A stretch of DNA of 64,000 bases from Rhodothermales bacterium (GCA_017643395.1 JAEPNP010000003.1:1-64000); one strand, 5' to 3'. Numbered from the stretch's first letter, positions 1 through 64,000 are shown. Numbers and translations are program-made. Notes: a model not told the origin generated them from the sequence alone.

Positions 1-533
1 TCTCGATCACGGGCCGTGGTACGGTGGTAACCGGTCGTGTGGAGCGCGGCGTGGTGAAAGTCGGCGAGCAGATCGAGATCATCGGTATGCAGGAAGAGAA
101 GCTGACGACGACCGTGACGGGCGTTGAGATGTTTCGCAAGCTGCTGGAGCAGGCGCAGGCCGGCGACAACGCCGGTGTGCTGCTTCGCGGCACGAAGAAA
201 GACGAAGTGGAGCGCGGCATGTGTCTGGTGAAGCCGGGCAGCGTGACGCCGCACAAGGAGTTCGAGTGCGAGGTGTACGTCCTGTCGAAAGACGAGGGTG
301 GTCGCCACACGCCGTTCTTCAAGGGCTACCGTCCGCAGTTCTACTTCCGTACGACGGACGTGACCGGCGACATCGAACTGCCTGAGGGCGTGGAGATGGT
401 GATGCCGGGCGACAACACGCAGTTCAAGGTGAAGCTGATTGTGCCTGTTGCCATGGAGCAGGGCCTGCGCTTCGCCATCCGTGAAGGCGGCCGTACGGTC
501 GGCGCCGGCGTGGTCTCGAAGATTCTCGATTAA
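1..533 (+). CDS. tuf: Elongation factor Tu, C-terminal part (5' truncated by window edge)
   Basis: EF-Tu delivers aminoacyl-tRNA to the ribosome. The reading frame is open from base 3 and ends with TAA at 531-533. It covers domains 2 and 3: a [14 protein letters not shown] domain-2 start, a KPGSVTPH segment, and the C-terminal [10 protein letters not shown] motif followed by VSKILD. The GTPase domain lies upstream of the window. Its position just before tRNA-Trp and secE is the usual bacterial order. Nothing is odd in the visible part. Confidence 0.97.
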
Positions 534-564
534 GGCATCGCCTTTTTCGGCTGATTCATGAGCA

Positions 565-596
565 AAGCCCCGCGTCCGATTTCGGGCGCGGGGCTT
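565..596 (+). terminator. Stem-loop after tuf
   Basis: A perfect 10-bp GC-rich inverted repeat (565-574 with 587-596) has a second 4-bp stem (CCGA/TCGG) in its loop. It lies 30 bases past the tuf stop. There is no T-tract after it, so it is either a weak or factor-assisted terminator or a processing hairpin before the tRNA. Confidence 0.55.
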
Positions 597-649
597 CGGC
601 TCGAAATCACATCGAACGAAATTCCGCGTGCCCGGTATGAGGCGCGCAT

Positions 650-726
<77 letters not shown>

Positions 727-742
727 CCTAGAAGACTTAAGT

Positions 743-928
743 ATGAGCAAGATCACCGGCTACCTCCAGGAGGTCACCAAGGAAATGCGCAAGGTTTCCT
801 GGCCCACCCAGCAGGAGCTCATCCGAAACACGGTCATCACGCTCGTGGCCACCGTCATCATCTCCGCATTCATCTACGCCGCTGACCAGGTCATTGCGGC
901 GACGCTGGAGATCATCTACGGTACCTGA
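743..928 (+). CDS. secE: Preprotein translocase subunit SecE
   Basis: SecE is the small essential clamp subunit of the SecYEG protein-export channel in the inner membrane. The product is 61 aa, the short single-span form usual outside proteobacteria. It has the conserved amphipathic stretch EVTKEMRKVSWPTQQE followed by one membrane helix at about residues 30-55. It lies between tRNA-Trp and nusG, six to seventeen bases from each, as in most bacteria. Confidence 0.95.
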   Translation: MSKITGYLQEVTKEMRKVSWPTQQELIRNTVITLVATVIISAFIYAADQVIAATLEIIYGT

Positions 929-945
929 GACCCGTGGAAAAAGTC

Positions 946-1488
946 ATGGACAACATCCGCAAGTGGTACGTGCTTCGCACCTTCTCCGGTCACGAGAAGA
1001 AGGTCAAGGAGTACCTCGAGCAGGAACTGGAATACGAAGGTCTGACCGACAAGCTCGATCAGATCATGATTCCTACCGAGACCGTCTTCGAAATGCGCGC
1101 CGGCAAGAAGCGCACGCGTGAGAAAACGTTCTTCCCCGGCTATCTGCTGATCCACGCGATCTTGGACAAGCAGATCAAGCACCTCATTTCAGGCGCCCCC
1201 TCGGTGGTCGGATTCCTCACGACCGGAGATCAGCCCACGCCTCTGCGGCCGGACGAAGTCAACCGGATCATGGGCAAGATCGACGAAGTCCGCGAGGCCG
1301 GCGAGCAGCTGGAGATCCCCTTCAAGGCGGGCGATGCGGTCAAAGTCATCGACGGGCCGTTCAACAACTTCAACGGCATGGTCGAGGAGGTCTATCCCGA
1401 CAAGGCCAAGGTGAAGGTGATGGTGTCGATCTTCGGGAGGAAGACGCCGCTTGAGTTGGATTATCTCCAGGTCGAACACGAAGAGTAG
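946..1488 (+). CDS. nusG: Transcription termination/antitermination protein NusG
   Basis: NusG binds RNA polymerase, suppresses pausing and couples to Rho or the ribosome. The product is 180 aa. The NGN domain starts KWYVLRTFSGHEKKV and contains FFPGYLL. A C-terminal KOW domain follows, with GDAVKVIDGPFNNFNG and FGRKTPLEL. I chose the ATG at 946, preceded by GGAAAAAG as a ribosome binding site. A GTG at 934 would add four residues. Downstream genes normally include rplK directly, but here repeat DNA begins two bases after the stop and rplK is 6.1 kb away. Confidence 0.95.
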   Translation: MDNIRKWYVLRTFSGHEKKVKEYLEQELEYEGLTDKLDQIMIPTETVFEMRAGKKRTREKTFFPGYLLIHAILDKQIKHLISGAPSVVGFLTTGDQPTPLRPDEVNRIMGKIDEVREAGEQLEIPFKAGDAVKVIDGPFNNFNGMVEEVYPDKAKVKVMVSIFGRKTPLELDYLQVEHEE

Positions 1489-1489
1489 G

Positions 1490-1850
1490 CGGATCCCGGG
1501 CGCGCTGGCATCCCGCCTGACTGCGTTCCCCTTCGGACTCGTCTCGCTGCGGCGTACTGATGTACGCCTCACTCGCTCGCCTCGGGCGCCTTGTCAGTCG
1601 GGCGCCATCGCACCCTCACGTTGGCGGCGGGCGGTCGGATCCCGGGCGCGCTGGCATCCCGCCTGACTGCGTTCCCCTTCGGGCTCGTCTCGCTGCGGCG
1701 GCTGTGTCGTTCGGCATGTACGCCTCACTCGCTCGCCTCGGGCGCCTTGTCAGTCGGGCGCCATCGCACCCTCAGGTTGGAGGCACCCTCACGTCGGCGG
1801 CGGGCGGTCGGATCCCGGGCGCCAGCACCCTCGCCTCGGCGGCGGGCGGT
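1490..1850. repeat. Tandem ~146-173 bp GC-rich repeat, 2.3 copies, after nusG
   Basis: Unit 1 (1490-1635) and unit 2 (1636-1808) both start CGGATCCCGGGCGCGC and share nearly all of their sequence. They differ by short insertions in unit 2 (near 1700 and 1780). A third, partial copy starts at 1809. Units contain several GGCGCC palindromes. The frames open through it give biased, low-complexity peptides and I do not call a gene. The rest of the gap to 2024 holds no recognisable gene; the leader of the next CDS starts near 1970. Confidence 0.85.
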
Positions 1851-2024
1851 CGGCAGGCGGGGGGCATCGGGGGCCTCACCTCGGAGGCGGGCTGCAGCCA
1901 CGAGTTGCTCTACCCGCCGGCCCGGCTCGGTTGGGTGAGCCCGGCGCGTTTGGTGTATCTCCCGTGAACAAAGCAGGAACCCATCGAATAGAGAGCTACA
2001 CACTTCAACCAAACCGTTCTGGTC

Positions 2025-2546
2025 ATGGCGCGTGTTTTTGCAGCTCTTCTGTTGGTCCTGCTGGTCGTCCCTTCGGTTCAGGCCCAGTATTCTCTCTCGG
2101 TTCAGTGGTTTGAGCGTGAGGGAGACGCACAGTCCTCCGTCAGTGAGGAGGTTGCGGAAGCGGTTCGGGATCAGTTGACCCTTCGGGGCTGGCTGGGCGA
2201 GGGTGAGGCCGGTCGTCTCTACCTCCGCGCCGAGCGGCACGACCTCCCCGGCGGTCCAGTTGTCGTCATCAGCATTGTGGAGGCCGCGGCGATGGGAGAT
2301 CGCATCATCGATGCTGCCGCAGAGGCCCAGGTGTTTTACGCGGGCCAGCCCCTGCCCGAAGACACGCCAGAGGCCACCATGGTGCGCGAATACATGACCC
2401 GTGAGATGATGAAAGGGCACGTCAGCGTCAGCCACATCGAACAGATCGTCACCACGCCTGAGGAGATGGTCGCCTCCGTGGCGGCGTACCTGGATGATTT
2501 GGATCGCCGTTCGCGCTGTATGCGAAACCCGGCGGAGTGCGCCTGA
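2025..2546 (+). CDS. Hypothetical secreted protein
   Basis: I do not recognise the family. The product is 173 aa with a clear Sec signal peptide: MAR, a run of L/V/A to about residue 18, then VQA as a cleavage site before QYS. The mature part is acidic, with no membrane span and only two cysteines near the C-terminus. These form a C-MRNPAE-C pattern that could make a disulfide. It is flanked on both sides by repeat blocks, so it stands alone between nusG and the NYN gene. A periplasmic or cell-surface location is inferred. Confidence 0.7.
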   Translation: MARVFAALLLVLLVVPSVQAQYSLSVQWFEREGDAQSSVSEEVAEAVRDQLTLRGWLGEGEAGRLYLRAERHDLPGGPVVVISIVEAAAMGDRIIDAAAEAQVFYAGQPLPEDTPEATMVREYMTREMMKGHVSVSHIEQIVTTPEEMVASVAAYLDDLDRRSRCMRNPAECA

Positions 2547-2565
2547 ACGCGTCGGGGGCGCCTTC

Positions 2566-2694
2566 ATGGAATGGCGCCCCCGATTTCCACCTGCCGGTCT
2601 CGTTGCAGGAGCGCCGAGTGGAATAACGCCCCCCGATCCCACATGCCGGCCGCTCGGGGCGGCCTTAGTGTGGAATCGGCCCGCCGCATTCCAC
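2566..2694. repeat. Array B: three 25-bp dyads at exact 52-bp period
   Basis: Three imperfect palindromes are present. B1 spans 2566-2590 (ATGGAAT ... ATTTCCAC), B2 2618-2642 (GTGGAAT-N11-ATCCCAC) and B3 2670-2694 (GTGGAAT-N11-ATTCCAC, perfect arms). Starts are 52 bp apart. The 27-bp spacers (2591-2617, 2643-2669) are GC-rich and both carry TGCCGG near their start. The same pattern occurs near 33.1, 42.0 and 63.9 kb. B1 starts 20 bases after the preceding CDS. Confidence 0.8.
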
Positions 2695-2720
2695 AACAGG
2701 CGCTCCGCGGCGGCGTCCTG

Positions 2721-3059
2721 ACCGCAACGGCAGCGCCCCGGCCCGGCGGGCCGCGCGAAAAGCCGCCGCCGGCTGCCCCGTCCGGTAGCACCGCAACGGC
2801 AGCGCCCCGGCCCGGCGGGCCGCGCGAAAAGCCGCCGCCGGCTGCCCCGTCCGGTAGCACCGCAACGGCAGCACCCCGGCCCGGCCGGCCGCGCGGCAAA
2901 CCGCCCCCGGCTGCCCCATCCCGCAGCACCGCAACGGCAGCGCCCCGGCCCAGCGGGCCGCGCGGCAAGCCGCCGCCGGCCGTCGCGTCGTGGCCGCAAT
3001 GGCAGCACCCTGGCCCGGCGGGCCGCGCGGCAAACCGCCTGCCCGATGGCACCGCGCGG
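2721..3059. repeat. 69-bp GC-rich tandem repeat, about 4-5 units
   Basis: Units start ACCGCAACGGCAGC at 2721, 2790, 2859 and 2928, exactly 69 bp apart. A shortened copy begins at 2993 and degenerate copies run on to about 3060. The first two units are almost identical. The tract is about 80% or more G+C. Frames on both strands stay open only because of this composition, so I do not call a protein. The gap from 3060 to 3213 is also GC-rich and holds no gene. Confidence 0.85.
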
Positions 3060-3213
3060 CAAACCGCCTGCCCGACGGCACCGCACGGCACCCCGCCCCG
3101 CCGGACACCACCGCGACCCCAGCCGCACCGCCCCAGCCCCCGCACGGCGAATCCCCCAGCGCGAAGACCGCGCGTAGCCGGAACACCCCAGGCCGCCGCC
3201 CGGTCAGAATCGC

Positions 3214-3996
3214 ATGAGTTCAGACAACAATATTGCGGTATACGTAGACTTTGAAAATGTCGCCCTTGGGCTGAGGGACCGCGATCAGCCCGATTTTGAT
3301 GTAGAGATTGTGCTCGAGAAGCTCCTGGAAAAGGGGCGCATACTGGTTAAGAACGCCTACTGCGACTGGTCGTCGTACCAGGGCGCGCGGCGCCCGCTCC
3401 ACGAGGCCGGGTTTGTGCTGGTGGAGATCCCTCACGCCCGGTGGTCCGGCAAGAATTCAGCCGACATCCGCATGGTCGTGGACGCGCTCGACCTGTGCTA
3501 CACGCGGCCGCACATCGACGTGTTCGCCCTTGTAACCGGTGATTCGGACTTCACGCCGCTTGTCGGAAAGCTCAGAGAGCAGGGCAAACGGGTTATCGGC
3601 ATCGGGGTGCGAGACTCCAGCTCAAAGCTTCTCATCGAGTCCTGTGACGACTTCTGGTACTACGACGAGATTGCCGGCAGCCGCGTGCCGGAGGAGCCGG
3701 AGGCGAACGGTGAGAAAGAGAAAGGAAAACCTTCCCGCACCCGCCTGTTCAAGCGCCTGGCAGCCACCGCCCACTCCATGATCGACGATCGCGGCGAAGC
3801 AGTGTGGGCATCGCACGTAAAACAGGTCTTCAAGCGCAAACAGCCCAACTTTTCGGAGGGTTTCTACGGGTTTTCAAGCTTCAGCGAACTGCTGGAAGAG
3901 GCGAGTCGAAAGGGCTTTCTGGAGATCGAGAGGGACAAGAATTCTGGTGGCCACCGCATTCGCAGCGCCACCAGCCGACCAGGAAACAGCAAATAA
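3214..3996 (+). CDS. NYN-domain (LabA/DUF88-type) protein with C-terminal OST-HTH/LOTUS domain
   Basis: The product is 260 aa. The N-terminal NYN domain (residues 6-152) is a PIN-like ribonuclease fold. It shows AVYVDFEN (D12, N15), the acidic SADIRMVVDALD stretch and TGDSDF (108-113), so the metal-binding acidic residues look intact. After an acidic linker (155-172), residues 176-251 fit an OST-HTH/LOTUS winged-helix (LFKRL ... FKRKQPNFSEGFYGFSSFSELL ... LEI), a fold linked to RNA or G-quadruplex binding. An RNA-processing or RNA-silencing-like role is inferred. The stop is two bases from the next start, so the two are probably co-transcribed. Confidence 0.88.
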   Translation: MSSDNNIAVYVDFENVALGLRDRDQPDFDVEIVLEKLLEKGRILVKNAYCDWSSYQGARRPLHEAGFVLVEIPHARWSGKNSADIRMVVDALDLCYTRPHIDVFALVTGDSDFTPLVGKLREQGKRVIGIGVRDSSSKLLIESCDDFWYYDEIAGSRVPEEPEANGEKEKGKPSRTRLFKRLAATAHSMIDDRGEAVWASHVKQVFKRKQPNFSEGFYGFSSFSELLEEASRKGFLEIERDKNSGGHRIRSATSRPGNSK

Positions 3997-3998
3997 GC

Positions 3999-5912
3999 AT
4001 GCAAAGGCGACGGTTCTTACGCCAAACAGCCGGCGCAAGTCTGGGACTCGGACTCGCCGGGATTCTGCCTCCCTGGGCGATGGGCCATGTTGCCGGACCG
4101 AAGGCCCGGAACAGCGTGGACCTGCGTATCGCCCCGCTGGCAGGCCGGGTAGGTGGCGAGCGTGCCCGTCAGACTGCCATCAATGGCACGGTACCCGGCC
4201 CGCTTCTCAGATTTCGGGAAGGAGAGGAGGCGGTACTCCGCGTGACCAACGGGTTGAACGAGGACACATCCATTCACTGGCACGGGCTTCTGCTTCCGTA
4301 CACCATGGACGGTGTGCCGGGACTGAGCTTCGATGGCATCCCTCCCGGCGAGACGTTTGAGTACCGATTCCCCATCATTCAATCCGGCACGTACTGGTAC
4401 CACAGCCACAGCGGCCTTCAGGAGCAACTCGGTGTTTACGCGCCCCTGATCATCGACCCCGCGCACGACCACGGGCCCGCATTCGACCGGGAATTCGTGA
4501 TTGTGCTCAGTGACTGGACGTTCGAGAACCCGTACAAGCTGCTGGACAACCTGATCAAGGATCCCACCTACTACAACTACCAGCGGCGAACCTTCGTCGA
4601 CCTTGTAGAGGATGGGGCCAGGCAGGGTCTGGGGCAGGCCATCCGCTCCCGCCTGATGTGGAAGCGCATGCGCATGGACGCCACCGACATCTCGGATGTC
4701 ACCGGCGCCACCTACACCTACCTCATGAACGGGCACGCCCCGGGAGACAACTGGACCGGCATCTTCCAGCCGGGCGAGCGGATCAGGCTCCGCTTCATCA
4801 ATGCCGGGAGCGCGACGTTCTTCGATGTGCGCATCCCGGGCCTGCCGCTGACCGTCATTCAGGCTGACGGCCAGGACGTGCAGCCGGTCGATGTCGAGGA
4901 GTTTCGCATCGCTCCGGCGGAGACGTACGATGTGCTCGTCTCGCCCGGAAACGCAGAGGCGTACACGGTCTTCGCGGAGGCGATGGACCGCAGCGGTTTT
5001 GCTGCCGGCATGCTCGCCACGCACGCGGACGCGACGGCCCATGTGCCGAATCGCCGGAAGCGGCCGGTTCGCTCGATGGCGGACATGGGACACGCAGATC
5101 ACGGAGCGCACTCGGGCGATGGGCAGGGAGCCCATGGAGCGGCGGCAGAAGACCCGCACGCCGGTCACGCCACGCCACCGGCAGAAGACGCGCACGCCGG
5201 CCATGCCACGCCACCGGCAGAAGACGCACACGCCGGCCACGCCATGCCGCCGGCTCAGGACGCGCACGCCGGCCACGCCATGCCGCCGGCAGATCCGCAC
5301 GCAGGCCACGCCATGGCCGATGCCCCCTCCGACCTGCTCCCCGCAGGCACCGTTCCGCCTCCGATGCAGCACGGCCCGGAGGACCACGGATCCTCGAATG
5401 CAGGGGTTCCGGGCACCGTTACCAGCAGATTGCATGAGCCCGGAGTGGGGCTCGGCAGCGACGGCTGGCGCGTGCTGACCTACGCGGATCTACGCGCCGT
5501 ACACCCTCATGACGACGCCCGCGAGCCGGGTCGGGAGTTGGAGCTGCACATCACCGGTAACATGGAGCGCTACATGTGGTCGTTTGACGGCAAGGCGTTC
5601 TCCGAAGTGACGGGGCCTATGCGGTTCGAGCACGGGGAGCGCCTCAGACTGACCCTGGTGAATGACACCATGATGGAGCACCCGATTCATCTGCATGGCA
5701 TGTGGATGGTGCTCGAGAACGGAACGGGAGACGCACTTCCCAGAAAGCATACGGTCAACGTCAAGCCCGCCGAGCGCCTTTCGGTGCTCGTCACGGCCGA
5801 CGCCCCGGGTCTGTGGGCCTTCCACTGCCATATCCTCTATCACATGGAAATGGGCATGTTCAGGGTGGTCCAGGTGGCAGACTCTGCCATGGCTTCTGGC
5901 GACGGCGCATGA
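3999..5912 (+). CDS. copA: CopA-type multicopper oxidase with His/Met-rich repeat insert
   Basis: Predicted periplasmic laccase-like Cu(I) oxidase for copper tolerance; 637 aa. The start at 3999 gives a Tat signal (QRRRFLRQTAGAS). The copper sites are all visible: HWHG, WYHSHSG, HPIHLHGMW, and HCHILYHMEMGM, whose Cys and Met fit a type 1 site. Between domains 2 and 3 lies an H/M-rich insert with five 12-residue PAEDAHAGHATP-like repeats, probably extra copper binding. The stop overlaps the copB-like start (ATGA). It is co-directional with the NYN gene, and a response regulator is encoded convergently downstream. Confidence 0.92.
   Translation: MQRRRFLRQTAGASLGLGLAGILPPWAMGHVAGPKARNSVDLRIAPLAGRVGGERARQTAINGTVPGPLLRFREGEEAVLRVTNGLNEDTSIHWHGLLLPYTMDGVPGLSFDGIPPGETFEYRFPIIQSGTYWYHSHSGLQEQLGVYAPLIIDPAHDHGPAFDREFVIVLSDWTFENPYKLLDNLIKDPTYYNYQRRTFVDLVEDGARQGLGQAIRSRLMWKRMRMDATDISDVTGATYTYLMNGHAPGDNWTGIFQPGERIRLRFINAGSATFFDVRIPGLPLTVIQADGQDVQPVDVEEFRIAPAETYDVLVSPGNAEAYTVFAEAMDRSGFAAGMLATHADATAHVPNRRKRPVRSMADMGHADHGAHSGDGQGAHGAAAEDPHAGHATPPAEDAHAGHATPPAEDAHAGHAMPPAQDAHAGHAMPPADPHAGHAMADAPSDLLPAGTVPPPMQHGPEDHGSSNAGVPGTVTSRLHEPGVGLGSDGWRVLTYADLRAVHPHDDAREPGRELELHITGNMERYMWSFDGKAFSEVTGPMRFEHGERLRLTLVNDTMMEHPIHLHGMWMVLENGTGDALPRKHTVNVKPAERLSVLVTADAPGLWAFHCHILYHMEMGMFRVVQVADSAMASGDGA
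5145..5318 (+). repeat. 36-bp in-frame repeat encoding His-rich copper-binding motif
   Basis: Five copies start at 5145, 5181, 5217, 5253 and 5289, each 36 bp (12 codons). They encode variants of PAEDAHAGHA(T/M)P. Each has two or more histidines and later copies add methionine. The regular period suggests copy number can change by slippage. Confidence 0.85.
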
Positions 5913-6619
5913 GGCAGATCGCCCTGCTCCTACTGCTTGCCGCGGTTCCTGCGGCTGCGGCCCAGCACATGGACCGCATGGTGCGTTCGTTCGTCCAGCT
6001 TGACGAACTGGAATTCGTCGGTGCCGACTGGGGACAGCCGTTTCAATGGAGCTCCCACGCCTGGGTAGGTAACCAATACCAGCGGTTGTGGCTCAAGGCC
6101 CATCAGGACGGGGCGACTTCCCACGAAGCAAGTGAGGTGGAGGTGCAGGCGCTCTACGGTCGCATCGTAAGCCCCTTTTGGGACGCGCAGATAGGGGTGC
6201 GTCTGGACGCGGAGCGAGACGGCGATGCGATCGAAACCCGGGCGCACCTCGCGGTGGGGTTCGAGGGCATGGCTCCCTACTGGTTTGAGCTTGAGCCCAC
6301 TCTGTACATAAGCCAGTCGGGAGATATGTCAGCGCAGCTGCACGTCGCCTATGACCTCTTCGTGACGCAGCGCGCGGTGCTGGAGCTGGGGGGCGGGGCC
6401 GTGGCCTCTGCCGCCGCCATTCCGGAACATGCGGTCGGACGCGGGCTCAACAGCGTTTCTGCCTCAACCCGACTACGCTTTGAACTCGAGCGCAAGGTGG
6501 CGCCGTATGTGGGCTGGCGATGGGCCAGGAGTTACGGAGCCACGGCCGACTTTGCTCGGGAGGACGGTCACCCGGATTCTCGGCGCGCCCTGGTGTTCGG
6601 CCTCAGGATCTGGAGGTAA
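5909..6619 (+). CDS. copB: CopB-like outer membrane copper resistance protein
   Basis: 236 aa beginning at the ATG that overlaps the oxidase stop as ATGA. There is a signal peptide (MRQIALLLLLAAVPAAAA, cleavage near AAA-QHM). The mature part alternates hydrophobic and polar residues as in a beta-barrel: SSHAWVGNQYQRLWLKAHQDG, then EVEVQALYGRIVSPFWDAQIGVR, ending in FGLRIW-R with a near-terminal aromatic. These match the CopB/PcoB family, whose gene usually follows copA. The Met-rich N-terminal region of some CopB proteins is nearly absent here (only HMDRM). The role in outer-membrane copper sequestration is inferred from family and context. Confidence 0.85.
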   Translation: MRQIALLLLLAAVPAAAAQHMDRMVRSFVQLDELEFVGADWGQPFQWSSHAWVGNQYQRLWLKAHQDGATSHEASEVEVQALYGRIVSPFWDAQIGVRLDAERDGDAIETRAHLAVGFEGMAPYWFELEPTLYISQSGDMSAQLHVAYDLFVTQRAVLELGGGAVASAAAIPEHAVGRGLNSVSASTRLRFELERKVAPYVGWRWARSYGATADFAREDGHPDSRRALVFGLRIWR

Positions 6620-6682
6620 GCCTCAGTCGCTGGCGGTATCCCGCAAGGCCCGCGCGCCTCAGGATCTGGAGATAGCCCTCAG
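6601..6682. repeat. Imperfect 26-bp duplication at the convergent gene ends
   Basis: CCTCAGGATCTGGAG occurs at 6601-6615 (the last codons of copB) and again at 6657-6671. In both cases a similar ...CCTCAG follows. The second copy runs into the 3' end of the minus-strand response regulator. It looks like a local duplication. No terminator with a T-tract is visible between the two genes. Confidence 0.7.
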
Positions 6683-7353
6683 GCGCCCGGAACCAGCCGA
6701 TACCCGACCCCTCGCTGGGTCACAAGCTGTGTACTGGATCCCGAGTCCCGAAGCTTCTGGCGCAGCCCCGAGAGTGTGACGTCTATGACATTGTCGGTGG
6801 TGTGAATGTCCTGTCCCCAGACCCGGTCGCCCAGCGAGGCCCTGGACACTGTCACGCCTGCCTGGCTGCACAATTCCCGCAGTACGGCGAACTCTTTTGG
6901 CCGCAGGTGGAGGGGTTGGTCCCCGACCGATGCCGACAGCGCTGCGAGGTCCAGCCGGATATCGCCCACGGCAAGGAATCGCTTGGTTTCACCTGGAGGC
7001 CGGCGAGTGACGGCCCTGAGCCGTGCCAGGAGTTCTTCCATGGCAAAAGGCTTGGTCAGAAAATCGTCGGCTCCAGCATCCAGGCCACTGACCTTGTGCG
7101 TGAGGCCATCGAGCGCCGTCAGAATCAAAACCGGCGTTTGCACGCCGGAGGCCCGCAGATTCTGCACGATCGCCCGACCGTCCCGTCTGGGGAGACGCCA
7201 GTCAATGACAAGTGCATCGTAGGCATTTGCCCGGGCTCGTTCTTCACCGTCAACACCGTCTGTGACGACGTCGACTCGGTATCCGGCGTTGGTGAGCCCG
7301 AGCCGCAACAGATCTTTCAGGGCATCGTCATCCTCGATGACCAGGATCCACAT
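6679..7353 (-). CDS. OmpR/PhoB-family response regulator (CopR/CusR-like)
   Basis: 224 aa. The receiver domain (1-115) has the acidic pocket EDD (7-9), phospho-acceptor D51 (VIDWRLPRRDG), T79 and K101 (LTKPF). The DNA-binding winged helix (130-222) has LRPKEFAVL and the terminal QRGVGYRLV. Its place next to copA/copB, converging on them, suggests a metal-responsive regulator such as CopR. No sensor kinase gene is present within the window on either side, so it is an orphan here. The regulated target is inferred, not shown. Confidence 0.9.
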   Translation of the reverse strand: MWILVIEDDDALKDLLRLGLTNAGYRVDVVTDGVDGEERARANAYDALVIDWRLPRRDGRAIVQNLRASGVQTPVLILTALDGLTHKVSGLDAGADDFLTKPFAMEELLARLRAVTRRPPGETKRFLAVGDIRLDLAALSASVGDQPLHLRPKEFAVLRELCSQAGVTVSRASLGDRVWGQDIHTTDNVIDVTLSGLRQKLRDSGSSTQLVTQRGVGYRLVPGA

Positions 7354-7412
7354 AAGCTCGTAAGTTTGGGGAGAGCCTGAAGGTAATCGCGGGCTTTGCT
7401 GAGGTTCGGATT

Positions 7413-7428
7413 CTTAATCAGAATTAAG
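7413..7428. promoter_or_regulatory. AT-rich dyad upstream of response regulator
   Basis: CTTAAT-CAGA-ATTAAG is a perfect 6-bp dyad in an otherwise GC-rich leader. It lies 60 bases upstream of the response regulator start, on the side facing rplK. It could be an operator for autoregulation. The surrounding 7354-7611 gap must also hold a promoter for rplK, which I could not place with confidence. Confidence 0.4.
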
Positions 7429-7611
7429 GTCTGCCTGGAGGTCCCTCCGGCCGTCTGAACGGTCTTGTGAGGATTCGGTCAAGGGGGTTCGGCACGTGTT
7501 GTGCGGGGAACAGCCCTACCCACTCCCTGTTCTACCGGGCTCGCTCCAAGTAACCATTTATATGCGGGAGCTGCGCCCCGACGGGCCCGGCGTCAGAACC
7601 GCGTTGTCTCC

Positions 7612-8049
7612 ATGGCAAAGAAGATAGACGGCTACATCAAGCTGCAGATCAAGGCCGGCCAGGCCAACCCGGCGCCGCCGATCGGTCCCGCGCTCGGTCA
7701 GAAAGGCGTGAACATCATGGAGTTCTGCAAGCAGTTCAATGCTGCCACGCAGGACAAGATGGGTCTCGTCCTTCCGGTCGTGATCACAGTGTTTGCCGAC
7801 AAGTCGTTCTCGTTCATCGTCAAGAGCCCGCCCGCGGCCATCCTGCTCAAGAAAGCAGCGAAGATTGACAAGGGCGCCGGCGACCCGCTTCGCGACAAGG
7901 TTGGCACGGTGACCTGGGAACAGTGCAAGGAGATTGCCGAGCAGAAAATGCCGGATCTCAACGCGCATGACGTGGATCAGGGCGCTCGCATGATCGCGGG
8001 AACGGCACGCTCCATGGGCCTGAAGGTCTCCGGCGCTCCGACGGCCTGA
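7612..8049 (+). CDS. rplK: 50S ribosomal protein L11
   Basis: L11 forms the GTPase-associated centre of the 50S subunit with 23S rRNA. 145 aa starting [20 protein letters not shown]. The [18 protein letters not shown] signature and C-terminal RNA-binding domain ([11 protein letters not shown]) are complete. An in-frame upstream extension to 7501 exists but lacks family similarity, so I start at 7612. It heads the rplKAJL-rpoBC cluster and needs its own promoter because nusG is 6.1 kb upstream. Confidence 0.97.
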
Positions 8050-8137
8050 CACAACGGAGCGCCCGACCGGGCATCCGTCAGTAGAAACAGCGGGAGCGGC
8101 CCCCTTGCCGCGTTTGCACCGCACAGACAGAAAACCA

Positions 8138-8845
8138 ATGGGAAAGAAGGGCAAGCGATTCAAGCGCGTCCAGGAATTGGTGGCAGCGGGCGAAGCGCCT
8201 TTTGGCGTTACGCGCGCTTGCGAACTGATTAAGGAGACCGCTTCTGCCAAGTTTGACGAGTCCATTGACGTGGACATTCGCCTGGGCGTCGATCCGCGCC
8301 ACGCCGACCAGATGGTGCGTGGTGTCGTCGCGCTTCCGCACGGTACCGGCAAGGAAGTGCGTGTGGTTGTGCTGGCCAATGAGGCCAAGCACGCTGAAGC
8401 ACAGGAAGCTGGTGCCGACCACGTCGGTCTGGACGACATCGTCGATCAGATCCAGAAAGGGTGGACGGACTTCGACGTCATGATTGCCACACCGGACGTG
8501 ATGGCCAAGGTCGGTCGTCTGGGTCGCGTGCTGGGTCCCCGTGGGCTCATGCCGAACCCGAAGTCGGGCACGGTCACCATGGATGTCGCGGCTGCCGTGA
8601 AGGACGTCAAGGCCGGCAAGATCGACTTCCGTGTCGACAAGTTCGGCAACCTGCACACCGCGATCGGCAAGGCCTCTTTTGAGCAGGATGCCATCCAGGC
8701 CAACCTGGAGGCCTTCCTGAAAGAGGTTATCCGCCTGCGTCCTGCCGCCGCCAAAGGCACCTACGTCAAGTCGATTACGATTTCGACGACCATGGGCCCC
8801 GGCATTCCGGTTGATCGCAACGAAGTCCTGAACGCGCTCCGCTAG
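8138..8845 (+). CDS. rplA: 50S ribosomal protein L1
   Basis: L1 forms the mobile stalk at the ribosomal E site and often represses its own operon. 235 aa starting [14 protein letters not shown]. It has the usual [25 protein letters not shown] and [12 protein letters not shown] signatures. The start at 8138 is chosen over an in-frame upstream codon because the family begins here. It lies 88 bases after rplK in the same operon. Confidence 0.97.
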
Positions 8846-8867
8846 CGCCTAAACCCCGAGGTATCCC

Positions 8868-9395
8868 ATGGCGATGACACGCGCACAGAAGGCGGAGGCG
8901 ATCAAAGAGCTTGCAGAGAAGCTCGAGCAGACCCCCGTCATCTATCTCACCGATTACATCGGACTGACCGTTGAGCAGGCCAACAACCTGCGCAGCGCAT
9001 TTCGCAAGTCCGGCGTCGAGTTCAAGGTGGTCAAGAACACGCTGCTCAAGCGTGCGATGGACCAGCTCGGTGGCTACGAAGAACTCTACGATTCCCTGCA
9101 CGGCTCCACCGCCGTCGCATTCAGTGAAGAGCCCAGCGCTCCGGCCCGCGTCCTGAAGGATTTCCTGAAGGAGTCCAAGCTGGAGATCCCGTCCCTGAAA
9201 GGCGCCCATGTCGATGGCGCCGTGTATGGCGAAGGATCTCTTGACACGCTGGCAGAACTGAAGTCCAAGGACGAACTCCTTGGCGACATCCTGGGACTGC
9301 TGATGTCCCCGATGACCAACATCATCGGTGCCGTCACGGCCCCTGGCTCCACCATCGCCGGCGCGATCAAAGAGATCGCCAACAAGGAAGGCTGA
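8868..9395 (+). CDS. rplJ: 50S ribosomal protein L10
   Basis: L10 anchors the L7/L12 stalk to 23S rRNA. 175 aa. It has the N-terminal AMTRAQKAEAIKELAEKL and VVKNTLLKRAM segments. The C-terminal helix that binds L7/L12 is visible (TIAGAIKEIANKEG). It lies 22 bases after rplA, with GAGGTATCCC before the ATG. Confidence 0.96.
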   Translation: MAMTRAQKAEAIKELAEKLEQTPVIYLTDYIGLTVEQANNLRSAFRKSGVEFKVVKNTLLKRAMDQLGGYEELYDSLHGSTAVAFSEEPSAPARVLKDFLKESKLEIPSLKGAHVDGAVYGEGSLDTLAELKSKDELLGDILGLLMSPMTNIIGAVTAPGSTIAGAIKEIANKEG

Positions 9396-9508
9396 GCCGA
9401 ATCCCTATTGGCCACCGGCCAACCATCCAGAACACCCGAACCATAACACGCAGTGCAGCCTGAGCCTTCGGGTCACGGCAGAGACCACTGCAGGACAAAG
9501 GAACCATC

Positions 9509-9889
9509 ATGGCAGAAGTCAAGGAACTCGCAGAATCCCTCGTCAACCTGACGATCAAGGAAGCCCAGGAGCTCGCCACCATCCTCGAAGAGGAGTACGG
9601 CATCAAGCCGGCCGCGGCCGCAGTTGCAGTTGCCGGTCCCGGCGGCGGCGCTGCAGGCGGTGAGGCCGCAGAAGAGCAGACCGAATTCGACGTCGTGCTC
9701 AAAGGCCCCGGCGCCAACAAGATCAAGGTCATCAAGGAGGTCCGCGCCATCACCGGCCTGGGTCTCAAAGAGGCCAAGGAGCTTGTCGACGGTGCTCCGA
9801 ACAACGTCAAGGAGGCCGTCTCCAAAGACGAGGCCGAAGCACTCAAGGCCCAGCTGGAAGAGGCAGGCGCCGAAGTCGAGCTCAAGTAA
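9509..9889 (+). CDS. rplL: 50S ribosomal protein L7/L12
   Basis: Stalk protein that recruits translation GTPases, present as multiple dimers on L10. 126 aa: an N-terminal dimerisation helix ([19 protein letters not shown]), an Ala/Gly-rich hinge near residues 36-55, and the C-terminal domain with [20 protein letters not shown]. The 113-base gap from rplJ is typical and holds AGGACAAAGGAA before the start. Confidence 0.97.
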
Positions 9890-9928
9890 GCTCCCGTGCG
9901 GCATAGCCCGCACACCGAAAGTCGGCAG

Positions 9929-9956
9929 GCCGGCCCCGTTTTGCGGGGTCGGCTTT
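9929..9956 (+). terminator. rplL-rpoB intergenic attenuator/terminator
   Basis: A 10-bp GC stem (9929-9938 with 9944-9953, one G-T pair) has a TTTTG loop and is followed by TTT. A partial terminator or processing hairpin between rplL and rpoB is well known in other bacteria and would lower rpoBC expression relative to ribosomal proteins. The short T-run suggests incomplete termination. Confidence 0.6.
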
Positions 9957-10083
9957 CCGCGCTTCCAACCTAACCCGTTGGAAAACAGCCAGAAACACGG
10001 GGTAACAGGTCGCGTAAGCTATCTGTTTGCCGCCGTCGGAAATCGCGGTCCCCGGACCGCACAATGAGAGACCACCCCAGCCT

Positions 10084-13000
10084 ATGTCGGTCCTAAAGGG
10101 AGAGGCGAACCGTAAGTCATTCGGTCGCATCCGTCCGGTCAAGGATTACCCGGACTTCCTGGACGTGCAGCTCAAGTCGTTCTCCGACTTCGTCCAGGAT
10201 CATGTGCCACCAGAGGAGCGGGCGCCCATCGGACTCCAGCATGTTTTCCTGGAGCACTTCCCGATCCAGGATAGCCGTGAGCGCTACACCCTGGAGTTCA
10301 TTCACTTTCAGCTCGACGCCCCCAAGCATTCGGTTGCCGAGTGCATTGCGCAGGGCCTGAGCTTTTCGGTGCCGCTGAAGGCCAAGCTCCGCCTGTCTTC
10401 CAAGGAAGACGAGGATGAGGACGAGGCAGAAGAGGCCATCGAACAGGAAGTCTATCTCGGCAACCTGCCGTTCATGACCGAACGTGGAACGTTCATCATC
10501 AACGGTGCCGAGCGCGTGGTGGTCTCCCAGCTGCACCGCAGCCCGGGTGTGTTCTTCGGTCAGTCCGTGCACCCGAACGGTACCGAGCTCTATTCGGCGC
10601 GCGTGATTCCCTTCCGCGGCTCCTGGATCGAGTTCTCCACGGACGTTTCCAACGTCATGTGGGCGTACATCGACCGCAAGAAGAAGCTGCCAGTCACGAC
10701 GCTGCTGCGTGCCCTCGGTTACTCGACGAACGCCGACATCGTGGGCCTCTTCGATCTGGCGGATACTGCCCCGATCAAGACCAAGAAGGCGTTCAAGAGC
10801 GTGGTCGGCCGCAAGCTTGCGGCTACCGTCACGGTGGAACGTCTGACTGAGATCGTCGACGAGGACACGGGCGAAGTCATCGAGGAGCGTACCGAGCGTG
10901 AAGTGCTGCTGCCGGTCGCTCACGAGGTCGCCGAGGAGGACTACGACCTTCTCAAAGAGGCCGAGATCGACAAGATCTTCCTGATTCGCGAGAATCAGGA
11001 TGAGGATGCGATGGACAAGACGTCGCTCCTCAACACGATGAAGAAGGACCCGACGCACACCGAGGAAGAGGCACTTGAGTACCTCTACTTCCAGCTGCGC
11101 GGCACCGAGGCTCCGGACATTGACACCGCCCGTGGTGTGCTGGACCGCCTCTTCTTCAGCGACAAGCGTTACGATCTCGGCGAGGTCGGTCGCTACCGGA
11201 TCAACCGGCGCCTCCGCATCGAGGAGTCGCTGGACCAGCTCACGCTGACGCGCGATGACATCATCGCCATCATCAACGAGCTGATTTCCCTGCAGAACGC
11301 CAAGTCCAACGTAGACGACATCGACCACCTGTCGAACCGTCGTGTGCGTTCGGTGGGTGAGCAGCTGGCCAGCCAGTTCTCGCTTGGCCTCGCACGCATG
11401 GCGCGCACCATCAAGGAGCGCATGAACCTGCGTGACGCGGAGAAATTCACGCCGCAGGATCTGGTCAATGCGCGCACGGTGTCCAGCGTGATCAACACGT
11501 TCTTCGGCACCAACCAGCTGAGCCAGTTCATGGATCAGACCAACCCGCTGGCGGAGTTGACGCACAAGCGTCGTATGTCCGCGCTGGGTCCCGGTGGTCT
11601 GACCAGGGAGCGTGCCGGCTTCGAGGTTCGTGACGTGCATTACACGCACTACGGCCGTCTCTGCCCGATTGAGACCCCTGAGGGTCCGAACATCGGTCTG
11701 ATTTCGAGCCTGTGCGTGCACGCCCGCGTTAACGACTACGGCTTCATCGAGACGCCGTATCGAGTCGTGAAGGGCGGCATCGTCACCGACGAGATCCAGT
11801 ACCTGACCGCCGAGGAGGAGGATCAGGCCGTCATCGCCCAGGCAAATGCGCCCATCGATGACAAGGGCAACTACCAGAACAAGTACGTCAAGTGTCGTCA
11901 CCAGGGTGACTTCCCGATCGTGGAGCCCGAGAAAGTCCAGTTCATGGACATCGCTCCGAACCAGATCGTGTCGCCTGCGGCATCGCTGATCCCGTTCCTG
12001 GAGCACGACGACGCCAACCGTGCCCTCATGGGCTCGAACATGCAGCGCCAGGCGGTGCCGCTGCTACGCGCCGAGGCGCCGCTTTGCGGAACCGGCCTCG
12101 AAGGGCGCGTCGCGCGGGACTCCCGTGCAGTCCTCGTGGCTGAAGGCGACGGAGCAGTCGAGTACGTGGACGCCACCAAAGTGGTGATCCGCTACCAGCA
12201 GGACGACACGGAGGCTGCCCTGTCGTTCGATGATCCGGTCAAGACCTACGATCTGACCAAGTGGCGCCGGACCAACCAGGACACCAGCATCAACCAGAAG
12301 CCCATCGTGCAGGTGGGTCAGACGGTGGATCGCGGTACGGTGCTGACGGACGGCTTCTCCACTGATCAGGGCGAGCTTGCCCTGGGCAAGAACGTGCTTG
12401 TGGCCTTTATGCCCTGGCGCGGTTACAACTTCGAGGATGCCATCGTCATCTCGGAGCGCCTGGTATCGGATGACGTCTACACCTCGGTGCACATCGAGGA
12501 GTTTGAGCTCCAGGTCCGCGATACCAAGCGTGGTGAAGAGGAGCTGACGCGCGAGATCCCGAACGTGTCCGAAGAGGCCACCAAGGATCTTGACGAGCGC
12601 GGCATCATCCGCATCGGTGCCGAGGTCAAGGCAGGCGACATCATCGTCGGCAAGATCACGCCTAAGGGCGAGACCGATCCCACGCCGGAAGAGAAACTGC
12701 TGCGTGCCATCTTCGGCGACAAGGCGGGCGATGTGAAGGATGCCTCCCTGAAGGCGCCTCCGGGCATGAAGGGTGTCGTCATCGACACGAAGCTCTTCAG
12801 CCGTCGCAAGCTGGATCCGGCTTCCAAGAAGCAGGAGCAGCAGCGCCTGTCGGAGATCGACCAGGAGCTGACCCGCAACATGGCGGAGCTGAATGAGACC
12901 TTCTGGAAGAAGTTCTTCAGCCTCGTCGTGGGCCGGAAGGCGGTAGCCTACATCGATCGCAACGGCCAGACCGTCGTGCCAGAAGCCGCGAAGGTGACCC

Positions 13001-13911
13001 GGGAGATGTTCGAAGGGGTGGATCCGCTCACGCTGGACCCGCGCAATCCCATCTCGGCCGATGCCAAGCTCAACGCCAAGGTCAAGCGCCTTCTGCGCAA
13101 TTACGAGCGCCGCCATCGCGACGTCGACGGCATCGCCAAGCGCGACAAGCACCAGGTCCAGATGGGCGACGAACTGCCTCCGGGCATCGTGCAGCTGGCC
13201 AAGGTCTATGTCGCCAAGAAGCGCAAGATTCAGGTCGGTGACAAGATGGCCGGCCGCCACGGCAACAAGGGTGTGATTGCACGCATCGTGCCGCAGGAGG
13301 ACATGCCGTTCCTGGACGACGGTACTCCGGTGGACATCGTGCTGAACCCGCTGGGCGTGCCGTCCCGAATGAACCTGGGGCAGATCTACGAGACGCTGCT
13401 GGGTTGGGCAGGCAAGATGCTCGGCCACAGCTTCGCAACGCCGATTTTCGACGGCGCGAAGATGGAGGACGTGGCACAGGCCATGCGCGATGCGGGGCTG
13501 CCGGAAGACGGCCGTACGCAGCTGTTCGATGGGCGCACCGGTGAGGCCTTCGACCAGAAGACCACCGTGGGCTACATCTACATGCTGAAGCTCAGCCACC
13601 TCGTCGAGGACAAGATCCACGCACGGTCCATCGGCCCCTACTCGCTCATTACGCAGCAGCCTCTGGGTGGAAAGGCCCAGTTCGGCGGCCAGCGTCTTGG
13701 AGAGATGGAGGTGTGGGCGCTCTACGCCTACGGTGCTTCGAACGTGCTGCAGGAGATGCTCACCTACAAGTCGGATGACGTGCAGGGACGCTCCAAGGCC
13801 TACGAAAGCATCGTCAAGGGCGAGAACATGCCCGAGGCCGGCATTCCAGAGAGCTTCAACGTGCTCGTTCGCGAGCTCCAGGGTCTCGGCCTGGAAGTGA
13901 AGCTGGACTAA
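10084..13911 (+). CDS. rpoB: DNA-directed RNA polymerase subunit beta
   Basis: Catalytic core subunit, 1275 aa from the ATG at 10084 ([17 protein letters not shown]). An in-frame upstream start at 10027 lacks homology. The rifampicin pocket (about residues 475-540) is wild type by inspection: [22 protein letters not shown], and [14 protein letters not shown]. An acidic insert [11 protein letters not shown] lies in the protrusion near residue 107. [11 protein letters not shown] (switch region) and the C-terminal [21 protein letters not shown] are intact. It follows rplL by 194 bases and precedes rpoC by 63. Confidence 0.98.
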
Positions 13912-13974
13912 CCTCCTACCCCCACTGGATTTCAACTAGCGCCCTCGGGCGCATTCGCATAAGCAAACAAGCAT

Positions 13975-16900
13975 ATGCCTTACGGGAAAACCCAGAAGAT
14001 CAAGAAGAACTTCAGCTCGCTGACGGTCAGCCTGGCCAGCCCGGAGACCATTCTCGAGCGCTCCTACGGTGAGGTTCTCAAGCCGGAAACGATCAACTAC
14101 CGGTCGTTCAAGCCTGAGAAGGAAGGACTCTTCTGCGAAAAGATCTTCGGCCCGGTCAAGGACTGGGAATGTCATTGTGGCAAGTACAAGCGTATTCGCT
14201 ACAAGGGCATCATCTGTGACCGATGTGGCGTCGAGGTGACGCAGAAGTCGGTCCGCCGCGAGCGTATGGGTCACATCACGCTCTCGGTGCCCGTCGTCCA
14301 CATCTGGTACTTCAAGACGCTTCCGAACAAGATCGGGCACCTCCTGGGTATCCGTTCCAAGGATCTGGAGCGCATCATCTACTACGAGAACTACGTGGTA
14401 GTGCAGCCGGGTTGCGCCGCAAGCCTGGGTGTCGAGGAGAAGCAGCTGCTCTCCGAGGATGAGTATTTCAACATCCTCTACCAGATCCGCGAGGACAACA
14501 ACCGCCTCGAGGACGACGATCCGGAGAAGTTCATCGCAATGATCGGTGGCGAGGCCATCGAAGTGATGCTTCGTCGCATCGACCTGCCCATGACGGCGCA
14601 GGAGCTGCGTTTCCAGATCAAGACCGAGACCAGCCAGCAGCGCAAGGCAGAAGCCCTGAAGCGCCTGTCCGTGGTCGAGTCGTTCCGCGACGCCAACCGG
14701 CGCATGGAAAACCGTCCCGAGTGGATGGTCATGCGCGTGATTCCGGTCATCCCGCCGGAGCTCCGCCCGCTGGTGCCGCTGGAAGGTGGTCGTTTTGCGA
14801 CTTCCGACCTCAACGACCTCTACCGCCGCGTCATCATCCGCAACAACCGCCTCAAGCGCCTGATCGACATCAAGGCACCGGAGGTCATTCTGCGGAACGA
14901 GAAGCGCATGCTGCAGGAGGCGGTCGACAGCCTCTTCGACAACTCGCGTAAGGCCAACGCCGTCCGGAGCGACTCGAACCGTGCCCTGAAGTCCCTCTCG
15001 GACATGCTCAAGGGCAAGCAGGGTCGTTTCCGTCAGAACCTGCTCGGAAAGCGCGTCGACTACTCCGGTCGTTCGGTAATTGTGGTCGGCCCCGAGCTGC
15101 AGCTGCACCAGTGCGGTCTTCCCAAGGAGATGGCGGTCGAGCTGTTCAAGCCGTTCATCATCCGCAAGCTCATCGAGCGCGGCATCGTCAAGACGGTCAA
15201 GAGCGCCAAGAAGGTGGTCGACCGCAGGACGGCGGACGTGTGGGACATCCTGGAGAAGGTCATCAAGGGCCGGCCGGTGATGCTCAACCGCGCGCCGACG
15301 CTGCACCGTCTGGGTATCCAGGCGTTCCAGCCCGTGCTGATTGAAGGCAAAGCCATTCGTCTGCACCCGCTCGTCTGTACGGCGTTCAACGCCGACTTCG
15401 ACGGTGACCAGATGGCGGTGCACGTTCCGTTGTCGCTGGACGCGGCCATGGAGGCCATGCTGCTCATGCTCTCCAGCCACAACATCCTCAGCCCGGCGCA
15501 CGGCGGCCCGGTGACAGTGCCGACCCAGGACATGGTTCTTGGTCTGTACTACATCACCAAGGCCCGCAACGGCATGAAGGGCGAGGGCATGCAGTTCTCG
15601 AGCACGGTCGAGGCGCGTCAGGCGTACGACCAGGGCATCGTCGAACTGCACGCCAAAATCGAGGTCCGCGTGGACGGTCGCCGTCAGCAGACCACGATGG
15701 GCCGTGTGCTCTTCAACGAGATCGTGCCTGACGGCGTCGGCTACATCAACGAGGTTCTCACCAAGAAGAACCTGCGCGGCATCATCTCCCGCGTGCTGAA
15801 AGCCTCCGGATTCCCGAAGACGGCGCGCTTCCTGGACGAGCTGAAGATGCTCGGCTTCGAGCGTGCCACCGAGGGTGGACTGACCTTCTCTCTTTCCGAT
15901 ATCGTGATTCCCGACAAGCGTCAGGAGCTCATCGATCAGGCCGAGGGCGAAGTCGAGAAGGCCCGCGCCAACTACGGCATGGGCTTCATCACGGAGAACG
16001 AGCGCTACAACCAGGTCATCGACATCTGGACGCACACCAACAACCAGGTGTCCGAAGAGCTCTTCAACACGCTGAAGGAAGACCGCGAAGGATTCAACGC
16101 CATCTACATGATGGCCGACTCCGGCGCTCGAGGCTCGAAGGAGCAGATCCGGCAGCTCGGTGGCATGCGTGGCCTGATGGCCAAGCCGCAGAAGAGCCTC
16201 GTCGGTTCGGCCGGCGAGATCATCGAGAACCCGATTATCTCCAACTTCAAGGAGGGGCTGACGGTGCTCGAGTACTTCATCTCGACGCACGGTGCTCGTA
16301 AGGGTCTCGCCGATACGGCTCTCAAAACGGCCGACGCCGGTTACCTCACGCGTCGCCTTGTGGACGTGGCCCAGGACGGCACGGTGACGCAGCACGACTG
16401 TGGCACGCTCCGTGGCATCCGGATCTCGGCCCTCAAGGACAACGAGGATATCGTCGAGCCGCTCGCAGACCGCATCCTTGGTCGCGTTTCGGTGCACGAC
16501 GTGGAGGATCCGCTCAACGGAGACCTCATCGTCGGCGCCAACGAGCTGATCGACGAAGAGAAAGCCCGCCAGATCTCGGAGACCTCCATTGAGGAAGTCG
16601 AGATTCGTTCGGTGCTCACGTGTGAATCCCGGCGCGGCGTGTGTGCGCTCTGCTACGGTCGTAACCTTGCCACCGGCCGCCTGGTCGAGGTGGGTGAGTC
16701 GGTCGGCGTCGTGGCCGCCCAGTCCATCGGTGAGCCGGGTACGCAGCTTACGCTCCGGACCTTCCACATCGGTGGTACGGCCAGCCGCATCTCGGCTGAG
16801 AGCACCATCCAGACCAAGTTCGCCGGTAAGGTCGAGCACGTGAACCTCCGGACCGTCTCCTTCGACGACGGCGAAGAGGAGAAAGAGGTGACCCTGTCCC

Positions 16901-18237
16901 GTCAGGGCGAGATTCGCATCATGGATGCGGAGCAGGAGGGTCGCCAGCTCATTTCCTACCTGATCCCGTACGGTGCCGAGGTGCTGGTCCACGACGGAGA
17001 CAGCGTCGACAAGGGTGCTGTGCTTGCCGCGTGGGACCCGTACAACTCGGTTATCCTGGCGGAGACGGGCGGTCAGGTCCACTTCCAGGACATCATCGAA
17101 GGCACCACCTTCCGTGAGGAGTCCGATGAGCAGACCGGCTTCAAGGAGAAGGTCATCATCGACTCCCGCGAGCGCACGCTCACGCCGGCCATCGTCATCG
17201 AGGCGGACGGCCAGAAGCGCGAGTACCCGCTGCCGGTGCGTGCCCGTATCCAGGTGGACGCCAACGACAAGGTGGCGGCCGGCCGTGTGCTCGTCAAGAT
17301 CCCGCGCCAGTCTGCCAAGACCCGCGATATCACCGGTGGTCTGCCGCGTGTGACCGAGCTCTTCGAAGCCCGCACGCCGACCGACCCGGCTGTCGTGTCG
17401 GAGATCGATGGCGTGGTTTCCTTCGGAGGCCGTAAACGCGGTAGCCAGGAAGTGATCGTCACCTCCCGTGACGGCACCGAGTCCCGCACGTATCTCGTCT
17501 CTATGACCAAGCACATGCTGGTCCACGAGAACGACTTCGTGCGTGCCGGTGACCCGCTGTCGGACGGCCAGGTCTCGCCGCAGGACATCCTGAGCATTCT
17601 CGGCCCCCGCGCCGTGCAGGAGTACCTGGTGAACGAGATCCAGGAGGTCTACCGCCTGCAGGGTGTGACCATCAACGACAAGCACATCGAGTGCATCGTG
17701 CGCCAGATGATGCAGAAGGTGTCGGTCGTGGACCCGGGTGATACCACGCTGCTGGAAGACAACAACGTCGACCGGTTCGTGCTCGAGGAGATGAACGATG
17801 GGCTCTACGACAAATTTGTCGTGGTCGACCCGGGTGATTCCCACCTCGGCATCGGAGACGTGGTGGACCGCCGCAAGCTGCGTGAGGTCAACTCCGAGAT
17901 GAAGCGCAAGGACCAGAAGCCCGCTCAGGTGCGTGAGACGCACCCGGCCGTGGCTCAGCCTGTGCTGCTCGGCATCACCCAGGCCGCACTCTCCACGGAT
18001 TCCTTTGTGTCCGCCGCCTCGTTCCAGGAGACCACTAAGGTGCTGACGTCCGCTGCCATCTCGGCCGCGATCGATCCGCTCTACGGTCTTAAGGAGAACG
18101 TGATCGTCGGTCACCTCATCCCGGCCGGTACCGGCCAGCGCCACTTCCGCGACATCGTGGTCGGCTCCAAGCAGGAGCTGGCAGAGATGACCGCGCTCTC
18201 GGGCGATGGGGTAAGTGCCGATCTCGAAGAGGCCTAG
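13975..18237 (+). CDS. rpoC: DNA-directed RNA polymerase subunit beta'
   Basis: Catalytic core subunit, 1420 aa. It has the zinc-binding [20 protein letters not shown] near residue 63. The active-site NADFDGDQ puts the Mg2+-binding aspartates at D474, D476 and D478. A second Cys cluster ([13 protein letters not shown]) comes before the [21 protein letters not shown] region. The trigger-loop region and C-terminal clamp are complete. It ends 23 bases before a strong intrinsic terminator, which closes the operon. Confidence 0.98.
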
Positions 18238-18260
18238 GACTCCGAAAGGACGGAATAGAA

Positions 18261-18300
18261 AGAGCCCCGGTCGCCAATCGGCAACCGGGGCTCTTTTTTT
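18261..18300 (+). terminator. Intrinsic terminator of the rpoBC operon
   Basis: A perfect 11-bp stem (AGAGCCCCGGT 18261-18271 with 18284-18294) encloses a 12-base loop and is followed directly by six Ts. It lies 23 bases past the rpoC stop. Confidence 0.95.
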
Positions 18301-18366
18301 GGGGGGTACGCCGCGCGGCGGCGCGGGTCACTATGGCTCAGGCCTCATTCAGGCCCGTGCCATTCG

Positions 18367-18657
18367 CTATTGGGCGCAGGTGACGGTGATCGTCATGGGC
18401 GTGTAGACACTGAATGTCAGTGCGCCTACAAGGCCGTTCACGAACGAAATCTGCGTCTCGATCTTGTGGGCGCCGCTGCGGCCGCAGATCTCCTCTGCAT
18501 TGACCTCGTCCGGCGGCACGAGGCCGTAGACGAACGAGTGGGCCCAGATTTCCTCGACACGATTCGAGGGCTCGTTGTCAAACAGAACGCTGGTGTGGTA
18601 GCAACCACCCAGCGTCATCGCCAGCAGCAGCAGGCAGGTGGTAGCGGGGATGCGCAT
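18367..18657 (-). CDS. Bor-family lipoprotein
   Basis: 96 aa from the ATG at 18657, with a lipoprotein signal (LLLLAMTLGG-C19). The mature part keeps the Bor pattern along its length: a W-HSFVYGLVPP segment, EEICG, KIETQISFVNGLVGALTFSVYTP and a terminal CAQ. Bor was first described as a lambda lysogenic-conversion lipoprotein of the outer membrane (serum resistance), and its relatives are widespread in free-living bacteria. The local role is unknown. It points toward the rpoC terminator and may share its end. Confidence 0.85.
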   Translation of the reverse strand: MRIPATTCLLLLAMTLGGCYHTSVLFDNEPSNRVEEIWAHSFVYGLVPPDEVNAEEICGRSGAHKIETQISFVNGLVGALTFSVYTPMTITVTCAQ

Positions 18658-18758
18658 GGAATGTATTGGGGTTACTAGGCGCTCCAATGGCCGCGCCATG
18701 CGGCGCGAAGGTAACAGGGGAAAGCGGCGTACCCCGGAAATCGAACCCGGTTGTCGCC

Positions 18759-19712
18759 CTATTCCGCGCAGTCGACCAGCACTGCGCTCATCACTTCCCG
18801 TTCGATACGCTCTCCGGCCGGCCGGTTCAGCAGGTGTCCATTGACCACAAGCGCCGAGGACCCGCCGCCGTCCAGATTCATGCCGTCCACGGCCCCTGTC
18901 GAAGCCAGCAGCTCGGCGAGTTCGTCCAGGTCAACCCCTCTGCTGGCTCGCTGTCGCCCGTCCACGACCATCAGAATCAACGAGCCGTCCGCCGTCACAC
19001 CGACGGCGGAACGAGGGTGCACGCGGGGAATCGAGGAGCCGAAGAAGACTTCCTCGTCCACTGTAATGTTGAATGTGCCGTCCTCCAGCAGCCGCGGTCC
19101 GGCGGACAGTGCATCCCGCATCGGCCAACTGCTGGACTGGGACAGATCGGGAAATTCTGCAGGCCGACCCGGCTCATTGGGAGGAGGTGAACTCCAGGCC
19201 AGCGTGGTATCTGCCCGGCTGTTGACCCAGGCGATGTAGGCCCGCCCGGTTTCGGTGATGCCGAGCGTCGCTCTGGCTACCGGATAGCGAACCTCGCTGC
19301 GTAGCACACTGCCGATGGCCGGGGTAAGGATTTCGCCGTCTGCCATGAGCAGCCCCACATGCGTGGCCGGATCCTCGCCCATGCGGAAATAGCCGCCGTT
19401 GAGTGCCACGCAGGCTCCTTCGCTCGAGGCAAACTCGCTGACGGTTTCCCGCCGGTCGCCGTCGTCGGATATCTCGACACGCGCTCCGTTTCCTTCAACG
19501 TTCAGGTCCACGTGCACGTACCACGCGGCCAGCGGGAGTGAATCGTTCCGTCCCTCATACACGCGCACGCCGACGGGCAGGGCTTCATTCAGAGAGTCCA
19601 CAGGCAACCAGGCCACCAGGCCGTCGGGCGGAACAGGCGCAGACTCCGGCGGGGTGCCGCAAGCCACCAGACTCAGGAGCAGGACGAGAGGCCTCGCCAG
19701 GAAGTGCTTCAT
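18759..19712 (-). CDS. Phosphodiester glycosidase (NAGPA/DUF2233) family lipoprotein
   Basis: 317 aa with lipobox SLVA-C18. The catalytic fold family is recognised by ALNGGYF near residue 100, the mid-protein SAGPRLL and PRSAVGVTADG, VVDGRQ, and the C-terminal MNLDGGGSSALVVNG. NAGPA relatives cleave GlcNAc-1-phosphodiesters, and bacterial ones may act on exopolysaccharide or cell-wall phosphodiesters; the substrate here is unknown. It is predicted to be anchored in the envelope. It reads away from the ECF sigma gene, with the promoter in the 86-base divergent gap. Confidence 0.85.
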   Translation of the reverse strand: MKHFLARPLVLLLSLVACGTPPESAPVPPDGLVAWLPVDSLNEALPVGVRVYEGRNDSLPLAAWYVHVDLNVEGNGARVEISDDGDRRETVSEFASSEGACVALNGGYFRMGEDPATHVGLLMADGEILTPAIGSVLRSEVRYPVARATLGITETGRAYIAWVNSRADTTLAWSSPPPNEPGRPAEFPDLSQSSSWPMRDALSAGPRLLEDGTFNITVDEEVFFGSSIPRVHPRSAVGVTADGSLILMVVDGRQRASRGVDLDELAELLASTGAVDGMNLDGGGSSALVVNGHLLNRPAGERIEREVMSAVLVDCAE

Positions 19713-19748
19713 TCCACAAAGTTACGCGTTACCATGGACGCGGTCCGT

Positions 19749-19775
19749 GCAAACCTCCCGACGGGTCGGCGGGTC
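19749..19775 (+). promoter_or_regulatory. Candidate ECF-type promoter before the sigma gene
   Basis: GCAAAC, 15 bases, CGGGTC, lying 24 bases before the sigma-factor start. A similarly spaced pair (GCAACT, 15 bases, CGTAAC) precedes the second DUF4097 gene of this unit. ECF sigma factors typically autoregulate from such short bipartite promoters. This is a pattern match from two sites only. Confidence 0.3.
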
Positions 19776-19798
19776 CAATGCATGGCTGAATACGGAGG

Positions 19799-20350
19799 AT
19801 GGACGCACAGGAGACACGACTGGTCAGGCTGGCGCAGCAGGGGGACGCGGGGGCGTTCGATGCCCTGGTGCGCGCCAACGAGGCGCGGCTGCTGCATGCA
19901 ATCGCCGGTATTCTGGGCCGCACGCCCGCGGTCTACGACGTGTATCAGGACACGCTGGTGAAAGCCTACACCAAGCTGCCCGGGTTTCGCCTGGACAGCG
20001 CGTTTTCCACCTGGATCACGCGCATCGCCATCAACCGGGCCCTCAATCAGAAGAGAAAGGAGAAGAATGCCCGCCAGGATCCGCTTGAGTTTGCGCAGCA
20101 CATCCCCTCGCGGGGTCCGTCTGCCTCTCTCGCCGTGGAGCGGGCGGAGATGCGTGCCTCCACTGAGCGCGCCATGGAGCGACTGTCAGAGCGGGAGCGG
20201 GCCGTGTTCGTGCTGAAGCACCAGCACGGTTACAAGCTGCGGGAGATCGGCGACATGCTGTCGTGCGCCGAAGGCACAGTCAAGAACTACCTGTTTCGGG
20301 CCACGCGGAAGCTCCGTGAGGAACTGGAACCGGTGTATCGGGAGATGTGA
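19799..20350 (+). CDS. ECF-family RNA polymerase sigma factor
   Basis: 183 aa. Sigma region 2 (residues 5-75) has YDVYQDTLVKAY and FSTWITRIAINRALNQKR. A variable linker follows, then region 4 (about 120-178) with LSERERAVFVLKHQHGYKLREIGDML and the EGTVKNYLFRATRKLREEL recognition helix. There is no region 1 or 3, so it is ECF. It is followed with a one-base stop/start overlap by a zinc-finger anti-sigma gene, the standard pairing. Confidence 0.93.
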   Translation: MDAQETRLVRLAQQGDAGAFDALVRANEARLLHAIAGILGRTPAVYDVYQDTLVKAYTKLPGFRLDSAFSTWITRIAINRALNQKRKEKNARQDPLEFAQHIPSRGPSASLAVERAEMRASTERAMERLSERERAVFVLKHQHGYKLREIGDMLSCAEGTVKNYLFRATRKLREELEPVYREM

Positions 20351-21276
20351 TGATGAACTGTGGACACAATCAGGAAGAACTGATGCTCTTCCATGCGGGT
20401 GAGCTGCCCGGTCAGGAGGCCGTGCTTGTGGAGGCCCGCGTGGCGAGCTGTCCGGACTGCCGCCGGGAACTGGATGCCCTTGCGGGTCTGGTAGCGTTCG
20501 TCGAACCCCCGGAACTCAATCCGGAGGCGGTGGCTCAGGCTCGCGCCCGGGCGTACGCGCAGATTGGCGCGGATTGGCGCACCCAACGGCGCCGTGCCGC
20601 GCAAAAGGTGCGGGGCTGGCTGGAGCGTCTGCGTCCGCTTCCGGAGTTGGCGCTGGCCGCGATGCTCGTGGCCGTAGGTTTTGGTCTTGGGGCCAGCACG
20701 AGGGGCGATGAGATCCGTGCCCTGGACCAGACCTTCGTCGATATCCGGGATATCCTCGTAGACCCGGAGACCGGGGTGGCCGAGGTCCGATTTGACCGCC
20801 TCGAGCAGGCCGCCGTGCGTGGAGGTCTTGGTGACGAGCCCATGGTAGCTGTGCTGGAAACGGCCTTGTCCGCAGACAGAGACAATCGAATCCGGTTGCA
20901 CGCCCTGAGAACAGTCAGCGAGCTTGCCCGCACCTCCGCTCCGAACAGCGACGTGGCTGAGGCGGTAATACTCATGGTTCGTGCCGAGGAGGAGGACGCC
21001 ATGCGACTGCGCGCCATTCGCGCCCTGGACGCCATGTACGCGGGCCGTTCGCTGCCGGATGAAGCCCGTACTGCCCTCCTGGACGCTCTGGTCTCCGAGG
21101 CGGGAGACGGCGTGCGCATAGCGGCCCTTGAAGCCCTGATGGCGCACGAACCAAGCGTGCGGGATGCGGGCCGCCTGCTGCATGTGTCGACTTCCGACCC
21201 GAATCCGTACGTTCGATCCGGTGCTGCCCGTGCGCTGGAGGAACTGGACTCGACGCCGCTGGAGCAGATTCGATAG
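20350..21276 (+). CDS. Anti-sigma factor: zf-HC2 domain, membrane helix, HEAT repeats
   Basis: 308 aa starting at the ATG overlapping the sigma stop (TGATG). The N-terminal zinc-binding anti-sigma domain has CGHNQEEL and VASCPDC (H-x-C-x2-C type). It is followed by one membrane helix near residues 100-118 (LALAAMLVAVGFGLG). The remaining ~190 residues form helical HEAT-like repeats (LRLRAIRALDAMY, VRIAALEALMAHE, VRSGAARALEEL). By family it should hold the ECF sigma factor at the membrane. The HEAT part would face the periplasm and could be the signal-sensing or protein-binding part. It is followed immediately by the next gene (stop 21274-21276, ATG 21277). Confidence 0.88.
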   Translation: MMNCGHNQEELMLFHAGELPGQEAVLVEARVASCPDCRRELDALAGLVAFVEPPELNPEAVAQARARAYAQIGADWRTQRRRAAQKVRGWLERLRPLPELALAAMLVAVGFGLGASTRGDEIRALDQTFVDIRDILVDPETGVAEVRFDRLEQAAVRGGLGDEPMVAVLETALSADRDNRIRLHALRTVSELARTSAPNSDVAEAVILMVRAEEEDAMRLRAIRALDAMYAGRSLPDEARTALLDALVSEAGDGVRIAALEALMAHEPSVRDAGRLLHVSTSDPNPYVRSGAARALEELDSTPLEQIR

Positions 21277-22485
21277 ATGCGAACCGCTGCCGCCTGCATA
21301 CTGACCCTGCTGCTGATCGCCCCCGCCGGCGCTCAGGATCTGCGTGAGTCGAGCGAAGGATTCGAACTGACGAGGACTCGTTCCTTTACCCAGTCCGTCG
21401 ACCACATCCGGATCGGAGGGCTAAGCGGCTCACTCCGCATTGTGGGCGGGGCCAGCTCGGTGGAACTGGAGGAACGGCTTGTATTCCGGGTCCGGGAGCG
21501 ATCTGAGGCCCGGCGCCTGCTTGAGGTCACGCCTGATGACGCCAGGATAGTGGGGACGACCTTCGAGGTCGACACCCAGCCCGTTCGAGAAGTCAGCCGC
21601 CAACTCCGGCTGCGTGTGCCTGAACGCGTCTCGATTCTCGCGGATCTGGCCGGCGGCGCCATTGAGGTCACCGGGACGCGCGGGGACGCTCGGCTCCGCA
21701 CGTCAGGCGGAGCAGTGTCCGTCGAGAACCTGGTGGGTCGTCTGGAGATCTCCAGTGCCGGCGGTGCGCTCTCGGTGCGCTCGGTGGAGGGCCCGGTGCG
21801 TGCGACCACGTCCGGTGGTTCGGTCTCCCTCCGCGGCGTGGCCGGCCGCGTCGAGGTGGTGACGGCCGGTGGTGGCGTGCTGGTTCGGGAGACCGGTTCG
21901 GACGTGCAGGTTTCCACTGCAGGAGGAGAGGTTATTGTGGAAGGAGCCGCGGGACGGGTGGAAGTCTCCACCGCCGGCGGAGACATCAATGTGACCTCCG
22001 TCGGGGGAGCGGCTGAACTCTCCACTGCCGGGGGCAACCTGGCGGTGCGTGCCATTGCCGGTCACGTCGAGGGCACCACGTCGGGGGGTGATGTCAGCGC
22101 GCAGGAACTGCTGGCAGGTGCCGACCTGGAAACCTTCGCTGGCGATATCGTGCTGCTGGACGTGGCCGGGCCGCTCCGGGTGATGACCCAGGTCGGGGAC
22201 GTAATCCTTCGGCTGAGCGCGACTGAGGATGCCCCGGACGTGACGGCCACCACGCAATCGGGCGATGTGGAAATCTGGCTTTCCCAGGCCGTTTCCGCTC
22301 GTCTGGAAGCCACGTTGGGCATGGCCGGCGGCTTGTCGGGCCACGACATATCCAGTGATTTTCCGGTCACGCGCGAATCGCTCGGTTCCGCCCGAATCCG
22401 CAGCGTCGGCGTGCTCGGGGCGGGGGCCGGTCGGGTGCGTCTGGATGCGCGCAACGGAAGCATCCGGATCCGCACACTGAGGTGA
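21277..22485 (+). CDS. DUF4097-type beta-strand-repeat secreted protein
   Basis: 402 aa with a signal peptide (MRTAAACILTLLLIAPAGA). The rest is a repetitive beta-helix-like series with a near 19-21 residue rhythm around SGGAVSVENL, SAGGALSVRSV, SGGSVSLRGV, TAGGEVIVEG, TAGGDINVTSV and SGGDVSAQEL. This is the DUF4097/adhesin-like pattern. The start abuts the anti-sigma stop, so translation is coupled. Its location in the periplasm or outer surface and its control by the ECF sigma are inferred. No catalytic motif was seen. Confidence 0.85.
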   Translation: MRTAAACILTLLLIAPAGAQDLRESSEGFELTRTRSFTQSVDHIRIGGLSGSLRIVGGASSVELEERLVFRVRERSEARRLLEVTPDDARIVGTTFEVDTQPVREVSRQLRLRVPERVSILADLAGGAIEVTGTRGDARLRTSGGAVSVENLVGRLEISSAGGALSVRSVEGPVRATTSGGSVSLRGVAGRVEVVTAGGGVLVRETGSDVQVSTAGGEVIVEGAAGRVEVSTAGGDINVTSVGGAAELSTAGGNLAVRAIAGHVEGTTSGGDVSAQELLAGADLETFAGDIVLLDVAGPLRVMTQVGDVILRLSATEDAPDVTATTQSGDVEIWLSQAVSARLEATLGMAGGLSGHDISSDFPVTRESLGSARIRSVGVLGAGAGRVRLDARNGSIRIRTLR

Positions 22486-22506
22486 CGTTTTTGTCACCTG
22501 TGTGGT

Positions 22507-22533
22507 GCAACTACGCCATAATGCTCCCGTAAC
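22507..22533 (+). promoter_or_regulatory. Candidate ECF-type promoter before second DUF4097 gene
   Basis: GCAACT, 15 bases, CGTAAC, ending 26 bases before the start at 22560. It shares spacing and the GCAA/CG-C core with the site before the sigma gene. A housekeeping-like TTGTCA ... CATAAT pair overlaps it, but with a 20-base spacer. Confidence 0.35.
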
Positions 22534-22559
22534 CTCGTTCAAACAAGGACTTTGGCCCC

Positions 22560-23468
22560 ATGAACCGCTTATCTCACTTGAATCGGACCGTTCGCTTCTT
22601 CGCGCTGGCCGTGGTCGTGGCGCTCGCAGGATCCACTGCGGCGCTCGCCAAAGTCGAGAAGGACACCATCAAGCGCAGCTTCAATGTGGAACGGGGCGGC
22701 ACGCTCTACGTGGACATTGACCGCGGCAACGTGATCGTCGAGGCGATCGACGGCAGCCAGGTGCATGTGGAGATGGAGCGTTTTGTCAACCACCGCGATG
22801 CCGATCAGGTGAAGCGCGTACTGGCACGGCACGAGTGGGAGATCGAAGGAGATGACGATGACGTGGTCATCGAATCCCGGTTCGAGCAGGGAGAGGGTCG
22901 CAACCGCTGGCGCAACACCGAAAATTTCCGGCTGCGCGTCACAGTGAAGGTGCCCTATGAGTACAACGTTGACTTCTCGTCCGGTGCCGGTAACGTGACG
23001 ATTTCCGATCTGCGTGGGTACGTGGACGGACGCACCGGCGCAGGCAACATCCGCATCGGCGAAGTGAACGGTGACGTGGAACTGCATGCAGGCTCGGGCA
23101 ACGTAGATGTCGACGGTGTCGTTGGAGAGCTTGAAGTGCACGTAGGTGCCGGCAACGTGACACTCGGATACGTGGATGGCGAAATCCAGGCAGCTACGGG
23201 CTCCGGAAATATCACCGCACGCATCACCCGTCAGCCCAGCGACGAGTCTACCCTCGAGTCCGGTGCCGGCAATGTCGTCGTGTATCTGCGTGACGAAATC
23301 GGCCTGTATGTGGACGCCAAGACCAGCGTCGGCTCGGCCAGTTGCGCCTTCGGACTGGAAGTCGAAGGACGCTGGATGAGCAAGAGCTTTGCGGGAGAGG
23401 TCAACGGAGGCGGGCCGGATCTGACACTGCGCTCCGGTGTCGGCAACGTATCCCTGCGTCGCATGTAG
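22560..23468 (+). CDS. DUF4097-family secreted protein
   Basis: 302 aa with a signal peptide (RFFALAVVVALAGSTAALA). The body has beta-strand repeats of the form SGAGNVTISDLRG, TGAGNIRIGEVNG, AGSGNVDVDGVVG, VGAGNVTLGYVDG and TGSGNITARIT, with about 19 residues between G-x-G-N turns. It is related in style to the preceding gene but has different repeat signatures. It is separated by 74 bases that contain a promoter candidate, and it ends at a strong terminator. An envelope stress or surface role is inferred from the ECF context only. Confidence 0.85.
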   Translation: MNRLSHLNRTVRFFALAVVVALAGSTAALAKVEKDTIKRSFNVERGGTLYVDIDRGNVIVEAIDGSQVHVEMERFVNHRDADQVKRVLARHEWEIEGDDDDVVIESRFEQGEGRNRWRNTENFRLRVTVKVPYEYNVDFSSGAGNVTISDLRGYVDGRTGAGNIRIGEVNGDVELHAGSGNVDVDGVVGELEVHVGAGNVTLGYVDGEIQAATGSGNITARITRQPSDESTLESGAGNVVVYLRDEIGLYVDAKTSVGSASCAFGLEVEGRWMSKSFAGEVNGGGPDLTLRSGVGNVSLRRM

Positions 23469-23488
23469 TTGCACCCGACCAGAAAGTC

Positions 23489-23523
23489 TGGGCCGGTCCT
23501 TCGAGGGCCGGCCCATTTTTTTT
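23489..23523 (+). terminator. Intrinsic terminator of the ECF/DUF4097 unit
   Basis: An 11-bp stem (23489-23499 with 23505-23515, one G-T pair) with a TTCGA loop is followed by eight Ts. It lies 20 bases after the DUF4097 stop. Confidence 0.93.
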
Positions 23524-23586
23524 GCCCCAGGCTGCAACTTAACACTGTTAACCGAATATAGACCGGGTCCGCTGTAAGCCCTTCCA

Positions 23587-24207
23587 ATGCCCGCTGAACC
23601 AGAATCCAACGGAGTCGATCTGCGTCGCCTGATCCTGGATGAGACGCGGCATCTCCTGGTGGCGGAGGGGTACAACAGCCTGTCGATGCGTCGCATCGCA
23701 AAGAAGATCGGCTACTCGGCTACCGCCATCTATCTGCACTTCGACAGCAAGGATGCCTTGGTGCATACGCTGATCGACGAAGGCATGGGCCGCCTGTATG
23801 ACAGGCTGAAGGATCTCAAGCCCGAGCAGGGAGACCCGGCGGAAGCCCTGCACAAGGGCTGCATGGCCTACGTGAGATTTGGCCTGGACAATCCCGAGTA
23901 CTACGAAATCATGCATCTCCTGCATCCGGAGCGCATGGAGCGGTACCCGGCCGAGAAGTTTCGGCGTGCCCGGCGCAGCCTCGAAATGATCGGACAGATC
24001 TTGGAGCGCGGCGTCAAGGCGGGCACCTTCACCGTCGAGTCCGCGACCGTCGCCTCCACAGCCATCTGGGCCATGCTGCACGGTGTGGTGTCGCTGATCA
24101 TCTCCAGGCGCGTTGATGTGCGCATCGACCAGGAAGAACTCATCCAGACTCTGGTCGGCCAGGTGGTCACCAGCGTCACCCTCAAGCCAGTTCGCGTTCG
24201 GGTATGA
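23587..24207 (+). CDS. TetR-family transcriptional regulator (FadR-like)
   Basis: 206 aa. The N-terminal HTH (residues 12-58) is ILDETRHLLVAEGYNSLSMRRIAKKIGYSATAIYLHFDSKDAL split across helices, and a C-terminal ligand-binding domain follows. The stop overlaps the acyl-CoA synthetase start (ATGA). The gene therefore leads the beta-oxidation operon and probably represses it until acyl-CoA binds, as FadR-type TetR proteins do in Gram-positive and Thermus lineages. That function is inferred from position. Confidence 0.9.
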   Translation: MPAEPESNGVDLRRLILDETRHLLVAEGYNSLSMRRIAKKIGYSATAIYLHFDSKDALVHTLIDEGMGRLYDRLKDLKPEQGDPAEALHKGCMAYVRFGLDNPEYYEIMHLLHPERMERYPAEKFRRARRSLEMIGQILERGVKAGTFTVESATVASTAIWAMLHGVVSLIISRRVDVRIDQEELIQTLVGQVVTSVTLKPVRVRV

Positions 24208-26066
24208 CGACCAGGGCACCTCTCGCACGTCTGGGCAGCACGCTGCCGCAACTCTTCTTTGAGGCGCGCTCGCGCTACGGAGACTATGATGCCCTGCACC
24301 GCCGGTTGGGCATCGGATGGGAGACCACCTCGAGCGATGAGTTCTTTCGGCGATCGGGAAACATCGCGCTCGGAATGCGCAAGTTCGGCCTGAACGCCGG
24401 AGACCGGGTGGCCTTCTACATGAACTCGGATTCCGAGTTTGTCGTGGTGGATATGGGCTGCCTGATCTCGGGCATCGTCGACGTGCCCATCTACCTGTCG
24501 CAGGCTCCTGAGGCCGTGCACTACGTGCTGGAGCATTCGGGCTCGCGCATCCTGTTCGTATCCAACGCGGAGCTGCTGGAAGAAGTGCGGCCGGCATTGC
24601 GCAACCTGCCGGCGCTCGAGACCATCGTCGTGGTCGATGGGCCCGCTGCCACGGCAGAAGGCATCACCGTGATTACGCTTCGTCAATTGGAGCGCATGGG
24701 GGCGGAGGCCGGTGACGCCGCAGCGGTGCGCCGACTGGCGGATCAACGGTATCCGGATGACCTCGCGACCATCATATACACGTCGGGCACCACGGGCACA
24801 CCCAAGGGAGTGATGCTCAGCCACGAGAACCTGGCGTCCAACGCGCTCTACACCTACCAGGAGACTGGCAAGTATCGATTTGGCCCGGATGGCGAGACGG
24901 TGCTCTCCTTTCTTCCGCTCAGCCACGTGTTCGCGCGCACCATGTGCTATGCATCGGTCGCGTTCGGCAGCCCGATCTGGTTCACCACACCGGACAGGCT
25001 GATCGAGGATTTCGGCAACGTGCGGCCCACCGTGTTTGCCACCGTGCCGCGCGTGCTTGAGAAGGTGTACGCCAAGATCGTGGAGCGCTCCAATGAGGCT
25101 CGCGGGGTCAAGGGCAAACTTGCGCGATGGGCGCTGGAGCGGGCCGTGAGCCATGAGATGGGCGATGCGCCCAAGGGCATGGCCGCCGTCAAGCACCGCA
25201 CTGCGGACAAGCTGGTCTACGCCAAGTGGCGAGCCGTGCTTGGTGGACGCGTCAGCATGATTTCAGCCGGTGGAGCCGCCTTGAATGGTGACATTGTGCG
25301 CCTGTTCGACGCGGCCGGCATCGATCTGCTGCAGGGCTACGGCCTGACGGAAACCAGTCCCGTGATCACGTTCAACCGACCGGCGACGAACCGGCCGGGC
25401 TGGGTGGGACAGCCCCTGCCGCACATCGAAGTGCGCATTGCCGAGGACGGGGAGATCTGCACCCGCGGCCCGCATGTCATGATGGGCTACTTCCGCGATC
25501 CCGACAAGACCGCCGAGGTGATCGACGACGAGGGCTGGTTCCACACAGGGGACATCGGCGAATTCAAGGACGGATTTCTGCGCATCACCGACCGCAAGAA
25601 GGACCTATTCAAGCTGTCTACCGGCAAGTACGTGATGCCGCAACCGCTCGAGAACGTGATGACTACCAGTCCGCTCGTGGAGCAGGCCGTGGTGGTCGGA
25701 GCGGGCCGCAAATACACCACCGCGCTCATCTTTCCGACCGAGGAGTCGCTGCGCAAGCTGGTGGATGACACGGCCTCACCGCTCGAGGACCTCGTCCTGA
25801 ATCCCACGGTGCTCGCCGCCTACGCAGACCTGGTTCGGGAGGCGAATGAGGGGCGCAGCCACTGGACGTGCATCAAGCGATTCCGCCTGGTGCCCGACAC
25901 CGTCAGCATCGAGAACGGTCTGCTCACGCCGACCCTCAAAATCAAACGAAACCGAGTCCGCGAACGCTTCGAGCGCGAAATCGAGAGCATGTACGTGGAT
26001 GGCGAATGCAAACCGCCGGTAGTCGACCTGCCACAACAGACTGAACATGGAAGCCACGCTCACTGA
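24204..26066 (+). CDS. Long-chain acyl-CoA synthetase (AMP-forming)
   Basis: Activates fatty acids to acyl-CoA via an acyl-adenylate; 620 aa. It has the P-loop YTSGTTGTPKG near residue 192, the LLQGYGLTETSPVI motif, WFHTGDIGEF, and ITDRKKDLFKLSTGKYV with the hinge and catalytic-lysine region. It carries the long FACS-type middle insertion, so it resembles FadD15/ACSL rather than E. coli FadD. It overlaps TetR by 4 bases and the next gene by 20, so it is tightly coupled in the operon. Confidence 0.93.
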   Translation: MTTRAPLARLGSTLPQLFFEARSRYGDYDALHRRLGIGWETTSSDEFFRRSGNIALGMRKFGLNAGDRVAFYMNSDSEFVVVDMGCLISGIVDVPIYLSQAPEAVHYVLEHSGSRILFVSNAELLEEVRPALRNLPALETIVVVDGPAATAEGITVITLRQLERMGAEAGDAAAVRRLADQRYPDDLATIIYTSGTTGTPKGVMLSHENLASNALYTYQETGKYRFGPDGETVLSFLPLSHVFARTMCYASVAFGSPIWFTTPDRLIEDFGNVRPTVFATVPRVLEKVYAKIVERSNEARGVKGKLARWALERAVSHEMGDAPKGMAAVKHRTADKLVYAKWRAVLGGRVSMISAGGAALNGDIVRLFDAAGIDLLQGYGLTETSPVITFNRPATNRPGWVGQPLPHIEVRIAEDGEICTRGPHVMMGYFRDPDKTAEVIDDEGWFHTGDIGEFKDGFLRITDRKKDLFKLSTGKYVMPQPLENVMTTSPLVEQAVVVGAGRKYTTALIFPTEESLRKLVDDTASPLEDLVLNPTVLAAYADLVREANEGRSHWTCIKRFRLVPDTVSIENGLLTPTLKIKRNRVRERFEREIESMYVDGECKPPVVDLPQQTEHGSHAH

Positions 26067-28416
26067 ATCCGTCACCCGGGCCCATCGACCCTTCCGAAAG
26101 GCCGCCGTCCTGGGTGCCGGCACCATGGGTGCGCAGATTGCGGCCCACTTTGTCAACGCAGGCATGGAAGTCCTGCTGCTGGATATTCCTGCAAAGGAAG
26201 GTCGCGCGAACGATGTGGTCCAGGGGGCCTTCAAGCGCGCCACCAAGTTGAAGCCCGCGCCGTTCTTCCGGGACGCGGACGCCGGGCGCGTGCAGCTCGG
26301 CAACTTTGACGATGACATGCATCGCCTGGCGGACATGGATTGGGTCGTCGAGGCTGTTGTTGAGCGCATGGACATCAAACGCTCGGTCATGGCTCGCGTG
26401 GCCGAGGCTGTCGGGCCGGACACCGTGGTATCCACGAATACCAGCGGCCTGCCCATCGCAGATATTGCGGAGGGATTGCCGGAGGACTTTCGCCGACGCT
26501 TCCTGGGCACGCACTTCTTCAATCCGCCGCGCTACCTGCGGCTCCTGGAGGTAATTCCGACGCCGGATACCGATCCGGATGTGCTGGCTCGCGTCTCGAA
26601 TTTCGGGCGCGTGCACCTGGGCAAAGGCATTGTCATTGCCAAGGATCGGCCGTACTTCATCGGCAACCGCATCGGCATCTATGCCATGCTCGGGGCCATT
26701 CGAGCGTTCGTCGAGGACGGATACTCGATCGAGGAGATTGATGCCCTGACAGGGACCCTGGTGGGACACCCCAAGTCGGCCACCTTCCGCACGGCGGACG
26801 TCGTAGGTCTCGACGTCATGAAGCACGTCATCGAAAACCTCTACGAGACCGTGCCTCATGATGAGCGCCGCGAGGCGTTCCGTGTGCCCAAGGTGCTTGA
26901 AACGCTGGTGGGCAGCGGTGCGCTCGGTGCCAAGACGCGGGCAGGCTTCTACAAGAAGGAGGGCTCGGACATCAAGTCCATCCACCCGGCGTCAGGCGAG
27001 TACGAGCTGGCTCGCGAATTCAATCTGGGAGACATCGGAGCCCTGAAGGGGGCCGGAGACCTCACGGCCCGACTGAATGCGCTGTACGAAGACCAGGGCA
27101 GGGCCGGCGCCTTCTTCCGCAAGTCCACGCTCGACCTGCTGGCTTACACGGCGCGCCGTATTCCGGAAATCAGCGACTCGCCGGCGGACGTGGACCGGGC
27201 CGTGTGCTGGGGCTTCGGCTGGCGCATGGGGCCGTTTGCCATGTGGGACGCGCTCGGATTCGAACGCATCCGCGCGGATCTGGAGACTGGGGGCGAGGAG
27301 CTCCCCGGCTGGATTTCCGAGGTGGCGTCGGAGGGTTTCTACGGAGACGGCACGGTCTTCCTGCCCGGGAAAGGATACCAGCCCCTGGAAAGCCCCGAGG
27401 ACGAGAAGGGCCTTGCCGCCATCAAGTCGGAGGGCCCGGGTGTTGTGTGGCAGAATGCCGACACCCAACTCATCGATATGGGCGATGGGGTGGTCTGCCT
27501 GGAATTCCGCTCCAAAGCCAACAGCCTCGGTCAGTTTGTGATGGAAGGGGTGCGGGACGCCATCGACCGGGTGGAGGCAGACCGGGACATTCGCGGCCTT
27601 GTCATCGGCAATGAAGGGTCCAATTTTTCGGTCGGTGCCAATCTGGGTGAGGCGGCGATGGCCGTCATGATGGGCCAGATGGATACCGTGGAGCAGTTTG
27701 TAGCCGGGTTTCAGGAGACCATTCAGCGCATCCGCTACGCCGAGAAGCCTGTCGTGGTCGCCGTGCATCAGCGTGTGCTGGGTGGGGCCTGCGAGATGGT
27801 CATGGCCAGCCCCCAGCCGGTGGCCGCGGCCGAGTCCTATGTCGGGCTCGTGGAGTTGGGCGTCGGCCTGATCCCGGCGGGCACCGGCACCATGCGACTG
27901 GCCCAGCTGGCTGCCGAGCGCAGCCCGAACGGATTCGACAGCGAGATCCAGGCTTTCCTGCAGGTTTACTTCGAGAATGTGGCCATGGCCAGGGTGGCCA
28001 CCAGCGCCGCACAGGCCATGGACATGAGCTACCTGGCGCCGAATACGCAGGTGGTCATGAATGCCGAGCGTCGCTTCCATGTGGCCAAGTCTGAAGTGGT
28101 GCGGCTGTCGGAGGCCGGTTACATGCCGCCGCCGAGGAATCGCACGATCCGTGTGCTCGGCAGACCGGCTGGCGCAGCCATGCAGACCGCCGCCTACCAG
28201 TTCCTCCAGGGTCGATTCATCAGCGAGTACGATTTCCACCTCGCCGAACGCTTCGGGTACGTGCTTACCGGCGGTGCCCTGACCGGTCCGCAGGACGTCA
28301 CGGAGGCGTATCTGATTGACCTCGAGCGGGAGGTCTTCATGGGTCTGCTCGGGGAAGAGAAAACCATGGCCAGGATCCAGCACATCCTGACCCACAACAA
28401 ACCGCTCCGCAACTAG
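26047..28416 (+). CDS. fadN: 3-hydroxyacyl-CoA dehydrogenase / enoyl-CoA hydratase fusion (FadN type)
   Basis: 789 aa, the length I recall for Bacillus FadN. Domain order is dehydrogenase first: the NAD-binding AAVLGAGTMGAQIAAHF at residue 17 on, the STNTSGLPI and HFFNPP segments, and the 3HCDH C-terminal domains. The crotonase/enoyl-CoA hydratase fold then follows at about residues 480-680 (NFSVGANLGEA, LGGACEMVMASPQPVAA, GVGLIPAGTGT). This is the reverse order of E. coli FadB. It catalyses the hydration and second oxidation steps of beta-oxidation. Its start lies inside the synthetase 3' end. Confidence 0.93.
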   Translation: MEATLTESVTRAHRPFRKAAVLGAGTMGAQIAAHFVNAGMEVLLLDIPAKEGRANDVVQGAFKRATKLKPAPFFRDADAGRVQLGNFDDDMHRLADMDWVVEAVVERMDIKRSVMARVAEAVGPDTVVSTNTSGLPIADIAEGLPEDFRRRFLGTHFFNPPRYLRLLEVIPTPDTDPDVLARVSNFGRVHLGKGIVIAKDRPYFIGNRIGIYAMLGAIRAFVEDGYSIEEIDALTGTLVGHPKSATFRTADVVGLDVMKHVIENLYETVPHDERREAFRVPKVLETLVGSGALGAKTRAGFYKKEGSDIKSIHPASGEYELAREFNLGDIGALKGAGDLTARLNALYEDQGRAGAFFRKSTLDLLAYTARRIPEISDSPADVDRAVCWGFGWRMGPFAMWDALGFERIRADLETGGEELPGWISEVASEGFYGDGTVFLPGKGYQPLESPEDEKGLAAIKSEGPGVVWQNADTQLIDMGDGVVCLEFRSKANSLGQFVMEGVRDAIDRVEADRDIRGLVIGNEGSNFSVGANLGEAAMAVMMGQMDTVEQFVAGFQETIQRIRYAEKPVVVAVHQRVLGGACEMVMASPQPVAAAESYVGLVELGVGLIPAGTGTMRLAQLAAERSPNGFDSEIQAFLQVYFENVAMARVATSAAQAMDMSYLAPNTQVVMNAERRFHVAKSEVVRLSEAGYMPPPRNRTIRVLGRPAGAAMQTAAYQFLQGRFISEYDFHLAERFGYVLTGGALTGPQDVTEAYLIDLEREVFMGLLGEEKTMARIQHILTHNKPLRN

Positions 28417-28431
28417 GACCGAATCAACGCA

Positions 28432-29622
28432 ATGGAAGCAAAGAACGCAGCATTCATCGTCAGCAGTGTGCGGAGCGCTGTGGGCAAAGCCAAACGCGGC
28501 GCCCTGCGCAACGTGCGGCCGGAATCCATGGGGGCCGCGGTGGTTCGCGGTGCGCTGGACCGAGTACCCGGACTCTCCGACGATCAGATCGACGACGTGC
28601 TCATCGGGTGCGCCATGCCTGAAGGGCCGCAGGGCATGAACATGGGGCGCATCGTAGCCCAGGGCGCGGGCCTGCCGGACTCGGTACCCGGCGCTACCAT
28701 CAACAGATTCTGCTCGTCCGGGCTCCAGACAATCGTGCTGGCCAGCCAGGCCATCGTGACCGGACAGGCTGACGTTGTTGTGGCCGGAGGCACCGAGTCG
28801 ATGAGCATGGTGCCGATGTCCGGGTATTTCTTCTCCCCTGACCCGGCAGTTGTGGCCGGCGACCCCGACGTGTACATCTCGATGGGGAACACCGCCGAGA
28901 ATGTGGCGGAGAAGTATGGCATCTCCCGGGAGGATCAGGATGCCTTTGCCCTGAGGAGCCACCAGCGCGCGCTCGATGCCATCGAAAGTGGCCGGTTCGA
29001 GGAGGAGATTGTGACGCTGGACGTCGAGGACGTGATGTTTGACGGCGATGAGGCCGTGGCGACGGCCATCCGATTCATGACGGACGAGGGACCCCGGCGC
29101 GACAGCACGCTGGAAGCACTGGGGCGCCTGCGGGCGGTGTTTCGGAATCGGGGCAGCGTGACGGCAGGCAACAGCTCTCAGATGTCGGACGGCGCGGCTG
29201 CCAGCGTGGTCATGTCGGAACGCGCGATGAAGGAGGCCGGCGTGGAGCCCATGGCACGCATCGTCGGCTATGCAGTCGCCGGCGTCGCGCCTGAACTGAT
29301 GGGCATCGGGCCCGTCGAGGCTATCCCCAAGGTGCTGAAGCAGACCGGTCTGAGCCTGGACGACATCGGCCTCATCGAACTGAACGAAGCATTTGCCGCA
29401 CAGGCCCTCGCCGTGATGCGTGAGCTGAGTCTCGACGAGGACCGGGTCAACGTCAACGGAGGCGCTATTGCCCTCGGCCACCCCCTGGGCTGCACGGGCG
29501 CAAAACTGACCGCCACCCTGCTTCACGAGATGAAGCGGCGCGGCGAGCGGTACGGAATCTGCACGATGTGCATCGGAGGCGGCATGGGCGCAGCCGCCGT
29601 GATTGAAAACCTGACTCTCTAA
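28432..29622 (+). CDS. fadA: Acetyl-CoA C-acyltransferase (3-ketoacyl-CoA thiolase)
   Basis: 396 aa. It cleaves 3-ketoacyl-CoA with CoA, the last step of beta-oxidation. The nucleophile Cys is in [11 protein letters not shown]. The conserved [11 protein letters not shown] and the C-terminal [11 protein letters not shown] and CIGGGMGAA supply the His and the second Cys. It lies 15 bases after fadN and 9 before fadE. Confidence 0.95.
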
Positions 29623-29631
29623 GCCGGAACC

Positions 29632-32154
29632 ATGTCAGATCTACCTTTCTACGCCTTCATGGACCAGCTCCCTTCACTGGGAGTGGCCATTTGCGTCTCG
29701 ATCCTCGCCGCCATCGTGCTGGCCTACATGGGCTCGGGGGCCATCGTATACACCCTGTTCATAGGGGCGCTTCTCTACGGATTCGGCGCCCCTACCTGGC
29801 TGTGGGGTGCGTTTGCGGTCTATGCCATTTTCGCGGTCACACCGGCCCGTCGCCTGTTGTCGGGCGCATTGATGAAGGTCATGACTGCCATGGAGTTTCT
29901 GCCGGTCATCTCGTCGACAGAGCAGGAGGCCATCGATGCAGGAACCGTCTGGTTGGAGGGTGAGCTCTTCTCCGGAAAACCGGACTTCAAGAAGATCCTG
30001 GCGTCCGACTACCCGGACCTGACACCGGAAGAGCAGGCGTTCGTGGACGGCCCGGTTCAGACGGTCTGCGACATGACGGACGACTGGGATGTTTTCCAGC
30101 GCCGGGACCTGCCTCCCGAGGTCTGGGAGTACCTGGCGAAAGAACGCTTTTTCGGCCTGATCATCCCCAAGGAGTACGGAGGCCACGGCTTCTCGCCGTC
30201 GGCAAACTCTGCCGTGGTGGGCAAGCTGGCGTCCGCCTCCACCGTGCTCGGGATTACGGTCATGGTGCCGAACTCGCTCGGGCCCGCGGAGCTGCTCATT
30301 CACTATGGCACGGACGCACAGAAGAAGCACTATCTGCCGCGGCTGGCCTCCCATGAGGAGATTCCGGCCTTTGCCCTGACCGAACCACAGGCCGGATCCG
30401 ACGCCGGCGCCATTTCATCCAGCGGAGAGGTGTTCAAGGGGGAGGACGGCAAGCTCTACCTGCGCCTGAACTGGAAAAAGCGCTACATCACGCTGGCGCC
30501 GATTGCGACCGTGCTCGGTCTCGCATTCAAGCTGTTCGACCCCGAGAATCTGCTCGGAAAGGGCACTGACCTCGGCATCACGTGTGCGCTCGTCCCAACG
30601 GACACACCGGGCGTAGACACCAGTCTGCGGCACGACCCCATCGCCATCCCGTTCTACAACGGGCCGACGGAAGGTCACGACGTGGTCGTTCCGCTGGAGG
30701 AATCAATCATCGGCGGTGCCGAGGGTGCCGGCCGCGGTTGGCGCATGCTCATGGAGTCCCTCGCCGCTGGTCGAGGCATCTCACTGCCGGCCACGTCAAC
30801 GGCCGGCACAAAGCACGCCGCGCGTGTGGCATCGGCCCATGCGGTGGTCCGCAAGCAGTTCGGCGTTTCGATCGGCAAGTTTGAGGGCATTGAAGAGCCC
30901 CTCGCCCGCATCGGAGGGTTCTCCTACATCCTGGAGGCAGCGCGCCGGTTTACCTGCGGTGGGCTCGATCAGGGTGCGAAGCCCGCGGTCGTGACGGCCA
31001 TGATGAAATACCAGTCCACGGAGCTCTTCCGGAAGGCGGTCAACGATGCCATGGACATCATGGGTGGCAACGCGATCTCGCGTGGTCCGCGCAACGCCGT
31101 GGCACACGCGTATATCAATACGCCGGTCTCCATCACCGTGGAGGGCGCAAACATCCTTACACGCACGCTCATGGTGTTCGGGCAGGGAGCCATCCGCTGC
31201 CATCCATACGTGCTGAAGGAGGTCGAGGCGCTGGGAACGGGAGACGTCAAGGCGTTCGACAAGGCCTTCTGGGCCCATGTGGGCCACGTGGCGCGCAACA
31301 AGAACCGCGCGCTACTGCTTTCGCTGACCCGTGGTCTGCTGGCCGGCAGTCCGGTCGGCGGAGGGGTCGGCAAGTACTATCGGCGACTTTCGTGGGCATC
31401 GGCCACATTCGCGTTCTGGGCCGACATCGCGCTCGGCACGCTGGGCGGCACGCTCAAACGCAAGGAGAAGCTTACCGGGCGCTTTGCGGACATCTTCTCC
31501 TGGATGTACCTGGGTGCGGCCGTGCTGGCTCGATATGAGGCAGAAGGACGGCGTAAGGAAGACCTGCCGATGGTCAAATGGTCCATGGAGTTTGCGCTCG
31601 GAGAGATGCAGAAAGCGTTCGATGGGCTCTTCGACAACATGACCCTTCCGGGCTTCACCTGGATGGTGCGCGGTCCCGTGGCAGCCTGGAGTCGCTTCAA
31701 CCGACTTGGCGGCGGACCGTCTGACAAGCAGGGGCACAAAGTGGCCCAGATCATCCAGACGCCGGGCAACCAGCGAGAGCGTCTGCTTTCAGGGGTGCAT
31801 ATCCCGGTCGCGGCAGATCGTCCGGTCAAACGGCTCGAGCTGGCCTTCGAGGCGTGTCATCAGGCCGATTCCCTGGCTCGCAAGCTCCGTTCGGCCGCCA
31901 AGGCCGGCACCATCAAGCGCAGCTCGCCGGCGCGTATGGTTGCCGCCGGCGTGGAAGCCGGAGTGCTGACCCAGGCCGAGGGCGACCTTTTGGCCAGGGC
32001 CGAAGCCATGCGTGCCGATACCATTGCGGTGGACTCGTTTACCCGCGAGGAGTACTTCGCCATGGCGGTTGATCCGGAGACGCTGGCCAGATCTGTGGAC
32101 GAAAATGCCGGTGGAGACGGCGCGGAACCTCACCATATGGCTCCGAGTCACTGA
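29632..32154 (+). CDS. fadE: Acyl-CoA dehydrogenase, FadE type (membrane-associated)
   Basis: 840 aa, close to E. coli FadE (about 814). Two to three N-terminal hydrophobic helices (residues 17-68) come before the dehydrogenase core. The core has FGLIIPKEYGGHGFSP, PAFALTEPQAGSDAGAI, the RGISLPATSTAGT region and DIMGGNAISRGPRN. A DUF1974-like C-terminal extension follows, as in FadE. It performs the FAD-linked first oxidation of acyl-CoA. It ends the operon: no further gene follows for 76 bases and I see no clear T-tract terminator. Confidence 0.93.
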   Translation: MSDLPFYAFMDQLPSLGVAICVSILAAIVLAYMGSGAIVYTLFIGALLYGFGAPTWLWGAFAVYAIFAVTPARRLLSGALMKVMTAMEFLPVISSTEQEAIDAGTVWLEGELFSGKPDFKKILASDYPDLTPEEQAFVDGPVQTVCDMTDDWDVFQRRDLPPEVWEYLAKERFFGLIIPKEYGGHGFSPSANSAVVGKLASASTVLGITVMVPNSLGPAELLIHYGTDAQKKHYLPRLASHEEIPAFALTEPQAGSDAGAISSSGEVFKGEDGKLYLRLNWKKRYITLAPIATVLGLAFKLFDPENLLGKGTDLGITCALVPTDTPGVDTSLRHDPIAIPFYNGPTEGHDVVVPLEESIIGGAEGAGRGWRMLMESLAAGRGISLPATSTAGTKHAARVASAHAVVRKQFGVSIGKFEGIEEPLARIGGFSYILEAARRFTCGGLDQGAKPAVVTAMMKYQSTELFRKAVNDAMDIMGGNAISRGPRNAVAHAYINTPVSITVEGANILTRTLMVFGQGAIRCHPYVLKEVEALGTGDVKAFDKAFWAHVGHVARNKNRALLLSLTRGLLAGSPVGGGVGKYYRRLSWASATFAFWADIALGTLGGTLKRKEKLTGRFADIFSWMYLGAAVLARYEAEGRRKEDLPMVKWSMEFALGEMQKAFDGLFDNMTLPGFTWMVRGPVAAWSRFNRLGGGPSDKQGHKVAQIIQTPGNQRERLLSGVHIPVAADRPVKRLELAFEACHQADSLARKLRSAAKAGTIKRSSPARMVAAGVEAGVLTQAEGDLLARAEAMRADTIAVDSFTREEYFAMAVDPETLARSVDENAGGDGAEPHHMAPSH

Positions 32155-32230
32155 TTTCCGCGCCGAGGGGTGTAGACACCCGTTAGGCTCGCTTCTTGCT
32201 TCACGGTATCTTGACAGCTACTGCGTCGCG

Positions 32231-32956
32231 ATGGCAAGTCTCACAGTCGACCATTTCCTGACCGCAGGGCCTGACATGGAGCAGGCCCAGTACCGCATCC
32301 TGGCCGGCCTTCGGCCCGTCCAGGAAGACTTCGCGCGTACGGCCATCTACCCGCACCTCAGTGATCTCATCGAGCTGCATGCGTCGCTCGAGAAGCTCCG
32401 CCGGCAGCTCGGTGAGATCCGGGACGCGTTGCCCACCGAAATCGACTCCATCGATCTGGAGAACAACGAGGTCGTGCACGCCGAGCCGCCGAGGGATTTC
32501 GGGCCCATGGGTCACCTCGGAGAGCTCATCGAGTGGGCCCTGCCGCTGCTGAGGCAGACCATCGAGGAGGGCCGCACCATCTTCGAGTTTGTCGATTCGA
32601 GCCTGCGCATTGAGCAGGTGGGAATCCTGCCTTCCTACACCGAGGAGGGTTATCTGATGGTGCCGGACATGGACGCCGACGAGCTCTGCGTGCTGCGCTA
32701 CGCCATGTCGATCGTTACGCGCTCGAATGAGCGCTACCGCGGCCTGCGCACGAGCGTCGTGAAGCGCCTGCCGGATCGCAGGGCGATCCCGCCGGCGCAC
32801 ATCAAGCTCTCACTGGCAAAGGAGCAGCCCGACCTGCCGAATCCCGCCACGTACTACGTGGACGCGGACATCGAATTCCCGTTTGACGCGACGGTGATGC
32901 CAATCGCCAAACGCAAGCTCATGCGGCACCTGTTCAAGGGAGGCGCCTCGGCCTGA
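32231..32956 (+). CDS. Conserved-looking hypothetical protein
   Basis: 241 aa. I do not recognise a family. No signal peptide or membrane span is visible; it is acidic and probably helical in the first half (LHASLEKLRRQLGEIRDAL). The second half has YLMVPDMDADELCVLRYAMSI split by charged residues. There is no catalytic motif. The start at 32231 (MASLTVDHF) is preferred over upstream in-frame codons that overlap fadE. It is co-directional with the fad operon but separated by 76 bases. Repeat DNA begins right after its stop. Confidence 0.7.
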   Translation: MASLTVDHFLTAGPDMEQAQYRILAGLRPVQEDFARTAIYPHLSDLIELHASLEKLRRQLGEIRDALPTEIDSIDLENNEVVHAEPPRDFGPMGHLGELIEWALPLLRQTIEEGRTIFEFVDSSLRIEQVGILPSYTEEGYLMVPDMDADELCVLRYAMSIVTRSNERYRGLRTSVVKRLPDRRAIPPAHIKLSLAKEQPDLPNPATYYVDADIEFPFDATVMPIAKRKLMRHLFKGGASA

Positions 32957-32987
32957 GGCGTCGGGCGCGACGCCGGCGCGCGGGCCC

Positions 32988-33060
32988 GGTTCTGGCGCGC
33001 GGCTCCGGTTCTGGCGCGCGGCCCAATCCCGGCGCGGGCTCCGGCCCCCGGCGTAGGGCC
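32988..33060. repeat. Left GC arm of island D (19-bp repeat)
   Basis: Two 19-bp units start GGTTCTGGCGCGCGG at 32988 and 33007. A GGCTCCGGCCCC stretch then leads toward GCCTCGGCCTCGG at 33057-33069. A very similar GGCTCCGGCCCC ... GCCTCGGCCT segment precedes the array at 63.8 kb. No gene is seen in 32957-33394. Confidence 0.7.
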
Positions 33061-33084
33061 TCGGCCTCGGCGCGTGGCCCCAAC

Positions 33085-33212
33085 ATGGAATCCACCCCCC
33101 GTTCTACACCCGAGCGCCCGCCGCGCGGTCGGCGATATGGAATCCGCCCCGGTTTTACACCCGAGCGCCCGTCGCGAGTCCTCAGAGGTGTAATCCAACC
33201 CCCGTTTTACAC
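33085..33212. repeat. Array D: three dyads at 52/51-bp period
   Basis: D1 33085-33109 (ATGGAAT ... TCTACAC), D2 33137-33160 (ATGGAAT ... TTTACAC) and D3 33188-33212 (GTGTAAT ... TTTACAC). The 27-bp spacers at 33110-33136 and 33161-33187 both begin CCGAGCGCCCG. The AT-rich 7-mers stand out in DNA that is otherwise almost all G and C. Confidence 0.8.
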
Positions 33213-33301
33213 TTCCGCCCCGGCCGGCCGCCCACCAGGCGCTGCGAGTCGGCCACGCGGGGAGCGCCGGCCCGCCACGACCCGGCCCGCAGCCCCCCGG
33301 C

Positions 33302-33390
33302 GCCGCAGCGCCAACCCGGCGCCGCAACGCCAACCCGGCCCGCAGCGCCAACCCGGCCCGCAACGCCAACCCGGCGCCGCAGCGCCCAAG
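33302..33390. repeat. Right GC arm of island D (19-bp repeat)
   Basis: Units of GCCGCAGCGCCAACCCGG type recur at 33302, 33321, 33340 and 33359, period 19. They resemble the reverse complement of the left-arm unit, so array D sits between roughly inverted copies of one short repeat. The tract runs up to the stop of the serine hydrolase. Confidence 0.7.
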
Positions 33391-33394
33391 CCGC

Positions 33395-35005
33395 CTACTC
33401 CGACCGGTCGAATCGCAAACTCCACACTCGGCCCTGGCTCGCGCGGAATCCATCGATCCGCCCGCGCCCGTCTCGCGTGAACACCACGGTGCCGAGCCGC
33501 GACCTGAAAGCATCCGTGTACAGCGGAGTCATGACGCCGCTGTTCCCGTAGCGGTCCAGCATCATCAGACGTGCGTCTTCCCGCACCACGCGGTAGGTCA
33601 CCTCGGCCTCCGGGCTGTGGTAGGAGCCCTCAAAGGTGTCCATTTCGCCCTCGTCGGGCTCGAACCGCTCGACGCGCTCGTACCTGAGCGTATCGCCGCT
33701 GGTTTGGGCCAGAAACGCGGTGTCGTCGGAATCAAAAACCAGCACCTCTCCACGGAGGCCACGAAACCGCATCCCGGTCTCCGGCACAAGACGACCGCCA
33801 GGACCCATCAGTCCATCGGTTGTCGCGGTTAGCACGACATAGGACTGGTTGCGGGTATTCCGGAAGCCTCCGGCCAGGTCCTCCAGACGATCTCTCGAAA
33901 GGCGTACGATAGGCTCCGGCGCGACGGAGGGGTCGTCAGAGAGCGCATCGCCCAGCCAGAGTTCGGCCGTCGAGCGGGCCAGGGCGGTTGCGTTGGCTCC
34001 GGCGGTATTGCACATGACAGCCACGGCGACCCCCTGGTCCGGATAGCGCGCCAGGTACCCCCGATAACCGGCGGTAGCACCACTGTGGCGAATCTCCGGA
34101 ACGCCGCGCCAGGTGCCGACCACGAGGCCGCTGGCGTAGGAAATCTCCACGCCGTTGTTCAGCACGCCCTGCCGGTGCATTTCTTCCCGAAAGGCAGCCG
34201 GACCGGTTTCCAGATACCAGGTGAAGCGTAGCAGGTCCCCGACAGTGGTAAGCAGTCCGCCGTTGCCGTGCACGTTTTCGAACGGCATCAGCATGTTGAA
34301 GCCGCCGGTTTGTTGATTCGGGCGATAGGCAGTAGCGCGATCCTTGACCACGCGAGTGTAATCATCGCGCCACTCGGTGTGGTGCAGTCCCAGGGGCTCG
34401 AAAATCCGCGTACGGCTGAACTCGGCGAACGACATCCCGGATACCCGCTCCACAATGATGGCTTGCAGGTTGTAGCCGGTGTTGGTGTACGAGTAGTAGG
34501 TGCCCGGCGGATAGTTGAGCTCCAGTTGCCGGGAGGCGATGTCCAGGGCATGCACATGCGTGTGCGTGCGTGTCGTGCGGGACCACCCCGAGATCCCGGC
34601 GACCGAACCCCAATCACGTAGTCCGCTGGTGTGGGTCATCAGGTGGCGCAACGTAATCGGTTCGCCGTAGTCGGGCAGTTCCGGCACCCAGGAGCGAATG
34701 TCCTCGTCCAGCGAAACTGCTCCGTCGAGGGCAAGCAGGATGGTAGCTGCCGCCGTGAACTGCTTTGAGACGGAGCCGGGCTCGAAAATGGTCATCGGGG
34801 TGTTGATGACATCGAATTCGAGGTTGGCCATACCGTAGGCCCGCTCCAACACGATCTCGCCGTCTTGGCTCACTCCCACAGCGCAACCGGGGAGGTCGGT
34901 GCCGACGAATGCGGCAAATACGTCATCCACCTGTTGCGCGGATTGGGCAAGAGCACCCGGAGCCAAGCCGAGGAGCAGGAGCAGAAAGGTTGAAAGGACA
35001 CGCAT
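33395..35005 (-). CDS. Serine hydrolase, beta-lactamase/PBP-like family
   Basis: 536 aa, exported (signal MRVLSTFLLLLLGLAPGALA). The class C beta-lactamase-like fold has SVSK (nucleophile S78, K81), the Y-x-N motif at Y173-T-N175, and HSGATAGYRG in the region of the third KTG/HxG motif. A C-terminal domain of ~190 residues with beta character follows, as in many 'serine hydrolase' proteins with lipocalin-like tails. Likely a periplasmic D-amino-peptidase, esterase or penicillin-binding-like enzyme; true beta-lactamase activity is not implied. It converges on the hypothetical gene across island D. Confidence 0.88.
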   Translation of the reverse strand: MRVLSTFLLLLLGLAPGALAQSAQQVDDVFAAFVGTDLPGCAVGVSQDGEIVLERAYGMANLEFDVINTPMTIFEPGSVSKQFTAAATILLALDGAVSLDEDIRSWVPELPDYGEPITLRHLMTHTSGLRDWGSVAGISGWSRTTRTHTHVHALDIASRQLELNYPPGTYYSYTNTGYNLQAIIVERVSGMSFAEFSRTRIFEPLGLHHTEWRDDYTRVVKDRATAYRPNQQTGGFNMLMPFENVHGNGGLLTTVGDLLRFTWYLETGPAAFREEMHRQGVLNNGVEISYASGLVVGTWRGVPEIRHSGATAGYRGYLARYPDQGVAVAVMCNTAGANATALARSTAELWLGDALSDDPSVAPEPIVRLSRDRLEDLAGGFRNTRNQSYVVLTATTDGLMGPGGRLVPETGMRFRGLRGEVLVFDSDDTAFLAQTSGDTLRYERVERFEPDEGEMDTFEGSYHSPEAEVTYRVVREDARLMMLDRYGNSGVMTPLYTDAFRSRLGTVVFTRDGRGRIDGFRASQGRVWSLRFDRSE

Positions 35006-35161
35006 GGCCGAACCTGGGTTGGATCAATCTTTGTAACTAGGGACTGCGTCAGGCGGCATCAAGCCGCGACAAGGGGAGAAAATCCGGGTATTTCAGAAAC
35101 CTGGATGCTTCTTCCCTGTAACTAAACGGCTCGCATTCCCCAGGATAGAGAAGAAAGACCC

Positions 35162-35356
35162 ATGGCCACTCAGGCGATGAACGACAGCTGGCGCCGCGTC
35201 CAGAATCAGATCACTTCGGTATGGTCCGATGTAGAGTTTGGCGACAAGGAGATGAAGAAGGCCCGCGGTAATCTGCGCAAGATGGTCGAGCTCATCCACG
35301 AGAAGACCGGCGAGCCGCGTCCGGCCATCATGCAGAAGATCTCTGCATTCCTGTAG
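35162..35356 (+). CDS. Small protein, CsbD-like pattern
   Basis: 64 aa, soluble and charged. Its pattern W-x-V-Q-N-x-I, VWSDVEFGDKEM, A-x-GN-x-x-K-x-V-x-LI-HEKTGEP recalls the CsbD general-stress family, but the similarity is weak and length alone fits many small proteins. It has its own ribosome binding site (AGAAGAAAGACCC before ATG) and ends at a good terminator, so it is a single-gene unit. In the upstream leader GTAACTA occurs twice (35034 and 35119). Confidence 0.6.
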   Translation: MATQAMNDSWRRVQNQITSVWSDVEFGDKEMKKARGNLRKMVELIHEKTGEPRPAIMQKISAFL

Positions 35357-35382
35357 GCGAGCCTGACAGGTATCGTTTTCTG

Positions 35383-35414
35383 GGCCCCGTCAGACCGGCG
35401 GGGCCTTTCTTTTT
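35383..35414 (+). terminator. Intrinsic terminator after the small CsbD-like gene
   Basis: A 7-bp perfect stem (GGCCCCG 35383-35389 with CGGGGCC 35399-35405) is followed by TTTCTTTTT. It lies 27 bases past the stop and just upstream of the carboxyltransferase gene, which must therefore have its own promoter or read-through. Confidence 0.85.
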
Positions 35415-35447
35415 GGCTTCGATTGGCAGCGCTTCCAGAAGACACCC

Positions 35448-37112
35448 ATGGCAGCAATCGGTAAGGCACTTTCTGCCAAATCCACCCACGAGGACGCATA
35501 CGAGGCCCTCATCGAGGAGTGGCATGAACGCTCGGCGCGTCTCCGCATGGGCGGTGGGCAGAAGCGCATCGACCGTGAGCATGCGCGCGGAAAGCTTACG
35601 GCTCGAGAGCGCATCGCGGCCCTGCTCGACGAACCATCTGGCTTCATGGAGCTCGGCCTGTTTGCAGGGGACGGCCTGTACGATGCCGAGGGCGGCTGCC
35701 CGGCCGCCGGAACGGTCATGGGGCTCGGGCGCGTGTCTGGGCGCCTCTGCGTCGTGGTCGCCAACGACGCCACCGTCAAGGCCGGCGCGTGGTTTCCCAT
35801 CACCGCCAAAAAGAATCTCCGGGCGCAGGAGTTCGCACTCGAGAACCACCTGCCCATCATCTACCTGGTAGACTCGGCGGGTGTCTTCCTGCCGATGCAA
35901 GACGAGATCTTCCCGGACCGGGATCACTTCGGCCGCATTTTCCGCAACAACGCGCTCCTTTCCTCAAAAGGGATCCCCCAGATTGCAGCAATCATGGGTT
36001 CGTGCGTGGCGGGAGGTGCCTACCTCCCGATCATGAGTGACGAGGCTCTGATTGTCGATGGCACCGGCTCGGTCTTCCTTGCCGGACCGTTCCTGGTCAA
36101 AGCCGCGATCGGGGAGGAGGTGGACAAGGAGACGCTCGGGGGAGCATCCACCCACGCCCAGATTTCGGGCGTAACCGACTATCGCGTGCCTGATGATGAG
36201 ACGTGCCTCGAGACGGTGCGGGATCTGGTTTCGCGATTCGGAAAGCGGGACCGCGCGGGATTTGACCGGGCCGATGCCGTAGCGCCCTCGTTCGACGCCG
36301 AGGAGATTCTTTCCATCGTGCCCACGGTTGGCAATGTGCCGTACGACATGCGGCAGGTGCTCGCCCGAGTTATCGACGCGGATTCCTGGACCGAGTACAA
36401 ACAGGAGTACGGACAGACCATCCTTTGTGGATACGCGCGCGTGGACGGCTGGAGCGTTGGCATTGTGGCCAACCAGCGGCTGGTGGTAAAGGCCCGTTCC
36501 GGGGCAAAGGCCTCCTCGAACGAGATGCAGGCCGGCGGCGTGATCTACTCCGACTCGGCCGACAAGGCCACGCGCTTCATCCTGAACTGCAATCAGAAAC
36601 GCATACCCCTGGTTTTTCTGCAGGATGTAACCGGATTCATGGTCGGCACGCGGGCCGAGCACGGCGGCATCATCAAGGACGGCGCCAAGATGGTGAATGC
36701 GGTATCGAACTCGACCGTGCCCAAGTTCACCATCGTGGTGGGCAACTCGTACGGAGCGGGAAACTATGCGATGTGCGGCAGGGCGTACGATCCAAGGCTA
36801 ATGCTAGCCTGGCCCACAGCCCGCATTGCGGTTATGGGCGGGGCGCAGGCAGCCAAGACGCTCGTGCAGATTCAGCTGGCCAAGCTGAAGCGGTCCGGTG
36901 AGGAGCCGGACGAGGCGACCCAGAAGGCGCTGCTGGAGAAAATCACCGCTCGCTACGACGCACAGACCTCCCCGTACTATGCCGCAGCCAGGCTGTGGGT
37001 GGACGAGATAATCGATCCGAGGCAAACCCGGGAGTGGATATCGACCGGCATCGAAATGGCGGACCACAACCCGGTGGTACCTGCATTCAATCCGGGCGTA
37101 ATCCAGACCTGA
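35448..37112 (+). CDS. Acyl-CoA carboxylase, carboxyltransferase subunit (methylcrotonyl-CoA carboxylase beta-like)
   Basis: 554 aa with both halves of the crotonase-like carboxyltransferase fold. The N-terminal half has GKLTARERI, VVANDATVKAGAWFPITAKK, DSAGVFLPMQDEIFPD and GSCVAGGAYLP. The C-terminal half has QDVTGFMVG, GNSYGAGNYAMCGRAYDPR and AVMGGAQAA. The DSAGVFLPMQ-EIFPD signature and length fit the MCC-beta branch (leucine or isoprenoid catabolism) better than propionyl-CoA carboxylase. No biotin carboxylase/BCCP subunit gene is in the window, so its partner is elsewhere. Confidence 0.9.
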   Translation: MAAIGKALSAKSTHEDAYEALIEEWHERSARLRMGGGQKRIDREHARGKLTARERIAALLDEPSGFMELGLFAGDGLYDAEGGCPAAGTVMGLGRVSGRLCVVVANDATVKAGAWFPITAKKNLRAQEFALENHLPIIYLVDSAGVFLPMQDEIFPDRDHFGRIFRNNALLSSKGIPQIAAIMGSCVAGGAYLPIMSDEALIVDGTGSVFLAGPFLVKAAIGEEVDKETLGGASTHAQISGVTDYRVPDDETCLETVRDLVSRFGKRDRAGFDRADAVAPSFDAEEILSIVPTVGNVPYDMRQVLARVIDADSWTEYKQEYGQTILCGYARVDGWSVGIVANQRLVVKARSGAKASSNEMQAGGVIYSDSADKATRFILNCNQKRIPLVFLQDVTGFMVGTRAEHGGIIKDGAKMVNAVSNSTVPKFTIVVGNSYGAGNYAMCGRAYDPRLMLAWPTARIAVMGGAQAAKTLVQIQLAKLKRSGEEPDEATQKALLEKITARYDAQTSPYYAAARLWVDEIIDPRQTREWISTGIEMADHNPVVPAFNPGVIQT

Positions 37113-37183
37113 GTCGCCGCCGCTGGTGGCCGAAAATCGGCTGCCCCACGTAGCGAATCCTGCCGGAGCCGTGCGGAAATGTG

Positions 37184-37208
37184 AACCTCCTGTGGGCTTC
37201 TGGAGGTT
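37184..37208. promoter_or_regulatory. Inverted repeat upstream of second acyl-CoA synthetase
   Basis: AACCTCC (37184-37190) and GGAGGTT (37202-37208) form a perfect 7-bp dyad with an 11-bp centre, 44 bases before the synthetase start. No T-tract follows, so an operator is more likely than a terminator. It is the only such feature in the 140-base gap. Confidence 0.4.
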
Positions 37209-37252
37209 GCGCAGGCGGCCCCGTACCATAGCGGGCCCATCTGCCCGTTCCT

Positions 37253-38977
37253 ATGAAGAATTCCATCCCGCGACAGTTTCTTGCGTGGGCCGACCGAAAG
37301 CCCTCGGTCACCGCCTACGCCGTGAAGGAAGGCGACGGCTGGAAGGAAACATCCTGGTCTGAGTACGTGCGGGAGGTGCGGGAAACGGCGCGCGCCTTCA
37401 TGTCCCTGGGCCTGGCTCCGGGTGGTGTGGTCGCCATCATGGGCTTCAACCGGCCCCAGTGGACCATCTCCGACCTGGCGGCCATGGCGGCCGGCGGCGC
37501 TCCAGTCGGCATCTACAACACCTGCTCCGAAGCGCAGGTCGAGTATATCCTGGGTCACTCCGAGGCGCACATTGTGGTAGTCGAACTCGGGGAGCCGTTG
37601 GAGAAGGTCCTGGCTGTCAGAGATCGCCTGCCGAATCTGCGACACGTGGTCGTGATGGATGGCGATGACGAGCATGGCACGGCCTGGGCGGAACTGCCGG
37701 GGACTGCCGCTTCGGTCAATGAGGCGGACCTGGATGCACGTCTGGACGCGATCACCGAAGATGCTCTCGGCACGCTCATCTACACCTCCGGCACCACAGG
37801 GCCACCCAAAGGCGTGGCCCTGTCTCACGGCAATCTGACCGAGGCCACCAAGATGGGCCGAGAGCTGTTGCCGCCGGTCATCCGTCCCGATGCGCGCGTG
37901 CTGTCCTACCTGCCCATGGCCCATGCGGCTGAACGGGCGATCACACTTCTCGGGGCCAGTTCCTTCGGCTACGCCGTGTACTACGCGGAGTCCATCGAAC
38001 GCATGCCCGCGAACCTGGTGGACGTGCAGCCAGACATGTTTCTGGGAGTGCCCCGGGTGTGGGAGAAAATCCACGCCGGTCTCACGGCCAAGTTGGCGCA
38101 GGCCACGGGCAACAAGGCGCGCATCGCAGCCTGGTCACGCAAGGTTGGGCTGGACTACCACCGGCTCAACAATCAGAGCGCGCCGATTCCGCTGGGGCTG
38201 AAGCTGAAGTACGGTGTCGCCTACCGTCTGTTGTTTTCGCGGATTCGCAAGGCTCTCGGGCTCAGCAGGGCAGAGGCGTTGCTGTCCGGCGCGGCTCCCA
38301 TCGCCCTTGATGTTCTTGAGGACCTGGGGTCGCTGGATCTACCGCTGCGCGAGGTTTATGGGCAGACCGAAGGGTCGGGGCCTACGTCCAACAACAGGCA
38401 TGGCGAGATCCGGTGGGGCAGTGTCGGACGCCCGTTCCACGGGGTCGAAGTGCGCATTGCCGACGATGGAGAAATCGTTCTGCGCGGTCCAAACGTCTTT
38501 CAGGGCTACTACAAGGACCCGGCCGCGACGGCTGAGGTGCTGATCGACGGCTGGTTGCATTCCGGCGATCTGGGGCATGTGGACGAGGACGGGTACCTGT
38601 ACGTGACCGGTCGCAAGAAGGAGATTCTCGTGACCGCCGGTGGCAAGAACATCACACCCCGCAACATCGAGGAAGGCATCAAGGCTCATCCCCTCGTAAA
38701 CGAGGCCGTGGTGATCGGCGATCGGCGGCGCTTCCTCTCGGCGCTGATCACGCTGGATCCGGAGGCAGAAGTGGGCAAGGACCAGGCCAAGGCGAGGATC
38801 TGGGAACACGTTGAGAAGGTCAATTCCTCCCTGTCGAACGTGGAGCAGATCAAGAAAATACTGGTCCTGCCGGACCAGCTGACGGTGGACAACGGAGCCC
38901 TGACGCCGACGATGAAACTGCGCCGCTCGGTGATCGCGGATCGCTACGCCGGCGAAATCGACGCGCTTTATGCCTGA
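37253..38977 (+). CDS. Long-chain acyl-CoA synthetase (AMP-forming), second copy
   Basis: 574 aa. Adenylation motifs: YTSGTTGPPKG near residue 177, LREVYGQTEGSGPTS, GWLHSGDLGHVDEDGYL and VTGRKKEILVTAGGKNITP. It belongs to the bubblegum/ACSBG-like long-chain group by its N-terminal SWSEYVREV and MGFNRPQW segments. It differs clearly from the fad-operon synthetase, so it is not a recent duplicate. Its last codons overlap the thioesterase start by 8 bases, which suggests linked activation and release of acyl groups. Confidence 0.92.
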   Translation: MKNSIPRQFLAWADRKPSVTAYAVKEGDGWKETSWSEYVREVRETARAFMSLGLAPGGVVAIMGFNRPQWTISDLAAMAAGGAPVGIYNTCSEAQVEYILGHSEAHIVVVELGEPLEKVLAVRDRLPNLRHVVVMDGDDEHGTAWAELPGTAASVNEADLDARLDAITEDALGTLIYTSGTTGPPKGVALSHGNLTEATKMGRELLPPVIRPDARVLSYLPMAHAAERAITLLGASSFGYAVYYAESIERMPANLVDVQPDMFLGVPRVWEKIHAGLTAKLAQATGNKARIAAWSRKVGLDYHRLNNQSAPIPLGLKLKYGVAYRLLFSRIRKALGLSRAEALLSGAAPIALDVLEDLGSLDLPLREVYGQTEGSGPTSNNRHGEIRWGSVGRPFHGVEVRIADDGEIVLRGPNVFQGYYKDPAATAEVLIDGWLHSGDLGHVDEDGYLYVTGRKKEILVTAGGKNITPRNIEEGIKAHPLVNEAVVIGDRRRFLSALITLDPEAEVGKDQAKARIWEHVEKVNSSLSNVEQIKKILVLPDQLTVDNGALTPTMKLRRSVIADRYAGEIDALYA

Positions 38978-39401
38978 GTCGATCTGGTTTGAGCGTCCTT
39001 CGCTGGAAGCCGCAAACCAGCGTGGGGAGGGCACGATGGTGTCCCACCTCGGAATCCGCATCGTCGAGGTCGGCGACGACTACCTGAAGGCATCCATGCC
39101 CGTGGACGACACCACCCGACAGCCCCACGGCATTCTGCACGGGGGAGCTTCCATGGCCCTGGCGGAAACCGTGGGTTCGATGGCTTCCGCCTGGTGCGTG
39201 GACATCCGCAAGCAATTCTGCGTGGGGCTGGAGATCAACGCCAACCACGTGCGCGCAGTGCGCGAGGGCATCGTCTTCGCCACGGCACGTCCGCTACACC
39301 TGGGCCGCTCGACCCACGTCTGGGAGGTCAAGATTTACGACGAGCAGGATCGCCTCGTGAACAGCGGCCGCCTGACCATGGTCGTGATGGACCGGCGATA
39401 G
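38970..39401 (+). CDS. PaaI-family hotdog thioesterase
   Basis: 143 aa. It has the 4HBT hotdog fold with HGGASMALAETVGSMAS (catalytic Asp/Glu position E) and the HLGRSTHVWEVKIYDEQDRLV strand pair. The PQPHGILHGG pattern is typical of YdiI/PaaI acyl-CoA thioesterases such as 1,4-dihydroxy-2-naphthoyl-CoA or phenylacetyl-CoA hydrolases. The substrate cannot be set from sequence. It overlaps the acyl-CoA synthetase and ends 4 bases before the convergent egtD stop. Confidence 0.88.
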   Translation: MPESIWFERPSLEAANQRGEGTMVSHLGIRIVEVGDDYLKASMPVDDTTRQPHGILHGGASMALAETVGSMASAWCVDIRKQFCVGLEINANHVRAVREGIVFATARPLHLGRSTHVWEVKIYDEQDRLVNSGRLTMVVMDRR

Positions 39402-39405
39402 AGAC

Positions 39406-40379
39406 TCAGCTCCCGGCGCTCAGATACTGGACGGAGAACAGTTCTTGCGGATCCGTCCAGACCCGCTGCACCGTCCAGCCTGCGCGCCCTGCCAGTTCGG
39501 CGAAGCCCGCCCTGGTGAACTTGTAGGAATGCTCGGTGACGATGCGCTCTCCGGTCTCAAAAGCCAGGGCGTGGCCATTGACCCTAACCTGAGTCGGCCG
39601 GCTTGCGACCAGGTGCATTTCGATGCGGCTGTCACTGTCGTTCCAGACTGCGCGATGCTGAAAGGCATCCAGCTCAAACGTGGGCCCCAGGCGATCGTTG
39701 ATATGCCGAAGCATGTTCAGATTGAACGCCGCGGTCACCCCCTTTGCGTCATTGTAGGCCGACTCCAGCACGCACGGATCCTTGCGCAGATCAACACCAA
39801 TCAACAGGCCGCCGCCCGGACCGACAAGACGGGCGATGCGCCCCAAAAAGTCCTGGGCCTCCGAGGGCTCAAAATTGCCGATCGTCGAGCCGGGGAAGTA
39901 GACGACAGAGCGACGCGAGGCCGCGAACTCGGCGAGTCCCGGGATGGCGCTCGTGTAGTCCGCACAGACGGGCAGAACCTTCAGTTCCGGATGTCGATGG
40001 GCGATGCGGGCCGCGCTGCGCAGCAGGTGCTCACGCGATATGTCGATGGGCAGGTAAGCCTCCGGTTCATGCAGCGCGCTCAGCAAGGCCTCTGTCTTGA
40101 GGCTGCTGCCGCTTCCGTACTCGATGACGACTGCGCCAGAGCCGATGGCATCCGCCATCTCCTCCACGAAGTCCTGCATGATGGCCGTTTCCGTGCGAGT
40201 GGGGTAGTACTCGTCCAGACGGCAGATCTCGTCAAAGAGTATGGACCCCCGCTCGTCGTAGAAGAGCTTGGGTGGCAGCGAAGGCGGCTGCGATGCCAGG
40301 CCCTCGGCTACCTCTCTGGCGACTGATGCCGGAGCCGGTTCCGCGTCGATGAACAGCGACGGCCCGCCGTCAACATGCC

Positions 40380-40383
<4 letters not shown>
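39406..40383 (-). CDS. egtD: L-histidine N-alpha-methyltransferase EgtD
   Basis: Makes hercynine (trimethyl-histidine) from histidine and three SAM, the first step of ergothioneine synthesis. 325 aa. It has FYDERGSILFDEICRLDEYYPTRTE split over the usual N-terminal segment, the SAM-binding VIEYGSGSSLKT, VYFPGSTIGNFEP and LIGVDLRKD, and the C-terminal EHSYKF, all diagnostic of the family. It overlaps egtB by 4 bases (ATGA) and is translated after it. Confidence 0.95.
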
Positions 40384-41675
<1,292 letters not shown>

Positions 41676-41819
41676 CAACGGGAGCTGTCAGAGGGTGGTT
41701 TCGCCGGGCATCGATTCGTTACGGGGTGTCGGGGTCAAAACGGCGCTTCGCGGGAAGATTGGCCGCTGCGGGAGGAATCCGCTATTCCGGCGCCGGTTGT
41801 CGGAGGCTGGCTCGGCTCC

Positions 41820-41940
41820 TGGCGCGGTTGTGGGCGGCGGAGGCGCGGCGCCCCACGCGGGTTGTCGGCTCCTGGCGCGGCTCCCGGCGCGGCCCCGCGC
41901 GCGGCACGCCGCCACCGAGCACAGCGCCTTGCGGCCGCCC
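41820..41940. repeat. Left GC arm of island E
   Basis: GC-rich tract with GGCTCCTGGCGCGG at about 41812 and 41867 and a further CTCCCGGCGCGG. It is related to the GGCTCCGG-TGGCGC units at 33.0 and 63.6 kb. The whole gap 41679-42228 has no gene. A degenerate dyad GAGGAAT ... ATTCCGG lies near 41771-41789. Confidence 0.55.
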
Positions 41941-41943
41941 GAC

Positions 41944-42071
41944 ATGTAAAACGATGCCCTGATTCCACTTCCGGCGCCGGTCGCGGACAGTGAAGGTGTA
42001 ACACGGCCCCTGATTCCACTTCTGACCCCGGCGGCGGGCGCCGAATGTGTAATGTGACGCCCCGATTCCAC
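41944..42071. repeat. Array E: three dyads at 52/51-bp period
   Basis: E1 41944-41968 (ATGTAAA ... ATTCCAC), E2 41996-42019 (GTGTAAC ... ATTCCAC) and E3 42047-42071 (GTGTAAT-N11-ATTCCAC). All right half-sites are the GTGGAAT type read in reverse and all left ones are the GTGTAA type. This is the mirror image of array D. The spacing series 52 then 51 is the same as in D. The 27-bp spacers begin TTCCGG and TTCTGA. Confidence 0.8.
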
Positions 42072-42170
42072 AACGAGCATCCGCCGCGCGGGCCGCCGCG
42101 CCGCGCTCCGCCGCAACCGCCACCGCGCCCGCTGAGCCGCGCGCCCGCCCTCGCCTCGCCCCAGCGCCCC

Positions 42171-42206
42171 AAAAAAAAGCGGCGGCCCCGCCATCGGGGC
42201 CGCCGC
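42171..42206 (-). terminator. Intrinsic terminator of the di-heme peroxidase gene
   Basis: A perfect 12-bp stem (42195-42206 with 42179-42190) has a 4-base loop. On the minus strand it is followed by eight Ts (A-run 42171-42178 on the plus strand). It lies 22 bases past the stop of the minus-strand gene. Confidence 0.95.
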
Positions 42207-42228
42207 CAATCTCCGTCTCAGTCCGGCG

Positions 42229-45200
42229 CTACTTGAGCAAGCTCATCGCTCGGCTGACCGAGCCGACGCTGGTCTCAAGGCGGTAGAGATACGTTCCGCT
42301 CGGCAAATCGCCCGCCTCGAACCGTACCTCGTGCCGGCCCGCGGCCATGGGCCCATCGGCCAGAACTCGAACCTCCCTGCCCAGCAGGTCGAACACCGAC
42401 AGGCGGACCGGTGACGCTTCGGGCAGATCAAAGGTGATCGCCGTCGTGGGATTGAACGGGTTCGGGTAGTTCTGTGCGAGCACCATGGTGACCGGCAACT
42501 CGGAGGTCGGCGCATCGTCCACGTCTGTGGAGAAGGCGCCCACACTCATGGTCGTCAGACCGGCTACGTCAGTACCCGCCGCCAGCGTGCCGTGGTACGG
42601 CTCGTAGAAGACGGTGGTGACGTTGGCACCATCGAGGTCTACGAACTCCCACACGGTGTTGTGCTTGCGATTCGTCAGCTTGTAGATGCCGCCACCCCAG
42701 ACGGCCACGAACAACGGACCTTCTTCATCCGGGTGGAAGGCGAGCGATCGGGCTTCGCGGAACGGGAAGAGACCTCCGTTCAGTTCCTGCCAGTGACCGC
42801 CGAGGTCCATCGAGCGGTAGACGCCCCGAGCCGTCGCAGCCCACAGTGTCGGCTTGTGAGGCGTAGCCGGGTCGAATTCGATGTCGAACACCTGAACACG
42901 ACCGTCGTCACCCAGGCCACGGCCTTCCAGTCTGGACCACGTCAGGCCAAAGTTGTCGGTGGCATAGACTCCGTTGCCGAACGTTCCGGCGAAGACGGTG
43001 CCGGGCGTCGTCGGGTGTGCAGCCAGTGACCACGTAACGTCCGAGGACGCGCCGGGCAGTTCGCCGGCCAGGTGCCAGGATTCTCCGGCATCCAGCGAGC
43101 GGAAGATGCGTCCCCGATCGGCCGAGGCGTAAAGCGTGCCGTTCGGGCCTTCCTCGATGGCATAGACAATCAGGTTGCCCGAGGACAATCCGGTCTCGTC
43201 TTCGAAGATCATACCCTTCCAGGTGCGGCCGCCATCGGTGGACCGGTAGATGCCTTCGTATCCCCAGGTGGCGATATAGACATCGTTGTTCTCGGTCGTG
43301 ATTGCATCGTTCACGATCACCGGGTTCGGCAGACCCTCATTGGCTTCCACCCAGAGCTGGACCGAAGTCTGCCCCGGCGGGATGCCGCGATACACGCCCC
43401 GGTTGTAGGTACCTACCACAGGGTGCACGTTGCCGGCCGGATCCCTCCAGAAGGTGCCGGCCTGGATCTGGACCTTCGCCGGGAACTGCTGCGGTACCAG
43501 AGCCTCGAAGCTCGCCGTGTCCGAGTTGTTGGACTGGAAAGGATCGTTCACGGTAGAGTTGTGACGCACGGTAGCCGTGTTCTCAATCAGGCCGTAGTAC
43601 GGGTATTCCACGGTGGCGCGGAAGCTGAGCATGGCCATTTCGCCGGGCCACAGCTCTCCGATATCCCACACGACCATGCCGTCTGATTCGTGCAGGGTGC
43701 CGTGACTGAGCACCTCAGTGCCGTCGCCAAAGGACAGTGACGGTGGGAGGTCGTCCTCCACAATCACTGAAGGCGCATTGCCGGGACCGCTATTGGTGAC
43801 CTGGATTTCAATCAGGACGGCATCGCCCACAGTAGCTCCGGCCGTGTCCTTGAAGTGCTTGAAGATGGCGAGGTCGGCCTGGTCGCCGGCCGGACCGGCA
43901 TCAAAGTGCGTGAGGCCGAGGTTCTCCTCGAACGGCCGCAGGATGTGCGGCAGCGAGCGGTAACCGAATGCACCCACAGCCGGGACCTCGAGCAGGTCCG
44001 TTACGGCCTGTCCGGTGCCGTCGTCAATCACGTGCTTCTCGTCTCCGGTGTGGCCGTTGGGCACGAAGATCTGCGGATGATCGAAGGGCGCCTTGTGCAG
44101 GCGCACCCGCTCGTCGGTCAGCGTAAGCATGAAGGCTACGAGCGCCTCCTTCTCGTGCTCGGACAGATACAGGTCCTGAATGGAGGGGTGGAGGAAGTCC
44201 TTGTTCTCCTCGGCGAAGTCGCCGCCGCGGTCAAAGAAGTCCACTACCTGACGCAGCGTCGCCAGACCACCGTTGTGCATGTAGGGGGCCGTCAGGGCCA
44301 CATTCCGCAGACCGGGGGTCTTGAAAGCTCCCTCGATGGCCGGTTTTGGCCGCGTTCCGGACTGCACGTCCCACGTAGTCGGATCCTGGAAGTGCGGATC
44401 GAGGCGATTGTTTTCCAGGTGCTGCTCGGTGAATGTCAGGTCGTTGCCGAAGTCATCGGTCCGGCCCTGTCCAAGGTCGTCGTCGAACTTCCGCACGCCG
44501 ATGTTGAAACTGCCGCGATCAAACAGGGCTACCTTTCCGTCCTTGCGACGGAATGTGTTCGTCAAGGCGTTCTGCTCGGAGAACTCGTGCAGGTCTACCC
44601 CGGCGTTGGTCAGGTCCGGCCCGGCGTGGCAGTCGATACAACGGCCCTTGTTCATGAAGAGCTCGAGTCCGGCCTTCTCCTTCTCGGTCAGCGCGTAGTG
44701 CTGGCCGCGGAGATAGTCATCAAACCTGCTCTCGTCGGAGACCTGGGTCGACACGTACATCATGATCGACAGCCCGGCGAAGAACGAGAAGTTGTCCTCG
44801 ATCTGGGTGAACTCCTGGGTTTCGTTCTTGCCGTCTATGCGCCATGCAACCGGCTTGTCGCTCCAGAATTTGCTGCGGAAAGCCCGCTTGACCATGTCGG
44901 CGTAGGTGCCCTTGAGTCCCTTTCCGTAGTGGTCCCGAATGTTTTTGAGGTGCGAGTCCCCCGGGTCCACTTCCTGACCTGCCAGGGGCTTGGCCGGCAA
45001 GAGGCGCTTGCCGATGAAGGGCCAGGTGCGACCCACCGAGCCGACTTCCAGGAAGTCCACCGGCGGTCCTGTGGCCACAGAAGCCATGGCCGCATCGTCA
45101 ATCAGAATCCGCTCTTCAGCGACGGTGTGCCCGTTGTGCACCCAGACCCGGGCATCCGGATCGCGCGGACCGAACGGGTTGCGCCCGTTGAACTGGTTGT

Positions 45201-45783
45201 TGGCACGCGAATCCCAAAGCAGCCTGAACTTGAAGATGGCATTGATGTGCGATGGGGTGTTCCGCGGCTCAACCGCGCGAGTGTTGACCCCCTTGACGTT
45301 GAACGTGGGGTCAGGAACCACCTGCACACTGTCCGCGCTTGCCCCTGGCTCTACACCGAGGAACATCGAGTGGAACACGCCCTGGCTCGAGATCGCCTCA
45401 TTGTTGTCCTTTCCGAGCGGGAAGTTGTACGCCTGAAGCGTGTAGTTGGGACCTCCGAACGAGAACGTGCGGTCCGGGTGGTCTTTGCCCGCCGGACTCA
45501 TCTGGTTCTTGATGCGGTTGTCCACACCCGCGTTGAAGTGACAGGACGCGCAGGTCTGCACTCCATCGGCACCCAGCTGCATGTCCCAGAACAGGGACTT
45601 GCCGAGTTGAACCGCGGCATCGCGATCCTTGATGAAGTCGTCCAGGTTCTCTGGCAGCGGGACCTCTACGCCTTTGAGGGTCTCCAACTGGCCGGAACGG
45701 ACGCTGAGCTTCCAGCCCACGGTGACCACAACCAGGGTCAGCGCTAGCAGATTGAAATAGCGTGCTCGAAGGGGGCTCTTCAT
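42229..45783 (-). CDS. Di-heme cytochrome c peroxidase/MauG domain fused to DUF11, beta-propeller and T9SS sorting tail
   Basis: 1184 aa from the ATG at 45783. The N-terminal hydrophobic segment (residues 9-26) is a signal or anchor. The peroxidase part (about 40-580) has two c-type heme sites: CASCH at 78-82 and CIDCH at 382-386. A DUF11-like Ig domain (TVGDAVLIEIQVTNSGPG) follows near 640. A sortilin/BNR-type propeller with RSTDGGRTWKG and RSLDAGESWHLAG repeats follows that. The protein ends in a T9SS tail with QNYPNPFNP and LPSGTYLYRLE. Likely secreted to the cell surface by the type IX system. The fusion of heme peroxidase to propeller is unusual; the substrate is unknown. Confidence 0.88.
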   Translation of the reverse strand: MKSPLRARYFNLLALTLVVVTVGWKLSVRSGQLETLKGVEVPLPENLDDFIKDRDAAVQLGKSLFWDMQLGADGVQTCASCHFNAGVDNRIKNQMSPAGKDHPDRTFSFGGPNYTLQAYNFPLGKDNNEAISSQGVFHSMFLGVEPGASADSVQVVPDPTFNVKGVNTRAVEPRNTPSHINAIFKFRLLWDSRANNQFNGRNPFGPRDPDARVWVHNGHTVAEERILIDDAAMASVATGPPVDFLEVGSVGRTWPFIGKRLLPAKPLAGQEVDPGDSHLKNIRDHYGKGLKGTYADMVKRAFRSKFWSDKPVAWRIDGKNETQEFTQIEDNFSFFAGLSIMMYVSTQVSDESRFDDYLRGQHYALTEKEKAGLELFMNKGRCIDCHAGPDLTNAGVDLHEFSEQNALTNTFRRKDGKVALFDRGSFNIGVRKFDDDLGQGRTDDFGNDLTFTEQHLENNRLDPHFQDPTTWDVQSGTRPKPAIEGAFKTPGLRNVALTAPYMHNGGLATLRQVVDFFDRGGDFAEENKDFLHPSIQDLYLSEHEKEALVAFMLTLTDERVRLHKAPFDHPQIFVPNGHTGDEKHVIDDGTGQAVTDLLEVPAVGAFGYRSLPHILRPFEENLGLTHFDAGPAGDQADLAIFKHFKDTAGATVGDAVLIEIQVTNSGPGNAPSVIVEDDLPPSLSFGDGTEVLSHGTLHESDGMVVWDIGELWPGEMAMLSFRATVEYPYYGLIENTATVRHNSTVNDPFQSNNSDTASFEALVPQQFPAKVQIQAGTFWRDPAGNVHPVVGTYNRGVYRGIPPGQTSVQLWVEANEGLPNPVIVNDAITTENNDVYIATWGYEGIYRSTDGGRTWKGMIFEDETGLSSGNLIVYAIEEGPNGTLYASADRGRIFRSLDAGESWHLAGELPGASSDVTWSLAAHPTTPGTVFAGTFGNGVYATDNFGLTWSRLEGRGLGDDGRVQVFDIEFDPATPHKPTLWAATARGVYRSMDLGGHWQELNGGLFPFREARSLAFHPDEEGPLFVAVWGGGIYKLTNRKHNTVWEFVDLDGANVTTVFYEPYHGTLAAGTDVAGLTTMSVGAFSTDVDDAPTSELPVTMVLAQNYPNPFNPTTAITFDLPEASPVRLSVFDLLGREVRVLADGPMAAGRHEVRFEAGDLPSGTYLYRLETSVGSVSRAMSLLK

Positions 45784-45883
45784 GCCAACTGTGCTCGGAT
45801 TCAGGTATTCCGAGTCGGCGGACGCAAAGAGGAGGCCCATTCAGGGCGCACGATGCAAACGGCCCGAAATCGCCGGTTTCGCC

Positions 45884-45910
45884 ATCCACTCGTCCCGATA
45901 CGAGATGGAT
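45884..45910. promoter_or_regulatory. Inverted repeat in divergent promoter region
   Basis: ATCCACTCGT (45884-45893) and ACGAGATGGAT (45900-45910) form a dyad with one bulged base, inside the 220-base gap between two divergent genes. It may be a shared operator. No other clear promoter element was assigned. Confidence 0.35.
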
Positions 45911-46003
45911 TTGCGAGGCCGCGTATCCATTTCGAGACTGACGGCGAGATTCCGGCGCGGGAGCGCATCGCCCGTATTTTGCGCCGCGCACACCCCAGCA
46001 CCG

Positions 46004-49000
46004 ATGCCCGAAGCCCAGCTCCCGGAGGTCCGAGAAAGACCCCCGTTTTCCGCCGAAACGGCCAAGCATGTAGCCCGGGAATTCTGGGGACTCGACGGGC
46101 GCGTCAGCCCACTGCCGGGGGATCGGGATCGCAACTTCCGGCTCTCGACCCCAGAGGGAGACTACGTGGTCAAGGTGGTCTTCCGGGGCGACCCACCCGG
46201 CCTTGCAAAGCTGCAGCAGGATGCGCTGGAGCGCGCCTCCGCCCTGGACCTGGCGGTGCCGCGAACGGTGCGATCACGCGCAGGCAAGCGCATCGAGAAG
46301 GTGGAAGGACCTGACGGCAACGCGTACCAGGTGCTGGTGAACACGTGGGTGCCGGGAATCCCGTTTGCAGAGTTCAGGCCGAAGACTACGGACTTGCTGG
46401 AGCGGATCGGGCGCGGGCTGGGCCAGCTCGACACCGTGCTGGCAGGACTGAGCCACGACGAGCTCGACCGCGCATTCGAGTGGGATGTCGCGCATGTGGC
46501 CTCCATCGTAGAGTCGCGTCTGTCCTTCATTGCCGACGAGTACGACCGGGCCCTGGTCTCTCGGCACCTGGACGCCATCACCGCCCGGTCGGTTCTCCTC
46601 GATTCACTTCCACGACAGCCCATCTACAATGACGCGAACGAGCACAACGTGCTGGTTGCGCCTGGCGACGATGCGCTTGAAGAGGGTCCTCCGGGCCTGG
46701 GGCTCATCGATTTCGGGGACATGGTGCGGACCTGGCGAGCCGCGGAGTTGGGCGTCGCTTCCGCCTATCTGACCATGGACTTTGCGGACCCCATTGCCGG
46801 CATGGCCGCTCTCGCGGCAGGATACCATCGCGCTTATCCGCTCCAGGAGCGCGAGTTGGAGGCCGTTCCCTACCTCACGGCAGCACGCCTCTGCATCAGT
46901 GTGTGTCACAGTGCGGAGCGGTCACGGTCGGAGCCTGACGATCCGTATCAGACCATCTCCCAGTCCGGCGCATGGAGTCTGCTTCGACACCTCGGAAACG
47001 GGCATCCGCGACTGATGACCTACCGGATACGTGCTGCCTGCGGGCTGGAGCCGTGCCCGGCCTCACCTGTGATACGCGCCTGGATCGAGAGCAATCCGGC
47101 GGCCCCTGTGATAGAAACCCCGCTCGACGGCCCGGTCTTCGATCTCAGCGTCGGCACCGACGAGTTTGACGGCACGCTGGACCCACTGGATGCCGCCGTG
47201 TGGGATGCGCCGTTCGCGCGCCGGCTGGCCGATACGGGCGCGAAGGTGGGCTTCGGTCGCTATCTCGAGCCCCGCATTTGTTATCGAGGCGATCAGTTCA
47301 AGTGGGGAGGAAGTGGTCCGGAGCGGCAGCGCACAATCCACCTCGGCGTGGACCTCTTCGCCCCTGCAGGTACGGGCGTAAGCACGCCGTATGACGCGGT
47401 GGTCGAGCACGTCGTGCACAATGACCAACCGCTGGACTACGGGCCCACCGTGATTCTGCGGCATGAAGCCGGCGATACGCCGTTCTACACACTCTTTGGT
47501 CACCTGGGCATGGGGGTGCTGGACACCCTGAAGGCCGGGGACCGCCTGAAGGCGGGGCAGCGTTTTGCGGATCTGGGTGATTCGAACGTCAACGGTGGTT
47601 GGTCTCCGCACCTGCACTTCCAACTCTACGCCGACAATCTCGACAACCTGGGCAACATGCCTGGCGTCGCGTTTGCCTCCCAGGCGCGCACATGGGAATC
47701 GATCTCGCCGGACCCGAACCTGGTCTTGCGCACGGTCCTGCCGCTGCGGCACGAGCAGCCCCCGGATCTCGGCGCCCGGCGCGCCGCCCACCTGGGGCCC
47801 AGTCTGAGTCTGTCCTATCGCCGCCCTCTGCACATCGTGCGCGGAATCGGCGCGCACCTTTTTGACGCCCAGGGTGGTGCTTACCTGGATTGCGTCAACA
47901 ACGTGTGTCACCTGGGGCATGCGCACCCGGCCGTTGTTCGTGCCGCATCACGGCAGCTCTCGGTTCTGAACACCAACACCCGCTATCTGCACCAGAACAT
48001 TCTGGACTACGCGGAGGCGCTGGCAGACACACTGCCGGGAGACCTGGAGGTGTGCTTCCTGGTCAATAGCGGTTCCGAGGCCAACGATCTCGCCCTCCGT
48101 ATGGCGCGAACCGCTACAGGTGGCACCGGCACGCTGGTGCTGGATGGAGGCTACCACGGCAACCTGACCTCGCTTGTTGCCATCAGTCCCTACAAGTTTG
48201 ACGGCCCGGGCGGTAGCGGCGCCGGAGACCGGGTAGCGGTCCTGGAGATGCCGGATCCCTATCGGAATCCCGGATTGGATGCGTCCCGTGGTGCGCACGA
48301 TGCGCGGCGTGCCGCAACGGCCCTCGCTGCTCGTGGCCATGCGCCTGCCGCGCTGATTGCAGAGAGTATTCTGAGCTGCGGGGGCCAGATCGAGCCGCCC
48401 GAAGGGTACCTGCAGGCCGTCTACGCGGAAGCTCGACAAGCCGGCGCGGTATGCATTGCCGATGAGGTTCAGACCGGGTTTGGCCGGGTTGGCGACGCCA
48501 TGTGGGCCTTCGAGCTGCAGGGCGTCGCGCCGGATATCGTGACCCTGGGCAAGCCGATCGGTAACGGATTTCCGCTTGGTGCTGTTGTGACTACCCGCAG
48601 AATCGCGCAGGCGTTTGCCAACGGCATGGAGTATTTCAACACGTTCGGAGGGAACCCGGTCTCCAGTGCGGTGGGCCTGGCCGTGCTGAGGGTCATCCTG
48701 GAAGAGAACTTGCAAACCCATGCGCAGGAGGTCGGCAGCCATCTGAAAGCGGGCCTGGAAGCCCTCAAGGCGCAGCACGCCCTGATCGGGGATGTGAGGG
48801 GTCGTGGTCTGTTCCTGGGGTTCGAGCTTGTGCGGGACCGGACCACGCTTGAACCTGCCGACCGGGAGGCCACATGGTTGGCGAACCGCATGCGGGACCT
48901 GGGCGTGCTTATCTCAACCGACGGCCCCCTGCACAACGTCATCAAATTGAAGCCACCGCTGGCATTCTCTCGCGATGACGCGGACGAACTCCTGGAAAAA

Positions 49001-49042
49001 CTCGATGTGGTCCTTCGTGATACGTGTTTGCAGCCTGTGTAG
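46004..49042 (+). CDS. Triple fusion: APH-type kinase, M23 peptidase-like domain, class III aminotransferase/phospho-lyase
   Basis: 1012 aa from the ATG at 46004. Residues 1-350 are an aminoglycoside-phosphotransferase/hydroxylysine-kinase-like domain with YNDANEHNVLV (usual H of HxD replaced by N) and LIDFGD. Residues ~400-570 are an M23 LytM-type domain with intact zinc ligands H446-x3-D450 and H536-x-H538. Residues ~590-1012 are a PLP aminotransferase of the AGXT2L type with NSGSEANDLA, ADEVQTGFGR and PLP lysine K850 (TLGKPIGNG). The kinase plus phospho-lyase pairing suggests phosphorylation then elimination of an amino alcohol such as hydroxylysine or ethanolamine. This is inferred from eukaryotic relatives. 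No signal peptide is visible. Confidence 0.9.
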   Translation: MPEAQLPEVRERPPFSAETAKHVAREFWGLDGRVSPLPGDRDRNFRLSTPEGDYVVKVVFRGDPPGLAKLQQDALERASALDLAVPRTVRSRAGKRIEKVEGPDGNAYQVLVNTWVPGIPFAEFRPKTTDLLERIGRGLGQLDTVLAGLSHDELDRAFEWDVAHVASIVESRLSFIADEYDRALVSRHLDAITARSVLLDSLPRQPIYNDANEHNVLVAPGDDALEEGPPGLGLIDFGDMVRTWRAAELGVASAYLTMDFADPIAGMAALAAGYHRAYPLQERELEAVPYLTAARLCISVCHSAERSRSEPDDPYQTISQSGAWSLLRHLGNGHPRLMTYRIRAACGLEPCPASPVIRAWIESNPAAPVIETPLDGPVFDLSVGTDEFDGTLDPLDAAVWDAPFARRLADTGAKVGFGRYLEPRICYRGDQFKWGGSGPERQRTIHLGVDLFAPAGTGVSTPYDAVVEHVVHNDQPLDYGPTVILRHEAGDTPFYTLFGHLGMGVLDTLKAGDRLKAGQRFADLGDSNVNGGWSPHLHFQLYADNLDNLGNMPGVAFASQARTWESISPDPNLVLRTVLPLRHEQPPDLGARRAAHLGPSLSLSYRRPLHIVRGIGAHLFDAQGGAYLDCVNNVCHLGHAHPAVVRAASRQLSVLNTNTRYLHQNILDYAEALADTLPGDLEVCFLVNSGSEANDLALRMARTATGGTGTLVLDGGYHGNLTSLVAISPYKFDGPGGSGAGDRVAVLEMPDPYRNPGLDASRGAHDARRAATALAARGHAPAALIAESILSCGGQIEPPEGYLQAVYAEARQAGAVCIADEVQTGFGRVGDAMWAFELQGVAPDIVTLGKPIGNGFPLGAVVTTRRIAQAFANGMEYFNTFGGNPVSSAVGLAVLRVILEENLQTHAQEVGSHLKAGLEALKAQHALIGDVRGRGLFLGFELVRDRTTLEPADREATWLANRMRDLGVLISTDGPLHNVIKLKPPLAFSRDDADELLEKLDVVLRDTCLQPV

Positions 49043-49949
49043 CGCCCTGATCTTGAGCGCCTGTGCCGGATCTGGTGTAGTCCCGATGGGCGATGGGGGT
49101 AGTCTCGACCTGCAGGCCGGCGCCTCCGAACAGGTGATCATTCCCGGGACCGAGGTCACTCTGGATCTTGTGTTTGTGCCCACAGAAGGCGTCGTGTCGC
49201 TGGGAGACGCTCGCGTGGAGATCTCACCGTTCTGGATGGCGCGCCACGAAACCACTTTCGAACAGTTCGGAGTCTTTCGCCACGTGGAGCAGGACTCTCC
49301 CGTAACGGCGACTCCGCAGCCCATGGACGTGGACGCCGTAGCTCGACCGAGTCCGCCGTATGAGGATCCGTCGGCCGGCATGAGCCGCGACGGATTCCCG
49401 GCCACCGGAATGACCCAGTGGGCGGCGCTGCAGTATGCGAGATGGCTGTCGGCCAAGACCGGGGACTTCTGGCGGCTTCCGACCGAGGCTGAATGGGAGC
49501 ACGCCTGCCGGCTCGGAGGCAGGCGCACGCTCGCAACGGACGCCTGGTACCTGGAGAACTCCGGCGAGGAGCTCCATGAGGTGGCCAGTCGCCCTGCGGA
49601 CTCCCTGGGGCTGCACGACATGCTCGGAAACGCCTCTGAATGGATGCTGGACGAATACCGCAATGATGTTCAGGCCGTTTGGTCCGAAGGCCCGGACCCA
49701 TGGGCCCGCCCCGCCCGACTGCATCCGCGCACAGTTCGGGGCGGAGCGTTCGACGACGGCCCGGGGATGCTGCGCTGCGAGGCGCGTCTCGAGTCCAGCC
49801 TGGCCTGGAAGGCCCGGGATCCGCAAATCCCCAAAAGCTTCTGGTGGAACACGGATTCTCCATTCCTGGGCTTCCGGCTGGTCCGGCCGGTCGTGCAGCC
49901 AAGTGCGCAGGCTCAGGCGGAGTTCTGGGCGCTCGTGCTCGGCGACTGA
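49005..49949 (+). CDS. Formylglycine-generating-enzyme-like (FGE/SUMF1) lipoprotein
   Basis: 314 aa. The ATG at 49005 lies inside the previous gene (38-base overlap, different frame). It gives a lipoprotein signal MWSFVIRV...LILSA-C20, so it is chosen over 48975. The FGE fold shows FWMARHETTFEQF, WRLPTEAEWEHACRLG, GNASEWMLDEY, VRGGAFDD and FLGFRLVR. The catalytic Cys pair of true FGE is not evident, so a structural, ligand-binding or gliding-type (GldJ/K-like) role is as likely as catalysis. Anchored in the envelope. Confidence 0.85.
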   Translation: MWSFVIRVCSLCSALILSACAGSGVVPMGDGGSLDLQAGASEQVIIPGTEVTLDLVFVPTEGVVSLGDARVEISPFWMARHETTFEQFGVFRHVEQDSPVTATPQPMDVDAVARPSPPYEDPSAGMSRDGFPATGMTQWAALQYARWLSAKTGDFWRLPTEAEWEHACRLGGRRTLATDAWYLENSGEELHEVASRPADSLGLHDMLGNASEWMLDEYRNDVQAVWSEGPDPWARPARLHPRTVRGGAFDDGPGMLRCEARLESSLAWKARDPQIPKSFWWNTDSPFLGFRLVRPVVQPSAQAQAEFWALVLGD

Positions 49950-49950
49950 G

Positions 49951-50098
49951 GCGCCGCCGCGCCCCCAAGCGCTTCGCCCGCGGGTCCGCGCTCCACCCGC
50001 CGCGCCGCCGCGCCCCCCGGCGCCTCGCCCGCGGCCGCCGCGCTCCGCCCGCCGCGTTCGCCCGGCCGCCGCGTTCGCCCCGCCGCCGCGTTCGCCCC
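49951..50098. repeat. GC-only tandem repeats (51-bp and 17-bp periods)
   Basis: A unit starting GCGCCGCCGCGCCCCC at 49951 repeats at 50002 (period 51). It then gives way to 17-bp units GCCGCCGCGTTCGCCCC at 50065 and 50082. The tract fills the 212-base gap before the oxidoreductase gene. It lacks the AT-rich dyads of arrays B, D, E and F, although the 51-bp period is the same. Confidence 0.65.
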
Positions 50099-50161
50099 CA
50101 TCACCCGTTGCCGCCATCCGACTCCTGATCGTACTCTGGCGCATCCAAATCTCCCGACCCC

Positions 50162-51499
50162 ATGTCCGACTTCTCCCGCCGCGAATTCCTGCAGCGCACC
50201 ACGGCCGTTGTCGGCGGCGCCATCGCGCTGCCCTCCATAACGAACGCCTCGGCCTACTACGGCACGGACGATGTCATCCGGGTCGGCCTTGTCGGGTGTG
50301 GTGGACGCGGCACGGGCGCGGCCTACCAGGCACTCGCCACCAGCCAGAACGTGCAGTTGGTCGCCGTTGCAGACGCGTTCCAGGACCAGCTGGACAGCTG
50401 CCTGGAAAACCTGACGCGTGAGCCTGACGACGCAACGGGCGAGCAGGTGCGTTCCCGGGTGCAGGTGCCGCCGGAGCATCGTTTCGTTGGGTTCGACGGG
50501 TACCGCCAGGTTATCCCGCTGGTCGATGTCGTCCTCCTCGCAACACCACCCGGATTCCGCCCGATTCACTTTGCGGAGGCCGTGGCGGCCGGCAAGCACG
50601 TGTTCATGGAGAAACCGGTGGCGACGGACGCACCGGGCGTTCGGCAGGTGCTTGAATCTGCCGCGGAGGCCAAGGCGAAAAGCCTCAATGTGGTGGTAGG
50701 TCTGCAGCGCCACTACCAGACAGTGTATCGCGAGTGGGTGGATCGGCTGCACGCCGGCATGATCGGCTCCATGGTGCTCGGACGCGTGTATTGGAACAGC
50801 TCAGGTGTCTGGGTGCGGGATCGCGCCTCCATGGAGGAGACAGCCGGGCGGCCTCTCACGGAAATGGAGTACCAGATGCGCAATTGGTACTACTTCAACT
50901 GGCTCTGCGGGGACCACATCTGCGAGCAGCACATCCACAACCTGGATGTTGGCAACTGGGTGATGCAGGGCTACCCGACGGTCGCCAATGGTCAGGGTGG
51001 CCGGGAGGTGAGACGGGGTCTGGACCACGGCCAGATCTTCGATCACCACATGGTCGAGTTCGAGTACGAGAGTGGCGCCCGCGTGCTCAGTCAGTGTCGT
51101 CACATAGAGGGCTGCATGAACCGGGTCTCCGAGGGCTTCCACGGCACGTCAGGCTCGGCTCCGAGACCGGGCCTCATCCAGTCCGCATCCGGTCACGACC
51201 TGTTCCGTCACGACACAAAGGGCGATCCCAACCCCTACCAGGTGGAGCACGACGAATTGTTCACGGCCATCGCCGCCGGCGAGCACCGGTACAACGACGG
51301 CGAGAACGGTGCCTATGCAACCCTGACCTCCATCATGGGCCGCATGGCGACCTACACCGGTCGCGAAATCACCTGGGAGGAGGCGCTCAATGACGAGACC
51401 AGCCTCATGCCCGAGCGCTTCACGTTCGACGCAGACCCACCGGTGCTTCCGGATGCCGACGGCCGCTACCCGGTGCCGGTGCCGGGTGCTCGCACGTGA
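50162..51499 (+). CDS. Tat-exported Gfo/Idh/MocA-family oxidoreductase
   Basis: 445 aa. A Tat signal (SRREFLQRTTAVVGGAIALPS) is followed by the NAD(P)-binding Rossmann motif IRVGLVGCGGRGTGAA near residue 44. The conserved FMEKPVATD (EKP motif, catalytic Lys) and the C-terminal alpha/beta substrate domain follow. Such Tat-borne members bring their NAD(P) cofactor folded into the periplasm and act on sugars or inositols. It is followed by apbE with a 4-base overlap (GTGA) and an exported isomerase-like gene, so a periplasmic sugar-modifying operon is likely. The exact substrate is unknown. Confidence 0.92.
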   Translation: MSDFSRREFLQRTTAVVGGAIALPSITNASAYYGTDDVIRVGLVGCGGRGTGAAYQALATSQNVQLVAVADAFQDQLDSCLENLTREPDDATGEQVRSRVQVPPEHRFVGFDGYRQVIPLVDVVLLATPPGFRPIHFAEAVAAGKHVFMEKPVATDAPGVRQVLESAAEAKAKSLNVVVGLQRHYQTVYREWVDRLHAGMIGSMVLGRVYWNSSGVWVRDRASMEETAGRPLTEMEYQMRNWYYFNWLCGDHICEQHIHNLDVGNWVMQGYPTVANGQGGREVRRGLDHGQIFDHHMVEFEYESGARVLSQCRHIEGCMNRVSEGFHGTSGSAPRPGLIQSASGHDLFRHDTKGDPNPYQVEHDELFTAIAAGEHRYNDGENGAYATLTSIMGRMATYTGREITWEEALNDETSLMPERFTFDADPPVLPDADGRYPVPVPGART

Positions 51500-52410
51500 T
51501 CCTCCCGGTATTCCTGACTCTGGCGCTGGCGGCGCAGCCAGTACCTGGGGCTGCGGCCGGCGAGGCGGATTGCAGCCCATCGCAAGCCCCCCGCTACGAA
51601 GCGCAGCGGGCCCTCATGGGCACGCTGTTTCGGGTCGTGGTGCGCTCCGATCAGGATCCCTCACAGATCCGGGCAGCCATGGAGCAGGCCCTGGACCTGG
51701 GCCGCGAACTCGAACAGACGTTCAGCGACTATCAGCCATCCAGCGAGGTCAACAGTCTGGCGCAGTCTGGCGGGGGCACCCCGAGCCCTGACGTCCTGCA
51801 CCTCCTGGAGCGATCGACCCAACTGCACCACGAGACGGGTGGTGCTTTCGATGTGGCTCAGGGCCATCTCACCCGACTCTGGCGCCGGGCCGAGCGCCGG
51901 CAGCAGGCTCCGGACGAAGAAGCCCTGAGTCGTGCCGCGGCACAGAGTGGCATGCATCTCGTCCATCTGCAGACGGGCGATGAGCTCCTGCTGAAAAACG
52001 GCGTGCGCCTGGACTTCGGCGGAATCGCCAAGGGATACGCCGCAGACCGCCTGCTGGAGTTGCTCGAGCGCGCCGGGTTGTCCGAGGCGTTGATCGACGC
52101 GGGCGGCGACCTGCGCATTGGTGCGGGCGGCTGGGCAGTTTCCGTGGATGGCGTCGCTCGCGTGGAGTGCCATTCGGCCATCGCCAGCTCCGGGGGACGA
52201 TGGCAGCAGGTATCCGGGATGTACGCGCACATCGTAGACCCTGCCACCGGCAAAGGGGTGGCGCCGAACCGCAGCGTCACAGTGCGCGCCCGGGACGCCA
52301 CAACCGCCGATGCCCTCGCGACCGCTTTTTCCGTAATGCCGCCGTCCGAAGCCCGGTCTCTGGCAGCGCACCTGAACGTCGAACTCACGATTACCCGGCA
52401 CGACCCATGA
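51496..52410 (+). CDS. apbE: FAD:protein FMN transferase ApbE
   Basis: 304 aa from a GTG overlapping the previous stop. An N-terminal hydrophobic signal (MILPVFLTLALAAQPVPG) exports it. The family signatures are present: ALMGTLFRVV, FSDYQPSSEVNSL, LDFGGIAKGYAADR, DAGGDLRIG and HIVDPATGKG. ApbE attaches FMN to Ser/Thr of target proteins such as NqrB/C or RnfG. No obvious target is encoded next to it, so its place between two sugar-enzyme genes is odd. It overlaps the following gene by ATGA. Confidence 0.9.
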   Translation: MILPVFLTLALAAQPVPGAAAGEADCSPSQAPRYEAQRALMGTLFRVVVRSDQDPSQIRAAMEQALDLGRELEQTFSDYQPSSEVNSLAQSGGGTPSPDVLHLLERSTQLHHETGGAFDVAQGHLTRLWRRAERRQQAPDEEALSRAAAQSGMHLVHLQTGDELLLKNGVRLDFGGIAKGYAADRLLELLERAGLSEALIDAGGDLRIGAGGWAVSVDGVARVECHSAIASSGGRWQQVSGMYAHIVDPATGKGVAPNRSVTVRARDATTADALATAFSVMPPSEARSLAAHLNVELTITRHDP

Positions 52411-53330
52411 ATCGCCGAAGCTTTCTGACCACCGGGGCGCTGGCCGCTGCCGCCGCCGCATCGCCCATGAGTTCGAGTGTCGTATCCGCGACCCCGACCA
52501 GGCTCAGCAGCGATGACCCTTTCAACCTTGCCTATGCGCCGCACCTGGGCATGTTCAGGCAAAGCGCCGGACAGGATCCGCTCGACCAGCTTCGATTCAT
52601 GGCAGAACGCGGCTTCCGTGCCTTCGAAGACAATGGCATGAAGGGCCGAGACCTGACGCTCCAGGAGGGCATGGCGCGGGTGATGGCTGAGCACGATATC
52701 ACGATGGGCGTGTTCGTGGCTCACACCATTTTCTGGAGGCAGCCCAATCTGGCCAGTGGCCGCCAGGATTGGCGAGACCAGTTCCTGCAGGAGATCACCG
52801 AGTCGGTTGAAGTGGCCAAACGCGTGAATGCCACCTGGATGACCGTGGTGCCCGGCCACGTCGACCTGCGCCTGGACGCCGGGTATCAAATGGCGAACGT
52901 GGTGGAATCACTTCGCCGCGCCTGCGACATCCTCGAACCGCACGGCCTCGTGATGGTGCTGGAGCCACTGAACAAGCGCGATCATCCGGGCCTGTTCCTG
53001 ACGGACATCGCACAGGCTTTTGCCGTGTGCCGCGCTGTTGACAGCCCTTCGTGCAAGATCCTGAATGACCTGTATCACCAGCAGATCACCGAGGGCAACC
53101 TGATCCCGAACATCGATGCCGCCTGGCACGAGATTGCGTACTTCCAGGTCGGTGACAACCCGGGGCGCAAGGAGCCGACGACGGGGGAAATCAACTACCT
53201 CAACGTCTTCCGTCACATCCACGAGAAGGGTTTTGCCGGCGTGATCGGCATGGAGCACGGGAACGCCAATCCCGGGGTCGAGGGAGAGGAGGCCCTGATT
53301 CGAGCTTACCGCGAGGTTGACGCGTTCTAG
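52407..53330 (+). CDS. Tat-exported hydroxypyruvate isomerase-like TIM-barrel protein
   Basis: 307 aa from the ATG overlapping apbE. It has a Tat-like signal (MNRRSFLTTGALAAAAAASP) and then an AP-endonuclease-2/xylose-isomerase TIM barrel: FMAERGFRAFEDNGM, LVMVLEPLNKRDHPG, KILNDLYHQQITEGN, YFQVGDNPGRKEP and GVIGMEHGNANPG. The metal-binding Glu, Asp, His and Glu of hydroxypyruvate isomerases (Hyi) appear conserved. As it is exported, an epimerase or isomerase of an extracytoplasmic sugar product is inferred together with the Gfo/Idh/MocA protein. Confidence 0.9.
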   Translation: MNRRSFLTTGALAAAAAASPMSSSVVSATPTRLSSDDPFNLAYAPHLGMFRQSAGQDPLDQLRFMAERGFRAFEDNGMKGRDLTLQEGMARVMAEHDITMGVFVAHTIFWRQPNLASGRQDWRDQFLQEITESVEVAKRVNATWMTVVPGHVDLRLDAGYQMANVVESLRRACDILEPHGLVMVLEPLNKRDHPGLFLTDIAQAFAVCRAVDSPSCKILNDLYHQQITEGNLIPNIDAAWHEIAYFQVGDNPGRKEPTTGEINYLNVFRHIHEKGFAGVIGMEHGNANPGVEGEEALIRAYREVDAF

Positions 53331-53348
53331 CCACCCGGACCGCCCGTG

Positions 53349-54446
53349 CTAAGCGGGGACCGGTCCCCCCACAACGTCTGAGTCGCCTTTCAGCAGCCTC
53401 AGCAAATCTTCGGGGCCGCGGCAGAGGGCGTCTGCGCCGATGCGCCTCCAGGCATGGGGTGACTGCTCGAAAGCTCCGCCTCCCACCACGACCGGACAGC
53501 CTTCAAGTTTGGAGTCGGCCCGGATTCGGGCGATGACTTCGGAGGCCGGCCGCATGTTGATGGGCAGTGTCACTGAGAGCCCCACGAGCACCGGTCTTTC
53601 GTATGCCATGGTGCCGGTGATGACATCATGGGGGTTATTGCCTCCAAGATTCCGTACGCGCCATCCGTCGGTCTTGAGCACATCGGCCAGGACAGAAAGT
53701 CCGATGTCGTGCAACTCGCGATCAACACCTGACAGCACTACGGTGCCCCTGGCGGCGGGAGCCTCCGGCTGCATGTGCTGGCGACAATAGGCGAACACGG
53801 CCGGCAGGATGGCCGTGGCGGTATGCTCCTCCTGCCACGTGATCTGGTTATCCTGCCACAATCTGCCTACGCTGTACATCACAGGCTGGACCAGGCCGAG
53901 GTAGAGTTCTCGAATGTCGGCACCCGCCTCATGGGCCCTGCGCACGACATCGACGGCTCCCGCGTGGTCGCCCCTAACCAGCCTGTCGAGTAGCAGCTTG
54001 CTTCGCTCCTGCATCTCCTCGGACTGCGAAAGCCACGTCTTTGGAAGGTCCGGTTTGAACAGGTCCGTCTCGGGGAGTCCTGCCAGCCTGCGAGTCTCTG
54101 CCGCCACCTGGGCCGGTGTCTCGGACTCCTCTACCAGGTCGGCCAGCACCTGGAAGTGGGCGCGCAGGCAGCGGTGTGACAGCCCCCTGGCGACCAGTAC
54201 CCGGCCCACCCACCGAGCATACTCGACAAACGCGGTATCGTCCTGCGCCTCTATCGCCAGGTCGAAATGCTCCAGGTGCCGTGCTCCGTGTTCGGGCAAT
54301 GCGCCTCGCAGCGGCGCATCGGAGCTCAGCTCCTCCGGAAAGCGCTGCATGAGAATACCGGCGGCCCTGACGACGGTCTGCTCGACGTCTGCAAGGTCGA
54401 TGCGTGTCAGCCGCACGCGTCTGGGGAGTGCTTCCTGAAGAGTCAC
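53349..54446 (-). CDS. Cobalamin-binding protein with W-x9-EH motif (putative light sensor lacking a DNA-binding domain)
   Basis: 365 aa. Residues 15-125 are an all-helical N-terminal domain, possibly RsbR-N-like (uncertain). Residues 140-230 are the methionine-synthase-type helical cap with W197-x9-E207-H208, the signature of CarH/LitR-type B12 photosensors. Residues 233-355 are the B12-binding Rossmann fold, with E244-L-H246-D-I-G249 (first Asp of DxHxxG replaced by Glu), SVTLP and VVGGGAF. It has no MerR-type HTH. A role in light- or B12-dependent signalling through a partner is inferred. No partner is evident next door. Confidence 0.85.
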   Translation of the reverse strand: MTLQEALPRRVRLTRIDLADVEQTVVRAAGILMQRFPEELSSDAPLRGALPEHGARHLEHFDLAIEAQDDTAFVEYARWVGRVLVARGLSHRCLRAHFQVLADLVEESETPAQVAAETRRLAGLPETDLFKPDLPKTWLSQSEEMQERSKLLLDRLVRGDHAGAVDVVRRAHEAGADIRELYLGLVQPVMYSVGRLWQDNQITWQEEHTATAILPAVFAYCRQHMQPEAPAARGTVVLSGVDRELHDIGLSVLADVLKTDGWRVRNLGGNNPHDVITGTMAYERPVLVGLSVTLPINMRPASEVIARIRADSKLEGCPVVVGGGAFEQSPHAWRRIGADALCRGPEDLLRLLKGDSDVVGGPVPA

Positions 54447-54495
54447 GGCGAATGAGGCTGAGTCAACATAACCCGGCCGGCTACGTGATCCAATC

Positions 54496-56046
54496 TCAGT
54501 CCAGCGGACGCACGTTGTAGCCTTCGTGCTGCAGCATGCGCACCTCGGAGCTGACCCTGCGTTCGAAGTCCGGCCAGGCTCGCTGCTGAGCCGGAGTCCA
54601 GAGCACCTCGGACATGGCCAGCATGCGCGGCAGGATCATGTACTCCAGTTTCTCGGGTGAACTGATGTACTCCGTCCAGACGTTGCCCTGCCCGCCCAGA
54701 ATGCGCCCCGCTTCGGCGCTCGTCAGTTCCTCAGGCACTGGCTCGAAGCTATAGACCGTCTCCAGGTCGAGTCCGTGACCGGGCCAGTCCGCGGCGATGG
54801 GCTCTGACCCCGGGTCGCCCTGGTACAGGTCGAAATAGGTGTGACTGACCGGGGTCATGATCACGTCGTGTCCCTGCCGGGCCGCCTCGATGCCGCCCAC
54901 CGTGCCCCGCCAGGACATGACCACGGCACCGGGTGCCAGGCCGCCCTCGCGAATCTCGTCCCAGCCGATCATGCGCCGTCCAAGTCCGGCCACGATCTCC
55001 TGGACCCGCTTCATGAACCAGCTCTGGAGCGCCACCTCATCCGCCAGCCCCTCTTGCTCCATGATCTCCTGGGCCACCGGGTTGGAGGCCCATTGTGCCT
55101 TGGGCACCTCATCGCCGCCTACGTGAATGAACCGGGACGGAAACAGTCCGGCCACCTCGCCCAGCACCGTCTCGATGAACCGGAAGGTTTCCGGGTGCGG
55201 GCAGAACACGTCCTCGTGCACCCCCCAGACCGTGGAAACCTCGTAGGGTCCGCCGGTGCATCCAAGCTCCGGGTAGGCGGCCAGCGCCGCCCGGGCATGT
55301 CCGGGCATCTCGATTTCGGGGATGACCTCGATCCCCAGCCCGCCGGCGTACTCGACGATGTCCCGAACCTCTTCCTGCGTGTAGAAGCCACCGTGGGGAA
55401 TGCCGTCTCCCACAAACGGGTTGAAGTTCTTTTCCAGGATGGTCTCGGCCCGCCTGCTCCCGATCTCGGTCAGCAGCGGGTAGGCCTTAATCTCAATGCG
55501 CCAGCCCTGGTCATCCGTCAGGTGCCAGTGAAACCGGTTCATGCGATATCGCGCCATGAGGTCCAGAAACCGCTTCACGACGTCAGGCTCAAAGAAGTGT
55601 CGGCTGACGTCGAGGTGCATCCCGCGATAGGAGAATCGAGGGCGATCATCGATCAGCACACCCGGCAGGCGGGCATCCTCGCGAACCATGCGCGCAAGCG
55701 CCAGCGCTCCGTGGCGGAATCCGGCGGGGTCGGACGCTCTCAAGAACACGCCTTCCCGCCCGACGCGAAGCTGAAAGGACTCCGACGCCAGTCCCGGGGC
55801 CGATTCCAGGGACAGAGTGCCCGAACCGTCGGGCACGAGACGTGCCTGCAACAGATCCGCCACGTCCTGGGCCGGCGCGAGCCCATCGCCCGAAACCGAT
55901 GGGTTATCAGGCCAACTGAATCCCCGGCCGGTCCATTCCACGGATGCCGGGTACGGAATCAGCGGCAGACGGTCCGATGGAGCGGGCATGCAGGACGCGG
56001 CCAGCAGGAGAAGGGGGGCAAGTCGTCGAATCGGCGGCCAGGGCAC
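54496..56046 (-). CDS. Beta-N-acetylhexosaminidase, GH20 family, lipoprotein
   Basis: 516 aa with a GTG start and lipobox LAAS-C19. An N-terminal GH20b domain (25-135) is followed by the catalytic barrel: RFSYRGMHLDVSRHF, NRFHWHLTDDQGWRIEI, IPEIEMPGHARAALAAYPEL and HVGGDEVPK with the catalytic D312-E313 pair, then GNVWTEYI near the end. It removes terminal GlcNAc or GalNAc from chitin or glycan oligomers by substrate assistance. Exported and membrane-anchored. Only 40 bases separate its start from the divergent gene start at 56087. Confidence 0.93.
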   Translation of the reverse strand: MPWPPIRRLAPLLLLAASCMPAPSDRLPLIPYPASVEWTGRGFSWPDNPSVSGDGLAPAQDVADLLQARLVPDGSGTLSLESAPGLASESFQLRVGREGVFLRASDPAGFRHGALALARMVREDARLPGVLIDDRPRFSYRGMHLDVSRHFFEPDVVKRFLDLMARYRMNRFHWHLTDDQGWRIEIKAYPLLTEIGSRRAETILEKNFNPFVGDGIPHGGFYTQEEVRDIVEYAGGLGIEVIPEIEMPGHARAALAAYPELGCTGGPYEVSTVWGVHEDVFCPHPETFRFIETVLGEVAGLFPSRFIHVGGDEVPKAQWASNPVAQEIMEQEGLADEVALQSWFMKRVQEIVAGLGRRMIGWDEIREGGLAPGAVVMSWRGTVGGIEAARQGHDVIMTPVSHTYFDLYQGDPGSEPIAADWPGHGLDLETVYSFEPVPEELTSAEAGRILGGQGNVWTEYISSPEKLEYMILPRMLAMSEVLWTPAQQRAWPDFERRVSSEVRMLQHEGYNVRPLD

Positions 56047-56086
56047 CTCCGAAGGTACGTATCTTCGGCGCCCAAACCCCGGGTAT

Positions 56087-57412
56087 ATGCAGCACTCCGA
56101 CTACACGGAGCGGGTGGTCAACCTGCTCGACCCTTCCGCCAATATTTTTCTTTCGGGCGATGAGGCCCAGGCCCTGTCCGCCATGGAGGCGGGCGATGCC
56201 GAGGCCCTGGGTGCCGTCAGCGGGCAGTTCGCTCTGCTGCAGCGTTCGGGCAAGACGGTGCGCCTGGCGCGGTCCATCGGCCGGCCCATGCGGTACTTCC
56301 TGGCCAAGCGCGCCGAGGGGCCCTGCCTGATCGTAGCCGAGCGCATGGACGAGATTCGTCACCAGCTTGCGCTGGAGGGCCTTGAGGACCAGTTCCATCC
56401 GTCGTACACCCGCATGGTGCCCGCCCATTTCATGCTGGAGCTGGAGCTGATTGGGTGCCCCGATCCGAACCCGGAGTACCACCGGTTCTTTGATCCGCCC
56501 CGCGAACAATGGGCTCCAGACATCGACGAAATCGGGCGTCAATACATCGGCGCACTGGCCCGCGTATGTGACGCCTGGCTGGACACCATTTCGGAGAAGG
56601 CGCCCATCGGGGTGCTGTTTTCCGGTGGCATCGACAGCGGCGCGGTGTTTCTCACCTTGCGTCACCTGCTGCTGGCGCGCGGCCAGGCGCCGCAGCGATT
56701 GAAGGCATTTACCCTGCGCGTGGGAGGCGGTCAGGATGCCGAGCAGGCACACGCGTTCATGCAGGCCCTCGGACACACCATGTATCTGGAGGTCGTCGAT
56801 GTCGCGATGGAGGACTTCGACTACCGCGCTGCCGTGCGGGTTACCGAGGATTACAAGCCGCTCGATGTGCAAAGTGCTACTGCGGCCCTGGCGCTCTGCC
56901 GGGAAATTCGGAACCGCTATCCCGACTGGGTCTGGCTGGCTGATGGCGACGGCGGCGACGAGAACCTGAAGGACTACCCCATCGAAGAGAATCCGGAGCT
57001 GACCATTCGCAGCGTGCTGAACAACCAGATGCTATACCAGGAGGGTTGGGGGGTGCATGCCATCAAGCACTCGCTGACCTATTCAGGTGGGCAGAGCCGG
57101 GGTCACGTGCGGTCCTATGCGCCCGCACGCGCGCTCGGATTCAAGGGATTCAGTCCATTTGCGATACCCGAGGTGATCGAGGTCGCCGAGGGCATCCCGT
57201 TCATCGAACTCACGGACTGGGATCACGAGGCGCTCTACGCGCTCAAGGGGCAGGTCGTCGCGGCCGGCATTGAGGCGCTGACCGGCGAGAAGATGCCGGT
57301 TTTTGAGAAGCGCCGTTTCCAGCGGGGCGTGGTCGACGACGGGGAGTTCGACCAGGCTTTTCCGGATTCGGAGCTCGCCTACCGGCGCGTGTTCGACACG
57401 CTGTTCGCTTGA
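56087..57412 (+). CDS. Asparagine-synthetase-like ATP-pyrophosphatase (lacking a catalytic N-terminal Cys)
   Basis: 441 aa. The N-terminal ~140 residues resemble a degenerate Ntn glutaminase domain (GDAEALGAVSGQFALLQRSGKT) but start MQH, without the nucleophilic Cys2. Glutamine-derived ammonia is therefore unlikely and another amine donor is expected. The C-terminal synthetase domain has the PP-loop SGGIDS (179-184) and ADGDGGDENLKDYP (285 on). Beta-lactam synthetase and related amide-forming enzymes share this layout. It is followed by a radical SAM gene overlapping as TTGA. Its substrate is unknown. Confidence 0.85.
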   Translation: MQHSDYTERVVNLLDPSANIFLSGDEAQALSAMEAGDAEALGAVSGQFALLQRSGKTVRLARSIGRPMRYFLAKRAEGPCLIVAERMDEIRHQLALEGLEDQFHPSYTRMVPAHFMLELELIGCPDPNPEYHRFFDPPREQWAPDIDEIGRQYIGALARVCDAWLDTISEKAPIGVLFSGGIDSGAVFLTLRHLLLARGQAPQRLKAFTLRVGGGQDAEQAHAFMQALGHTMYLEVVDVAMEDFDYRAAVRVTEDYKPLDVQSATAALALCREIRNRYPDWVWLADGDGGDENLKDYPIEENPELTIRSVLNNQMLYQEGWGVHAIKHSLTYSGGQSRGHVRSYAPARALGFKGFSPFAIPEVIEVAEGIPFIELTDWDHEALYALKGQVVAAGIEALTGEKMPVFEKRRFQRGVVDDGEFDQAFPDSELAYRRVFDTLFA

Positions 57413-58347
57413 GCCTGGTCCTGGACGACGCGGCCATTCTCGCGGCCAGGGGCCCGCGGGCCAAGCTGGACCCGGAGCGGCCGTATGCCGTGCACAGCGA
57501 GTCTGAAACGCTCGCTGACGGCACCCGCGCGCAGGTTCTGACGGTCTTCCTCACCAATCGCGAATGTCCCTTCCGATGCTTGATGTGCGACCTCTGGACG
57601 CACACCCTGACGCACACGCCCGCACCGGGTCAGGTGGTTCGGCAGATTGAATGGGCGATGGGCCAGGCCCCCGGATTCGACCACATCAAGCTGTACAACG
57701 CCGGCAGCTTCTTCGACCGCAAGGCCTTTCCTCCGGAGGATCTGCCGGAGGTGGCACAGGTGCTCGGACGGACCCGCCGCGTCATCGTGGAGAACCACCC
57801 GGCTCTGTGCGGAGACGCGGTGTTCGAGTTCGCCGCTCGCATCCACGGCAGGCTGGAGGTCGCGCTGGGCCTCGAGACGGCCCATCCCGGGGTGCTGGAG
57901 CGCCTGAACAAGCGCATGACAGTCGCCGACTTTGAGCACGCCGCCAGGCGTCTGCGACGGGGCGGCGTCGACGTTCGCACCTTCGTGCTCGTGCGGCCCC
58001 CGTTCATGAATGAGGACGAGGGCATCCACTGGGCGGTGGAGAGTGCACGTGTGGCCTGGCAGGCAGGTGCCCAGGTCGTCACGCTCATCCCGACGCGGGC
58101 CGGCAACGGCATCATGGACCAGTTGCAGCGCAACGGGCACTTCACGCCGCCGACGGTGAAGGCGCTCGAGTCGGCCGTCGAGCAGACCCTTGCGCAGACG
58201 CCTCCGGGCGTGCGCGTGTTCGGAGATCTATGGGACGTTGATCGCCTGGAAGGGTGTGCCCGATGTGCGCAGAATCGGCAGGCGCGCATCGCTCGAATGA
58301 ACCGGGATCAGCGCGTGCCGACGCCGGTCCTGTGTGATGCCTGTTGA
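57409..58347 (+). CDS. Radical SAM enzyme
   Basis: 312 aa, TTG start overlapping the previous stop. C53-x3-C57-x2-C60 (CPFRCLMC) holds the SAM-binding 4Fe-4S cluster. The partial TIM barrel follows with KLYNAGSFFD, VIVENHPAL, LEVALGLETAHP (GGE-like strand) and VRTFVLVRPPF. The C-terminus has a CxxC (283, 286) and a second CxxC (309, 312), likely a zinc site or auxiliary cluster. The layout recalls the Elp3/RaSEA-type group, but the reaction is unknown. It is translationally coupled on both sides. Confidence 0.87.
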   Translation: MSLVLDDAAILAARGPRAKLDPERPYAVHSESETLADGTRAQVLTVFLTNRECPFRCLMCDLWTHTLTHTPAPGQVVRQIEWAMGQAPGFDHIKLYNAGSFFDRKAFPPEDLPEVAQVLGRTRRVIVENHPALCGDAVFEFAARIHGRLEVALGLETAHPGVLERLNKRMTVADFEHAARRLRRGGVDVRTFVLVRPPFMNEDEGIHWAVESARVAWQAGAQVVTLIPTRAGNGIMDQLQRNGHFTPPTVKALESAVEQTLAQTPPGVRVFGDLWDVDRLEGCARCAQNRQARIARMNRDQRVPTPVLCDAC

Positions 58348-59702
58348 CGGTGCGCGCTGACCTGCTGATCGTCGGAGGCGGATTCGCGGGATCGGCCATG
58401 GCCATGGTTGCGGCGCGACTGGGCCTGGATGTGGTGTTGATCGACCGCGGCAGGCACCCGAGGTTTGCCGTCGGTGAGTCCACCACCCCGGCCGGCAACA
58501 TGGCCCTGGCCGCGATGGGCCGCCGGTACGGCATCCCGCTGTTCACGGCGATGTCGCGCTACGGCACCTGGAAGGAGCAGCTTCCGGAGGTCGACGTCGG
58601 GCGCAAGCGGGGTTTCGCGTACTGGTTCCACGGTTCAGCGCACCCGGAGCTGCGGGTAGCGGCGTCTGCGGACGATTTCCACTGCGACACGCACTGGCTC
58701 CGCTCAGAGGTAGATGCCAGACTGTTTGAAGAGGCCCGGGCGATGGGTGTCGAGGCGTGGCAGGAGACGGAAATCGTTGGCCTGCATCGAGCGAAACGTT
58801 GGAAGGCGCGGCTCTCTTGCGGGCGCCTGGTCCAGGCGCGGGTACTCGTCGACGCTACCGGGTCGGCTGAGTTTGCCGCGCGCTTCCTGGATGCCGGGCG
58901 CGGTCCCGACATGCGCATCAGGACGTACGCGGCGTTTTCGCACATGCGTGGTCTGCCTCCGTGGGGCGAGTTCATGGACCTGGACGACGATCCGTTTCCG
59001 GCCCATGAGTCAGCGCAGCACCACGTCACAACGGGGGGTTGGATGTGGCAGCTTGGCTTCGATTCCGGCGTCACAAGCGTCGGAATCGTGGGGCCATCAC
59101 CTCCGGACCTTTCGCACTTCCTGAGTGGAGCGCCTTCTCTGGCTCAGCAGGTGGAGGCCGCCTCCGAAACGCGGCCGTGGGCTTCGACGCCGCGGCTTCA
59201 GCGTCGGGTAGTGTGCGCGGGAGGACCAGACTGGTTGCTGCTGCCGGCGTCGGCCGGGTTCGTGGATCCGCTGCATTCGACGGGTATCGCACACGGTCTG
59301 TCGGCCGTGGAGCGCGCTGCTGCCGTGCTCGCCGGGGGCGACAGCGATTTCACCGCGCTTGGCGCGCACATCCTGGGCGAACTGGATCACCTGGATCATC
59401 TCACGGCGGCTTGCTACGCGACGCTGGGCCGGCCGGCTGATTTTGTGGCGGCCACCATGCTCTACTTCGCGGCAAGCATCCGGTATGAGCAGGACCGCAT
59501 CGCCCGTGGAAACTCCACCCCCGGGTTTCTCGGCGCCGACGACTCGGCGCTTCGCTCGGTCGTCAAACAGGCGCCGGACCGGGCCACAACAGCCGGCTTT
59601 GCCGATTGGGTGCGCGAGGCGATTGCGCCCTGGAATGCCATCGGGCTGATGGACCCGAAGTTCGCGCACCGGTATGCCCACACGGCGCCGCGTGGTTGGT
59701 GA
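58344..59702 (+). CDS. FAD-dependent halogenase-like monooxygenase
   Basis: 452 aa with a TTG start overlapping the radical SAM stop. It has a FAD-binding LLIVGGGFAGSAMAM at residue 7, GESTTPAGN (44 on) and VDPLHSTGIAHGL (308 on), all as in tryptophan-halogenase-family flavoproteins. GWMWQLGF (232 on) matches the halogenase GWxWxIP motif except that I-P is replaced by L-G. A lysine at 77 (TWKEQL) is placed like the catalytic Lys. It may halogenate, hydroxylate or only oxidise its substrate. No flavin reductase gene is adjacent. It ends the three-gene unit. Confidence 0.85.
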   Translation: MTVRADLLIVGGGFAGSAMAMVAARLGLDVVLIDRGRHPRFAVGESTTPAGNMALAAMGRRYGIPLFTAMSRYGTWKEQLPEVDVGRKRGFAYWFHGSAHPELRVAASADDFHCDTHWLRSEVDARLFEEARAMGVEAWQETEIVGLHRAKRWKARLSCGRLVQARVLVDATGSAEFAARFLDAGRGPDMRIRTYAAFSHMRGLPPWGEFMDLDDDPFPAHESAQHHVTTGGWMWQLGFDSGVTSVGIVGPSPPDLSHFLSGAPSLAQQVEAASETRPWASTPRLQRRVVCAGGPDWLLLPASAGFVDPLHSTGIAHGLSAVERAAAVLAGGDSDFTALGAHILGELDHLDHLTAACYATLGRPADFVAATMLYFAASIRYEQDRIARGNSTPGFLGADDSALRSVVKQAPDRATTAGFADWVREAIAPWNAIGLMDPKFAHRYAHTAPRGW

Positions 59703-59717
59703 TTCCGTCTCCCCGGG

Positions 59718-62285
59718 CTAACGGACCCGTGTCACAGAAGTCGTGGACCGGCGCCCGTCCGGCCCGGTCACCGCGATCACATAGGTCCCCGACGGAGCCG
59801 ATTCGCCGGAGCGCAGCCCACCATCCCATCGCACAATGGCGCCCGATGCTGTAGGCAGCACCTCTGGAAGCGCCACCACGCGACCAAGCATGTCGTAGAC
59901 CACCGCCCCGGAAGCCCGGCCCGTCACGTCGATGCGCGTCGCGTTCGAGAAAGGATTCGGGAAGGCCGGCTCGGCCATGAAACGCGGCACCTCGGGCAGG
60001 GACTCCGTGGCCACCGGGTCGCCGAGTTGGGTGAGATCCAGGGTGTACATGCCCCTTCCATGCGTACCCGCAATCAGGCGACGCCCGGGGCCGTCCGCCT
60101 TGAGATCCGTGATGGTGACGGCCGGCAGATCGCCGTCGAGCGGGCTCCAGGAGCGCCCATCGTCCGCGCTGTAGAACATGCCGATATCGGTGCCCACGAA
60201 GACGCGGTCGGTGAAAACCGGATCCACAGCGATCGCATTCACGGGGGCGTCGGGCAGGCCGACTGAAATGTCCTCCCAATCCGTGCCGAGGTTGCGGGTC
60301 CGGAAGACGTGAGGCGTGGGATCGCGCCACTTGAGGCCGGAGTACGTCACATACGCGGTGGCCACATCGTCCGGAGCCGGATACACCCGCGTGACCCAGC
60401 GATAAGGCAGGCCCTCGGACACACGATTCCAGTTTGTGCCGTAGTCCCAGGTCACCCAGACGTTACCGTCGTCGGTGCCTGCCCAAATGACCCGGCTGTC
60501 GAGCGGTGAGACGGCAATCGTCGTCACCGTGCCGAGCTTGGCCACCTCCGTGCCGTTGGTCAGGTCGGGGCTCACGGCCTGCCAGTCTGTCGAGACCGCG
60601 TCCTCGGTGCGCCAGATCCGGTACGTGCCGTAGTACAGGATCTCGGAGTCGAACGGATCCATGGCGAGCGGCGTGCCGAAGTTGCGCCTCTCTTCGGAAG
60701 GAATGCCTGTGCCCACGGCGATGGGAAACGGGAACGGGTTGTTGCCGAACAGACCGTCTACACGGACCATGTTTCCGTTCTGTGACTCCGCGTAGATGCG
60801 GGTCGCGTCGTCAGGAATGGGAAGCACGTAGAATCCGTCGCCTCCGAAGGCCTGGCGCCAGTCATTCGTGGCTCCGGTGCGGGTCCAGACCGTGCCGTTG
60901 TCCTGGGTGCCGCCGAACAGCCGTTCGGGGCGTACCGGGTCGAAGGCAATCTCGTAGAACTGCGTAATTGGCAGTGGGCTCAGTCGCTCCCAGGAGCCAC
61001 CCCGGTCGATGGAAATGGCGACGCCCCCATCGTTCCCTTCAAAGACCGCGTTCGGATTGACCGGGTGGAAGGTCATGGCATGATGGTCCACGTGGGTGCC
61101 CGATCGGCGCGTCCAGGTCACGCCCCCGTCTTCAGATCGGAAGATGGAAGCATCCAGCACCCAGACCCGAGCGGGATCCTCTGGATCGACGCGGACCTGG
61201 CCGAAAAACCACGAGAATCTGTAATCGCTTGGCCCCAGGTTGTCCAGGATATTCCCGTTGTCTGCCACCGACCAGGAGTCGCCTCCGTCCGTCGAGACGT
61301 ACAGCCCCAGGTAGCCGCTTCCGCTCGTGTAGTACGCGTACATCACGTCGGGGAAGGAGGGGGAGATGGTCAGGCCGATGCGGCCGATGCGCACCCGGTC
61401 GTTGTCGTCGATGTGATCGTCGGGATCGGGAAGGCCTCGGTCCGGGCCGAGCGGTTCCCAGTTGAGGCCGCCGTCCGTCGAGCGCCAGACACCGCTGGAT
61501 CGCCCGTAGAGGTAGGAGCCTGTGACCCGGCGAACGCGTTGCCAGCTGGTAGCGAACAGCACATCAGGATTGTCCGGGCGCATCACGAGGTCCACGACTC
61601 CGGTGGAATCGTTGACGAACAGCGGCTTGCTCCACGTGGCACCGCCGTCCTCGGTCAGATAGACTCCCCGGTGTTCGTCCGGAGAAAAGTAACTACCTGT
61701 TCCGGCCACCCAGACCCGGTTGAAGTCCTCGGGGTGCACGATCACCCTTCCGATGCTCACCGTTTCGGCAAGGCCTGTATACGACCAGCTTTCGCCGCCG
61801 TCGGTGGACCGAAAAAGGCCACCACCGGCGTAATTGTTGTGTCCGCCGTTGGCTTCACCCGTGCCGACATACATGATCGCCGGGTCGCTGGGAGCGATTG
61901 CGATGTCGCCGATGCTCAGGAATGGCTGGTCGTCAAGGATCGGAGTCCAGCTCGCCCCGAGATCGTCCGACCTGAACACGCCGCCGGTTGCCGCGCCGGC
62001 GAACAGCCGGTTGGGGTTCTCTGGGTGGATTTCCAGGTCGGAGATGCGGCCTCCTACGTTGCCGGGACCCGCGAACTCCCAGACGGCCTCGGCCGCATGT
62101 TTGGATGCGGCCGGCATGGCCCGCTTGGCGGCCAGGGCGTCCTGATACGCAAGCGGGTCCGCCTCAAAGTGAGGAAATGTGCGCTGCAACCAGGCCCGCT
62201 CGTCCGGCACCCTCTCCGGTGGCGGCTCGGGGTGCCCGCAGGCGGCGAGCGTAACGAGGAGTGGGAGGGCTAGAAACGGGCGCAT
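59718..62285 (-). CDS. Sortilin/BNR-type beta-propeller lipoprotein with T9SS-like C-terminal domain
   Basis: 855 aa from the ATG at 62285, with lipobox VTLAA-C16. About ten blades have the F/Y-RSTDGGESW signature (FRSDDLGASW, FRSTDGGESW, YLTEDGGATW, WRSTDGGLNW, YVSTDGGDSW, FRSEDGGVTW). This gives two stacked propellers like VPS10/sortilin or plant photosystem HCF136 relatives. The C-terminus has AFPNPFSNAT and APSGTYVIAV, a sorting or Ig-like tail. A lipobox plus T9SS tail is an unusual pairing. Likely surface-exposed; substrate unknown. Confidence 0.87.
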   Translation of the reverse strand: MRPFLALPLLVTLAACGHPEPPPERVPDERAWLQRTFPHFEADPLAYQDALAAKRAMPAASKHAAEAVWEFAGPGNVGGRISDLEIHPENPNRLFAGAATGGVFRSDDLGASWTPILDDQPFLSIGDIAIAPSDPAIMYVGTGEANGGHNNYAGGGLFRSTDGGESWSYTGLAETVSIGRVIVHPEDFNRVWVAGTGSYFSPDEHRGVYLTEDGGATWSKPLFVNDSTGVVDLVMRPDNPDVLFATSWQRVRRVTGSYLYGRSSGVWRSTDGGLNWEPLGPDRGLPDPDDHIDDNDRVRIGRIGLTISPSFPDVMYAYYTSGSGYLGLYVSTDGGDSWSVADNGNILDNLGPSDYRFSWFFGQVRVDPEDPARVWVLDASIFRSEDGGVTWTRRSGTHVDHHAMTFHPVNPNAVFEGNDGGVAISIDRGGSWERLSPLPITQFYEIAFDPVRPERLFGGTQDNGTVWTRTGATNDWRQAFGGDGFYVLPIPDDATRIYAESQNGNMVRVDGLFGNNPFPFPIAVGTGIPSEERRNFGTPLAMDPFDSEILYYGTYRIWRTEDAVSTDWQAVSPDLTNGTEVAKLGTVTTIAVSPLDSRVIWAGTDDGNVWVTWDYGTNWNRVSEGLPYRWVTRVYPAPDDVATAYVTYSGLKWRDPTPHVFRTRNLGTDWEDISVGLPDAPVNAIAVDPVFTDRVFVGTDIGMFYSADDGRSWSPLDGDLPAVTITDLKADGPGRRLIAGTHGRGMYTLDLTQLGDPVATESLPEVPRFMAEPAFPNPFSNATRIDVTGRASGAVVYDMLGRVVALPEVLPTASGAIVRWDGGLRSGESAPSGTYVIAVTGPDGRRSTTSVTRVR

Positions 62286-62436
62286 GGCGACGGGGCGAAA
62301 GCGAAAGATCGCACCGACGTGCGTCCCGCGCGTTCCCGAGCACGTCACCGGTTTCGATGGGCGGACCGGCCGGTTGCGGATTCCCGCGAACGGGGGGACG
62401 CACCGCGGTCGCGAGGTCCGCCGCTCCGGCCCGGAT

Positions 62437-62850
62437 TCAGCGGACGGTGATCGTGATCTCGTCTTCCATGCCTTCCAGCGCAATGTGCGCACCGTCAGCG
62501 AGCTGCAGGCGCAGCACATGCTCACCCGGAGGCAGGTCGAGCGTAGTGGACGAGGAGCCGTCTCCGTAATGAATGTGCGTGGAGTCCGCAGGAATGACGG
62601 AGCCCGGCGCGAGGAATGGCTCGTTCACCAAAATGTGGAAGTGGCCTGAGTTCTCCGTAAACGTTCCGGCCGGCACCACGTCGATGCCCTCAGCCGCCAT
62701 TTCCACAGAAATGGGTGATTCGAGCTCGGCGCCATCGGCAGGGGAAGCAAAGAACACTCGGGCTGAAGGCTCGGCGGCTTCCGGCTCGGCCTGGGGTTGA
62801 TCAGAGGTGCATGCCGCCACAAGCAGCAGGAGAGGGAGGTACCGGGCCAT
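62437..62850 (-). CDS. DUF4399 lipoprotein
   Basis: 137 aa, lipobox LLVAA-C14, then a short acidic linker and a DUF4399-like beta domain: ARVFFASPADGAELESPISVEM, SGHFHILVN, STHIHYGDGSS and LPPGEHVLRLQLADG. The conserved His-x-His pairs (GHFHI and THIHY) suggest metal binding, but function is unknown for the family. It lies 151 bases upstream of the propeller lipoprotein in the same direction. Confidence 0.85.
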   Translation of the reverse strand: MARYLPLLLLVAACTSDQPQAEPEAAEPSARVFFASPADGAELESPISVEMAAEGIDVVPAGTFTENSGHFHILVNEPFLAPGSVIPADSTHIHYGDGSSSTTLDLPPGEHVLRLQLADGAHIALEGMEDEITITVR

Positions 62851-62943
62851 GATGCGTCATTGTTGGGTGGGCTGACGGAATCTCGCATTCCGTAATGGTT
62901 GTTTCAACAGGCATTGTGCGAGGAATGGTAGTAGCTTTCGGTC

Positions 62944-63567
62944 GTGAAACAGGTCGAACTCTCCGCGACCGGGCTGGCAAAACGCTTTGGAGCCCGCATT
63001 GTCTTTCGGGACATCAGTCTCTCCGTCGCGGGCGGTCAGGCACTGGCAATCACCGGTCACAACGGCTCCGGCAAATCGACCTTGGTCCGGATTCTTGCGG
63101 GCGTCTTGCGGCCGACCCGGGGAGAGGTCACCCTGTCCGTCGGTGGGGCCTCCGTGAACCCCTCGGACCGCCCGTTCCGTTGCGGGCTCGCAGCGCCGTA
63201 CGTGAACCTGTACGACCACTTCAGTGCGGCGGAGAATCTGCGGTTCATCGCGAGGGCCCGCGAGCTGGAGGGGGCTGAAGAGCGCATCGCCCGGGGACTG
63301 GAGATGGTCGGGCTGGCGGGGCGGGAGGACGATCTGCTCCGCTCCTACTCGTCGGGCATGCGTCAGCGGGCCCGGCTGGCCGCTGCCGTGCTGCATGATC
63401 CCGAGGTATTGCTGCTGGATGAGCCGGGCTCCAACCTGGACGATGCGGGGCGTGGTGTGGTGAGGCGTCTGATTCGGGAATCGCTGGACGCCGGACGCGT
63501 GGTGCTGGTGGCCACGAACGATGCGGCCGAGGCGGATCTGTGCGGGTCCCGGGTGACTGTGGGGTAG
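62944..63567 (+). CDS. CcmA-like ABC transporter ATP-binding protein
   Basis: 207 aa with a GTG start. It has Walker A GHNGSGKST, a Q-loop region (AAPYVNLYDHFSAAENL), the signature SYSSGMRQR, Walker B VLLLDEPGSNLD and a switch Asn/His region (ATNDAAE). Size and ENLRF fit CcmA, the heme-exporter ATPase of cytochrome c maturation, which would serve the c-type heme protein at 42.2 kb. CcmB normally follows directly, but here repeat DNA fills the rest of the window. Assignment as CcmA is probable, not certain. Confidence 0.8.
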   Translation: MKQVELSATGLAKRFGARIVFRDISLSVAGGQALAITGHNGSGKSTLVRILAGVLRPTRGEVTLSVGGASVNPSDRPFRCGLAAPYVNLYDHFSAAENLRFIARARELEGAEERIARGLEMVGLAGREDDLLRSYSSGMRQRARLAAAVLHDPEVLLLDEPGSNLDDAGRGVVRRLIRESLDAGRVVLVATNDAAEADLCGSRVTVG

Positions 63568-63620
63568 TGGGGCGGTTGGTGCCCCCCGGGCGGGATCTGG
63601 CTCCGGAGGGGTTCGGCGCC

Positions 63621-63764
63621 GGCGCCTCGGCGGGCTCCGGCTATGGCGCCTCGGCGGGCTCCGGCTATGGCGCCTCGGCGGGCTCCGGCTATGGCGCCTC
63701 GGCGGGCTCCGGCTATGGCGCCTCGGCGGGCTCCGGCTATGGCGCCTCGGCGGGCTCCGGCCCC
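63621..63764. repeat. 24-bp perfect tandem repeat, six units
   Basis: Units start GGCGCCTCGGCGGGC at 63621, 63645, 63669, 63693, 63717 and 63741. The first five are identical and the last diverges in its final four bases. A frame through it would encode an 8-residue Ala/Ser/Gly/Tyr repeat, but it has no conserved gene context. It is the left GC arm of island F. Confidence 0.9.
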
Positions 63765-63802
63765 AGCGCCTCGGCCTGGCTCATGCCCCAGTGCCCCCAC
63801 AA

Positions 63803-63965
63803 GTAGGATCTCCGAGCCGGATTCCACAAAAAGGCCGTTTTCGGCGGCCCACAGGTCGAATATCGAGGCATGATTCCACGTTAGGGGCGCTTCCGGCGGC
63901 CCCCCAAGATGGAATATCGGAGCCGAATTCCACGTTCGGTGCGGCCCCAGACGGCCGCATGTGAT
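63803..63965. repeat. Array F: three dyads plus a half-site
   Basis: F1 63803-63827 (GTAGGAT-N11-ATTCCAC), F2 63855-63879 (GTCGAAT-N11-ATTCCAC) and F3 63909-63933 (ATGGAAT-N11-ATTCCAC), then a lone ATGTGAT at 63959-63965. Start spacings are 52, 54 and 50. The right half-sites are perfect in all three; the left ones drift. The right GC arm would lie beyond the window end. Confidence 0.8.
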
Positions 63966-64000
63966 CGCCCAGGCGACGCGGCGGGACTCCCGGGCTCCCG

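Follow-up and report, generated by a model that had tools for sequence, protein, structure and literature searches.

The window (the whole stretch of DNA analyzed, 64,000 nucleotides) carries three consecutive genes on its plus strand, here called P1, P2, and P3 and together the trio. The genes, their catalytic and conserved motifs, and the two flanking genes are as follows.

56087–57412, plus strand: P1, asparagine-synthetase/beta-lactam-synthetase-like ligase of 441 amino acids with a shortened glutaminase part lacking the Cys, starting with ATG (from Pfam, an AlphaFold model, and family alignments)
56621–56638, plus strand: PP-loop SGGIDS of P1, an ATP pyrophosphatase motif (86/86 members)
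57409–58347, plus strand: P2, RaSEA-like radical SAM enzyme of 312 amino acids, starting with TTG (from the TIGR01210 match and an AlphaFold model)
57565–57588, plus strand: cluster motif CxxxCxxC of P2 (C53, C57, C60; 48/48 members)
58255–58344, plus strand: C-terminal tail of P2 with two CxxC pairs (C283/C286 and C309/C312; 41/48 members, the columns being nearly invariant in the alignment)
58344–59702, plus strand: P3, FAD-dependent halogenase-like enzyme of 452 amino acids, starting with TTG or with GTG at 58350 (from profile matches)
58605–58607, plus strand: K88 of P3, the equivalent of catalytic Lys87 of PltM (by alignment; lysine motif in 34/34 members)
59037–59060, plus strand: GWMWQLGF of P3, an altered GWxWxIP (GWxWxIP itself in 0/34 members)
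59265–59285, plus strand: DPLHSTG of P3, a halogenase-type Fx.Px.Sx.G or halide-site motif (DPxxSxG in 32/34 members)
54496–56046: family 20 glycosyl hydrolase gene, upstream of the trio and transcribed away from it
59718–62525: gene for a BNR/sortilin-type protein, downstream of the trio and transcribed towards it

The sequence TTGA forms the overlap at both the P1/P2 and the P2/P3 junction, and P2 has no plausible start other than TTG, as the first-pass annotation of this DNA had stated. Its TTG start for P3 is less certain: a GTG at 58350, 6 bases 3' of the TTG, is equally good, and a P3 relative (in L025) starts at the residue equivalent to this GTG, so that the P2/P3 overlap is itself uncertain. 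The same annotation took the overlaps to imply fixed stoichiometry, which does not follow, since a four-base overlap is the commonest gene spacing within operons. Coupling at the junctions does recur in relatives, for example in L033, L035, and L037, where each junction reads ATGA. The upstream glycosyl hydrolase gene adjoins the trio in both other species of the window's genus and not in the wider set.

Full-length P1 relatives (54%–76% identical in alignment) were found in 15 of 99 other genomes up to order level, and all 15 keep the order P1-P2-P3 unless the contig ends, P2 being present in 14 and P3 in 13. Scanning GTDB contigs yielded at least 565 P1 relatives. The best 80 of these belong to Planctomycetota, to Bacteroidota (Rhodothermales, Chitinophagaceae, Sphingobacteriaceae), and to a few records labelled Acidobacteria; P2 lies beside P1 in 43 of the 80 and P3 in 34, some of the contigs being short. 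We searched 20 genomes whole, mostly picked because P1 stood apart, and found P2 in 19 of them and P3 in the same 19. One genome (G109) carries the three genes on three contigs, and in another (G114) P2 and P3 are more than 1 Mb apart. Co-occurrence without linkage is the case in many Planctomycetota. When 296 high-quality genomes spread evenly over the window's phylum were examined, 17 had P1, and the identical 17 had P2 and P3; in a sample of 244 genomes around a Planctomycetota carrier, 22 had P1 and the identical 22 had P2. If 17 of the 296 were drawn at random twice, the two draws would agree with a chance of ~1e-27, or ~1e-14 when counted by genus, figures that phylogeny makes less extreme in truth. 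Moreover, the divergence of the three proteins is correlated pairwise (r 0.85–0.88, Mantel p <= 0.0005), with P1 the most conserved of them (mean distance 0.35 versus 0.52 and 0.61 for the other two). Since the genes are present or absent together even when far apart, they very probably make one compound or modification. The common pathway proposed in the first-pass annotation is thus supported by the identical genome sets in two phylum-level samples, by the conserved order, and by the correlated divergence. That annotation had called for a search of gene neighborhoods, in which a lack of joint conservation would speak against it; the genes proved to be conserved together in relatives, and the case for a compact, uncharacterized system is strengthened. 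Within a genus, presence can be patchy: in g22, only the member G069 has the trio, and in g45 the member G214 is without it. Cultivable bacteria with the trio include Mucilaginibacter segetis and Roseithermus sacchariphilus.

An all-against-all comparison of the neighborhoods revealed no universal fourth gene. The only candidates for a fourth partner were locally syntenic families and those that these organisms carry in abundance (DUF1501, PSCyt2, UnbV_ASPIC), and they were discarded. Nor did we find a recurrent carrier protein or NRPS beside the trio, or, in the adjacent region in four groups, a conserved short ORF that could encode a precursor peptide, which agrees with what had been noted for this locus. 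We also set aside a defense system, as PADLOC gave no match for the trio, and a viral or plasmid origin, as no P1 or P2 relatives occur in viral contigs and no P1 on plasmids. In Planctomycetota, DUF1501 and PSCyt2 genes, whose families are common in that phylum, are frequent neighbors of the trio; in Bacteroidota, genes encoding FG-GAP/UnbV_ASPIC proteins are often close by, and one for an MFS transporter sometimes is. UnbV_ASPIC proteins occur in 140 of the 296 genomes of the phylum sample and were for this reason rejected as a diagnostic partner, although they are enriched: at least five are found in all 17 genomes with the trio versus 33 of the 279 others (Fisher 5e-15, uncorrected for phylogeny and genome size).

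This association is suggestive only, and it raises the possibility that the trio serves protein maturation, modifying secreted FG-GAP/UnbV_ASPIC proteins or making an organic cofactor for them. Besides the enrichment, UnbV_ASPIC genes adjoin the trio in several arrangements, and G069, the sole member of g22 with the trio, is also the sole member with more than one UnbV_ASPIC protein. Many genomes with at least 10 UnbV_ASPIC proteins nevertheless lack the trio, the statistic carries the confounding just mentioned, and the affinities of P3, described below, lie mainly elsewhere. We regard maturation of these proteins as quite improbable.

P1 matches the Pfam family Asn_synthase (2.7e-13), but with asparagine synthetase B (TIGR01536) it scores 40.9 bits, below the curated cut-off of 267.1. 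A sequence search found no solved structure close in sequence to P1 or P2. The AlphaFold model of P1 (pLDDT 84) matches beta-lactam synthetase (BLS; Z 25.6 over 379 residues, rmsd 3.9) and asparagine synthetases (AsnB; Z 24.5–24.9) about equally well, and the PP-loop SGGxDS is kept in all 86 family members; this motif and this synthetase fold place P1 in the superfamily of asparagine and beta-lactam synthetases. The structural alignment starts at about residue 40 (37–42) of the AsnB and BLS relatives, so that the glutaminase part appears to be a shortened relic without the Cys. Indeed, a search for the N-terminal glutaminase Cys found a Met-Cys start in none of the 86 members, and its absence, which had been pointed out for P1 in the window, extends to the family. 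Judged by its motifs and fold, P1 is an ATP-using, carboxylate-activating ligase with no ammonia source of its own. An unusual amine, as the first-pass annotation proposed, is a plausible co-substrate; free ammonia or ring closure would be equally open to such an enzyme.

For P2, the best named match is RaSEA (TIGR01210), the radical SAM enzyme of archaeosine synthesis, which has ArcS as its partner and preQ0-Lys tRNA as its substrate; the score is 97.4 bits, less than half the curated cut-off of 212.15, while MnmL/YtqA (TIGR01212) gives 25.1 bits with a cut-off of 180. RaSEA is nearest in all 40 family members tested, and MnmL is second in 15. P2 has the features of a radical SAM enzyme, namely the CxxxCxxC motif in every one of 48 members and a TIM-type barrel, seen in the fold matches and in the AlphaFold model, where the radical SAM barrel is predicted with confidence (pLDDT 95.8). 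The fold search does not discriminate further, because queuine lyase, HydE, biotin synthase, and Elp3 all lie within 2 Z units. The two additional C-terminal Cys pairs recognized earlier in P2 proved to be a property of most of its family (41 of 48 members).

RaSEA forms an obligate pair with ArcS: a nitrogen of lysine is attached first, and the radical enzyme acts next, converting the adduct so formed (PMC11298593). One alternative is that the trio is a single-copy tRNA modification system, in which linkage of the genes would be unneeded: P1 would link a nucleoside carboxylate to an amine or an amino acid, P2 would trim the attached group by a radical reaction like that of RaSEA, and P3 would oxidize the nucleoside. 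The nearness of P2 to RaSEA throughout its family and the second place of MnmL, a tRNA enzyme, are consistent with this reading, as are the single copy of the trio per genome, the tolerance of unlinked genes, and the fact that RaSEA acts in complex with a nitrogen-transferring partner (PMC11298593). We nonetheless consider it unlikely. P2 remains below the cut-offs of both tRNA families, and RaSEA-like enzymes are also found in small-molecule clusters; P1 looks like a small-molecule or peptide ligase and unlike known RNA enzymes; P3 falls among halogenases of free small molecules; and presence is patchy within g22.

The profile matches of P3 extend over ~400 residues and are strongest with PltM (2.6e-67, 231 bits) and the tetracycline 7-halogenase CtcP (5.4e-65, 223 bits); other halogenases follow at 4e-34 and weaker, and peptidyl tryptophan dihydroxylase at 6.5e-10. 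The peptide-modifying flavin enzymes QhpG, LodB, and GoxB are among its distant relatives, which would fit the maturation of UnbV_ASPIC proteins, but P3 is far nearer to PltM than to QhpG (231 versus 42 bits). K88 of P3 corresponds to a residue that is essential in PltM, whose K87A mutant is inactive (PMC6424973), and P3 also carries FVDPLHSTG, a motif of the Fx.Px.Sx.G type. Halogenase motifs with an altered IP, as first described for the single sequence, turned out to characterize the whole family, since GWxWxIP is intact in none of 34 members and is replaced, where the motif is recognizable, by W-x-W-x-L-[RHG]-F. Halogenation is the likely reaction of P3, given its conserved lysine and DPxxSxG motif. 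As GWxWxIP is broken in all members examined, P3 may instead be an oxygenase: with the IP lost throughout the clade, an ancestral halogenase would have become a hydroxylase, a flavin monooxygenase compatible with any reading of the trio. The invariant catalytic lysine (34/34) and the nearly invariant DPxxSxG (32/34) argue against such a change of function, which we think rather unlikely.

None of the three proteins reaches the curated cut-off for a named function, and they cannot be filed under one, because P1 and P2 fall below the cut-offs and P3 departs from the GWxWxIP signature. We tentatively suggest, at somewhat short of an even chance, that the trio constitutes a compact pathway turning primary metabolites into a conserved small molecule, with neither a carrier nor a locally encoded precursor peptide. 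We prefer a small molecule because P3 groups with halogenases of free substrates, phenolic or polyketide, because neither carrier nor precursor was found, because Streptomyces plasmids carry what appears to be a small-molecule cluster that includes a more distant RaSEA-like enzyme, and because the presence of the trio is patchy. Against this, dispersed single-copy genes, together with so highly conserved a P1, are atypical of secondary metabolism, so that a housekeeping modification fits as well; in addition, the best-characterized relatives of P2 act on tRNA, and P3, with its broken GWxWxIP, may be an oxygenase.

In the proposed small-molecule pathway, P1 would adenylate a carboxylate with ATP and join it to an amine, either from outside or from the same molecule, to give an amide or a lactam, as beta-lactam synthetase does; it would be unable to supply its own ammonia from glutamine. 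P2 would then use a 5'-deoxyadenosyl radical to cleave or rearrange the P1 product, and might, by analogy with ArcS and RaSEA, leave the transferred nitrogen behind. Finally, with FADH2, O2, and probably a halide, P3 would add a halogen, or alternatively a hydroxyl group, to an aromatic or phenolic portion of the free molecule, halogenation of this type being known from PltM and CtcP. This order of steps is inferred, as are the nature of the amine, the small-molecule product, and halogenation itself. A more speculative extension, which we hold to be possible though doubtful, is that the trio represents a new kind of pathway: a glutamine-independent nitrogen transfer by ligation and subsequent radical cleavage, coupled with flavin halogenation. 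The logic of ArcS and RaSEA would here be applied to a small molecule or to a new kind of macromolecule. Such a pathway would yield a conserved halogenated metabolite or cofactor in Planctomycetota, Bacteroidota, and others, possibly used by UnbV_ASPIC proteins.

The identical presence of these genes over hundreds of genomes in two phylum-level samples, even when unlinked, points to one conserved, unnamed function. Should this function yield a halogenated metabolite or cofactor, the compound would be widespread and yet could escape cluster-based mining, since the genes number only three, include none for a carrier protein, and are frequently scattered. Should the trio instead modify a macromolecule, it would bring radical SAM and flavin chemistry together in a new way.

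Each of the three enzymes belongs to a known family. Their combination and obligate co-occurrence are undescribed in the literature searched, which is weak evidence, as that search covered few subscription papers. P1 shares with BLS and AsnB the fold over ~370–390 residues (Z 24.5–25.6) and the PP-loop, and with the non-amidating members of this fold the shortened glutaminase part without the Cys, but it is only 16%–18% identical to BLS and AsnB and starts ~40 residues later. Its likeness to beta-lactam synthetase is a fold match only, and its gene lies outside any beta-lactam cluster. PesC, an asparagine-synthetase-like nitrile synthetase of a RiPP pathway, draws on glutamine or ammonia and modifies a precursor peptide (PMC13060819). 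Like PesC and the lasso cyclases, P1 belongs to a ligase superfamily put to use outside asparagine synthesis; unlike PesC, it has no glutaminase Cys, and the search near the trio found no gene for a precursor. PltM and CtcP resemble P3 in their homology over ~400 residues, the catalytic Lys, and the DPxxSxG motif, whereas GWxWxIP is broken across the P3 clade and the setting of P3 is without polyketide genes. The closest parallel to the pair P1 and P2 is that of ArcS and RaSEA, in that RaSEA is the named family nearest to P2 and nitrogen coupling is paired with a radical SAM enzyme. The trio differs in that P2 is bacterial, its partner is AsnS-like rather than ArcS, and a third, flavin enzyme is always present.

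Genes for UnbV_ASPIC/FG-GAP proteins adjoin the trio, in an arrangement that varies among loci of related genomes (L numbers, each with its own coordinates), and at least five such proteins per genome are encoded by all 17 trio carriers in the 296-genome sample of the phylum. The ligase-like P1 of seven Pirellulales-type loci has as its divergent neighbour a fused AMP-ligase/carrier protein/aminotransferase-fold protein. One genus, g53, has P1 and the radical SAM gene P2 separated by a Wzi-like capsule-assembly gene that runs on the opposite strand.

Genes adjoining or interrupting the trio
L101:4371-7943, FG-GAP/UnbV_ASPIC gene
L193:3965-7504 and 14363-16171, FG-GAP/UnbV_ASPIC genes
L189:12826-16197, FG-GAP/UnbV_ASPIC gene
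L191:3577-6951, FG-GAP/UnbV_ASPIC gene
L096:12728-16255, FG-GAP/UnbV_ASPIC gene
L077:4242-7670, AMP-ligase/carrier/aminotransferase-fold fusion, adjacent to and divergent from P1; the same fusion lies beside P1 at L054, L065, L080, L083, L086 and L117
L186:8712-10217, L187:9662-11119 and L188:9523-11016, opposite strand, Wzi-like gene between P1 and P2 (g53)

Ahead of the complete P1 gene in genome G052 lies a 69-residue fragment (L034:7829-8035), matching P1 residues 31-99 and apparently a partial duplication, and the planctomycete G103 (trio locus L076) carries a second, more divergent P1 (C1:7155722-7157038, 666 bits), distant from its trio.

Elsewhere in the window, a long ORF (45782-49042, 1086 aa) looks, by eye from its translation, like a phosphotransferase, M23-type peptidase and class III aminotransferase fusion; no methyltransferase gene was noticed adjoining the B12-binding corrinoid-protein-like gene (53349-54446, minus strand).

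On the Streptomyces plasmids pFRL3 and pFRL5, a RaSEA-like radical SAM gene is the first of a conserved run, followed by P450, serine hydroxymethyltransferase, glycosyltransferase family 9, carbamoyltransferase and rfaE2-like genes.

L184:8716-9831, RaSEA-like radical SAM gene (pFRL3)
L185:8716-9831, RaSEA-like radical SAM gene (pFRL5)

Compared with P2, the plasmid protein shows 32% identity over 59%.
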